DNA of 31,146 nt from IMG/VR virus record IMGVR_UViG_3300009408_000227, positions 1 to 31,146 of that record, one strand, 5' to 3'. The notes beneath the pieces are model-generated. The model had not been told where the DNA came from. It saw only the letters and a list, made by a program, of their open reading frames with translations, and searched no databases. Of the stretch, positions 1-31,146 are shown piece by piece. This DNA is from a virus. Numbering within the stretch: position 1 is the first letter of the stretch; every line of letters begins with the position of its first letter. The position numbers were made by a program, and so were the translations under genes.

Positions 1-97
1 GAAACGCTTTCAAATCTTCCTCGGAATATCCACGATAACTAGATTTAATAAGTGTTGGTTCTGGGCTTAGGTGGTTAGGTTCGTCATATTTACTCAT
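1..97 (-). CDS. Partial leftward gene, unknown, diverging from the cro-like gene
   Basis: The reading frame starts with ATG at 97 and stays open for 32 codons to the window edge, so only the N-terminus is visible. It begins MSKYDEPNHLSPEPT and is hydrophilic. AGGA lies about nine bases upstream on the minus strand as a ribosome binding site, and an extended -10 promoter (132-159, minus) lies just upstream of that. Its position opposite a Cro-like gene and next to repeated operators is where a lysogeny repressor or its neighbour would lie. The visible residues show no helix-turn-helix, so I do not assign a function. Confidence 0.6.
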   Translation of the reverse strand, partial: MSKYDEPNHLSPEPTLIKSSYRGYSEEDLKAF

Positions 98-131
98 TTT
101 GGCATATCCTGTATTTATTTAACTTACAATC

Positions 132-159
132 ATCTTAGCATAGCGTTGCATAAAAGCAA
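132..159 (-). promoter_or_regulatory. Leftward sigma-70 promoter overlapping operator 1
   Basis: On the minus strand TTGCTT (159-154) is followed after 16 bases by TAAGAT (137-132), which is preceded by TGC, an extended -10. The expected start of transcription is near 125, giving a leader of about 28 bases for the gene starting at 97. The -35 lies inside operator copy 1 (146-159), so a protein bound there should block this promoter. Read by eye; start site not tested. Confidence 0.55.
146..159. promoter_or_regulatory. Operator copy 1, TTGC-N6-GCAA
   Basis: TTGCATAAAAGCAA, an inverted repeat with four-base arms and a six-base centre. The identical 14-mer recurs at 28908-28921 and close variants lie at 178, 200 and 1827. 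It covers the -35 of the leftward promoter. Confidence 0.6.
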
Positions 160-172
160 GTAATAATTAAAA

Positions 173-196
173 TTAATTTGCATCTAAGCAAATTAA
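173..196. promoter_or_regulatory. Operator copy 2, extended palindrome
   Basis: Nine-base arms TTAATTTGC (173-181) and GCAAATTAA (188-196) flank ATCTAA. The core TTGCATCTAAGCAA (178-191) matches the other copies. This is the most symmetrical copy and sits between the two divergent promoters, as in three-site lambdoid operators. The core starts 32 bases after copy 1 and 22 bases before copy 3. Confidence 0.6.
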
Positions 197-199
197 TCC

Positions 200-213
200 T
201 TGCTTTATATCAA
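200..213. promoter_or_regulatory. Operator copy 3, degenerate
   Basis: TTGCTTTATATCAA. Read on the other strand it is TTGATATAAAGCAA, one arm GCAA being intact and the other changed to TTGA. It overlaps the -35 of the rightward promoter. Weaker than copies 1 and 2. Confidence 0.45.
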
Positions 214-227
214 TCTCTTCATATAAT
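200..227 (+). promoter_or_regulatory. Rightward sigma-70 promoter for the cro-like gene
   Basis: TTGCTT (200-205), 16 bases, then a perfect TATAAT (222-227). The predicted start of transcription (about 233-235) coincides with the ATG at 235, so the transcript would be leaderless or nearly so. The -35 overlaps operator copy 3. Confidence 0.55.
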
Positions 228-234
228 AGGTGTT

Positions 235-462
235 ATGACAATAAAACTTAAAAACTTAAAATCACTATTCCCTTACAGTAAAGACATAGCGGCAGTCTTA
301 GGGATAACGAGACAAGCGGTAGACCAAACAACAGAATTTAAGACTAAAGATAAGGTCAGGAAGCTTGAGAAGGCGGCAGAGGCCAGATTAAAAGAAATTA
401 AGGCGGATTACCAAGCCATAAAAAAAGGCGCGAAAAGAGTTATAAAGGATGATAGCAGTTGA
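235..462 (+). CDS. Cro-like helix-turn-helix regulator
   Basis: A 75-residue basic protein. Residues about 10-32 contain a helix-turn-helix pattern (SKDIAAVLGITRQAVDQ), like small Cro-type phage repressors whose recognition helix follows ITRQAV. The C-terminal half is charged and helical. I start at ATG 235 rather than the upstream in-frame TTG at 178, because 178 lies inside operator 2 and upstream of the promoter. AGG at 228-230 is close but overlaps the -10 box. The gene is first in the rightward early operon, opposite the leftward gene, and probably binds the TTGC-N6-GCAA sites. Family placement is by pattern only. Confidence 0.7.
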   Translation: MTIKLKNLKSLFPYSKDIAAVLGITRQAVDQTTEFKTKDKVRKLEKAAEARLKEIKADYQAIKKGAKRVIKDDSS

Positions 463-610
463 TTTACAAGAACGAAGAAAACCAGTTAATGCTAAGGCAA
501 GAGCGGAAATAGCACGCCTACAAAATCTATTAGGTGCTTGTCTTGAATGGAGCGAAAAGAGAATAATTACTTTAAAATTAGCGGAATTAATAAATCTAGT
601 AAGAGAATAA
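449..610 (+). CDS. Small protein in the lambda cII position, unknown
   Basis: ATG at 449 opens 53 codons, overlapping the end of the cro-like gene by 14 bases in another frame. AAGG sits almost directly against the start, a poor spacing. The protein (MIAVDLQERRKPVNAKARAE at its N-terminus) is helical, with basic and acidic residues and leucine-rich segments, compatible with a small DNA- or protein-binding factor. By gene order it lies where lambda has cII, between Cro and the replication gene and just before a leftward OOP-like unit. No family is recognised, and it lacks an obvious helix-turn-helix. Confidence 0.55.
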   Translation: MIAVDLQERRKPVNAKARAEIARLQNLLGACLEWSEKRIITLKLAELINLVRE

Positions 611-656
611 AAAAGCCCCAAACATTATATCAAGTAGTTGAAAATGTAAGGGGCTT
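609..656 (-). terminator. Leftward intrinsic terminator
   Basis: On the minus strand AAGCCCC (656-650) pairs with GGGGCTT (619-613), helped by an inner ACATT/AATGT pairing, and is followed by six T (614-609). There is no T-run on the plus strand, so it should act leftward only. Confidence 0.65.
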
Positions 657-699
657 GATCACCATTACTTTTTAGAGTAATGTTTGTGTTAGTAGACAC
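609..699 (-). ncRNA. Candidate OOP-like leftward small RNA
   Basis: The predicted transcript runs from about 699 to the end of the T-run at 609, roughly 90 bases. It contains a seven-base hairpin (CATTACT/AGTAATG, 663-682) followed by the terminator hairpin. It starts from the minus-strand promoter at 706-734 and ends right at the stop codon of the 53-residue gene. Lambda OOP is a similar short antisense RNA made leftward between cII and O. The gene order matches, but the overlap with the upstream gene is only a few bases, so antisense action on it would be limited. Confidence 0.45.
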
Positions 700-705
700 G
701 AGCAA

Positions 706-734
706 ATAATAGGTTAATTCTAACCTTATTGCAA
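706..734 (-). promoter_or_regulatory. Leftward promoter flanked by AGGTTA repeats
   Basis: Minus strand TTGCAA (734-729), 17 bases, TATTAT (711-706). Direct repeats AGGTTA occur at 740-735 and 726-721 on the minus strand, on either side of the -35, with an inverted copy at 711-716. This recalls CII-activated lambda promoters, where two half-sites flank the -35, although the spacing here is 14 bases instead of 10. Confidence 0.45.
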
Positions 735-736
735 TA

Positions 737-765
737 ACCTCGTGATATATTTTAATAACCGAGGT
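737..765 (+). promoter_or_regulatory. Hairpin that could hide the ribosome binding site of the replication gene
   Basis: ACCTCG (737-742) can pair with CGAGGT (760-765), which contains the GAGG ribosome binding site of the GTG start at 770. The loop is 17 bases. The rest of 611-769 holds the OOP-like unit, and I see no further gene there. Confidence 0.35.
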
Positions 766-769
766 ACTT

Positions 770-1582
770 GTGCATTATTACCAATTCAATATAGCCGATT
801 ACAGAAAAGATGCAGGTCATTTAACACCTGTTGAACACTACATATACAGATGGTTAATAGATGAATATCACTTGTCTGAACAGCCGTTCAACAACAACAT
901 GACAAAACTGCTTAGACGTATGTCATTGGATAAAAATGAGCGAAATTCTTTAGAGTTGGTACTTGAGGAATTTTTTATACCTGCCTGTGATGATGATTAT
1001 AAACCTATAAATCTAAGTGAGCATCCAGAATATGCCGATATAGGAAGCCATCCAGAAACCTGTCAATACTGGATTCACAACAGAATAGAGCAAGATATTA
1101 GTACCTATAAACAGTTTATCGATAAAAAATCAGCGGCCGGAAAAGCATCAGCAAAAGCAAGAATTAACAAAAGTTCAACAGGTGTTCAACATCAGTCAAC
1201 AGATGTGCAACTAACCACTAACCATAAACCACTAACTAATAAACCAATAACTAAAGATCAAAAGAAGGGGGTAAAAAAATTTACCCCTCCCCCCCTTTCT
1301 GTTGTGAAGGCTTATTGCGCAGAACGAAATAATTTTGTAAATCCTCAAAAGTTTATCGACTTCTACGAATCTAAAGGATGGATGGTAGGTAAAAACAAAA
1401 TGAAGTCATGGGAGGCAAGCATTAGAACATGGGAAGCAAAATCAGAACAAGAATCACAAAAGAAGGAATTTAAGAATACTATCAACACGGATCTAATGAC
1501 TTTAGGTAAACAAAAAAATATTCTACCAAGAAAAGGTGAATCAATGGAATCTTATAATCAACGAGTTAGGCAATCACGATGA
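770..1582 (+). CDS. DUF1376 (YdaU-type) phage replication protein
   Basis: A 270-residue protein. The N-terminal 115 residues match the DUF1376 pattern: MHYYQFNIADYRKD at the start, then LTPVEHYIYRWLIDEYHLSE, then a basic segment ending in a WIHNRIEQDI helix. A polar linker (about 130-180) joins a C-terminal domain of the replication-initiator kind (FIDFYESKGWMVGKNKMKSW). Such proteins occupy the lambda O position and are thought to organise origin melting or helicase loading. The GTG start is chosen for the GAGG at 761-764 and because the family motif begins immediately. The linker is coded by repetitive DNA (1210-1255), possibly the origin. It overlaps the next gene by four bases. Confidence 0.85.
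   Translation: MHYYQFNIADYRKDAGHLTPVEHYIYRWLIDEYHLSEQPFNNNMTKLLRRMSLDKNERNSLELVLEEFFIPACDDDYKPINLSEHPEYADIGSHPETCQYWIHNRIEQDISTYKQFIDKKSAAGKASAKARINKSSTGVQHQSTDVQLTTNHKPLTNKPITKDQKKGVKKFTPPPLSVVKAYCAERNNFVNPQKFIDFYESKGWMVGKNKMKSWEASIRTWEAKSEQESQKKEFKNTINTDLMTLGKQKNILPRKGESMESYNQRVRQSR
1210..1295 (+). other. Candidate replication origin inside the replication gene
   Basis: ACTAACCA occurs at 1210 and 1217, with ACTAACTA at 1231 and degenerate TAAACCA and ATAACTAA units to 1255. Next comes a perfect eight-base hairpin GGGGTAAA (1268-1275) / TTTACCCC (1280-1287), then a run of seven C (1289-1295). Iterons plus an AT-rich tract inside the initiator gene is the lambda O arrangement. Inference only. 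Confidence 0.4.
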
Positions 1583-1824
1583 AAGATATTTACTGTCAAG
1601 CATGTAGAAATGTAACGGGCAAGATAATAACTAAACGCGGCTTTGTGTGTTGGGATTGTTATAACGTGGAACAAAAAATACATAAAGCGGAAGATTGGCG
1701 CGATACCGTATTAAGGGAATACACAAAAACACATGATATGGTTCAACGTGAAGGAGAGAATAAAAAGAACCTAGCTAATCGGTGTAAGAAATTTTTAAAC
1801 AATAATGGATTTATTTTTAAATAA
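1579..1824 (+). CDS. Small zinc-ribbon protein
   Basis: An 81-residue protein with two CxxC knuckles (C6/C9 and C24/C27) separated by a short beta-rich loop, a typical four-cysteine zinc ribbon. A basic helical tail follows and ends NNNGFIFK. The ATG at 1579 overlaps the stop of the replication gene by four bases, so the two are probably translationally coupled. The position suggests a role in early DNA metabolism or regulation, but no named family is recognised. Confidence 0.65.
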   Translation: MKDIYCQACRNVTGKIITKRGFVCWDCYNVEQKIHKAEDWRDTVLREYTKTHDMVQREGENKKNLANRCKKFLNNNGFIFK

Positions 1825-1825
1825 T

Positions 1826-1841
1826 CTTGCATTTAAGCAAG
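1826..1841. promoter_or_regulatory. Operator copy 4 between early genes
   Basis: CTTGCATTTAAGCAAG, core TTGCATTTAAGCAA at 1827-1840, the same half-sites and spacing as copies 1 and 2 with arms extended to five bases. It lies 22 bases before the ATG at 1862. Only a weak promoter (TTGCAT, 17 bases, TAAGGT) can be drawn from it. Confidence 0.5.
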
Positions 1842-1861
1842 TCATGCGCTAAGGTGTAATT

Positions 1862-2086
1862 ATGAAACCTAGTATTAATTTAATACGCAAACACTACCCT
1901 GCCTTCATGGCCGAACTAGACAAAATTAAACAGCAGTTCGGAGCCGTACAGCTAAATACAGTTAAATGCGCCAAGGTAGAATTCGGAAGTATCACGTCAG
2001 GGGTGGAAGTGAACCCCGTAATAAGCGATAGCATAGCCTTAAAGGGCGCATTAAAAGCTAATACAGGCCGCAAAAGAAAAAAGTAA
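1862..2086 (+). CDS. Hypothetical basic protein, 74 residues
   Basis: ATG at 1862 is preceded by AAGG (1851-1854). The N-terminal 25 residues look helical (IRKHYPAFMAELDKIKQQFG), the centre is beta-prone, and the C-terminus is strongly basic (GRKRKK), suggesting nucleic-acid contact. It follows operator copy 4 directly. No family is recognised. Confidence 0.55.
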   Translation: MKPSINLIRKHYPAFMAELDKIKQQFGAVQLNTVKCAKVEFGSITSGVEVNPVISDSIALKGALKANTGRKRKK

Positions 2087-2144
2087 TAGCAACACATAGG
2101 GTAGATAGAGATAGCACGTTAAAACAACTAAAAAGGTACTTTAA

Positions 2145-2354
2145 ATGAATATATACACATGCAATAGTTTTAGTGGTCAATATCCAGTAGGGACTTCCGC
2201 TGTGATTGTCGCTGAATCAGTAGATGATGCAAAGAAAAGGCTTGAAAACGAGCTTAAGCGGATAGGGTTAGAGCAAAAAATAAATCCAGAGCAGATTAAA
2301 GTGGTCGAAACAGATTTACCAGATGTAATTATATTAAATGATGGCAACTATTAA
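2145..2354 (+). CDS. Hypothetical early protein, 69 residues
   Basis: AAGG about ten bases before the ATG supports the start. The protein has a short beta segment, a charged amphipathic helix (VDDAKKRLENELKRIG) and an acidic end, which resembles small single-domain phage proteins with a beta-alpha-beta core. Nothing in the sequence names a function. Confidence 0.5.
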   Translation: MNIYTCNSFSGQYPVGTSAVIVAESVDDAKKRLENELKRIGLEQKINPEQIKVVETDLPDVIILNDGNY

Positions 2355-2372
2355 ATAATATAGAGGTTTGAA

Positions 2373-2477
2373 ATGAAAATAACCAAAGAACTAATATTTA
2401 ACACTTACACCACATTCCTAGCCGGACTCGTCACAGGCGCAGCACTGGCTAGTTATTTTATTTATAAGTTTCTGTAG
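2373..2477 (+). CDS. Single-pass membrane microprotein, 34 residues
   Basis: ATG at 2373 with AGAGG seven bases upstream. MKITKELIFNTY precedes a hydrophobic stretch (about 13-33, FLAGLVTGAALASYFIYKFL) that could span the inner membrane, with basic residues at the N-terminus. Too short for any family call. The strong ribosome binding site is the main reason to annotate it. Confidence 0.45.
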   Translation: MKITKELIFNTYTTFLAGLVTGAALASYFIYKFL

Positions 2478-2485
2478 AGGTGGGT

Positions 2486-2575
2486 ATGCAAATTGTAATT
2501 AATCACATAAATATCCTCTTTGGAGCTTTAGCAGGGTGGAAAATGATGAGAAATGAAACAATCCTACCTCATTAA
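2486..2575 (+). CDS. Possible microprotein, 29 residues
   Basis: ATG at 2486 lies five bases after AGAGG (2476-2480), which overlaps the end of the preceding gene. It encodes a short partly hydrophobic peptide (NHILFGALAGWKMM-like composition) and overlaps the start of the ninB-like gene by 23 bases in another frame. It may be translated mainly to couple translation into the next gene. Weak call. Confidence 0.3.
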   Translation: MQIVINHINILFGALAGWKMMRNETILPH

Positions 2576-2969
2576 AACAGCTAACGACTTGGCAGACCTA
2601 AACAATGTCATTATAGGTTTAGATATTACTAAACCTCAGTTAGTGGTTATTGGTGAGGCTAAGAACGTCAGAAGTCTAGCCCAGAACTCACTTTTATGGA
2701 AATGGTACACAGAAATGGCAAACCACATATTTTATCAGACGGGCAGACGTTACAACACAAAGGCCATTCATATCGAAATGAAAGGAAGCTTCCTTAAACC
2801 TAAAGTCTATGAACTTAAAAATAAAACAGTCCAGGAATACAGTACGAAAAATCTAAACACTAAAGAATTCACAGTATATTTAGAAAAATTAGATTTTTAT
2901 TGTACCGATAGTTTAAATTTGCAATTAACGCATCCAATATCTGAATATGATCTTGCTATGGGTAGATAA
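2553..2969 (+). CDS. ninB: NinB-like recombination protein
   Basis: A 138-residue protein fitting the NinB/Orf family of phage recombination mediators, which load strand-annealing or exchange proteins onto single-stranded DNA coated by SSB. Family-like features are RSLAQNSLLWKWYTEMA in the middle and a helical region before a C-terminal ISEYDLAMGR tail. Length matches the family (about 140 residues). Position also fits, since ninG follows directly as in the lambda nin region. The ATG at 2553 overlaps a possible microprotein. Confidence 0.65.
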   Translation: MKQSYLIKTANDLADLNNVIIGLDITKPQLVVIGEAKNVRSLAQNSLLWKWYTEMANHIFYQTGRRYNTKAIHIEMKGSFLKPKVYELKNKTVQEYSTKNLNTKEFTVYLEKLDFYCTDSLNLQLTHPISEYDLAMGR

Positions 2970-2970
2970 G

Positions 2971-3528
2971 ATGGCTAAATGTAAAATATGCAAACGTGAA
3001 TACCAAAAATTTTCATCAATGCAAAAAGTGTGCGGTGTAACATGTTCAATAAAATTAGTTAAACAAGAGAAAGAAAAAAAATTTAAACAGAAAACAAACG
3101 AATTAAGGGTTAAAGCAAAAACTAAGTCTCAATGGCTAAAGGAAGCTGAAAGAGAATTTAATCGATACATTAGGGCTAGAGATTTTTATGATCCTTGTAT
3201 AAGTTGTAGGACTATTAAATACGTACAGTATGCAGCAGGACATTACTTCACTAAAGGCGGGCACTCTGAATTGAGATTTAACGAGGACAACGTACATAAA
3301 CAGTGCAACAAACATTGTAACATGATGTTATCAGGAAATATCGCAGCTTATCGAGTAGAGCTTGAGAAAAAGATAGGTGCAGAAAGATTAAGGATTTTGG
3401 AAGGTAAGCACGAACCAAAAAATTATACGATTGACGACATTAAAAAAATTAAAGAGAAGTACAAGAAATTAGCGAAAGAATTAGAAGACCAGATAGTAAA
3501 CAATTTTACAATTAAGGCGGATAAATGA
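2971..3528 (+). CDS. ninG: NinG (Rap) recombination nuclease
   Basis: A 185-residue NinG family protein, a structure-specific endonuclease related to endonuclease VII that acts on recombination intermediates. An N-terminal zinc site uses C4, C7, C21 and C25. Further motifs are the EFNRYIRARD helix, the second CxxC in PCISCR, then AAGHYFTKGG and RFNEDNVHKQC, all typical of NinG. I chose ATG 2971 over the in-frame ATG at 2947, because the family begins MAKCKxC and 2947 lies inside ninB. The gene marks the end of the recognisable nin region. The sugar cassette starts in its last four bases. Confidence 0.9.
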   Translation: MAKCKICKREYQKFSSMQKVCGVTCSIKLVKQEKEKKFKQKTNELRVKAKTKSQWLKEAEREFNRYIRARDFYDPCISCRTIKYVQYAAGHYFTKGGHSELRFNEDNVHKQCNKHCNMMLSGNIAAYRVELEKKIGAERLRILEGKHEPKNYTIDDIKKIKEKYKKLAKELEDQIVNNFTIKADK

Positions 3529-4664
3529 ATATTTTAACCTTAGGAGCAAGCGGATACTTAGGATGGGTCAATCTCTTACATTTCACCAAACAAGGACATA
3601 ATGTAATTGGGGTAGACTCAAGATTAAAACAAATAATGTTGGCTAAAGGAAATTTAACTGCATTGGAAGTTGAACCAGATACAAACAGTCGCGTTGAAAC
3701 TGCAAAACGATTATTTAAAAATGAAAACGTTATATTTCTTGAGAATGATATTTGTGATAATGGCGTATTAACCCAGATAATTGAAAAACACACCCCTGAT
3801 GTGATTTTACATTTTGCCGAACAACCTAGCGCGCCCTTTTCAATGTTAAATGAATTTAATGCTTGTGGCACACTTCACAACAATATCATCGGCACTCAAA
3901 AATTAATTTGGGCGGTTAAGGAGATCAATCCAGAGATACATATCATTAAATTGGGTACGATGGGGGAATATGGAACACCAAACATTGATATAGAAGAAGG
4001 CTGGCTTGATGTTAATCACAACGGACGAACTGACAAAATGTTATTCCCTAAATCACCTCATTCGATCTACCACTTATCAAAAGTAAATGATTCTGACGCT
4101 CTAGCTTTTGCGTGTAGAGTATGGGGGTTAAAGGTTACTGATCTTAACCAAGGTTTTGTGTATGGAATGCATACACCTGAAACAGATGAAACAGGTCTAT
4201 ACCCTAGATTTTGTTATGACTCAGTATTCGGAACAGTGCTAAATCGATTTATTGTTCAGTCAGTAGTTGGGCACCCTTTAACTATTTACGGTACTGGCGG
4301 TCAAACAAGACCCATGATAAATATAAACGATACGATTAAATGTATTCAATTGGCTATCGACAACCCTGCCGACCAGGGCGAATTTAGAGTATTTAATCAA
4401 TACACTGAAACAATGAGTATTAACAAAATAGCCGATATGGTATCTCAAGTTACAAACTGCCCGATTGAAAATATTACAAACCCAAGAACAGAAAAGGAAG
4501 ATCATTATTATAACCCAAAAAATTCAGCTCTTAGTCAATTAGGGCTAGAGCCTGATTTATTAACATCAGAATTAATCTGTAAAATGGTTAATTGGGTTGA
4601 GGCTAGAAAGCAATATATTAACGAAGATCAAATATTACCTACTATTGCATGGAGCGGAAAATGA
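3525..4664 (+). CDS. sqdB: UDP-sulfoquinovose synthase (SQD1/SqdB family)
   Basis: A 379-residue extended SDR. SqdB makes UDP-sulfoquinovose from UDP-glucose and sulfite with bound NAD. The NAD-binding turn is GASGYLGW (7-14). Family-specific blocks are FAEQPSAPFSM (97-107), LGTMGEYGTPNIDIEEG (143-159), HNGRTD (165-170), YHLSKVNDS (182-190), TDLNQGFVYG (205-214) and FGTVLNRF (235-242). Candidate catalytic residues T145, Y182, H183 and K186 are all present. Length matches the bacterial enzyme. The family is known from photosynthetic bacteria, plastids, rhizobia and some archaea, so a phage copy between ninG and the late regulator is unexpected. Start ATGA overlaps the ninG stop. Product identity as a sulfonated sugar is inferred from family. 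Confidence 0.88.
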   Translation: MNILTLGASGYLGWVNLLHFTKQGHNVIGVDSRLKQIMLAKGNLTALEVEPDTNSRVETAKRLFKNENVIFLENDICDNGVLTQIIEKHTPDVILHFAEQPSAPFSMLNEFNACGTLHNNIIGTQKLIWAVKEINPEIHIIKLGTMGEYGTPNIDIEEGWLDVNHNGRTDKMLFPKSPHSIYHLSKVNDSDALAFACRVWGLKVTDLNQGFVYGMHTPETDETGLYPRFCYDSVFGTVLNRFIVQSVVGHPLTIYGTGGQTRPMININDTIKCIQLAIDNPADQGEFRVFNQYTETMSINKIADMVSQVTNCPIENITNPRTEKEDHYYNPKNSALSQLGLEPDLLTSELICKMVNWVEARKQYINEDQILPTIAWSGK

Positions 4665-5491
4665 AATATTTAATAACAGGTTCTAATGGTTTTATTGGTA
4701 GTGCGTTATCTAAACATACCACCGACAATGTCGGTTTTGATATAAAGCAAGACTCAAGCAAATCAGTAGCTAATTATTACGCGTTTGAGAATTATATAAA
4801 ATCAGTAGCACCAGACGTTATTGTTCATCTTGCGGCAATTTCAGGGATAAAAGATTGTATTGATGACCCAGAAGGGGCTTTTCAAACAAACGTTAAAGGG
4901 GCAACAAATGTGTTAGACTTGGCTAAAAAATACAAAATAAAAAGAGTTATCATGGCATCAAGCGCAGGGGTGATAGCTTGTCCTAGCCCATACCATGCAC
5001 ATAAAAGATATTTAGAGGATATATCATCAGCCTATCATATAACTCATGGTGTCAGCGTTTGTTGCTTACGGTTTTCAAATGTCTATGGTATAGGTTCAAT
5101 CGATAAAAGCTCTGTTATTGCCAACATGTTTAAAGAAGCAATCACAAGCGGAATTATCACAGTAGAGGGCGGCAAACAATCAAGAGATTTTGTATGCATA
5201 GATGACGTTGTTAGAGGAATAATAATAGCATCTGAATCTAATTATTCCGGCACACTGAATATTGGTGGAGGGAATCAGTTCTCAATTAATGAGATCGCAA
5301 CTAAAATAAGTAACTTAACGAAAGCTAAAATAGTATGTAAAAATCCAAGGCCAAATGATGTTAAAGACAACTATGTTGATATTGGGTTTTCTGAGGACAT
5401 TTTAGACTGGCATCCTTACGCCGGGATAAATAACGAATTAAATAAAACATATAATTATTTCAAAGAGTCTATCTTAAGTGAGGCAGTATGA
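4661..5491 (+). CDS. NAD-dependent sugar-nucleotide epimerase/dehydratase (SDR)
   Basis: A 276-residue extended SDR of the GalE/RmlB superfamily. GSNGFIG (7-13) binds NAD. The catalytic pair is Y111 and K115 (YHAHK), after the usual serine region ASSAG (99-103). RFSNVYG (142 onward) and RDFVCIDDVV (about 184-193) are typical of UDP- or dTDP-sugar epimerases and dehydratases. It is shorter than GalE (about 340), so the C-terminal substrate domain is compact. I start at ATG 4661, not the in-frame ATG at 4649, because 4661 gives a four-base overlap with sqdB and has GGAGCGG upstream. The substrate cannot be read from sequence; it could modify the SqdB product or make an independent sugar. Confidence 0.8.
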   Translation: MKYLITGSNGFIGSALSKHTTDNVGFDIKQDSSKSVANYYAFENYIKSVAPDVIVHLAAISGIKDCIDDPEGAFQTNVKGATNVLDLAKKYKIKRVIMASSAGVIACPSPYHAHKRYLEDISSAYHITHGVSVCCLRFSNVYGIGSIDKSSVIANMFKEAITSGIITVEGGKQSRDFVCIDDVVRGIIIASESNYSGTLNIGGGNQFSINEIATKISNLTKAKIVCKNPRPNDVKDNYVDIGFSEDILDWHPYAGINNELNKTYNYFKESILSEAV

Positions 5492-5661
5492 CTTTTAATA
5501 TAGAAGCGGCGCAAAAGGATTATGATTTTACCAAAGGCGCAATAAGAGATTTCAAGGTATGGTTATTAAGCCTTGAGAGAGAGATAGCTCATGGAATTAA
5601 TGACTTTAACGATCTAAGAAATATATTTTATGTACATTTTGGTAGGGGGGCGAGAAAGTGA
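5488..5661 (+). CDS. 57-residue orphan inside the sugar cassette
   Basis: Opened by an ATGA overlap with the preceding SDR and closed by a GTGA overlap with the radical SAM gene, so it is held in frame on both sides. The protein (MTFNIEAAQKDYDFTKGA at its start) looks helical with aromatic and charged residues and ends basic. It has no signal or membrane segment and no recognised family. Small size and context suggest a partner or acyl-carrier-like accessory, but the usual carrier DSL serine motif is absent. Confidence 0.55.
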   Translation: MTFNIEAAQKDYDFTKGAIRDFKVWLLSLEREIAHGINDFNDLRNIFYVHFGRGARK

Positions 5662-6536
5662 AACTACTACACTATCACTGGTATCGTTTTAAATGGTTCT
5701 TAACAGAACATACAAACTATACCCCTAAAGTCCCATTGCATTTAGATTTAGAATTAACTAATCAATGTAATCTAAAATGTACCATGTGTCGGCATGGAAT
5801 AGACCCTGAACCAAATCAAGGTCAAATGAGTACAGAAAACGCCTATAAGATAATTGAACAAGCTGGCGATTTAGGTATCCCGTCAATGAAATTTCAATTT
5901 CGCGGTGAATCAGCATTACATAAAGATTTAGAAGAATTAATTTATTTCGCCAAACATTGTAGAATTTTAGAAACGCAATTGAATACAAATTTAGTTGCCT
6001 TTAATAAACACCGCATTAAAAAATTATGCGATTCAGGACTGGATAGAATTATCGTATCAATTGACGGAGCGAATAAGAAAACCTATGAGAAAATACGAGT
6101 AGGCGCAAAGTGGACTAAGTTACTTAAAAATCTTGAATACCTAAACTCACATAAAAAACGCCCTAAAATTCGTATACAAATAACCTATCAGGATCAAAAC
6201 AGGCAAGAAATAGAAGAATTTAAAACTAAATTCAAACCATTATGCGATGAATTAAATATAAAACCTGTTCGATCTGATAACTCTGGTGGTGAGCGTAAAT
6301 CTTGCCCACAACCTAGACAACGAATAGTAGTGGGGTGGGATGGTAAAATGTATGGGTGCTGTAATGCTTGGAATGGAGAATCAATATTATGTTGCGCTCC
6401 ATTCCCAAAACTAAAAACTATATTCGAACCAGAATATCTACTTAACGATGAGCTGAAAAACTTAAGGTGTAAAGCAAAAAATCCTAGCGAATTTGAACCT
6501 TGTAAATCTTGTTTAATAAGGAGTAGTTACAAATGA
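5658..6536 (+). CDS. Radical SAM protein with SPASM-like C-terminus
   Basis: A 292-residue protein. C37, C41 and C44 form the CxxxCxxC site for the 4Fe-4S cluster that cleaves S-adenosylmethionine. QFRGESALH (about 90-98) is a GGEP-like element. The last 80 residues hold cysteines at 216, 234, 235, 245, 246, 271, 282 and 285, as in SPASM/twitch auxiliary-cluster domains. A GTG start at 5658 overlaps the previous stop by four bases and is preceded by a run of six G. Relatives occur in surface-polysaccharide and nonulosonate loci, where the chemistry is often undefined (epimerisation, dehydration or carbon-skeleton changes). Its direct coupling to the NeuB-like gene suggests it acts on the same sugar or its precursor. 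Confidence 0.85.
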   Translation: MKLLHYHWYRFKWFLTEHTNYTPKVPLHLDLELTNQCNLKCTMCRHGIDPEPNQGQMSTENAYKIIEQAGDLGIPSMKFQFRGESALHKDLEELIYFAKHCRILETQLNTNLVAFNKHRIKKLCDSGLDRIIVSIDGANKKTYEKIRVGAKWTKLLKNLEYLNSHKKRPKIRIQITYQDQNRQEIEEFKTKFKPLCDELNIKPVRSDNSGGERKSCPQPRQRIVVGWDGKMYGCCNAWNGESILCCAPFPKLKTIFEPEYLLNDELKNLRCKAKNPSEFEPCKSCLIRSSYK

Positions 6537-7288
6537 CACCTTATATTTTAGCGGAAATAGCAAGCGGTCATTATGGCAGTTATAAAACATTAATCGATCT
6601 AATCTACGCATCAAAAGAATCTGGTGCTAATGGCGTAAAATTACAGATGTGGCGAGATTCTGAGATAAAATCACATAAATATTACCACAATTTAAAGAAA
6701 TTTGAGTTCAAAGATAGCCAATGGCAAAAAGCCGCTAAATTAGTTAAAGAATTACAATTCGATCTCTGGGTTGAAGTTTATGGGGTACAGTCTATAAAGT
6801 TAGCCGATCAATTTAAATATGACTATCTAAAAGCAAATCGAAAACATGCAGATAACCCAGACTATATGGCCTTAATTAGATCAGGAGAATTAACCCGAAA
6901 TTATATGTCTACTTGGTGGCGTTTTGATCCAGATTCAGGACGAATACAAAAAAATATAGCGGTAGGGGAACAAAGTTACCCAACAACGCCGGCACAAGGT
7001 TGGTACGAGGCTGATATCTGTAACCAACTAGCCGAACAAGATACTAATGTAATGTATTCCTGCCACCAAAACCCATTAGGGAATAGTGCGTATACGATAC
7101 CGTTAGCAGCTTATCAAGCCGGTGCAGATATTATAGAAAAACATATCTGTATAAGCAGAAAAGAATTAAGGGAATATTCAAGGGATTATGTCAGCTCTTT
7201 TGAACCTAAAGAATTTAAGGATTTCGTTAATTTTATGAAAACTAAAAAAGTGACCGCATTATGCGGTCATTGCGGGTTGAAGATGTGA
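6533..7288 (+). CDS. Short NeuB-like aldolase barrel without SAF domain
   Basis: A 251-residue protein related to the catalytic TIM barrel of NeuB, which condenses phosphoenolpyruvate with a hexose to give a nonulosonic acid. AEIASGHYGS (7-16) and ANGVKLQMW (32-40) match the first strands. SCHQNPLG and GADIIEKH supply the two histidines expected to hold the metal. The C-terminal antifreeze-like SAF domain of ordinary NeuB (about 340 residues) is missing, and the middle is divergent (SGELTRNYMSTWWRFDPDSG). So it may use another substrate, or borrow a SAF domain from the second NeuB at 11024. An opposite-strand terminator-like hairpin lies in its last codons. Start ATGA overlaps the radical SAM stop. 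Confidence 0.75.
   Translation: MTPYILAEIASGHYGSYKTLIDLIYASKESGANGVKLQMWRDSEIKSHKYYHNLKKFEFKDSQWQKAAKLVKELQFDLWVEVYGVQSIKLADQFKYDYLKANRKHADNPDYMALIRSGELTRNYMSTWWRFDPDSGRIQKNIAVGEQSYPTTPAQGWYEADICNQLAEQDTNVMYSCHQNPLGNSAYTIPLAAYQAGADIIEKHICISRKELREYSRDYVSSFEPKEFKDFVNFMKTKKVTALCGHCGLKM
7242..7269 (-). terminator. Leftward terminator inside the neuB-like 3' end
   Basis: Read on the minus strand, TGACCGC (7269-7263) and GCGGTCA (7257-7251) form a seven-base stem with a five-base loop, extendable to nine bases, followed by C and six T (7249-7244). The plus strand lacks a T-run. It would stop leftward transcripts entering the cassette. Confidence 0.5.
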
Positions 7289-7935
7289 ACACTATAATTT
7301 GCATAGCCTGTAGACTAAAATCCAAACGCCTACCAAAAAAAGCGATTAAACCGCTACACGGAAAACCTTTAATTGTTAGATTAATCGAAAGATTGAAAAA
7401 AACAGTTGTGCCAAGCCAGATAGTATTATGCACTTCTCACAATAAGGATGATGATGAATTAATAGATTTTGTGGCCGATACTAGAGTGATGGCTTACAGA
7501 GGATCGGAATTGGACGTAATGTCCAGATTTATCGAGGTAGCCGATGCATGCGAGGCCGATACAATCGTTAGGGTTACAGGTGACAATCCTTTAACTGACC
7601 CTGAGTTAATTGATAATATGGTACGAAAACACCATGAAACAAAATCAAGTTACACTTTTGTTAAGGATGCGCCTAAAGGTGTAAAGCCTGAAATTATCGA
7701 TGTTGATAAATTGAAATGGCTGCATAAGCGAGTTGATGGTGATAAATCCGAATATATGACTTACCAACTTGAAAAACTATACGCTAAGACCGAATATGAG
7801 AGCGGCTTAGGCTATAGAGACTTAAGGTTAACCGTTGACACCCAAGAAGATTACGAGCTTGTTAGTGCGATATATGACCACTTTACCGGAGAACCTCCAT
7901 TAACTGGGAAAATATTAGAGTATTTGAATCAATGA
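7285..7935 (+). CDS. Acylneuraminate (CMP-sugar) cytidylyltransferase, SpsF type
   Basis: A 216-residue nucleotidyltransferase. IACRLKSKRLPKKAIKPLHG (7-26) is the family's nucleotide-binding loop, RVTGDNPLTDPELID supplies the acidic metal-binding region, and LRLTVDTQEDYELV is the conserved C-terminal block of NeuA/KdsB/SpsF enzymes. It should activate an acidic sugar with CTP to a CMP-sugar, the step after a NeuB-type synthase. I prefer GTG 7285 to the in-frame ATG at 7261. It gives the cassette's usual GTGA overlap and places the nucleotide loop near the N-terminus, as in the family; 7261 lies inside the hairpin. Confidence 0.82.
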   Translation: MNTIICIACRLKSKRLPKKAIKPLHGKPLIVRLIERLKKTVVPSQIVLCTSHNKDDDELIDFVADTRVMAYRGSELDVMSRFIEVADACEADTIVRVTGDNPLTDPELIDNMVRKHHETKSSYTFVKDAPKGVKPEIIDVDKLKWLHKRVDGDKSEYMTYQLEKLYAKTEYESGLGYRDLRLTVDTQEDYELVSAIYDHFTGEPPLTGKILEYLNQ

Positions 7936-8303
7936 ATCAAAAAGACCTTGATGCTCTACTCTATGATTGGGTTAGTGAAATGTTAACTGAAACGAGCGGC
8001 TACCCTTCTGAAACTCAAGAATTCAAGATAATGAAAAACGGTATACGGGTTCAAGGTGGAATTACCTACGCCCCTATATTCAAATCGAAACCAATAATAA
8101 AGGCTATTGACAATTACATTAGAGGTTTATCATTAAGGCGTAAAAATTGTTTAGTAGGTAAGTATTTGGAATCTATGACAATTAGAGAAATAGCAACTTA
8201 TAACGAGTGTTCATTCTCCAGTGTGCATAGAGATATACGAGCAGCAAGAAAGGAATTACTTGAAAAATTGACACTTTTCAACCATAATAACTCTAAGATT
8301 TAA
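7932..8303 (+). CDS. Sigma-region-4-like late regulator (Q-position)
   Basis: A 123-residue protein. Residues about 68-112 (LSLRRKNCLVGKYLESMTIR, then EIATYNECSFSSVHRDIRAA) form a helix-turn-helix like sigma-70 region 4 and phage late activators or antiterminators of the Q/ArpU kinds. The N-terminal half is not recognisable. It sits at the end of the nin-like region and upstream of a terminator and terS, the place of lambda Q. It is coupled to the cytidylyltransferase by an ATGA overlap. Probable role: switch on late transcription. Activation versus antitermination cannot be decided from sequence. Confidence 0.65.
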   Translation: MNQKDLDALLYDWVSEMLTETSGYPSETQEFKIMKNGIRVQGGITYAPIFKSKPIIKAIDNYIRGLSLRRKNCLVGKYLESMTIREIATYNECSFSSVHRDIRAARKELLEKLTLFNHNNSKI

Positions 8304-8340
8304 TTTTAATCTACGAAACAAATACTTAAGGTGGTTTCAA

Positions 8341-8445
8341 ATGGGAAAGGGAGATAATAGACGACCTTCTCAAATTCCAATAAAGCAATACAATAAAAAC
8401 TGGGACAAGATATTTCACCCTAATAAACCAGAAAAACCAAAGTAA
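8341..8445 (+). CDS. Small conserved phage protein, GKGDxRRPS type
   Basis: A 34-residue protein, MGKGDNRRPSQI followed by YNKNWDKIF. The GKGD-RRPS start with a later W-D-IF pattern is a recurrent small phage protein whose function I do not know. AAGGTGG (8328-8334) gives a strong ribosome binding site. It is the last gene before the terminator at 8463. Confidence 0.65.
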   Translation: MGKGDNRRPSQIPIKQYNKNWDKIFHPNKPEKPK

Positions 8446-8462
8446 TAAGCTCCCAAAACTTA

Positions 8463-8489
8463 GGGCTGTATCATAGCAGCCCATTTTTT
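8463..8489 (+). terminator. Intrinsic terminator upstream of terS
   Basis: GGGCTG (8463-8468) and CAGCCC (8477-8482) with an eight-base loop, then A and six T (8484-8489). It separates the early/nin operon from the late genes and is a natural target for the regulator at 7932. I see no convincing promoter between it and terS. Confidence 0.8.
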
Positions 8490-8515
8490 AAGCTATCCTA
8501 AGAGGACGCTATCCA

Positions 8516-8899
8516 ATGGCAAGACCTACTAAATACAATGAAACTATACAAACTAAAGCTGAACAATACCTATTAAACGAATTTGACGATATAGGTCATG
8601 TAGTACCTAGTAATACCGGATTAGCTTTATATTTAGAAGTCTCAAGAGAAACCTTACAAAATTGGGGTGATAAGTTTCCAGAATTTTTAGGCACGTTAGA
8701 CAAAATTCAAGCAAAACAGAAAGTAATGCTTATTGCTAATGGCTTATCTAATGAGTTTAATTCGAATATCACTAAGTTAATGCTAGGTAACCACGGCTTA
8801 AGTGAAAAGAGCCAAACAGAATTAACAGGAAAAGATGGAACTCCGCTAGGAGGAATCTTTCAAGTTGAATTAGTTAAGTCTAATGACACCAAAGATTAA
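8516..8899 (+). CDS. terS: Terminase small subunit
   Basis: A 127-residue protein. MARPTKYNE and HVVPSNTGLALYLEVSRET, with a helix-turn-helix at about 30-60, and the later GLSNEFNSNITKLMLGNHG match phage small-terminase/DNA-packaging proteins that recognise the pac or cos site and form an oligomer feeding DNA to TerL. AGAGGA upstream of the ATG supports the start. It overlaps terL by 17 bases, as is common. Confidence 0.85.
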   Translation: MARPTKYNETIQTKAEQYLLNEFDDIGHVVPSNTGLALYLEVSRETLQNWGDKFPEFLGTLDKIQAKQKVMLIANGLSNEFNSNITKLMLGNHGLSEKSQTELTGKDGTPLGGIFQVELVKSNDTKD

Positions 8900-10268
8900 A
8901 TTCACCTTACCTGACAAACTGGGTGAAATACTAAACCCTTATCCCTATAAAGTTTTATATGGTGGCCGAGGTGGCGCAAAGTCTCGAAGCATAGCTAAGA
9001 CCTTATTACTTAAAGGCTCATTAGAAAAGAAATTAATCCTTTGTACTAGGGAACTACAAAAATCAATCCAAGATTCAGTACATCGAGTATTAACAGGCCA
9101 GATTAAAGAATTAGGTCTTGAAGATTTCTACGAGGTACAAAAGCAAACCATAATTGGTAAGAATGGTACTGAGTTCATATTCAACGGGATAAGAAACAAT
9201 GCCACAGCCATTAAATCAATGGAAGGTGTTGATCATTGCTGGTGCGAAGAAGCTGAAAGCATTACAGAAGAAAGCTGGGATATCCTAATACCCACTATAC
9301 GAAAAGAAGGTGCTGAAATATGGGTATCTTTCAATCCTGATGACGAACTAGATGATACATGGAATAGATGGGTAATTAATCCCCCAGAAGGCTCATTAGT
9401 AATTAATATCAATTATTGGGATAACCCTTGGTTCCCCTATATCCTCCGTAAACAGATGGAGGAAATGAAAAAATCAAATCATAATAAATATCTCCACGTC
9501 TGGGGAGGTGAACCAAATGCAGACTATGAAGATTCAATCATTAAACCTGAATGGTTCGATGCTACAATAGATGCTCATAATAAAATTAAAGGGTTTGAGC
9601 CAATGGGCTTAAAGGTTGTTAGCTTTGACCCTGCCGATGACGGTAGTGACGCTAAAGCAATAGCTTATAGGCACGGTTCAATATTCTACGATGTTAAGCA
9701 ATGGCTAGATGGAGACATAACGGACGCTATACCAATCGCTTTTGATAAAGCAGAGGATGTTAGAGCCGATTTTTTAATTTATGACTCTATTGGTATAGGG
9801 GCTAGCATCAAAGTAGCTCTAAAAGCCCGCAATCCAACAGAACGGATACAATTCTTAGGTTTTGGCGGTGGTGATAGCGTTGATGATCCTGATGTTCGGT
9901 ATGATGATGACAGGAAGAATAAGGATACATTCAAAAATAAACGCGCCCAATACTACTGGCATTTAAGAGATAGATTCGAGAAAACTTATTTAGCGGTTAC
10001 TAAAGGAATCTACACCAACCCGGATAACATGATTAGTTTTTGCTCAGATATTAAACATTTGAAATCATTGAGGTCTGAACTATGTAAGATTAAACGAAAA
10101 CGTAATATCGGAACTTACCTAACACAGATAGAATCTAAGCAGGACATGATAAAGGACGGTAGAAAGTCACCAAATATGGCAGACTCATTAATGATGAGCT
10201 TTGCTACTACAGCAAAAAGAAACAAGAAGCAGAGAAAATCACCACAACCCAAATATTCAGTAATCTAG
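8883..10268 (+). CDS. terL: Terminase large subunit
   Basis: A 461-residue packaging ATPase/nuclease. Walker A is GGRGGAKSR (27-35), and Walker B with the catalytic acid is VDHCWCEEAE (116-125). The RNase H-like nuclease has D249 in SFDPADDGSDA, D301 in LIYDSIGIG, and a third acid in the NMADSLMM region near the C-terminus. Length and order fit the P22/Sf6-type headful family. It drives DNA into the prohead through the portal at 11964 and cuts it. In most relatives the portal gene follows directly; here three genes intervene, two of them for sugars. Confidence 0.93.
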   Translation: MTPKIKFTLPDKLGEILNPYPYKVLYGGRGGAKSRSIAKTLLLKGSLEKKLILCTRELQKSIQDSVHRVLTGQIKELGLEDFYEVQKQTIIGKNGTEFIFNGIRNNATAIKSMEGVDHCWCEEAESITEESWDILIPTIRKEGAEIWVSFNPDDELDDTWNRWVINPPEGSLVININYWDNPWFPYILRKQMEEMKKSNHNKYLHVWGGEPNADYEDSIIKPEWFDATIDAHNKIKGFEPMGLKVVSFDPADDGSDAKAIAYRHGSIFYDVKQWLDGDITDAIPIAFDKAEDVRADFLIYDSIGIGASIKVALKARNPTERIQFLGFGGGDSVDDPDVRYDDDRKNKDTFKNKRAQYYWHLRDRFEKTYLAVTKGIYTNPDNMISFCSDIKHLKSLRSELCKIKRKRNIGTYLTQIESKQDMIKDGRKSPNMADSLMMSFATTAKRNKKQRKSPQPKYSVI

Positions 10269-10279
10269 CGGAGGTTAAT

Positions 10280-10525
10280 ATGAGTATGAAATTACACATG
10301 CAAGTCAAGGTAATCTTGAAAAGGCTAGATGATATAGAGGGTCAAATAGACCGACTACATCAACTATCATCAGTTTATCAAGAGGCCGCAAATGAAATCA
10401 AAAAACAAGTACAAAGTTTCAGTAATAATAGTGTGTCATCCAAAGTACCAGGAACATCTAAGAAACGCACTGCAAAGTCTAAACCATCAAACAATAAAAA
10501 ACTTCGAGATAATTCTAGTTCTTAA
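10280..10525 (+). CDS. Coiled-coil protein with tail overprinted on the GT2 gene
   Basis: An 81-residue protein preceded by GGAGG (10270-10274 region). Residues 1-40 form a heptad-like helix (ILKRLDDIEGQIDRLHQLSS). From about residue 38 the frame overlaps the first 134 bases of the glycosyltransferase gene, and its composition changes to low-complexity S, N and K (TSKKRTAKSKPSNNKK). Probably an originally shorter late gene whose C-terminus now reads through the inserted glycosyltransferase start. Function unknown. Confidence 0.6.
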   Translation: MSMKLHMQVKVILKRLDDIEGQIDRLHQLSSVYQEAANEIKKQVQSFSNNSVSSKVPGTSKKRTAKSKPSNNKKLRDNSSS

Positions 10526-11027
10526 CGGGTATAAGGAATTAAAAAGAATTAGAGCCGATCACGATTTAACAATAATCAGGACAGACGATACAAACTTGGC
10601 TACAGCGTGTAACGCTGGGATAAATAAAAGCACAGGAGAATATATAATAAGGCTAGATGCCGATGATAAGTTTCACCCAGACATCTTAAAGCTAGAGTTA
10701 GATCTTATTAATAACTATGACGCTATTTATTGTGACTTTTACCGGACTGAGGATGGTGAAATAACAGAAATAATGGAACACCATACATTGGAACATGCTT
10801 GCGGCGTACTCTATAAACGTGAGGTATTTGACAAACTTAAAGGATATGACGAAAGCCTTGAATATCAAGAATCGTTTGATTTTTGGCTACGGTTTTTCAA
10901 AGCCGGTTATAAAGCTACAAGAATAAAACATCCATTATATTTTTATCGAAAGCATCAAGGGTCAATGAGTACCAATACTGAACAGAGAGATAAGGCAAGA
11001 TTAGATATACTGGATAAACATAAATGA
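10392..11027 (+). CDS. GT2-family glycosyltransferase
   Basis: A 211-residue GT-A fold enzyme. VSVIIVCH (9-16) opens the nucleotide-binding fold, QSLNHQTIKNFEIILVLNG follows, and RLDADDKF holds the DxD metal motif at D89/D91. CGVLYKREVFDKLKGYDESL and ESFDFWLRFFKAGYK match the acceptor side of GT2. It lacks membrane segments, so it is cytoplasmic. AAGAGG seven bases before the ATG supports the start, although the first 134 bases overlap the coiled-coil gene. It ends in an ATGA overlap with neuB. The donor could be the CMP- or UDP-sugar of the cassette, but GT2 enzymes vary and CMP-sialic donors usually use other folds. Confidence 0.85.
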   Translation: MKSKNKYKVSVIIVCHPKYQEHLRNALQSLNHQTIKNFEIILVLNGYKELKRIRADHDLTIIRTDDTNLATACNAGINKSTGEYIIRLDADDKFHPDILKLELDLINNYDAIYCDFYRTEDGEITEIMEHHTLEHACGVLYKREVFDKLKGYDESLEYQESFDFWLRFFKAGYKATRIKHPLYFYRKHQGSMSTNTEQRDKARLDILDKHK

Positions 11028-11974
11028 CTTATATCATAGCGGAAGTAGGCGGGAATCATGACGGAGAACTTAATCAAGCTTTAATATTAATCTATGAGGC
11101 TAAGAAGGCCGGAGCTAACGCGATTAAGTTCCAGATATATAATGCTGATAAACTGGTACATCCAAATGAACCAGCCTTAAAACAAGCTAAGGGCTACACA
11201 AAGCAGATAGATAGATTTAAAGACCTGCAATTTTCACATAATGAATGGATGGAAATCATTCAGGTATGCAATGATGAAGGTATAGACTTTATGGCTACGT
11301 GTTTTGATATTGAAACACTTGAGAAATATGAGCCATATATGTCAATGATTAAAATATCATCAGGTGATTTAACTTATAAGCGATTGATTAAGAAGGCATC
11401 AAGCTATAAGAAGCCTGTCATATTAAGTACAGGAATGAGCGACTTAAACGAGATAAATAGAGCGAGTAATTGGGCTGATCCTGATCAGACCGTTATGCAC
11501 TGTGTTAGCTCTTATCCTTGCAAAGATAAAGATGCGAATATTGAAGCTATAGAAAATCTTAAAAGAACCTATAGAAATGTAGGATACTCAGATCACACTA
11601 TAGGAATAACAGCCTGTTTAATGGCTGTCTCTTTAGGTGCGACAGTAATAGAAAAACATTTTACACTTGATAAGACGCGAGATTATGGTGATCATCCGCT
11701 ATCTTCTGACAGTTCAGAATTAGCGGAATTGGTGCAGCACGTTCAACGAATAGACAATATGCGGGGCAAACAAAAGCCTAGCGATTGCGAGAAGTTGACA
11801 GCACCTCATTTTCGCCGGGGAGCATATTCCGCTACTGATATTAAGAAAGGTGATTTTCTCACTTATGATAATATCAGCGTGCTTCGTCCGGCGACCCAAT
11901 TACTACCACATGAATATGTGGGGCAGATTGCAAAGCAAGATTTTAAAAAAGGTGATTCCCTAGATGGAACATAA
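11024..11974 (+). CDS. neuB: Full-length NeuB/SpsE-type nonulosonate synthase
   Basis: A 316-residue protein with the two NeuB domains. The TIM barrel (1-250) shows AEVGGNHDG (6-14), ANAIKFQIY (31-39), MIKISSGDLT, CVSSYPC, SDHTIG and ATVIEKHFT, with the metal histidines. The SAF (antifreeze-like) domain starts near 255 (RRGAYSATDIKKGDF) and ends with the usual ISVLRP and IAKQDFKKGD blocks. It condenses phosphoenolpyruvate with an N-acyl hexosamine-type sugar to a nine-carbon acid. Substrate subtype (sialic, legionaminic, pseudaminic or other) cannot be told. Lies between terL and portal in the late operon, away from the cytidylyltransferase at 7285, and overlaps the portal by 11 bases. Confidence 0.88.
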   Translation: MTYIIAEVGGNHDGELNQALILIYEAKKAGANAIKFQIYNADKLVHPNEPALKQAKGYTKQIDRFKDLQFSHNEWMEIIQVCNDEGIDFMATCFDIETLEKYEPYMSMIKISSGDLTYKRLIKKASSYKKPVILSTGMSDLNEINRASNWADPDQTVMHCVSSYPCKDKDANIEAIENLKRTYRNVGYSDHTIGITACLMAVSLGATVIEKHFTLDKTRDYGDHPLSSDSSELAELVQHVQRIDNMRGKQKPSDCEKLTAPHFRRGAYSATDIKKGDFLTYDNISVLRPATQLLPHEYVGQIAKQDFKKGDSLDGT

Positions 11975-14381
11975 AAGACTAACAGACGAAGAAATCAAAA
12001 TAATAGCCGAGACTGAAATTGAAAACGCTATCGGTATTACGTCAAGTAGCTCAAATTCTAACCGTAAAAACTCAAAGTCATTAGCAAAGCAACGAGCTAA
12101 TGCAATGGATAGATACCTTGGAGAGCCGATAGGTGATGAGCTAGAAGGGCGATCGGCTGTTCAAGGTCGAGATGTTTACGATGTTATTGAAATGATCTTG
12201 CCTAAATTGGTCAAGATGTTCACTCAAGCCAATGCTTCGGTAGAAATTGAACCTGTTAGCGCAGATGACGAACAGCAAGCACAACAAGAAACTGATGTAA
12301 TTAACCATATATTCTTTAAGAAAAACAATGGTTTTTTGTTACTTTATACGATGTTCAAAGATGCCTTACTCCAAAAGACAGGCGTAATTAAACGAATTGT
12401 TGAGGATAAAAATAAAAAAACACGACAAAACTACGACAATTTACCTAAAGAAGAATTAGCCGTATTACTATCTAATGAAGAAAATGAATTGATAGAAGAA
12501 ACGAAACATACTATTCAATTGGAAACCCCTGACCCCCAAACCGGGCAACTGTTACTAGTAGAAGTACCTGTATCCGATGTAACTATTATTCATACTGAAA
12601 ACTCAAAAGAATTAAGTTTTGAAGTTATCCCACCAGAAGAATTTTTAATATCAAGGGATGCTAAATCACCAGACCCACGCAAAGCTAGAATGTGCGGTCA
12701 TCAAACGACCGCCACGGCTTCTGATTTAATGGAAATGGGGTATACAAAGAAAGACATAGCACTCATGGAGGTGGGGAATAATGAGACAGAATTCAGCCAA
12801 GAAAAAATAGCTAGAAATCACTTAGTAGATGAAACAAACTTTGATGAAGTCATTAGCACTAATAAAGCTATGATAAATTACAAAGTATCTGAAATCTATA
12901 TGAAAGCCGATAAAGACGGTGATGGAATTGCAGAACTTTTAAAAGTGTTCATATCCGGTGGTTTTGTGGATATTGATGAGGTTGATTCAATACCCTTTAG
13001 CTCAATAACTCCTGTTATCCTCACTCATAAGTTTCATGGATTATCGATTGACGATTTAGTGAATGACCTTCAATCAATGCGTACCGGGCACTTAAGAGCT
13101 TTATTCGATAATACAAACCAATCAATTAACGGTACTACCTATTACAACGAGAACACAGTTAATGTTGAGGATTTATTAGTATCTAGTCCTTATGGTATTC
13201 GTGCAGTAGACGGAGTTCCAAGCCAAGAGGTTATGCAAATCAATCCTACTGGGTTACCTGCTCAAGCGTACCAACTACTAGAAGTTATTGACAAATTACG
13301 TGCTGATAGAATAGGTGATTTCACATCAGAGCTAGACCCTAATATATTAGCCAATGCTAATAATGGTGTCGTTGTTGAAATGATGAACGAAGTTAATGCA
13401 AAAACTGAAATGATAGCCCGTATATTTGCTGAAACAGGTATCAGGGATTTATTCCGTGATATTCATGAACAAATGCGTAAGATTGGCGATAGAGAACTAT
13501 CTATTAAAATACGCGGTGATTGGGTGCCAGTTAATCCGCAGGAATGGCAAGAACGGACTGATTTTACTGTCAAGGTAGGGTTAGGTACTAAGAATAGGCA
13601 GGAAGATTTGGCTAATCTAAATGGATTAATGCAATTACAGGCCCAATATCAGCAAATGGATGGTGGTCAAGGTCAATTAGTTACCTTTAATCATATGTAC
13701 AACACAGCAAAAGAGTATACCAATACTTTAGGAATGGTTAACGCTGATATGTATTTCCAAAATCCTCAAACAGCACAACCACCTCCACCACCAGAGCCAC
13801 AACCTGATATTGTTGGAGCTACTTTACAAATTGAACAGATGAAGAACCAAACTAAGATTGAGGAAGCTGCACTCAAGGATCAGCAATTGCAGCGTGCCGA
13901 GCAACTTGATCGAGAGAAAGCAGCTTTAAACGCTCAAACCGCCCAGGCTAAACAATCAATTGAAGAAGTTAAACTTCAGATCGCATCAATTAAAACCGAG
14001 GCTGAACACATGGCGGCTAGTGCTAAGTTAGAGGTAATGAATCGAGCTGGTGAACTGGACGAAGAACTTAAAAAGATGCAATTAATCTTTGAGCGGCGAG
14101 AAGCTAAAGCACAGCATGAACTAGACGAATACAAGGCTAATTTAGATTCAACCACTAAGATTATAATCGAGCAAATGAAACAACAAGAACCAAATATGAA
14201 AGCAATGGACACCGCTATCAATACTAAATTGAATGATATTTTTGCTAATGTCCAACAATTAGACGACAAAGTGTCAAAGCCAAAGAACCCAAAAATTAAA
14301 CGTGATTCAAGCGGCCAAGCTACACATATCGGGGATAGACCGATAAAGCGTGATGACGATGGAAATATTGAAGGTCTCTAA
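11964..14381 (+). CDS. Portal protein
   Basis: An 805-residue podovirus-type portal. The N-terminal part (MDRYLGEP, GRSAVQGRDVYDVIEMILPK) and the central SITPVILTHKFHGLSIDDLV with the NTNQSINGTTY region fit P22/SU10-type portals, which form the dodecameric DNA channel. After a proline hinge (PPPPPEPQP, about 612) comes a very long alpha-helical, Q/E/K-rich coiled coil to about 770, suggestive of a tall portal barrel reaching into the head. The C-terminal GDRPIKRDDDGNIEGL is a common portal tail. The start overlaps neuB by 11 bases and has AAGG about ten bases upstream. Size is at the upper end of the family. Confidence 0.9.
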   Translation: MEHKRLTDEEIKIIAETEIENAIGITSSSSNSNRKNSKSLAKQRANAMDRYLGEPIGDELEGRSAVQGRDVYDVIEMILPKLVKMFTQANASVEIEPVSADDEQQAQQETDVINHIFFKKNNGFLLLYTMFKDALLQKTGVIKRIVEDKNKKTRQNYDNLPKEELAVLLSNEENELIEETKHTIQLETPDPQTGQLLLVEVPVSDVTIIHTENSKELSFEVIPPEEFLISRDAKSPDPRKARMCGHQTTATASDLMEMGYTKKDIALMEVGNNETEFSQEKIARNHLVDETNFDEVISTNKAMINYKVSEIYMKADKDGDGIAELLKVFISGGFVDIDEVDSIPFSSITPVILTHKFHGLSIDDLVNDLQSMRTGHLRALFDNTNQSINGTTYYNENTVNVEDLLVSSPYGIRAVDGVPSQEVMQINPTGLPAQAYQLLEVIDKLRADRIGDFTSELDPNILANANNGVVVEMMNEVNAKTEMIARIFAETGIRDLFRDIHEQMRKIGDRELSIKIRGDWVPVNPQEWQERTDFTVKVGLGTKNRQEDLANLNGLMQLQAQYQQMDGGQGQLVTFNHMYNTAKEYTNTLGMVNADMYFQNPQTAQPPPPPEPQPDIVGATLQIEQMKNQTKIEEAALKDQQLQRAEQLDREKAALNAQTAQAKQSIEEVKLQIASIKTEAEHMAASAKLEVMNRAGELDEELKKMQLIFERREAKAQHELDEYKANLDSTTKIIIEQMKQQEPNMKAMDTAINTKLNDIFANVQQLDDKVSKPKNPKIKRDSSGQATHIGDRPIKRDDDGNIEGL

Positions 14382-14421
14382 TAGAGTGTTATGCCAACCT
14401 TTAAAATGATCTGGAAAAATA

Positions 14422-14778
14422 ATGGCTATCTCCAACATACTTAAAAAACAAGATTACACAGTAGGTATTAAGACTATTAATGCACGACCTATTCCGGTAA
14501 GCGCAAAAACAATAAAAGTAACGGCTATGCGTGAAGGCTGGAAGATAAACGAAGGGATGAGGATGCAAGTACAAGTTAGTATCTCGGGTAAGCCTTGGTT
14601 TACTTTAATGAAATGCAAAGCAAAGGGTGGAAAGGTATTAGATGAATATAGGCAGGAAATTATTGAAACTACTATGTTTACCAAAATTCCGCACCCTGAA
14701 ATAACTAACCGAAGGGTAAGAGCTAAGATAGAATTCTTTAACGTAATGGCAACAAAATTAGATGTTGAGTTCTTATAA
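14422..14778 (+). CDS. Hypothetical virion-block protein, 118 residues
   Basis: A small basic beta-rich protein (SAKTIKVTAMREG, MQVQVSISGKPWFTLMKC) with no signal or membrane segment. Located between portal and the two head or fibre-like proteins and coupled to the next gene by one base. The position suggests a minor head or connector component. No family recognised. Confidence 0.55.
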   Translation: MAISNILKKQDYTVGIKTINARPIPVSAKTIKVTAMREGWKINEGMRMQVQVSISGKPWFTLMKCKAKGGKVLDEYRQEIIETTMFTKIPHPEITNRRVRAKIEFFNVMATKLDVEFL

Positions 14779-15551
14779 TGGCTATCACACTAAAGTCAAC
14801 TAATAGCACTAGCAGCACATCAGACGCAGCTAGTTTCACATTTACTAATGGTTTAGTAGTTGCAGCAGGTACAGATAGATTTTTAACCTGCGCTGTCAGT
14901 TCTGAGGACGGTACTGATGCTGATATGTATATCACTAGTATTGTCGTTGATCCGGCAGGGGTTAATAAATCACTAACAAAGAGCGTTGAGGCATCCACAG
15001 GCGGCGGCGGGTTTTCTAACTATGCAAGCCTATGGTATTTAAAAGAAGCTGATTTCCCAGCAGCAGCAACTTATGACGTTGTAGTAACTTTCCCCGGTTC
15101 AGTTTCGGAATATGGCATTACTCTAAATGTTTATGAAAGTGTCGATTCTACAAGCCCAGAGGCAACAGGATCTCAGGTAAGTGGATCAACAACAACGGTT
15201 AGTGCAGCAATAACAACTATATCAGCTAATGCGTGGGTAGTTGATTGTGCATCATCAGGTGAGGCAGCGGTATCAATTAGTCCTGATAGCCCTCAAGTGT
15301 CAAGGAATGTAACTGATGCAGATTCTCATTGGCATGGCTGTAGTGATGTACCAATAGTGACTGCCGGAGCAACAAGTACGGACTGGACGGCGGTGAGTTC
15401 TGAAAATAGATTTATATTAGTTAATTTAGCATTGAAGCCTACAGGCGGCGGCGGTGGTGGAGGTGGTAGAATTATGAGCAGTTTAACAAATCATGGCGGT
15501 TTAGCTGGTAAAGGCGGTATAGCTGGACAGGGTGGAGGTTTAGCAGGATGA
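14778..15551 (+). CDS. Beta-sandwich virion protein with glycine-rich tail
   Basis: A 257-residue S/T/A-rich protein of alternating beta strands, like phage head-decoration or minor fibre proteins. The last 40 residues begin with a run of glycines and continue in degenerate repeats (GGLAGKGGIAGQGGGLAG), which could be a flexible assembly or trimerisation tail. Overlaps the next gene by four bases. Its long S/T tracts would also suit it as a glycan acceptor. Function inferred from composition and position only. Confidence 0.6.
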   Translation: MAITLKSTNSTSSTSDAASFTFTNGLVVAAGTDRFLTCAVSSEDGTDADMYITSIVVDPAGVNKSLTKSVEASTGGGGFSNYASLWYLKEADFPAAATYDVVVTFPGSVSEYGITLNVYESVDSTSPEATGSQVSGSTTTVSAAITTISANAWVVDCASSGEAAVSISPDSPQVSRNVTDADSHWHGCSDVPIVTAGATSTDWTAVSSENRFILVNLALKPTGGGGGGGGRIMSSLTNHGGLAGKGGIAGQGGGLAG

Positions 15552-16429
15552 GAGATATAACGTTAGGTGATACGATTTATATCAGGTTTACTACTAGGGC
15601 CTTTGCTACTGGAGTTCCTACCACTTTAGCGGGTACTCCTGTTTTATCGATTTATGAAGAAAATAATTTAGTACAAATTACTGCCGGTGTTAGTGTGACA
15701 GCAGATTATGATTCAGTTACAGGGCTTAACCAAGCAACCATCGTAGCAACTTCTGGAAATGGATATGAGTCAGGAAAATCTTATGATTTAGTCATAACCA
15801 CTGGTACTGTAAGCAGTGTATCGGTAGTTGGCGAAGTTGTAGGTTCGTTTACCGTGGAATCTAGTTCCGCATTTATTAGATTAGGTTCACCGGCCAGTGC
15901 CAGCATTGCAGCCGATCTGGTTGCTATTGATAACTTCGTTGATGGTATTGAAACAGCAGTGATTACCAATGCTGCTGGTGTAGATATATCGGCTGATATT
16001 GCCGCAGCCAAAGTTGATACAGCCGCTATTTTGGTTGACACTGGAACAACTATCCCCGGAACAATAATAACTCTACAAAGTGATACTGATAATATTCAAA
16101 CCAGAATACCGGCGGCTTTAGTTGGTGGGGTGATGGATTCAAATGTAAGTGCTATTTCATCGGATACAACAGCAGCAACAAATTTGAGTAAATCAGCCCT
16201 TGGAATTAGCTCTGGATTATGTTCTGGAACGCCAACAACTACGACTATTGCTACAGATTTAACAGATACAACTAATGAAACTTATACAGGTAGGGTCATC
16301 ATTATGACTTCGGGTAATGCTAAAAATGAGGCAACAGATATCACAGCTTATGACGGAACGACAAAGACATTAACCGTCACAGCTTTAGCGACTGCACCAG
16401 CAGCAAATGATACCTTTGTTATTGTATGA
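15548..16429 (+). CDS. Ig-like/repeat virion protein, decoration or fibre type
   Basis: A 293-residue protein. The first 105 residues look like an Ig-like beta sandwich (GDTIYIRFTTRAFATGVPTT). The middle has short helical repeats of the kind IAADLVAIDNFVDGIE and ADIAAAKVDTAAILVDTG, found in phage baseplate/decoration proteins. A last beta-rich domain of about 60 residues ends TAPAANDTFVIV. It probably sits on the outside of the head or at the head-tail join. Coupled to its neighbours by four-base overlaps. Confidence 0.6.
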   Translation: MRDITLGDTIYIRFTTRAFATGVPTTLAGTPVLSIYEENNLVQITAGVSVTADYDSVTGLNQATIVATSGNGYESGKSYDLVITTGTVSSVSVVGEVVGSFTVESSSAFIRLGSPASASIAADLVAIDNFVDGIETAVITNAAGVDISADIAAAKVDTAAILVDTGTTIPGTIITLQSDTDNIQTRIPAALVGGVMDSNVSAISSDTTAATNLSKSALGISSGLCSGTPTTTTIATDLTDTTNETYTGRVIIMTSGNAKNEATDITAYDGTTKTLTVTALATAPAANDTFVIV

Positions 16430-16815
16430 TAACTAGATTAGGCTTATATGCAGGAGCTAGGTCTGCTTATAGTACATTCTCAGCTAAAACAGAGACAATA
16501 ATAGAAAGCATTATTTCGTCAGGTGTGCCTAGCAAACCTCAGAAACTACGGAGAATAATGATAGGTAGCGAACTATTCGTTATTAAAAGTCCAGAGCATG
16601 AACAATATTTATTAAATAGATTTTTAGATAAGCAACAAAAAGAGTTTGACCGCTTAATTATGGCAAAGAAAATGCCTTCAATTAAGAAAAAAATTAAACT
16701 TACATCCAATCAAATTACCAGAACAAAAACCAGACTTAAGAAAGCGGAGAATAAAGTATGGCAGCAAAAGATAAGAAACGAGGACGAGGAAATCCTATTG
16801 TTACTAGCACTGTAA
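16426..16815 (+). CDS. Hypothetical basic protein, 129 residues
   Basis: Starts by an ATGA overlap. The N-terminal part (LYAGARSAYSTFSAKT) is polar, the C-terminal half is a highly basic helix (KKIKLTSNQITRTKTRLKK). The 3' 58 bases overlap the next gene in another frame. Compatible with a small head-associated or DNA-contacting protein. No family recognised. Confidence 0.5.
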   Translation: MITRLGLYAGARSAYSTFSAKTETIIESIISSGVPSKPQKLRRIMIGSELFVIKSPEHEQYLLNRFLDKQQKEFDRLIMAKKMPSIKKKIKLTSNQITRTKTRLKKAENKVWQQKIRNEDEEILLLLAL

Positions 16816-17066
16816 ATGAATTAAAAGAGGTTTCATCAACAAGCGACGCAGCGGAAAAACTCTTGAATAATGCAACTTTAAATAAAGCATTGCTCGCAAT
16901 GAAAAATAATGCTTTTGAATCTTTGTGTAAAACAGAGATTAATGATCGAGAAACAAGGGAATCTATCCACTTTTTGATAAAGACGATAGACAGTTTTAAA
17001 AAGGAACTTGCCACCTACATAAACAAAGGCGCAACAGCTAAATTTAAACTGGAGAATAGAAAATGA
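16758..17066 (+). CDS. Hypothetical helical protein before the scaffold gene
   Basis: A 102-residue protein with a basic start (MAAKDKKRGRGNP) and predicted helices, including FLIKTIDSFKKELATYINKG. CGGAG about eight bases before the ATG supports a start inside the preceding gene. It ends by ATGA overlap with the scaffold gene. Position suggests a minor head-assembly protein. Family not recognised. Confidence 0.55.
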   Translation: MAAKDKKRGRGNPIVTSTVNELKEVSSTSDAAEKLLNNATLNKALLAMKNNAFESLCKTEINDRETRESIHFLIKTIDSFKKELATYINKGATAKFKLENRK

Positions 17067-18148
17067 GTGATACAGCGGAATCAACAGCACCACAAGGATC
17101 AATGCAAGAAGCTACAGACAAATTAAAAGCATTGAGAGAACCCGAACCACAGCAGGAAGCGACTCAAGAGACTGAGGAAACTCAAGCTATTGAGAATACC
17201 GATGAAGTAGCAGAAACAAAAGACGAGACAACGGAAACGCAAGCTAACGAAACGGAAACACAGGAAGTTGAACAAGAAGCACCAGAAGATACTACAGATT
17301 CAATCGAACTAGATGCCGATCAATTCTCGCAACTTTTACATATTGAAAATGATAAGTTAATTGTCGATGACGATAATCAAATCAAATTTAAGACTAAAGT
17401 AGATGGAGAACAAGGAGAGGCTACCCTAGAACAATTGATTAAAAGTTACCAAACTGAGGCTAGTAACAACAACAAAAGCATGAATCTTGCAGAGTCCAAA
17501 AAGCAGCAGCAAGAGCTTTTTGACCAAAGCAATCAGCATATTCAACAACAATCGCAATATGCAGCAACAGTGCTTGAATCTATTAATCAAAATTTCTTAA
17601 ATGAAGTGAATCAGGCTGATTTAGATCAATTACGTATCGATGACCCGGCAGAATATTCAGCCAAACAAATCGAGTTTAACCAAAAGCGTGAACAAATCCA
17701 AAATTTAGCCAGTCAATCATTACAGATACTAGAAGACCAGAATCGAGCAAAAGAAGCAGAACAGCAAAGACTAATAGGGGAACGGATACCTATTGAAGCG
17801 CAAGCAATGAAAGATAAATTTAAATCAATGAATATCGATGTAAATGAGACGCTTCAAAATGATATAACTACCTATCTTGTAAACCAGAACTATTCTAATG
17901 ATGAAATAAATAACAATTTAGATCATCGTTTTATGGTAATGGCTTATAAGGCTAAGATGTTCGATCAGGGTATTAAAAACTTAACTCAAAAACAGGTAAA
18001 GAAAAAATTACCTAAAGTCTTAAAGACTGGACAGAAGCCAAGCCAAAAAGCTGTAGATACAGCTAAATTAAATAAGGCGGTTGCTCAGGCTAAAAAATCT
18101 GGTTCTATGGATGATGCTATTGCACGTTTAAAAGCAACTAGAACTTAA
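17063..18148 (+). CDS. Scaffolding protein
   Basis: A 361-residue protein directly before the capsid gene. The first 100 residues are extremely acidic (QEATQETEETQAIENTDEVA), the centre is a Q-rich helical coiled coil (about 130-245), and the last 60 residues are basic (VKKKLPKVLKTGQK, ARLKATRT). Acidic-helical-basic organisation with a basic C-terminus that binds the capsid protein is the usual phage scaffold layout. It would fill the prohead and leave before packaging. Confidence 0.8.
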   Translation: MSDTAESTAPQGSMQEATDKLKALREPEPQQEATQETEETQAIENTDEVAETKDETTETQANETETQEVEQEAPEDTTDSIELDADQFSQLLHIENDKLIVDDDNQIKFKTKVDGEQGEATLEQLIKSYQTEASNNNKSMNLAESKKQQQELFDQSNQHIQQQSQYAATVLESINQNFLNEVNQADLDQLRIDDPAEYSAKQIEFNQKREQIQNLASQSLQILEDQNRAKEAEQQRLIGERIPIEAQAMKDKFKSMNIDVNETLQNDITTYLVNQNYSNDEINNNLDHRFMVMAYKAKMFDQGIKNLTQKQVKKKLPKVLKTGQKPSQKAVDTAKLNKAVAQAKKSGSMDDAIARLKATRT

Positions 18149-18160
18149 GAGGTAACTATC

Positions 18161-19120
18161 ATGGCATTGCCATCAAATACATTTACACAATATGATTCAA
18201 TCGGTAATCGTGAGGACTTATCAGACGTTATTTATGACGTTAGTCCGACCGAAACGCCTTTTGCGTCAGGTATTAAACGAGTATCAGCTACAGCCGTTCT
18301 ACATGAATGGCAAACTGATTCATTGGACGCAGCAACAGCAAACAACGCCGCTTTAGAAGGCGATGACGCTACAGGCACAGCAGTAACACCAACAGTACGA
18401 GTCACTAACCGCTGTCAAATCATGGATAAAGTGATTGTCGTTTCTGCTACTCAACGTGCTATTGTTACAGCAGGTCGAGCAGATGAGCTGGATTTTCAAA
18501 CGGTTCGTAAAGGTCGAGAGCTAAAACGTGATGTTGAGGCCGCTATTACTGGTAGTAATGCAGCAACAGCAGGGTCAACAGCTACAGCACGTTTGCTAGG
18601 CGGTGTTGAGACTTATTTAGCGACTAACATTAATCGTACAACCACAACCCATACGACGCCGGGTGCAGGTGCGGCGATTACTGACGGTACTGGATTAACC
18701 TTAACAGGTGCAACAATGAAAACAGCGTTAGATGACGTTATATCATTGGCTTGGACAGAGGGCGGCGATCCTTCTACTATTATGTTAGGTGCAAGTAACA
18801 AACAGGTTGCGTCAGGCATGACAGGGATTGCAACGCTTTATCGTGATAACCCAGCCGGTATGCAAGGTCAATTAATCGGTGGCGCAGATAGCTATGTTTC
18901 TGATTTCGGGAATCATACTATTGTACCTAACCGATTTATGAGAACTCGCACCGTATTAGTTTTAGACATGGAATTCTTTGCAATCGCAGAGCTTCGCGGT
19001 ATGCAAACGACTGAACTAGCTAAAACTGGTGATAATGACAAAGTGCAGTTAATTACTGAATTGACTCTCGAAGCACGTAACGAGAAATCAAGCGGTAAAA
19101 TTGCAGACGCTTTACCATAA
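18161..19120 (+). CDS. Major capsid protein, SU10-like (DUF5309)
   Basis: A 319-residue protein matching the SU10/DUF5309 major capsid group. The start ALPSNTFTQYDSIGNREDLS with IYDVSPTETPFASGI, the LHEWQTDSLDAAT segment and the C-terminal MEFFAIAELRGMQTTELAKT are characteristic, and the fold is HK97-like. Residues about 130-182 include a threonine-rich insertion (NRTTTTHTT, 158-166), likely surface-exposed. AGAGG precedes the ATG. A strong terminator follows the gene. The next but one gene is a TPR-glycosyltransferase. Confidence 0.88.
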   Translation: MALPSNTFTQYDSIGNREDLSDVIYDVSPTETPFASGIKRVSATAVLHEWQTDSLDAATANNAALEGDDATGTAVTPTVRVTNRCQIMDKVIVVSATQRAIVTAGRADELDFQTVRKGRELKRDVEAAITGSNAATAGSTATARLLGGVETYLATNINRTTTTHTTPGAGAAITDGTGLTLTGATMKTALDDVISLAWTEGGDPSTIMLGASNKQVASGMTGIATLYRDNPAGMQGQLIGGADSYVSDFGNHTIVPNRFMRTRTVLVLDMEFFAIAELRGMQTTELAKTGDNDKVQLITELTLEARNEKSSGKIADALP

Positions 19121-19134
19121 GCAATATAGGGAGG

Positions 19135-19162
19135 GGGAGGGCTTCGGCCTTCCCTTCTTTTT
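19135..19162 (+). terminator. Intrinsic terminator after the capsid gene
   Basis: GGGAGGGC (19135-19142) pairs with GCCTTCCC (19147-19154) around a TTCG tetraloop with one G-T pair, followed by TTCTTTTT. It sits within the late operon, so it should lower transcription of all tail genes relative to capsid unless antiterminated. Confidence 0.85.
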
Positions 19163-19174
19163 ATAGGTGGGACA

Positions 19175-19489
19175 ATGAAAAGGCTATTAGATCACGATGA
19201 ACTAACCGGCATATCGACTTATCATGAGTACGATCATGCCAACAAAAAAACAATCATTGAATCAATACAGGATATCGATCCTATATTAGCATTAAACAAA
19301 ATGCGTTCAGGTGATTTAAAGAAAAAAGAAAACTGGTGGTATATTGGGACAATCCCCGATACTACTATCCTTCAATGGGCTAAAGAATGTGGTCATAATC
19401 CTTACACTAAAGAATGGAACGAATATTCTAAAAAACAACTACAAAAAGCAGAATTTCGTAAATTAAACATGAATGGTATTAAGTTTTGA
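19175..19489 (+). CDS. Conserved post-capsid phage protein
   Basis: A 104-residue protein. MKRLLDHDELTGISTYHEYD, then IIESIQDIDPILALNKMR, and WWYIGTIPDTTILQWAKE match a small protein often encoded just after the capsid gene in podovirus-like phages. Its molecular role is not known to me. AGGTGGG before the ATG is a strong ribosome binding site. It overlaps the TPR-glycosyltransferase by a TTGA start/stop. Confidence 0.75.
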   Translation: MKRLLDHDELTGISTYHEYDHANKKTIIESIQDIDPILALNKMRSGDLKKKENWWYIGTIPDTTILQWAKECGHNPYTKEWNEYSKKQLQKAEFRKLNMNGIKF

Positions 19490-20844
19490 TTATCGAAGTT
19501 AAGAGATTGATAGACTCGGAAAACTATCAACAAGCCACTGGGATTATTTTAGACCTGTTAGATCAAAATCCCAATGATGCTATGGCTCTATTTTTATTCG
19601 GGGCCATGTTAATAAAGCAAGATAAATTAGGGCTTGCTTATAATATTTGTGCGAGAGCTGCAAAGTTAGAGCCTGAAAAATCCGCAATATGGGCTAATTA
19701 CGGGGTATGCCAACCTGACAACCCCGATGGATGGGAGGCGGCAAAGTGGTGTCTTAACAAATCCTTAGAATTAGAACCCGATAACAGTCAAGCAATGGCT
19801 CAGATGGCTAGCTTAATGATAAATACCTGTGAGCCTAAAGAAGCGCGTATATGGGCTAATAAAGCCTTAAAGATAAACCTTAATAGTAAAGTAGCGTTAG
19901 GATCTAAGGCGTTCGCTTATTTGATGGAAAGTAACTGGAAAAAAGGCTTTGAGTATTATAAATGCATGTTGCAGACCCAATATAGAAACGATGTGCAATA
20001 CGGCAACTTGCCGATGTGGGAAGGTAAAAAAGGCGAGACAGTCATAGTTTATGGCGAACAGGGGATAGGGGAAGAAATAACCTTTACTCAGGTTTTAAAC
20101 GATTTGTCCAAAGATTGTACTGTTATTTATGATGGTATGCCGAGGGTTAAGAATTTGTTACAACGCAGTTTCCCAAATGTTCATGTTTGCGGGGATAGGT
20201 GGTCAAATCAATTAAGTTACCCGGAAGGCTTAACACCTACTGCAAGAATACCTTTGCTTGGATTACCCGCGTTCTACAGAACTAAAAACGCTGATTTCGA
20301 TGGTAAACCTTATTTAAAAGCTGATTCGAGTATGCGAGACAGTATTAAGGGGCTGCTTAGTTCATTAGGAGATAACCCTAAAATCGGTATAGCATGGACA
20401 GGAGGTACTACTAATTCAAGAGGTCACTTAAGAACACAAAGCCTTGATAGTCTTACTCAAGTGTTAAGAACTCCTGATGTTGATTTCATATCATTGCAAT
20501 ACCTTGATCCAAAAGAAGAAATAGAACAATACCAAAAAGAAAGGGATATTAAAATACATCATTTCCCGTGGATTACCGAAGTTAAGGACTACGACTTAAC
20601 AGCAGCTTTAGTGAGTGAATTGGATCTCATTATTTCAGTCCCTACCTCAGTCACTCAATTAGGTGGTGCTTTAGGCGTTGAAACGTGGGTCTTGGTTCCA
20701 GAAATTCGAGGCTGGTTATTTTACGGAGACTATTATGTATGGGCTAATAGCGTAGAACCTATACATAATTGGAATATAAAGGATATTTCGGCTAAACTAC
20801 AAGCATGGTTAAGCGGAGATCATGCAAAGCAAATAGAAGGCTAA
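19486..20844 (+). CDS. TPR-domain glycosyltransferase (GT9/GT41-like)
   Basis: A 452-residue protein. Residues 1-165 are tetratricopeptide repeats (AIWANYGVC, AKWCLNKSLELEPDNSQAMA, WANKALKINLNSKVALGSKA). Residues about 185-452 are a glycosyltransferase of the TPR-linked GT9/GT41-like type: VIVYGEQGIGEEITFTQVL, KIGIAWTGG, and SELDLIISVPTSVTQLGGAL then VETWVLVP. TPR plus such a domain usually modifies proteins. The TTG start overlaps the previous stop by four bases, so expression is coupled and probably modest. Two genes after the major capsid, its likely target is a virion protein. The sugar donor may come from the phage cassette or the host. Confidence 0.85.
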   Translation: MIIEVKRLIDSENYQQATGIILDLLDQNPNDAMALFLFGAMLIKQDKLGLAYNICARAAKLEPEKSAIWANYGVCQPDNPDGWEAAKWCLNKSLELEPDNSQAMAQMASLMINTCEPKEARIWANKALKINLNSKVALGSKAFAYLMESNWKKGFEYYKCMLQTQYRNDVQYGNLPMWEGKKGETVIVYGEQGIGEEITFTQVLNDLSKDCTVIYDGMPRVKNLLQRSFPNVHVCGDRWSNQLSYPEGLTPTARIPLLGLPAFYRTKNADFDGKPYLKADSSMRDSIKGLLSSLGDNPKIGIAWTGGTTNSRGHLRTQSLDSLTQVLRTPDVDFISLQYLDPKEEIEQYQKERDIKIHHFPWITEVKDYDLTAALVSELDLIISVPTSVTQLGGALGVETWVLVPEIRGWLFYGDYYVWANSVEPIHNWNIKDISAKLQAWLSGDHAKQIEG

Positions 20845-20847
20845 CGC

Positions 20848-21459
20848 ATGGCATTAACTACATATACAGAGCTTCAAGCAGCTATAGCGGATTGGTTAAA
20901 CAGGACAGATATAACCACCCAAATAGCAGATTTCACTACCCTAGAAGAAAAGAAAATTTATAGATCGCTACGTGTTCGCGACATGGAATCAGCTCTATCT
21001 GTCACTATGTCCAGTGGTGTTGCTGCATTACCTACCGACTTCTTAGAATTAAAACATGCTTATATTGATGGCAGTCCGGTTAAAACATTAGAACGTAAAT
21101 CTATTACCGATTTGTATGAAAAATATCCAACACGGTCAAGTCACGGAAAACCCAATTTCATAGCAAGCAATGTCGATAACTTTGAGTTTGCCCCTTTCCC
21201 TGATTCTGATTACACAGTTAAAGGCACTTATTGGGCAAGGCCAACAGCATTGAGTGCGAGTAACGAAACTAATTTTTTAATAACTAATTATCCTGATTTA
21301 ATTCTTTTTGGCTCATTACTTCAATCTATTTCATTTACTGGTGATACAACCAGATTATCTGAATGGGCTGCTAAGTACGATAATGCATTAGAAGAAATTA
21401 AAACAGAAGAAAAGCAACAACGATACGGCGGTAGTTCGCTTAGATCGGTATCGAGGTAA
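20848..21459 (+). CDS. Head-tail adaptor protein, SU10-adaptor type
   Basis: A 203-residue protein. MALTTYTELQAAIADWLNRTD, KKIYRSLRVRDMESAL, LPTDFLELKHAYID and the beta-rich middle fit podovirus adaptor proteins that dock beneath the portal and link it to the nozzle. The C-terminal SLRSVSR tail is basic. GAAGG precedes the ATG. Confidence 0.75.
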   Translation: MALTTYTELQAAIADWLNRTDITTQIADFTTLEEKKIYRSLRVRDMESALSVTMSSGVAALPTDFLELKHAYIDGSPVKTLERKSITDLYEKYPTRSSHGKPNFIASNVDNFEFAPFPDSDYTVKGTYWARPTALSASNETNFLITNYPDLILFGSLLQSISFTGDTTRLSEWAAKYDNALEEIKTEEKQQRYGGSSLRSVSR

Positions 21460-21462
21460 AAA

Positions 21463-22527
21463 ATGGGTTTAGAAACAGGAACATATATCGATAGCCTTAA
21501 CGCTGCCAACCCGGTTGGCGCAGTTGATCCAAAAAGTGAAGGGGCTGATCATTTAAAATTAATTAAATCAACCATATTAAATACCTTACCTAATTTAACA
21601 GGCGCGGTAACAGCAACACACACCGAGTTAAATTTAATGGATGGTGTTACGGCAACAACAAATAAATTAAATTATGTTGACGTAACCACGGCAGGTACGG
21701 CGCAAGCATCAAAAGCAATGGTTTTAGATGCGTCAAAAGGCATTACAGGAATAACTAGTCTAACAGGAACAACATTAAACGCATCAACTACACTACAAAT
21801 CGGTGGTGTTAGCTTAACCGCAAGTGTAGCAGAGTTAAATTATGTAAACGGTGTAACTAGTGCCATTCAAACACAAATTGACGGGAAACAACCATTAGAC
21901 GCTAATTTAACAGCACTAGCAGCACTAGCAAACACTAATAGTAATTTCATTGTAGGTAATGGCACAGCATGGGTGGCCGAGTCAGGCGCAACAGCAAGGG
22001 CTAGTCTTGGCGTTGATCCTGCCGGTATGGATAATTCTACTGATGTTACTTTGGCCGGGACTGGTACTCATCGATCACTATCTGGTCAAGTTTTAACGAT
22101 TAATAAAATTAATTTAACATCAAATACTGATGTTACTGGATCTTTGCCTAATGGGTCTGTAGCCGGGTTAGGTTCTTTAGCTACATTAAATAGTGTTACA
22201 GCGACACAGATTGCCGCTAGTGCAGTTGGCCAAATTCACATGGCGGCTAGTGCAATTGGACAAGGGGAGTTAAGTACAGCGACAGTGAGTTTAGCGGGGA
22301 GTGTTCTAGGAACCGCCGGAACTAATGTTGATATAGCTTTAACTGCTTATTGTTTTTTCCCCATGATACATAATACGCAATTATCAAGTAGTGCACCAAT
22401 TGTCTTGACTGGACATTCAGTTGATGCAGCTAACGCGGATAGCCCTAGATTTAGATTTACAAGGTTTGCTACTTCAAAATCAGGGGCCGATACTTATGAC
22501 GTAGATTACAGATACATTCAGGCTTAA
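21463..22527 (+). CDS. Tail fibre protein
   Basis: A 354-residue T/A/N-rich protein. Repeats of ELNxxxGVT (TELNLMDGVT at about 55 and AELNYVNGVT at about 124) and the region IQTQIDGKQPLDANLTALAA are common in trimeric phage tail fibres. Near residue 250 there is an internal repeat AASAVGQ/AASAIGQ. The last 70 residues (TAYCFFPMIHNT, VDAANADSPRFRFTR) look like a globular receptor-binding tip. No intramolecular chaperone or sugar-lyase motif is seen. Confidence 0.7.
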   Translation: MGLETGTYIDSLNAANPVGAVDPKSEGADHLKLIKSTILNTLPNLTGAVTATHTELNLMDGVTATTNKLNYVDVTTAGTAQASKAMVLDASKGITGITSLTGTTLNASTTLQIGGVSLTASVAELNYVNGVTSAIQTQIDGKQPLDANLTALAALANTNSNFIVGNGTAWVAESGATARASLGVDPAGMDNSTDVTLAGTGTHRSLSGQVLTINKINLTSNTDVTGSLPNGSVAGLGSLATLNSVTATQIAASAVGQIHMAASAIGQGELSTATVSLAGSVLGTAGTNVDIALTAYCFFPMIHNTQLSSSAPIVLTGHSVDAANADSPRFRFTRFATSKSGADTYDVDYRYIQA

Positions 22528-22532
22528 AAATT

Positions 22533-22844
22533 ATGAAAATTTACTCGGTTATGGTAGTTAACGAATTAACAGGAAATATAGATCATTGCATAACAAGTGA
22601 TTACCCGATATCAGATAAAATGGTTCCGGTAGAAACAGTAACTGGCTCGTTAAAAACAATTCCGTCCTCAAAGACTACCTATAAAAATATATACTGTGAG
22701 TTTTATAGCGATAGCTTTTGCAGAGGTGGAGATGCTATTAAAAAAATAGCAGCGTCAAAAGGAAAATTAAGCTGTAAAGATAGTTCGATATCAAACTTAA
22801 AAATAACTACGGAACATGATATGAGAGCTAACCATAAAAAATGA
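22533..22844 (+). CDS. Hypothetical protein, 103 residues
   Basis: Follows the fibre gene after five bases and overlaps the cupin-like gene by four. A beta-alpha protein (MKIYSVMVVNELTGNIDHCI at its start) with four cysteines and a basic end. No family seen. By position it could be a fibre-assembly helper or a minor tail protein. Confidence 0.5.
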   Translation: MKIYSVMVVNELTGNIDHCITSDYPISDKMVPVETVTGSLKTIPSSKTTYKNIYCEFYSDSFCRGGDAIKKIAASKGKLSCKDSSISNLKITTEHDMRANHKK

Positions 22845-23218
22845 GTACTGATTGCAAAAGCACTATAATGTCTAATATGTGGTTTGGTTTAATGACGTTT
22901 AAAAAAATTGGGGATAAGGTTGAAGAACATAAGCACATGTTTGATCATGTGACATTACTGTCAAGCGGTTCATTTAAAGTTATTAAATATAACTTATCTG
23001 GTGATGTTGAATTAAACGAAGTAGTTGAATCACCATGTCTAATTCATATTGAAAAGGGTAAGAACCACAGTATTGAAGCACTAACAGAAAATTCCATTGC
23101 ATGTTGTTGCCATGCAATATATGAGAGTGAAAATGATAAGTTCCCAGTAGATACTAGTAAAGTTCCTTTAGTGGGTGGGTCTTTAAAGATACCGCTAATA
23201 TGTGATAATTTAATATGA
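22841..23218 (+). CDS. Cupin-like small protein near tail genes
   Basis: A 125-residue beta-barrel candidate. KKIGDKVEEHKHMFDHVTLL has the two histidine-containing strands of a cupin first motif, and SPCLIHIEKGKNHSIEALT holds the second. Such small cupin proteins sit near tail-fibre genes in several marine-type phages; their role is unknown, possibly structural or metal binding. Start by ATGA overlap. An eight-base inverted repeat (23096-23118) is in the 3' part of the gene. Confidence 0.6.
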   Translation: MSTDCKSTIMSNMWFGLMTFKKIGDKVEEHKHMFDHVTLLSSGSFKVIKYNLSGDVELNEVVESPCLIHIEKGKNHSIEALTENSIACCCHAIYESENDKFPVDTSKVPLVGGSLKIPLICDNLI

Positions 23219-23307
23219 AAATTCAAGATTTTAAAGATACTGGAGTAATTCATGACGGCCTAGCCTACGAGGATTACTATAATAATAACCAGAGACTTGA
23301 TAAGTGA
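23215..23307 (+). CDS. Small protein, 30 residues
   Basis: ATGA overlap with the cupin-like gene and a short polar product (MKIQDFKDTGVIHDGLAYED at its start) rich in acidic residues and tyrosine. Tight packing on the upstream side supports translation. Function unknown. Confidence 0.45.
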   Translation: MKIQDFKDTGVIHDGLAYEDYYNNNQRLDK

Positions 23308-23314
23308 TATAATC

Positions 23315-24880
23315 ATGTTAACTAGAATAAAAGACTTATCAAAAATAGGAATTATTACTGATACAGAATCTCAGGAATTGCCCGACAATGCTTTTAGTGC
23401 TGGCGAAAATGTAAGATTTAATAATAATGCGGTAGAGAAATTTACCGGGCATTCACAAATTTTCGGTACTCCTACAGTCACCCCATATTGGTTAGTGCCT
23501 ATAACAACGCCAACAAAATCATACTGGGTTTATGCTGGGTTAAATAAAGTGTATGTATATGATGGTGCTAACCATTTTAATATCACAAGACAAACAATAA
23601 GCGGTGACGTTAATTACTCCGCAACAGCTCTATTAAATTGGAATGGTGGAGTTATTGAAGGAATCCCTATATTAAATAACGGTGTTGATGATCCTCAAAT
23701 GTGGAACCCAATAGGTACAGGTGTAAAACTTACCTCGCTGACTTGGGATTCAGGTAACACGTGGGAGGAAAAAGGGCATACATGCGCCGTTATTAGACCG
23801 TATAAAGATTATTTAGTTGCCTTAGATGTGACTAAGTCAGGAACCCAGAACGAAAGACTTGTGAAGTGGTCAACCTCAGGGTTACCGGGGGCTGTTCCTA
23901 CAACATGGGATGAAACAGATGCTACCGAAGACGCTGGCGAGGTTGAGTTAGCGCAAACCATCGGAGCCTGTATTGATGGGCTTACCCTTAGAGATTTATT
24001 TATAATTTATAAAGAAGATTCAACTTGGGGAATGCAGTTTACTAACGGCGATGCTATCTTTCGATTTTATCAACTTTATGCCAGTTTAAGCATATTAACT
24101 CGAAGATGTGTGAAAGAATTTGAAGGTAAACATTTTGTAGTTGGTAACGGTGATGTAGTTATTCATGATGGCGTTACCCCTCCAGTTTCTATTATTGATA
24201 GACGTAGACGTAATGAGCTTTTTAGTAATATCGATTCAACTAACTACACGTTAACTTTCGTTTCCCCTAATTACTCTACACAAGAAATGTGGATATGTTA
24301 TCCAGAATCCGGTCAATCAGCTTGTACTAAAGCTATGATATGGAATTGGCGTGAGAATACGTGGGGTACTCGAACGTTACAAAGTGCCTACCATATTGGC
24401 TATGGCGTTATTAATGACAGTGGTGAATCTTTAACATGGGATTCTGATTCAGATCCGTGGGATTCAGATTCAACAACATGGAACGCAAGAACCTTTAACC
24501 CGTCAGACAGAAAAATGGTGATGGCGGCAACTAACATATATCAAATAGATGACACTAACCAATTTTCAGGTGCGTCCTTTACCTCCAGTATAGAAAGAAC
24601 CAGTTTATTTTTTGGTGACCCAGAAATGATTAAGAGCGTTTCTGCATTATGGTTACGTACTACAGGTAGCGGTACTCTATCTGTAACATTAGGTTATCAA
24701 ATGAACGCTGGTGACGCTATAGCGTGGGGAATAGCTCAGAGTTATACCATAGGCAGCGATCGAAAAATAAACACCAGAATAACAGGACGCTATATATCTT
24801 ATAAAATTGAAAGCACTGGAAATGATAACTGGAAATTGCTAGGCGTAGCTTTTGATATTAATCCAGCGGGTATTCGATAA
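23315..24880 (+). CDS. Tail nozzle-like/stabilisation protein
   Basis: A 521-residue beta-propeller-like structural protein, the size and position (after adaptor and fibre) of podovirus nozzle proteins. The start MLTRIKDLSKIGIITD with NVRFNNNAVEKFTGHSQ, YWVYAGLNKVYVYDG, LLNWNGGVIEGIPILNNGVD and the C-terminal ISYKIESTGNDNWKLLGVAF blocks recur in this family. A tandem DSDS loop (WDSDSDPWDSDSTTWNA) lies near residue 383. I start at ATG 23315; an in-frame TTG at 23297 is possible but no better supported. Confidence 0.75.
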   Translation: MLTRIKDLSKIGIITDTESQELPDNAFSAGENVRFNNNAVEKFTGHSQIFGTPTVTPYWLVPITTPTKSYWVYAGLNKVYVYDGANHFNITRQTISGDVNYSATALLNWNGGVIEGIPILNNGVDDPQMWNPIGTGVKLTSLTWDSGNTWEEKGHTCAVIRPYKDYLVALDVTKSGTQNERLVKWSTSGLPGAVPTTWDETDATEDAGEVELAQTIGACIDGLTLRDLFIIYKEDSTWGMQFTNGDAIFRFYQLYASLSILTRRCVKEFEGKHFVVGNGDVVIHDGVTPPVSIIDRRRRNELFSNIDSTNYTLTFVSPNYSTQEMWICYPESGQSACTKAMIWNWRENTWGTRTLQSAYHIGYGVINDSGESLTWDSDSDPWDSDSTTWNARTFNPSDRKMVMAATNIYQIDDTNQFSGASFTSSIERTSLFFGDPEMIKSVSALWLRTTGSGTLSVTLGYQMNAGDAIAWGIAQSYTIGSDRKINTRITGRYISYKIESTGNDNWKLLGVAFDINPAGIR

Positions 24881-25122
24881 TGTCTTATACGCCAAATCCA
24901 CCACCTAGTAAATTATCAGTGCAAGCAGTTTGGGATGAATTATCAAAAATACGGGACTTTGTTGAAAATATGGAAGTAGACTCAATTAGATTAAGAGTGC
25001 GTAATGTGGCTCCCTCAAAGCCGAAAGAAGCGCGAATTTATTACGCTGATGGCACTAACTGGAATCCGGGTAGCGGAAAAGGAACGTACGAGTATAACGG
25101 CACAACATTTAACAAATTGTAG
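24880..25122 (+). CDS. Small conserved tail-block protein
   Basis: An 80-residue protein. The helical start (LSVQAVWDELSKIRDFVEN) is followed by APSKPKEARIYYADGTNWNP and GKGTYEYNGTTFNKL, a beta-hairpin repeat commonly encoded beside the nozzle gene in related phages. Probably a minor tail component. Overlaps the nozzle stop by one base. Confidence 0.65.
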   Translation: MSYTPNPPPSKLSVQAVWDELSKIRDFVENMEVDSIRLRVRNVAPSKPKEARIYYADGTNWNPGSGKGTYEYNGTTFNKL

Positions 25123-25130
25123 GTATAATT

Positions 25131-26213
25131 ATGGGCTTATTCAATAAGTTATTAAAAGGTAGTCCTGGCACTCCCTCGACATCTTCGGGGAGTAGCGAGA
25201 GCCAGTCAACAGGGTTTAGCGGCAGTCTTAGCGGTTCACAATCGTCTAGTTTGGGCGATGCTTTATCAAAAGCAAGAAGCCAAAGCGGGCAGTCTATATT
25301 TCAGCCACAAGCAGACGTTTTACAGAATCAGTTTTTTCCGCAACTTAGTCAGTTATTTGGGCAAAACCCTAATGACTTTTTAGCTGGGTTTAATACAAAT
25401 CAAAACCAAGGACAGCAAGCAAGTTTAGACGCTGCGAACGCATTAGGCGGCGGTGTCATTGATCCATCAACTCAAGCGTTTCAAGGCCTTTTAGGGGCTG
25501 GCGGCGCAGACAGCCCACAAGTTCAAGCAGCCATACAAGCCGCTACAAACCCCATTTTCCAAAACTTTGAACAACGTATTGCCCCAAGTTTAAGACGCGC
25601 TCTAGGAACTGAGGTGGGACAAGCTGGAGGCTCAAGAGGTGGCTTACAGATAGCTAAAGCCGGACAGGATGCATTAAGGACGGCGGGTGATATAGGATCT
25701 CAAATTGCTTTACAGGCCCAACAACAAGGATTAGGCGCACAGCAAGGGGCTTTAAACTTCGCGCCTCAATTAGCTCAACTATTTGGCCAACCGGGATCTA
25801 TACAGCAGGGTATTGGAGGAATTCAACAACAACAACAACAAGGACAGCTAAATGCGCCGATTGACTTCATGACTAGATTACAGGCATTAATTGGCAATCC
25901 TACTGTTTTAGGTCAAAGTTCCAGTGCTACTGATTCTAGTAGCTCTAGCCGTTCAGCGGCAGAACAGGCGGCAGCTAGTTTAGGGTTGAATCAAAGTACC
26001 AGTTCTTCGCAAAATCAGTCAACAGGTGGGACACCAGCTAGCCAAGGCTTGCTGAAACCATTATTAGCCGCTGGCGCGGTAGCTGCCGGATCAGCATTTG
26101 GCGGGCCGGTTGGCGGTGTCCTGGCTGGTGGGGTATCGAATTCTCCGGGTGGGTTTGTTAATCCATCGCAACAAACGCCACAATTTATACAAAATCAAAA
26201 TAGGTTGTTCTAA
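25131..26213 (+). CDS. Internal virion/DNA-ejection protein 1
   Basis: A 360-residue protein very rich in Q, S, G and A. Segments with QQQQQQ and SSSSSR are low complexity, and a hydrophobic glycine stretch (LLAAGAVAAGSAFGGPVGGVLAGG, about 308-331) could insert into a membrane during ejection. First of three ejection-type proteins in a row after the nozzle, like P22 gp7/gp20/gp16 or T7 core proteins. The C-terminal NPSQQTPQF motif is echoed at the start of the next protein. Confidence 0.65.
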   Translation: MGLFNKLLKGSPGTPSTSSGSSESQSTGFSGSLSGSQSSSLGDALSKARSQSGQSIFQPQADVLQNQFFPQLSQLFGQNPNDFLAGFNTNQNQGQQASLDAANALGGGVIDPSTQAFQGLLGAGGADSPQVQAAIQAATNPIFQNFEQRIAPSLRRALGTEVGQAGGSRGGLQIAKAGQDALRTAGDIGSQIALQAQQQGLGAQQGALNFAPQLAQLFGQPGSIQQGIGGIQQQQQQGQLNAPIDFMTRLQALIGNPTVLGQSSSATDSSSSSRSAAEQAAASLGLNQSTSSSQNQSTGGTPASQGLLKPLLAAGAVAAGSAFGGPVGGVLAGGVSNSPGGFVNPSQQTPQFIQNQNRLF

Positions 26214-27175
26214 TGGCAAATTTTAATAATTTTGGATCTGATTTTTTAACTGCTTTCGGTTCTGCTTTAAACCCACAAGCAGCCCAGTTAATAGCGCAGC
26301 AAAATCAAATAAGAGAAGATCGGGCCTTAAGAGATCAACAAAAAAATAATGTCCAACAACAATTAAGAAATTTAATAGGCACAGCACCTAGTCAGGGGTT
26401 TCAAAATCCAGAACAGCAAACACCACAATTTACTGGAAATGTGGCGCAAACAGGCTCGCCCGGTACCGGATTGGGGGCTAATATGAGTCAAGATCAAGTA
26501 ACTAACTTGCAGAATTTAGCGGCTGCTAGTCCTGAAACGGCTTTGAAGCAATTAGCCGGGCAAATGTCCCCGAGTGGTAAAGAAGGTTTTACCCTTAGTC
26601 CGGGTCAAACTCGGTTCGATGCTCAGGGTAATAAGGTTGCAGGCGGCGGTGATACCCCTATAGATACAAGTAAGCAATTTAATCAAATAATTAAAATTAG
26701 AGACAGATTCACAAAAAACACAGATGAATTTGCAAAACAAGATAACGCTTTTGCTAGAATTAGAGCGTCAGCGCAAGATCCAACAGCGGCGGGTGATTTA
26801 GCTTTATTATTTAATTACATGAAATTACTTGATCCCGGCTCTACTGTTCGTGAAGGTGAATTTGCAACTGCTAAAAATGCCGGTGGTGTGGATGATACAA
26901 CTAGAGCTTTTTTTGGTAAAATTATGAATGGTACGCGATTATCTCCAGATCAAAGAGCAGATTTCTTAAATCGATCTGAAAAATTATACACAGCAGCAGT
27001 TAACAGCAATGAAAAAAGAAGAAATGAGAGTAATAAATTAGCTAAAGCAAGGGGATTGCCGGAAGATCAAGCAACTTATGAACGATCTACACAAATCGAC
27101 GAACGAAGAACAACCAAAGTTAAAGGTAAAACCGTTCGAGCTTATCGAATTGGTAATAAATGGTATACATACTAA
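26213..27175 (+). CDS. Internal virion/DNA-ejection protein 2
   Basis: A 320-residue protein. The N-terminal half is Q-rich and disordered (NPEQQTPQF near residue 64). The C-terminal half has a helical domain with MKLLDPGSTVREGEFATAKN followed by LSPDQRADFLNRSEKLY, a block often found in phage internal virion proteins. It starts by a one-base overlap and joins the next gene directly (TAATG). Confidence 0.65.
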   Translation: MANFNNFGSDFLTAFGSALNPQAAQLIAQQNQIREDRALRDQQKNNVQQQLRNLIGTAPSQGFQNPEQQTPQFTGNVAQTGSPGTGLGANMSQDQVTNLQNLAAASPETALKQLAGQMSPSGKEGFTLSPGQTRFDAQGNKVAGGGDTPIDTSKQFNQIIKIRDRFTKNTDEFAKQDNAFARIRASAQDPTAAGDLALLFNYMKLLDPGSTVREGEFATAKNAGGVDDTTRAFFGKIMNGTRLSPDQRADFLNRSEKLYTAAVNSNEKRRNESNKLAKARGLPEDQATYERSTQIDERRTTKVKGKTVRAYRIGNKWYTY

Positions 27176-28803
27176 TGGCTGAAATAACCGATCCAGACAT
27201 TTTAAATGCACTTAATGGTATAAAGTCTGAAAAAGTCTCACCTAATGAAATCACCGATCCTGAAACATTGCAAGCTCTAGGTGTGCAACCCCAGCAACCC
27301 CAGCAACCACAGCCAGTCAGCCCACAAGACCTAGGATTTATAGATAATACCCTAAACGCACTATCTCAGCGTGGCGAGCAGTTCGGGAAAAACATGCAAC
27401 CTATTTTAAATGACGCCACCTCATTTAATCCCTTAACTTCCTTCCCTGCAATACAAACAGGACTTAGACGTACAGGAGGATTATTAGTAGGTGGAGCAGG
27501 TGACGTTATAGGTAATGCTGTATCAAGTGGTTTAGACGTTATAACTCCAGAACCTTTACAAGAAAAATTTAAATCTTTAATGGGGGCTATTGGCCAATCT
27601 TCACCAGTGCAAGCAGGGGTTCAAGGATTTCAGGCTTTAGAAAAAGATTCACCAGCTTTAGGGCAAGACCTTCGAGATATTGCTAATATGGTCGGTATTA
27701 TTCCAGTTGGTAAAGCAGCGCAAATTAGCGTAAAAGGAATTGGTAGTAAAATAGCTCAAACTGTTGAAAATAAATCAGTTAAACAACTGCTTAAAGAGGC
27801 AACGCCATCAATAGATCAAATAAAAACAAAGGCAGCATCATTATACGATGAAATAAAAAATTCAGGAACTACAATTAAAGCTAGTTCAGTTCTAAGCCTT
27901 AATAAAGGATTAAACAAATTAGCTAAAGAAAATAATTTCGATATTAGCGCACCACCAAAATTACAAGGTTTAATTAATAAAATAAACTCAACCGATAATC
28001 TAACGCCTACCCAGCTAAATGAATTCAGGAAAATAGCGGGGGATGTTGCAGGTAGCCTTGATAAGGGTGAGGCTAGGCTCGGAACTATGGTTATAAATAA
28101 ACTTGATGATTTTATGGATACATTAGATTCTACGAAATTAACTGGTAGCACTATTAAGAATATAGGTAGTAAATATAGAGAGGCTCGGCAACTTTCAAGA
28201 AGGGCATTTAAGATTGATGATCTACAAGAAGCTTTTAATAATGCCGCTAACAGCGCAAACAAAGATATTACCGCACCATTTAGAGCTATATTAAAAAGTA
28301 AGAAAAAACGTAGAGGCTTTAAACCTTCTGAAATTAAAGCTATGGAGAAAGTTACACAAACAGGTAAATTTCAAGATGCATTAACATTACTAGGTAAATT
28401 TGGAGTAGATCCTAAGCAAGGTTTAGGGTTTTTGGGTATAGGTGCGGCTGGTGCGGGGCTGGCGGTTGATATGGGGGCCGTTTCAGGTACTTTAATAGGT
28501 TTAGGGACTGTTTCGAAAGCATTAGCTAAAAAACTAACCAGAAACAACGCTAAAGCCGCTCAGTCGCTTATTCAAGCAGGTGAAAACGGAAAAGATATAG
28601 CGAAAGCTTATGTGAAATCTATCCCCGCAAAAGAAAGAAGCGTAACAGAATTAGCAGAACTATTAATGAGAGATAATGTTAATTTAGGCACAATAAAAGC
28701 AGCAACTAAAGGAAGCAGCCGAACAGACGTATTAATTCAAAATTCTGCTTTTCTTGCTCAAGCTATGCGTCAGAACAAAATTGAAGAAAATACAAAGCAA
28801 TAA
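27175..28803 (+). CDS. Internal virion/DNA-ejection protein 3
   Basis: A 542-residue protein, the largest of the ejection block. The start MAEITDPDILNALNGIKSEK is common to such proteins, then a QQPQQPQPV linker, helical segments, and a hydrophobic region (LGIGAAGAGLAVDMGAV, about 417-433) near the C-terminal third. No lysozyme or transglycosylase motif is visible. ATG 27175, which overlaps the upstream stop by one base, is chosen over the in-frame ATG at 27160. Confidence 0.65.
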   Translation: MAEITDPDILNALNGIKSEKVSPNEITDPETLQALGVQPQQPQQPQPVSPQDLGFIDNTLNALSQRGEQFGKNMQPILNDATSFNPLTSFPAIQTGLRRTGGLLVGGAGDVIGNAVSSGLDVITPEPLQEKFKSLMGAIGQSSPVQAGVQGFQALEKDSPALGQDLRDIANMVGIIPVGKAAQISVKGIGSKIAQTVENKSVKQLLKEATPSIDQIKTKAASLYDEIKNSGTTIKASSVLSLNKGLNKLAKENNFDISAPPKLQGLINKINSTDNLTPTQLNEFRKIAGDVAGSLDKGEARLGTMVINKLDDFMDTLDSTKLTGSTIKNIGSKYREARQLSRRAFKIDDLQEAFNNAANSANKDITAPFRAILKSKKKRRGFKPSEIKAMEKVTQTGKFQDALTLLGKFGVDPKQGLGFLGIGAAGAGLAVDMGAVSGTLIGLGTVSKALAKKLTRNNAKAAQSLIQAGENGKDIAKAYVKSIPAKERSVTELAELLMRDNVNLGTIKAATKGSSRTDVLIQNSAFLAQAMRQNKIEENTKQ

Positions 28804-28970
28804 GCATGATTACGCTTATTAACGGTTGAGTAGTTAAGAGTATTGTTAAAATAACTACAAATAATAAAGATAATATAAGGCTCATACATATAAATATAGC
28901 AATTTAATTGCATAAAAGCAAGGTTAAGAGATAAAAAGTACCCTAATTACCTAAAAATAATGGTGTTAAT
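28804..28970 (+). promoter_or_regulatory. Intergenic leader before the lysis genes
   Basis: 167 bases with no gene. A seven-base stem AATAAGC/GCTTATT (28799-28820) at the end of the ejection gene has no T-run. The remainder is very AT-rich and carries operator copy 5. I see no convincing sigma-70 promoter; a weak TTGCAT/ATAAAA pair overlaps the operator. Confidence 0.4.
28908..28921. promoter_or_regulatory. Operator copy 5 before the lysis cassette
   Basis: TTGCATAAAAGCAA, identical to copy 1 (146-159) across all 14 bases, followed by AGGTTA-like bases. It lies 50 bases before the endolysin start, so the phage repressor could act on lysis gene expression directly. Confidence 0.55.
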
Positions 28971-29420
28971 ATGAAAATTCAAGATCAATTAATACGACAT
29001 GAAGGTATGAGCTTAAAACCTTATAAAGATACTAAAGGTAAATGGACAGTTGGTGTCGGTCGTAATTTCAGTGATGTGCCATTCTCTGAGAGAGAACTTG
29101 TTGAGGTTTTACAACATGGCGTTACTAAAGAATGGGTATTAATGTTACTTGATAATGATATTAATAATGTTCTTAGTGATGTAATCCATTTTAATTGGTT
29201 CGATGTTTTATCCGATGTTCGTAAAAAAGTTATAATTGACATGGTGTTTAATCTTGGATTGTCCCGGTTTAATGGGTTCAAAAAAACTAAAGAGTATTTA
29301 TCAATTGGGGACTATGAAAACGCATCAATTGAAATGCTAGATTCTAGCTGGTCTTTTCAGGTAGGAAAACGATCTCGAACTTTATCAAAAATGATGTTAA
29401 CCAATGAGGATATGACGTGA
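28971..29420 (+). CDS. Endolysin, T4-type lysozyme (GH24)
   Basis: A 149-residue muramidase. The catalytic triad E11, D20 and T26 falls at the same numbers as T4 lysozyme, within RHEGMSLKPYKDTKGKWTVG. GVGRN follows, and VIIDMVFNLGLSRFNGFKK and SSWSFQVGKRSRTL are family blocks. No signal or SAR segment is seen, so it needs a holin. It cuts the peptidoglycan glycan chain. Next gene by GTGA overlap. Confidence 0.93.
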   Translation: MKIQDQLIRHEGMSLKPYKDTKGKWTVGVGRNFSDVPFSERELVEVLQHGVTKEWVLMLLDNDINNVLSDVIHFNWFDVLSDVRKKVIIDMVFNLGLSRFNGFKKTKEYLSIGDYENASIEMLDSSWSFQVGKRSRTLSKMMLTNEDMT

Positions 29421-29701
29421 GCGGACAAAAAGAGAGGCGAAAATTGATAAACGTGACTGACTTGAAAGCGGAGCGAAATACGACCATGAGCAATTTATTG
29501 TTAATGGCGTTAGTTGCGTTGACCGGGTACACGTCAACGCAAATATCATCAATTAATAAAAAAGTAGGATCAATAGATGTAACGACACAGCTAAACGGTC
29601 AAGCTATTAATACTATAGAAGATAGAATCGAAAAGCATGAGCTAGCAGACAATAAGAAATTTGATGAATTTAACGACTTTATTAGGCAGTACAGAAAATG
29701 A
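29417..29701 (+). CDS. Single-pass membrane protein, holin candidate
   Basis: A 94-residue protein with a basic N-terminus (SGQKERRKL), one membrane segment (about 25-41, NLLLMALVALTGY) and a long coiled-coil tail. GTG 29417 overlaps the endolysin stop. A second in-frame ATG at 29486-29488, just before the membrane segment, with GGAG some bases upstream, could make a shorter form lacking the basic arm, as in dual-start holins. Not a canonical holin sequence. Confidence 0.55.
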   Translation: MSGQKERRKLINVTDLKAERNTTMSNLLLMALVALTGYTSTQISSINKKVGSIDVTTQLNGQAINTIEDRIEKHELADNKKFDEFNDFIRQYRK

Positions 29702-30033
29702 GAAATATATTATCACTAATATTGCTCACTATTGTAGTTTTTAATTTAGCTAAATTACAAGCCAGTGAGTACGAACACAGTACAAAAAACTATATCACTA
29801 ATAACAGTATCAATAACTATGGTGCAGCGTTATCAATGGCAGCGTCTTCTATTGACTGCACTATGAGTACGCAACGCTTACAAATGGGGGTAGGGATAGG
29901 AGTCTACAACGATAATACAGCTTTAGTCATTGGTGGTTGTAAAAGATTCAATGATGTACTACTTAAAATATCAGGCGGTAAGGATGGGGACGACACAGCG
30001 TATAATGCTAGTGTCATGTTCACCTTAAACTAA
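29698..30033 (+). CDS. Small secreted protein resembling a YadA anchor domain
   Basis: A 111-residue protein. Residues 1-22 form a signal peptide (MRNILSLILLTIVVFNLAK). Residues about 42-111 follow the YadA membrane-anchor pattern: GAALSMAASS, then MGVGIGVYNDNTALVIGG, RFNDVLLKISGG and YNASVMFTLN, i.e. a helix then four amphipathic strands. No passenger or stalk is present. Two cysteines (in SIDCTM and IGGCKR) are unusual. Inside the lysis block, it could disturb the outer membrane or alter the host surface. Family likeness is by eye. Confidence 0.6.
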   Translation: MRNILSLILLTIVVFNLAKLQASEYEHSTKNYITNNSINNYGAALSMAASSIDCTMSTQRLQMGVGIGVYNDNTALVIGGCKRFNDVLLKISGGKDGDDTAYNASVMFTLN

Positions 30034-30296
30034 TGGCCAAGGATATATACGACAAGATAGAAGTGATACTTAGAATCATTAAAAATAATAAATGGTTACT
30101 ATTATTTGGTTTTGCAACATTGACGGGATCTAATATCGGTCAATATTTTTATTTTAGTCAACCAAGCCACCCGATCGTTAAAGAAAAAACAATAGTTAAT
30201 ACAACGGTTAAAGAGATTAACTATGACAAAGTAAAACTTTTTATAAACCGATCCGTAAAGAAGGCAATCAAACAACATGAGAAGGAGTTACACTAA
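30033..30296 (+). CDS. Single-pass membrane protein, lysis block
   Basis: An 87-residue protein with one hydrophobic segment (about 20-42, KWLLLFGFATLTGSNIGQYF) and a basic C-terminal part likely outside the cytoplasm. The ATG overlaps the previous stop by one base. Holin, antiholin or accessory lysis role are all possible. Confidence 0.5.
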   Translation: MAKDIYDKIEVILRIIKNNKWLLLFGFATLTGSNIGQYFYFSQPSHPIVKEKTIVNTTVKEINYDKVKLFINRSVKKAIKQHEKELH

Positions 30297-30472
30297 TGAA
30301 GATACCAATGTTTAAAATGTCGTTAAGTGACCAAGCAAAATCCAAAGCAATGTTATCTGGTTGGGGACTTGTATGTTTAGGTGGTTATCTCATATATACC
30401 GGAAAACCTGAAATAGGTATCGGCGTGATAATGAACGGCTATGGTTATTTAGGCGTTCGTGATGCTAAGTAG
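30296..30472 (+). CDS. Small membrane protein with two hydrophobic segments
   Basis: 58 residues, ATG at 30296, with GAAGGAG about nine bases upstream. Hydrophobic stretches at about 22-35 (GWGLVCLGGYLIY) and 39-53 (EIGIGVIMNGYGYLG), separated by GKP, suggest a hairpin in the membrane, compatible with a short holin. Overlaps the Rz-like gene by 11 bases. Confidence 0.55.
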   Translation: MKIPMFKMSLSDQAKSKAMLSGWGLVCLGGYLIYTGKPEIGIGVIMNGYGYLGVRDAK

Positions 30473-30713
30473 CGTCTTATCAGGGCTATCTACAGTTAAG
30501 TATTATATCATGGCTGCATTAGGCTTTGGTGTGGTTGTACTGTACGCTCTACTGCAATCTGAGAAAAAGGAACGGGCACAGGAAAAATTAAAAGGAATTA
30601 AAAAAGCACGGGAAACAGAAAAGAAAGCAACTAACGCAATGGTGGAGGGTTTGCAGAATGAACAAGACGTTAAAGATAACATTGATACTTCTAAGCGCGA
30701 TCATTTTGAGTAG
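30462..30713 (+). CDS. Rz: Rz-like inner-membrane spanin
   Basis: An 83-residue protein with an N-terminal membrane anchor (about 14-31, YYIMAALGFGVVVLYALL) and a charged helical periplasmic part (KKERAQEKLKGIKKARETEK). This is the i-spanin design. It contains the start of Rz1 within its last 56 bases in another frame. I choose ATG 30462; a GTG at 30459 is possible. Confidence 0.75.
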   Translation: MLSSVLSGLSTVKYYIMAALGFGVVVLYALLQSEKKERAQEKLKGIKKARETEKKATNAMVEGLQNEQDVKDNIDTSKRDHFE

Positions 30714-30894
30714 TTGTTCAGCGACCTGCGAAAGTGTTAAATTACCCATACCACCACCCGTAGTCTACGAGAAGATTAGGACAGTAGAGTTGCAATGTAT
30801 ATCAGATAACACCTACAAAAAATTAGTTGTAAATGATAATGTATGCAAGGCTCGAAATAAGACATTAGAGAATATTATTAAATCAACGCATTAA
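30658..30894 (+). CDS. Rz1: Rz1-like outer-membrane lipoprotein spanin
   Basis: A 78-residue prolipoprotein. The signal ends in the lipobox LSSC with C20 as the lipidated residue. The mature part contains a proline-rich stretch (KLPIPPPVVYEK) typical of Rz1. GGAGGG precedes the ATG. It overlaps the Rz-like gene by 56 bases out of frame and together they bridge the periplasm to fuse the two membranes in the last lysis step. Confidence 0.8.
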   Translation: MNKTLKITLILLSAIILSSCSATCESVKLPIPPPVVYEKIRTVELQCISDNTYKKLVVNDNVCKARNKTLENIIKSTH

Positions 30895-30922
30895 AAAAGC
30901 CCGGTCAATGCCGGGCTTTTTT
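30893..30922. terminator. Bidirectional intrinsic terminator
   Basis: GCCCGG (30899-30904) and CCGGGC (30911-30916) around TCAATG, with six A before and six T after. It ends the rightward late/lysis operon and the leftward gene at 30931-31107. Confidence 0.9.
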
Positions 30923-30930
30923 AGCATTAA

Positions 30931-31107
30931 TTAAAAGTTAAAAGTTAACCCTATTTCAACCTTTCGCCACCATCCATTTTTTATCCATAAATCCCGGTCA
31001 TTCTTAGCGTATTTCCGTATCTCCCTATTAATTAATTTCCCTCTTAAGATATTGCAGATATCTGGCTCATTCCTTCCCCACCGCTCCCACATATCAAAAT
31101 CGAACAT
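30931..31107 (-). CDS. Leftward small protein, unknown, convergent to lysis genes
   Basis: 58 residues from ATG 31107 to TAA 30931. AGGTGG is six bases before the start, and a TATAAC -10-like box lies at 31130-31125. The protein (MFDFDMWERWGRNEPDIC at its start) is rich in tryptophan and charged residues. No signal or membrane segment. As a lone gene facing the lysis operon with its own terminator, it is a candidate lysogeny-expressed moron. No family recognised. Confidence 0.6.
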   Translation of the reverse strand: MFDFDMWERWGRNEPDICNILRGKLINREIRKYAKNDRDLWIKNGWWRKVEIGLTFNF

Positions 31108-31146
31108 CTAGCACCACCTGAATTGTTATAGACCCTGCGTAAAGAA

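Follow-up and report, generated by a model that had tools for sequence, protein, structure and literature searches.

Results

The window analysed here is an entire virus record of 31,146 bases, which may be a fragment. At 5658-7935 it encodes a radical SAM enzyme, a short NeuB-like barrel and a cytidylyltransferase, and this trio forms the core of a larger block. The genes considered below are the following.

2947..3528, + strand: NinG, context gene, coupled to the 5' end of the module (Pfam NinG, 174 bits)
3525..4664, + strand: SQD1-type SDR resembling UDP-sulfoquinovose synthases, opening the module and joined to NinG by an ATGA overlap (NF041015; plant SQD1 1qrr)
4661..5491, + strand: second nucleotide-sugar SDR, LegB/GalE/RmlB-like, ATGA overlaps on both sides (Pfam Epimerase, 124 bits)
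5488..5661, + strand: 57-residue ORF with four-nucleotide overlaps to both neighbours (from the sequence)
5658..6536, + strand: radical SAM enzyme, twitch-type, BtrN-like, 292 residues, GTG start (Pfam Radical_SAM, 68 bits)
6533..7288, + strand: short NeuB-like barrel, NeuB#1, 251 residues (Pfam NeuB, 47 bits; cutoff 22.1)
7285..7935, + strand: SpsF/KdsB-type cytidylyltransferase (Pfam CTP_transf_3, 96 bits; cutoff 22.6)
7932..8303, + strand: Q-like/sigma-70 region 4 regulator, context gene coupled at the 3' side of the module (Pfam Sigma70_r4_2, 28 bits; weak PHROG Q-like match)
10392..11027, + strand: GT2 glycosyltransferase, ATGA-coupled to the full NeuB (Pfam Glycos_transf_2, 71 bits)
11024..11974, + strand: complete NeuB with SAF domain, NeuB#2 (Pfam NeuB, 232 bits; SAF, 22.6 bits)
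19486..20844, + strand: TPR plus glycosyltransferase-like protein, candidate transferase (similarity to L002, ctDrO704 and G721)

Seven consecutive four-nucleotide stop/start overlaps chain NinG, the SQD1-type SDR, the second SDR, the 57-residue ORF, the trio and the Q-like gene. The three genes lie where an earlier note on this DNA had placed them, joined by four-base overlaps as it stated: ATGA at the radical SAM/NeuB junction, and GTGA at the NeuB/cytidylyltransferase junction if the latter gene starts at GTG 7285. That start is the likely one, as suggested by the homologue in viral contig L002 (45% identity); the alternative ATG at 7261 would give a 28-nucleotide overlap with the short NeuB-like gene. 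The SpsF-type assignment of the third gene likewise holds, its CTP_transf_3 score being well over the cutoff and its end at 7935. That note had left out several genes that belong with the trio: those for SQD1, the second SDR, the second, complete NeuB, the GT2 enzyme and the TPR-glycosyltransferase. The sugar genes sit inside the phage's own gene expression block and probably make an unusual acidic sugar with which the virus or the infected cell is modified. DNA modification was considered as a role and set aside, no modification-type gene being seen in the module; CMP-sugars, moreover, are not known as donors for DNA modification.

Surveyed inside and outside phages, as the earlier note had proposed, the trio turns up again in further viral contigs and in bacterial loci. 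L002 carries the same gene order with an adjacent trio at protein identities of 38-45%, and from this conservation of order we judge the arrangement to be more than chance. Viral contigs L057, L134 and L067 carry the set in part; L134 has the radical SAM and CMP-transferase genes and no short barrel, so the barrel is not always needed. Four bacterial loci contain all three genes, contiguous in L258 and within one cluster in L248, L259 and L042, and the best three radical SAM matches among 398 Pseudomonadota genomes are each flanked by NeuB and a cytidylyltransferase. Scanned one protein at a time, the short NeuB and radical SAM enzyme returned no viral relatives, and L002 was reached through its SQD1 gene only. 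By tblastn, 50,697 phage records yielded only distant radical SAM proteins, no short NeuB, and no SQD1 at E 1e-30; a profile scan of genome contigs with a two-row radical SAM alignment found only remote radical SAM proteins without the trio.

The SQD1-type SDR matches the plant SQD1 structure 1qrr at E 1e-114 and scores 416.8 bits against the NCBIfam equivalog NF041015, under its cutoff of 575. It retains the active-site Thr145, Met, Tyr182 and Lys186 (residue list from PMC4388408), and with these residues intact plain UDP-sulfoquinovose would be the expected product. In catalytic residues, length and structural match it therefore resembles SQD1 and Agl3, but it falls below the equivalog cutoff and is tied to NeuB rather than to sulfolipid synthesis. 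A sulfolipid role is disfavoured by that linkage and because we noticed no gene for a sulfolipid synthase. A viral UDP-sulfoquinovose synthase has been described before in a Mu-like virus (PMC7785012); the available part of that report does not mention sialic acid genes. The second SDR, conserved in L002, L057 and L134, is weakly LegB-like (NCBIfam LegB, 70 bits against a cutoff of 475).

These properties leave room for two independent routes into one glycan, in which SQD1 would supply UDP-sulfoquinovose, NeuB and the CMP-transferase an ordinary CMP-nonulosonate, and the radical SAM enzyme would act in one of them only. We regard such a division as a serious prospect, if somewhat short of an even chance. 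The intact SQD1 active site fits it, there is precedent in Agl3, which produces UDP-sulfoquinovose for incorporation into glycoconjugates (PMC4388408), and NeuB is absent from the examined flank at 67 of 80 viral SQD1 loci. Against it, SQD1 often directly adjoins NeuB or NeuB-NeuC (L060, L224, L226) in phages as in bacteria, which suggests one route. The SQD1-NeuB linkage is conserved in both, often together with NeuC, a 2-hydroxyacid dehydrogenase and NeuA, and NeuB-linked SQD1s group on the tree (4 changes against a shuffled mean of 11.1; 0 of 500 shuffles).

The complete NeuB has the signature of NmNeuB except for Asn184, which is Ser, and carries the VLRP motif with the SAF arginine; against TIGR03569 it scores 277 bits, under the cutoff of 399.65. 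The candidate TPR-glycosyltransferase is encoded two genes beyond that of the major capsid protein (18161-19120), a neighbourhood common to this phage, L002 and phage ctDrO704. It shares 52% identity with its L002 counterpart, 30% with that of ctDrO704 and 28% with the TPR-glycosyltransferase of G721 (E 2.5e-31), and members of the same family stand beside or inside two bacterial clusters. It has an N-terminal TPR, and its C-terminal part, in which Pfam glycosyltransferase domains gave no hit, resembles TPR proteins of bacterial NeuB clusters and an annotated phage glycosyltransferase. FlmG, a TPR plus GT-B enzyme, has been demonstrated to glycosylate flagellin with pseudaminic acid (PMC7591256). 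Both the GT2 enzyme and the TPR-glycosyltransferase could use other donors.

Phage-borne glycan genes often remodel the host surface. The module might likewise alter O-antigen, capsule or flagellin sugars against superinfection or adsorption and leave the virion unglycosylated, as would suit the envelope- or flagellum-type character of the related bacterial clusters (Wzm/Wzt-like transporter genes in L258; L224 beside flgL; names assigned by eye). We consider this rather unlikely: no flippase or polymerase gene is seen around the module, its genes are coupled to the phage lytic block and do not form a separate moron, and the TPR-glycosyltransferase stands by the capsid gene in all three phages.

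The short barrel has no SAF hit and ends after the barrel, and the metal histidines attributed to it are present as H178 and H204, which align with His215 and His236. Its AlphaFold2 model has eight strands (pLDDT 84, pTM 0.85), with sialic and pseudaminic acid synthases as the best PDB matches (6ncs/1xuu). At the positions of NmNeuB Thr110, Ser132, Ser154, Asn184 and Ser213 it has E, R, R, Q and S; Lys129 is kept and Asp214 is replaced by Cys. Ser132 and Ser154 we take to be active-site positions of NmNeuB. The rest of the residue list follows PMC6795526. An intact active site can thus be granted only in part: the fold, the metal histidines and Lys129 stand, but the positions of Thr110, Ser132, Ser154 and Asn184, which line or flank the site, are changed, and Arg314 is gone with the SAF/AFP-like domain. 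Because of these changes the enzyme need not be PEP-condensing, and by its sequence it is not a plain NeuB. Gln184 (4/4) and Glu110 (3/4) are common to the short barrel and its relatives, which include those of L067 and the radical SAM-linked NeuB of G721; the branches of the NeuB tree are very long, so a short-barrel subfamily rests mainly on these signature residues and gene context.

The short barrel of L002 is without much of strands 4-5. A frameshift there was rejected, as the other two reading frames are full of stops, so the gap is an in-gene deletion or a genuinely shorter barrel. This loss, the Cys at position 214 in the window and the complete NeuB held by the same phage could indicate a functionless, decaying duplicate. 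That is unlikely for a gene that still overlaps the genes on either side, has AAGGAG as its ribosome-binding site, and encodes a confidently predicted barrel with its metal site and a special signature shared with L067 and G721.

In the radical SAM enzyme, the cysteines C37-x3-C41-x2-C44 and C216, C234, C282 and C285 are conserved in five homologues. Its C-terminus is a four-cysteine twitch and not a full SPASM domain (Pfam SPASM, 18.2 bits, below the 21.5 cutoff), which corrects the SPASM type earlier ascribed to it. The predicted structure is weak (pLDDT 60) and too poor for a fold search; the best PDB match across both domains is BtrN, a dehydrogenase of a sugar-like alcohol. The likeness to BtrN favours a radical sugar dehydrogenase acting on a precursor or product of the pathway. 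BtrN, the 2-deoxy-scyllo-inosamine dehydrogenase of butirosin synthesis, shares the twitch and its four auxiliary cysteines, but the phage enzyme is encoded in a nonulosonate-type operon outside any antibiotic cluster. A single spiro-SPASM model, TIGR04321, matches both the radical SAM enzyme and the cytidylyltransferase, each to part of the fused family; TIGR04321 describes one chain, whereas the phage proteins are separate, and no NeuB part is matched. That the protein is instead an antiviral factor of viperin type, or a maturase of unrelated role that happens to lie here, is very improbable: PADLOC pVip models reach about 42 bits and NCBIfam viperin 37.9, far under its cutoff of 180, while the C-terminal four-cysteine domain aligns to BtrN and the gene is conserved near NeuB and the CMP-transferase in phages and bacteria.

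Discussion

We propose that the phage carries a pathway for making and transferring a CMP-activated acidic, nonulosonate-type sugar, with a probability of roughly 0.6. The gene set, its order and coupling, its recurrence, the folds and the active-site residues form the basis, and from these we infer the chemistry of every step, the presence of a sulfonate, the final product and its target. The argument draws on the seven overlaps, the recurrence of the set in L002, L057 and L134, the bacterial trio, the shared TIGR04321 match, the SQD1-NeuB linkage, the BtrN match, the TPR-glycosyltransferases at two bacterial clusters and the FlmG precedent (PMC7591256). Counting against it are the altered active site of the short barrel, its partial loss in L002 and its absence from L134. 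The source of a free hexose is also unexplained, because NeuC is missing in the radical SAM-type phages.

The acidic-sugar pathway put forward earlier for the trio survives in its recurrence and in what NeuB and the CMP-transferase point to; it must be amended in that the short barrel departs from an ordinary NeuB and SDRs lie upstream. Similarly, the usual nonulosonate steps were said to be absent, and NeuC is indeed missing, but the overlap chain itself holds an SQD1-like and a LegB/GalE-like SDR directly upstream. Scanned with Pfam and NCBIfam models, the genes surrounding the module, in a record that may be a fragment, included no LegB-C-H-G, PseB-C-H-G or NeuC, and no NeuC/PseG/LegG-type hydrolase, aminotransferase or acetyltransferase.

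In the proposed pathway, the SQD1-type and second SDRs would shape a UDP-hexose, probably with a sulfonate at C6, and the BtrN-like enzyme would oxidise or otherwise alter a hydroxyl on a pathway sugar. The complete NeuB would condense a six-carbon sugar with PEP; the short barrel, working alongside the radical SAM enzyme, may act on the product of the latter or catalyse a changed, perhaps non-PEP-dependent, reaction. The SpsF-type enzyme would activate the acid with CTP, and the GT2 and the putatively FlmG-like TPR-glycosyltransferase would transfer the sugar, the most likely acceptor being the capsid protein or another protein of the virion.

Like bacterial Neu, Leg and Pse clusters, the phage set has NeuB and a CMP-transferase for consecutive steps together with NAD-dependent SDRs; unlike them it adds a radical SAM enzyme and SQD1. 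The flm system of Caulobacter crescentus is similar in its NeuB and its CMP-transferase (FlmC); its TPR plus GT-B transferase (FlmG), which binds a protein target, is a candidate counterpart of the phage TPR protein. It differs in being chromosomal and in making pseudaminic acid for flagellin, with no SQD1 or radical SAM enzyme named in the part of the source available, whereas the present set is phage-borne.

More speculatively, and with the odds well against it, the product could be a nine-carbon sulfonated nonulosonic acid, bearing an SQD1-derived sulfonate, oxidised by the radical SAM enzyme, made with a NeuB-like barrel whose chemistry has changed, and placed on the phage's own capsid; bacterial SQD1-NeuB-NeuC-NeuA clusters would then be cellular counterparts for that sugar class.

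If the linkage does reflect one pathway, it would represent an acidic-sugar class not described in the literature we found, combining sulfoquinovose, radical SAM and nonulosonate chemistry and used by phages and bacteria alike. What is gained is a small, concrete gene set, a radical SAM enzyme that probably acts on a sugar, and a subfamily of NeuB-like proteins whose active site is distinct. The set suggests that phages may supply their own sugar pathway and transferase for virion modification.

Organization of the module

All three open reading frames of the trio described in the earlier note, namely the radical SAM (rSAM) enzyme, the short NeuB-like barrel and the cytidylyltransferase, were found where that note placed them. 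Of the four-base overlaps it proposed within the trio, the first is present as ATGA and the second, GTGA, holds provided that the transferase begins at GTG 7285, a start suggested by the homologue in the related virus L002 (IMGVR_UViG_3300017963_001551). Its gene set is enlarged here by a GT2 gene and a second, complete NeuB containing a SAF domain.

Principal features of the module

3525-4664, SQD1-type SDR, directly upstream of the trio's block; best PDB match plant SQD1 (E 1e-114)
4661-5491, second SDR, next after the SQD1-type SDR
5488-5661, + strand, 57-aa ORF that separates SDR from rSAM within the chain of overlaps
5658-6536, + strand, rSAM enzyme
6533-7288, + strand, short NeuB-like barrel
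7285-7935, + strand, cytidylyltransferase
10392-11027 and 11024-11974, + strand, GT2 and complete NeuB with SAF domain, about 2.5 kb beyond the trio
19486-20844, + strand, TPR protein with a C-terminal part resembling glycosyltransferases, two genes beyond the major capsid gene

Seven consecutive four-base overlaps chain NinG, the SQD1-like gene, the second SDR, the 57-aa ORF, rSAM, the short NeuB, the cytidylyltransferase and a Q-like regulator. From this unbroken layout we infer that the module is integrated into the lytic block of the phage itself and is not an independent cargo gene driven by a promoter of its own. The full NeuB is coupled to GT2, and the pair lies between the terminase and portal genes. 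In the window, a virus record of 31,146 bases, the terminase has its closest counterparts in APSE, Hafnia and Vibrio phages; the portal and capsid genes are SU10-type.

The SQD1-type SDR scores 417 bits against the NCBIfam UDP-sulfoquinovose synthase model, under the cutoff of 575, and retains Thr145, Tyr182 and Lys186, residues named for that synthase (PMC4388408). A UDP-sulfoquinovose synthase was already noted in a Mu-like virus (PMC7785012).

Two NeuB-type barrels and a radical SAM enzyme

The short barrel yields a confident eight-stranded model (pLDDT 84, pTM 0.85) whose closest PDB structures are NeuB, SpsE and PseI. The active site of NmNeuB is lined by Thr110, Lys129, Asn184, Ser213 and His215, and also by Arg314 of the SAF domain (PMC6795526). 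Mapped onto NmNeuB, the short barrel retains Glu25, Gln55, Lys129, Tyr186, Ser213, His215, Glu234, His236 and Asp247; Thr110 is replaced by Glu, Ser132 and Ser154 by Arg, Asn184 by Gln and Asp214 by Cys. As the earlier note described, the SAF domain is missing and the metal histidines are kept (here at positions 215 and 236); the Arg314 position is lost with that domain. The modelling that the note proposed bears out the barrel fold; five positions mapped onto NmNeuB are changed. Because of these changes and the loss of the SAF domain, the short barrel is placed by sequence as a NeuB-like subfamily rather than a NeuB, one whose tree branches are very long. The full NeuB retains the NmNeuB active-site positions except Asn184, which is Ser here and in many relatives.

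The CxxxCxxC motif and four further cysteines (C216, C234, C282 and C285 in the window) are conserved in 5/5 rSAM homologues. The predicted structure of the window rSAM is poor; by profile, its top PDB match is BtrN (E 7.6e-15), in an alignment spanning core and auxiliary domain. BtrN is a twitch enzyme that oxidizes an aminocyclitol alcohol (PMC9012708), and this kinship makes a radical alcohol dehydrogenase acting on a sugar the most likely role for the rSAM. Joint action of rSAM and cytidylyltransferase gains support from the spiro-SPASM family, whose single model covers both domains.

Relatives in viruses and bacteria

The trio recurs elsewhere, in viral L002 and in the bacterial loci L248/L254, L258, L259 and L042. 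L002 repeats the window's order: SQD1, SDR, rSAM, short NeuB, cytidylyltransferase, Q-like regulator, small and large terminases, GT2, full NeuB and portal, with the TPR gene further on, beyond the capsid gene. After its portal (15858-16541, running on into L050) lies a gene resembling, by eye, Maf/DUF115-type motility-associated glycosyltransferases, which was not seen at the equivalent place in the window. Among the other phage contigs compared, which may be incomplete, L057 carries rSAM, a GT2-NeuA fusion, a SAF-less NeuB, SQD1 and SDR; L134 carries SQD1, SDR, GT2, rSAM, cytidylyltransferase, Q-like regulator and terminase, with a full NeuB further on and no short barrel; and L067 carries SQD1, a window-type short barrel and cytidylyltransferase, with no rSAM. 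The common core of the rSAM-type phages is SQD1, SDR, GT2, rSAM, CMP-transferase and NeuB. The short barrel is an extra found in some of these phages.

The GT2 domain is fused to a NeuA-type cytidylyltransferase in virus L057 (3406-4845) and bacterium L248 (92-1483). In L067, many tandem short ORFs of ALxPAL-type repeats surround the short NeuB and CMP-transferase genes (2925-6149). Another phage acidic-sugar cluster, in L027 (3670-11332), comprises WbpG-like, HisF-like, PseB-like, SpsF-like, DegT-like, SAF-less NeuB, acetyltransferase and radical SAM genes.

In the bacterial genome G721, a single cluster (L248/L254) holds two TPR-glycosyltransferases, a GT2-NeuA fusion, rSAM, a NeuB that ends in a SAF-like tail, a window-type cytidylyltransferase, NeuA, a second NeuB, SDR and SQD1, amid squalene-synthase-like and other non-phage genes. 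Of the non-phage sequences, this tailed NeuB matches the short barrel of the window best (27%, E 1.7e-21). The rSAM, NeuB and SpsF-type transferase genes are contiguous in L258 and share a cluster with a TPR-glycosyltransferase in L259; in L042, rSAM, NeuB and cytidylyltransferase lie within one polysaccharide cluster. The best three rSAM matches in 398 Pseudomonadota genomes all (3/3) have NeuB and cytidylyltransferase nearby; G721, one of these, is itself a profile row, which inflates its score, and the remaining two matches are independent. By contrast, NeuB is present at only two of roughly two dozen rSAM loci with weaker matches.

Linkage of SQD1 and NeuB

NeuB lies near 13 of 80 viral SQD1 loci, and these SQD1s are not scattered on the tree. 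Across 63 SQD1s the NeuB label requires 4 changes, versus 11.1 in shuffles, and none of 500 shuffles reached so low a number. A single clade of 21 (SH-aLRT 99) contains 11 of the 12 rows that carry the label. Several NeuB-linked phages also encode NeuC and a 2-hydroxyacid dehydrogenase. SQD1 accompanies a SAF-less, otherwise intact NeuB in the phages of L003/L056, L004, L005/L006, L009/L069, L010, L055, L058 and L060; several carry ribonucleotide reductase-like genes, and NeuA, NeuC and 2-hydroxyacid dehydrogenase are often added where the contig reaches far enough.

In the Pseudomonadota, represented by a sample of genomes, the SQD1s nearest the viral ones keep the same company: L224, L225, L226, L244, L249 and L250 combine SQD1, NeuB, NeuC and NeuA, most with 2-hydroxyacid dehydrogenase. 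The L224 cluster adjoins flgL, which suggests flagellin glycosylation for that cluster.

Proposed pathway and target

NeuB and CMP-transferase catalyze consecutive steps of nonulosonate synthesis, as established for the Neu, Leg and Pse pathways. The most likely reactions, all of them proposed, are as follows. The two SDRs would work on nucleotide sugars ahead of NeuB and CMP-transferase, the rSAM would most likely oxidize an alcohol on a sugar, and the full NeuB would likely perform the PEP condensation. The short barrel, its active site changed, may process the rSAM product or carry out other metal chemistry.

Modification of the virion by the module's sugar fits the gene position and coupling. 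The putative TPR-glycosyltransferase adjoining the capsid gene recalls FlmG, an enzyme of TPR plus GT-B build, which binds flagellin via its TPR part and then transfers pseudaminic acid (PMC7591256). Relatives of the window's TPR gene, from the same family, occupy the same place in L002 and phage ctDrO704 (L222), and also lie within or next to two NeuB/rSAM clusters of bacteria. The host envelope, instead of the virion, is a serious alternative target. Both this host-surface reading and a two-route reading, with SQD1 and the NeuB/CMP-transferase part as separate sugar routes, can partly hold alongside the pathway and target proposed here, and confidences in them are not exclusive.

Within an open library of 5.39 million papers, which takes in few subscription papers, no paper was found naming radical SAM, NeuB and nonulosonic together, and among the titles and abstracts listed there was none on an SQD1-NeuB link. 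As a kind, the nonulosonate glycosylation cluster is known; what looks new is the gene combination described here, along with its location in a phage.

Follow-up and report, generated by a model that had tools for sequence, protein, structure and literature searches.

The phage genome analysed here carries, within its lysis operon, a gene for a 111-amino-acid protein that is probably a phage-encoded minimal type Vc anchor, placed in the outer membrane late in infection, with a change of the cell surface as our leading hypothesis for its function. Stand-alone YadA anchors of phages are already known, although uncharacterised; what is new here is the place inside a lysis operon and a pair of cysteines.

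The window, meaning the whole stretch of DNA that was analysed, is a complete viral record of 31,146 bases, and its genome reads as podovirus-type. NinB/NinG-like genes, a regulator-like gene and terminase genes, assigned by PHROG matches, occupy its left part, followed rightward by portal, scaffold and major head protein genes and then by the lysis block at 28971-30894. Portals found elsewhere share at most ~36% identity with that of the window, so that the phage is a divergent one. Between the NinG and terminase genes (3525-6536) lie two consecutive phrog_540 genes, labelled nucleotide-sugar epimerase, together with a radical-SAM-like gene, and between the portal and scaffold genes (14778-16429) there are ORFs of 257 and 293 amino acids without a PHROG match. 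The gene under study is the following:

29698..30033, + strand: YadA-anchor protein of 111 amino acids, identified by a PF03895 match, a shuffle test and an AlphaFold match to the anchors of Hia, YadA and AtaA

This ORF runs from an ATG start to a TAA stop, and codon usage resembles that of the phage's own genes in its frame only (+0.103 per codon, versus -0.11 to -0.89 in the other five). The initial annotation had called its product YadA-anchor-like and proposed a profile search with that family. Carried out here, the search matched Pfam YadA_anchor (PF03895) with E 6.9e-7 and 29.7 bits, above the curated cutoff of 22.7 bits, residues 60-109 aligning to positions 8-59 of the 60 in the profile. 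As a guard against composition effects, a separate HMM was built from 11 other phage anchors with the window protein left out; it scored the protein at 27.5 bits, whereas shuffling the mature protein 20,000 times gave at most 16.4 bits and no other ORF of the window scored above 2.0. The anchor call is confirmed by these scores. The two cysteines that had been described are present, at positions 54 and 81, and a single anchor does make up nearly the whole protein, accompanied only by a signal-peptide-like start and a tail of about 18 residues. The parts of the protein are these:

29698..29763, + strand: signal-peptide-like segment, residues 1-22 (MRNILSLILLTIVVFNLAKLQA, followed by S), with a basic n-region, a hydrophobic core and A at -1
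29764..29817, + strand: short mature-chain tail, residues 23-40, which precedes the pore helix in the single-sequence model, at low confidence
29818..29850, + strand: helix 41-51, counterpart of the YadA pore helix, from the single-sequence model and the alignment to YadA
29857..29859, + strand: Cys54, directly past the pore helix, read from the sequence
29881..30021, + strand: four-strand meander, residues 62-108, from the aligned model and the Pfam match at 60-109
29938..29940, + strand: Cys81, in the latter half of strand 2, where the alignment has G74 of the YadA anchor

Judged by residues and hydropathy, the start of the protein looks like a signal peptide, in which R2 is followed by a hydrophobic core (mean hydropathy 2.04 over 19 residues) and by LQA before S. 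In the model, residues 23-40 are the sole stretch that could serve as a passenger, and a tail of this length on each chain fits the display of a short N-terminal peptide. In the alignment to YadA, with anchor residues numbered after PMC11912334, the glycine singled out for membrane insertion (G72) and the strand-1 tyrosine (Y63) are retained as G79 and Y70; that these two form a mortise-tenon pair is our own reading of the text of that paper. The C-terminus is VMFTLN, with alternating hydrophobics at V106, F108 and L110 and Asn as the last residue. The C-terminal BAM-recognition motif of YadA-type proteins usually ends with an aromatic residue, and the terminal Asn in its place counts against the trimeric-anchor explanation. 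The importance of the motif for recognition by BAM has been described for YadA-type proteins (PMC3297439). YadA-anchor proteins of ~835-860 amino acids at two other loci (L110 and L111), which are large phage adhesins, likewise end in Asn (...SIGN), and this ending, there and in the window protein, may possibly be a variant BAM signal.

The predicted structure is the helix and four-strand meander of the YadA anchor fold. Without an alignment, AlphaFold2 placed, at low confidence, a helix at 41-51 and strands at 63-71, 74-83, 86-95 and 101-109. With 20 IMG/VR phage anchors aligned, mean pLDDT was 71-81 in blocks spanning residues 41-110, with strands at 62-70, 73-84, 87-96 and 99-108, and the helix began earlier than in the single-sequence model (36-50 versus 41-51). 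Apolar and polar residues alternate clearly in strands 1, 3 and 4 and weakly in strand 2. In a structural comparison of the protomer, the top five matches were solved anchors of Hia, YadA and AtaA (Z 9.3-10.8), with the next row at Z 6.0; Hia 2GR8 was the best (Z 10.8, rmsd 1.8 over 75 residues), and the others were YadA 2LME, Hia 3EMO and 2GR7, and AtaA 9VNJ (Z 9.3). Foldseek ranked the same five first with the aligned model, whereas with the single-sequence model it was uninformative, and the profile of the 20-anchor alignment matched 2LME at E 9e-17. Since known anchors make up that alignment, the match of the aligned model counts as support rather than as independent proof; the evidence that stands on its own comes from the single-sequence model and the shuffle test. 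The initial annotation had staked its reading on a structural match to a trimeric barrel, and at the level of the protomer such a match was found.

The setting of the gene is made up of the following features, all on the same strand:

28971..29420, + strand: endolysin, a T4-type lysozyme (PF00959, E 5.8e-11; phrog_7 endolysin)
29417..29701, + strand: 94-aa protein with one hydrophobic segment and then a charged region (weak matches to phrog_739, Rz-like, and phrog_4172)
30033..30296, + strand: 87-aa protein with one hydrophobic segment (ORF and hydropathy; without a PHROG match)
30296..30472, + strand: 58-aa hydrophobic protein, candidate holin (ORF and hydropathy; without a family match)
30459..30713, + strand: i-spanin-like protein with a hydrophobic segment and a charged helix-like region (phrog_1026, phrog_739 and phrog_214, Rz-like spanin, E 0.00025-0.011)
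30658..30894, + strand: o-spanin-like lipoprotein, its gene overlapping that of the i-spanin (LSSC lipobox-like motif, overlapping start, weak family matches)
30892..30923, + strand: terminator-like hairpin and U-run closing the operon (-22.1 kcal/mol, z -5.34, 0/200 shuffles as good)

The lysis setting described earlier holds, with a T4-type lysozyme at 28971 (PF00959) and an Rz-like gene and overlapping lipoprotein gene at 30459 and 30658. This last pair looks like a two-component spanin, having Rz-like matches, an LSSC lipobox-like motif and a 56-base overlap, with weak o-spanin family matches. The 94-aa protein is a candidate holin or i-spanin-like protein by its sequence features. The start codon of its gene is GTG, and an ATG follows in frame 23 codons later, just before the hydrophobic segment, so that the longer form adds a basic stretch, an arrangement reminiscent of dual-start holin/antiholin genes. 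From endolysin to o-spanin the genes run without a gap, consecutive overlaps being 4, 4, 1, 1, 14 and 56 bases, and the anchor gene overlaps its neighbours on both sides. Promoter-like matches in the lysis region showed no excess over chance expectation. Given the gene overlaps and the closing hairpin, the anchor gene is most likely co-expressed with the lysis genes.

A gene within, and overlapping, a lysis operon invites the explanation that its product is itself an outer-membrane lysis factor, whose barrels, made at lysis time, would loosen or perforate the membrane or load the BAM machinery, weakening the membrane and helping the spanins. We consider this unlikely, as the operon already holds a spanin pair and three helices should occupy the pore of the barrel. 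The more specific proposal of a lysis-timed trimeric barrel that cooperates with endolysin and spanins (for example through a disulfide-controlled helix plug or BAM loading), and so represents an outer-membrane lysis component of a kind other than spanins and disruptins, seems to us very improbable. YadA-type barrels hold their own helices inside the pore, and for this reason, and because the phage has its own spanins, we favour a surface role over hole-making.

Against 50,697 phage records, tblastn with the window protein found no close relatives and only two chance-level matches, and none were found in IMG/VR or GTDB genomes; XaC1 gp60 was rejected as an anchor, since it looks like a chance tblastn match. 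Queries with the endolysin and the 27160 protein gave no close relatives in IMG/VR, and 50 contigs sharing portal similarity, many of them short fragments, contained no PF03895 match. An IMG/VR search from an alignment headed by the window protein yielded no confirmed relative, and one headed by phiR1-RT g139 yielded 23 anchor-bearing loci. No second lysis-operon anchor was found among these 23 loci and the 50 portal-sharing contigs. A hydrolase search at the anchor loci, covering lysozyme and SleB-type families, placed such genes kilobases off or did not find them, except in phiEco32, and the literature searched gave us no account of a phage lysis cassette that includes a YadA anchor.

Similar cysteine spacing prompted a comparison with a pelagiphage cysteine protein, phrog_20531, and homology was rejected: the HMM score was 7.0 bits, below that of shuffled sequences, and the hhalign probability was 0.8%. 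The phrog_20531 protein (L128:291-902, - strand; relatives L130-L209) is signal-peptide-like and has four conserved cysteines. In portal relatives of the window phage its genes lie downstream of those for lysozyme and holin; they are known also from pelagiphages, with relatives in at least 597 IMG/VR stretches and with the strikingly conserved blocks PSMSA.SQDLC...DENCERIKL...GMKVA.VSILCQD.

The closest design is that of short anchors in T4-like phages, which are 122-140 amino acids long and, like the window protein, have a signal-peptide-like start, a short spacer and one C-terminal YadA anchor: phiR1-RT g139 (122), phiP4-3 gp146 (130), CGG4-1 gp122 (140), X20 (125) and Pm5461 gp114 (134). 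The rarity implied by the initial annotation was therefore overstated, T4-like phages having the same stand-alone design outside lysis cassettes, and its recurrence there indicates a maintained kind of protein. These genes mostly lie near tRNA genes, whereas the window anchor lies inside a lysis operon; the members read lack its two cysteines and end in F or W, and in the alignment they are 16-19% identical to it. In Serratia phages, X20 among them, the homologue ORF145 was recognised in print as resembling the YadA anchor in 2017 (PMC5449768). It lies in a region of 6.5-10 kb that can be lost, the resulting mutants escaping ToxIN and remaining able to grow (PMC5449768), and ORF145 is therefore dispensable in these phages. 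In the Yersinia phage TG1 (L101:5001-5369; L213), the stand-alone anchor gene has an early nonsense codon, and the annotated ORF begins after it, without the signal-peptide-like start; the phiR1-RT copy is intact.

That T4-like phages grow without the anchor gene (PMC5449768) weighs further against a lysis factor, as does the separation of the gene from lysis cassettes in other anchor-bearing phages. The same viable deletions spanning the Serratia phage homologue (PMC5449768), with the nonsense codon in the TG1 copy and the scattered occurrence of anchors, would suit a gene that is accessory or in decay: a remnant adhesin anchor, or one of host origin, carried as cargo and of minor consequence for the lytic cycle, or of consequence only in particular hosts. 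For the window phage we regard this as doubtful: its copy is intact, with typical codon usage, and retains the signal-peptide-like start and key residues, and it overlaps neighbours on both sides, which sets it apart from cargo genes that are inserted along with a promoter.

Larger phage anchors, which carry a collagen or coiled-coil passenger, are found in phiEco32, in members of the Schitoviridae and Ackermannviridae and in jumbo phages. phiEco32 gp119 and the Schitoviridae "agglutinating adhesins" share with the window protein a signal-peptide-like start and a YadA anchor encoded by a phage, but they carry a collagen-like passenger, reach 265-330 amino acids and lie outside an endolysin-spanin operon. 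None of the larger or T4-like phage anchors examined has a canonical lysis-cassette position. The phiEco32 gene gp119 (L087:3350-4647; collagen repeats and YadA anchor) lies just upstream of gp117, which encodes a SleB-type hydrolase (PF07486), and a separate PF00959 lysozyme is found elsewhere in that genome. A YadA-type gene directly before one for a cell-wall hydrolase is a point in favour of the lysis-factor explanation.

Several phage YadA-domain proteins carry the label tail protein, and a 444-aa YadA-domain protein was detected by mass spectrometry in particles of the cyanophage S-SZBM1 (PMC9146016), so that a place in the virion, as a small trimeric part of tail or fibre that touches the outer membrane, was also considered. 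The signal-peptide-like start and the position among lysis genes rather than tail genes, together with Salmonella phage homologues that are likewise not beside tail genes (PMC3728262), make a virion role highly improbable, and less likely than a lysis aid or an accessory gene.

Among bacterial proteins, the type Vc anchors of YadA, Hia and AtaA share with the window protein the pore helix and four strands and the conserved Gly and Tyr. They belong to surface adhesins with head, stalk and coiled-coil passenger, which the phage protein lacks. Identity as a full trimeric autotransporter adhesin was rejected, since a passenger with stalk and head is absent and only about 18 residues precede the helix; we accordingly do not file the protein in that class, trimerisation being an expectation from the family. 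Isolated transmembrane domains of trimeric autotransporter adhesins are reported to suffice for trimerisation and export (PMC3297439), which makes a bare anchor functionally plausible.

We return to the surface-change hypothesis. By analogy with its family, the protein would be exported by Sec and inserted by BAM; three chains would build a 12-strand barrel, their helices in the pore and three short tails exposed at the cell surface. A Cys54-Cys81 disulfide is possible and would perhaps pin the helix to the barrel wall. The operon suggests that the anchor is produced along with endolysin and spanins as infection ends. It would then alter the surface of both the dying cell and the cell debris, to which superinfecting or newly released phages might adsorb less well. 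T5 Llp and lambdoid Lom are small phage proteins that are exported to the outer membrane of the host, the former a lipoprotein that shields its receptor and the latter an OmpX-type barrel. Both are unrelated to the window protein, and the functional link is by analogy only; that the anchor lowers phage adsorption to the dying cell or debris, working like Llp, is a tentative suggestion.

Stand-alone YadA anchors recur across several phage groups without an assigned function, and an anchor locked into a lysis operon offers a contextual clue that points to a late, envelope-directed role. It makes testable the effect of a bare trimeric anchor on phage adsorption or outer-membrane integrity, and, as a naturally minimal type Vc anchor that may contain a disulfide, it would be useful for the study of barrel assembly.
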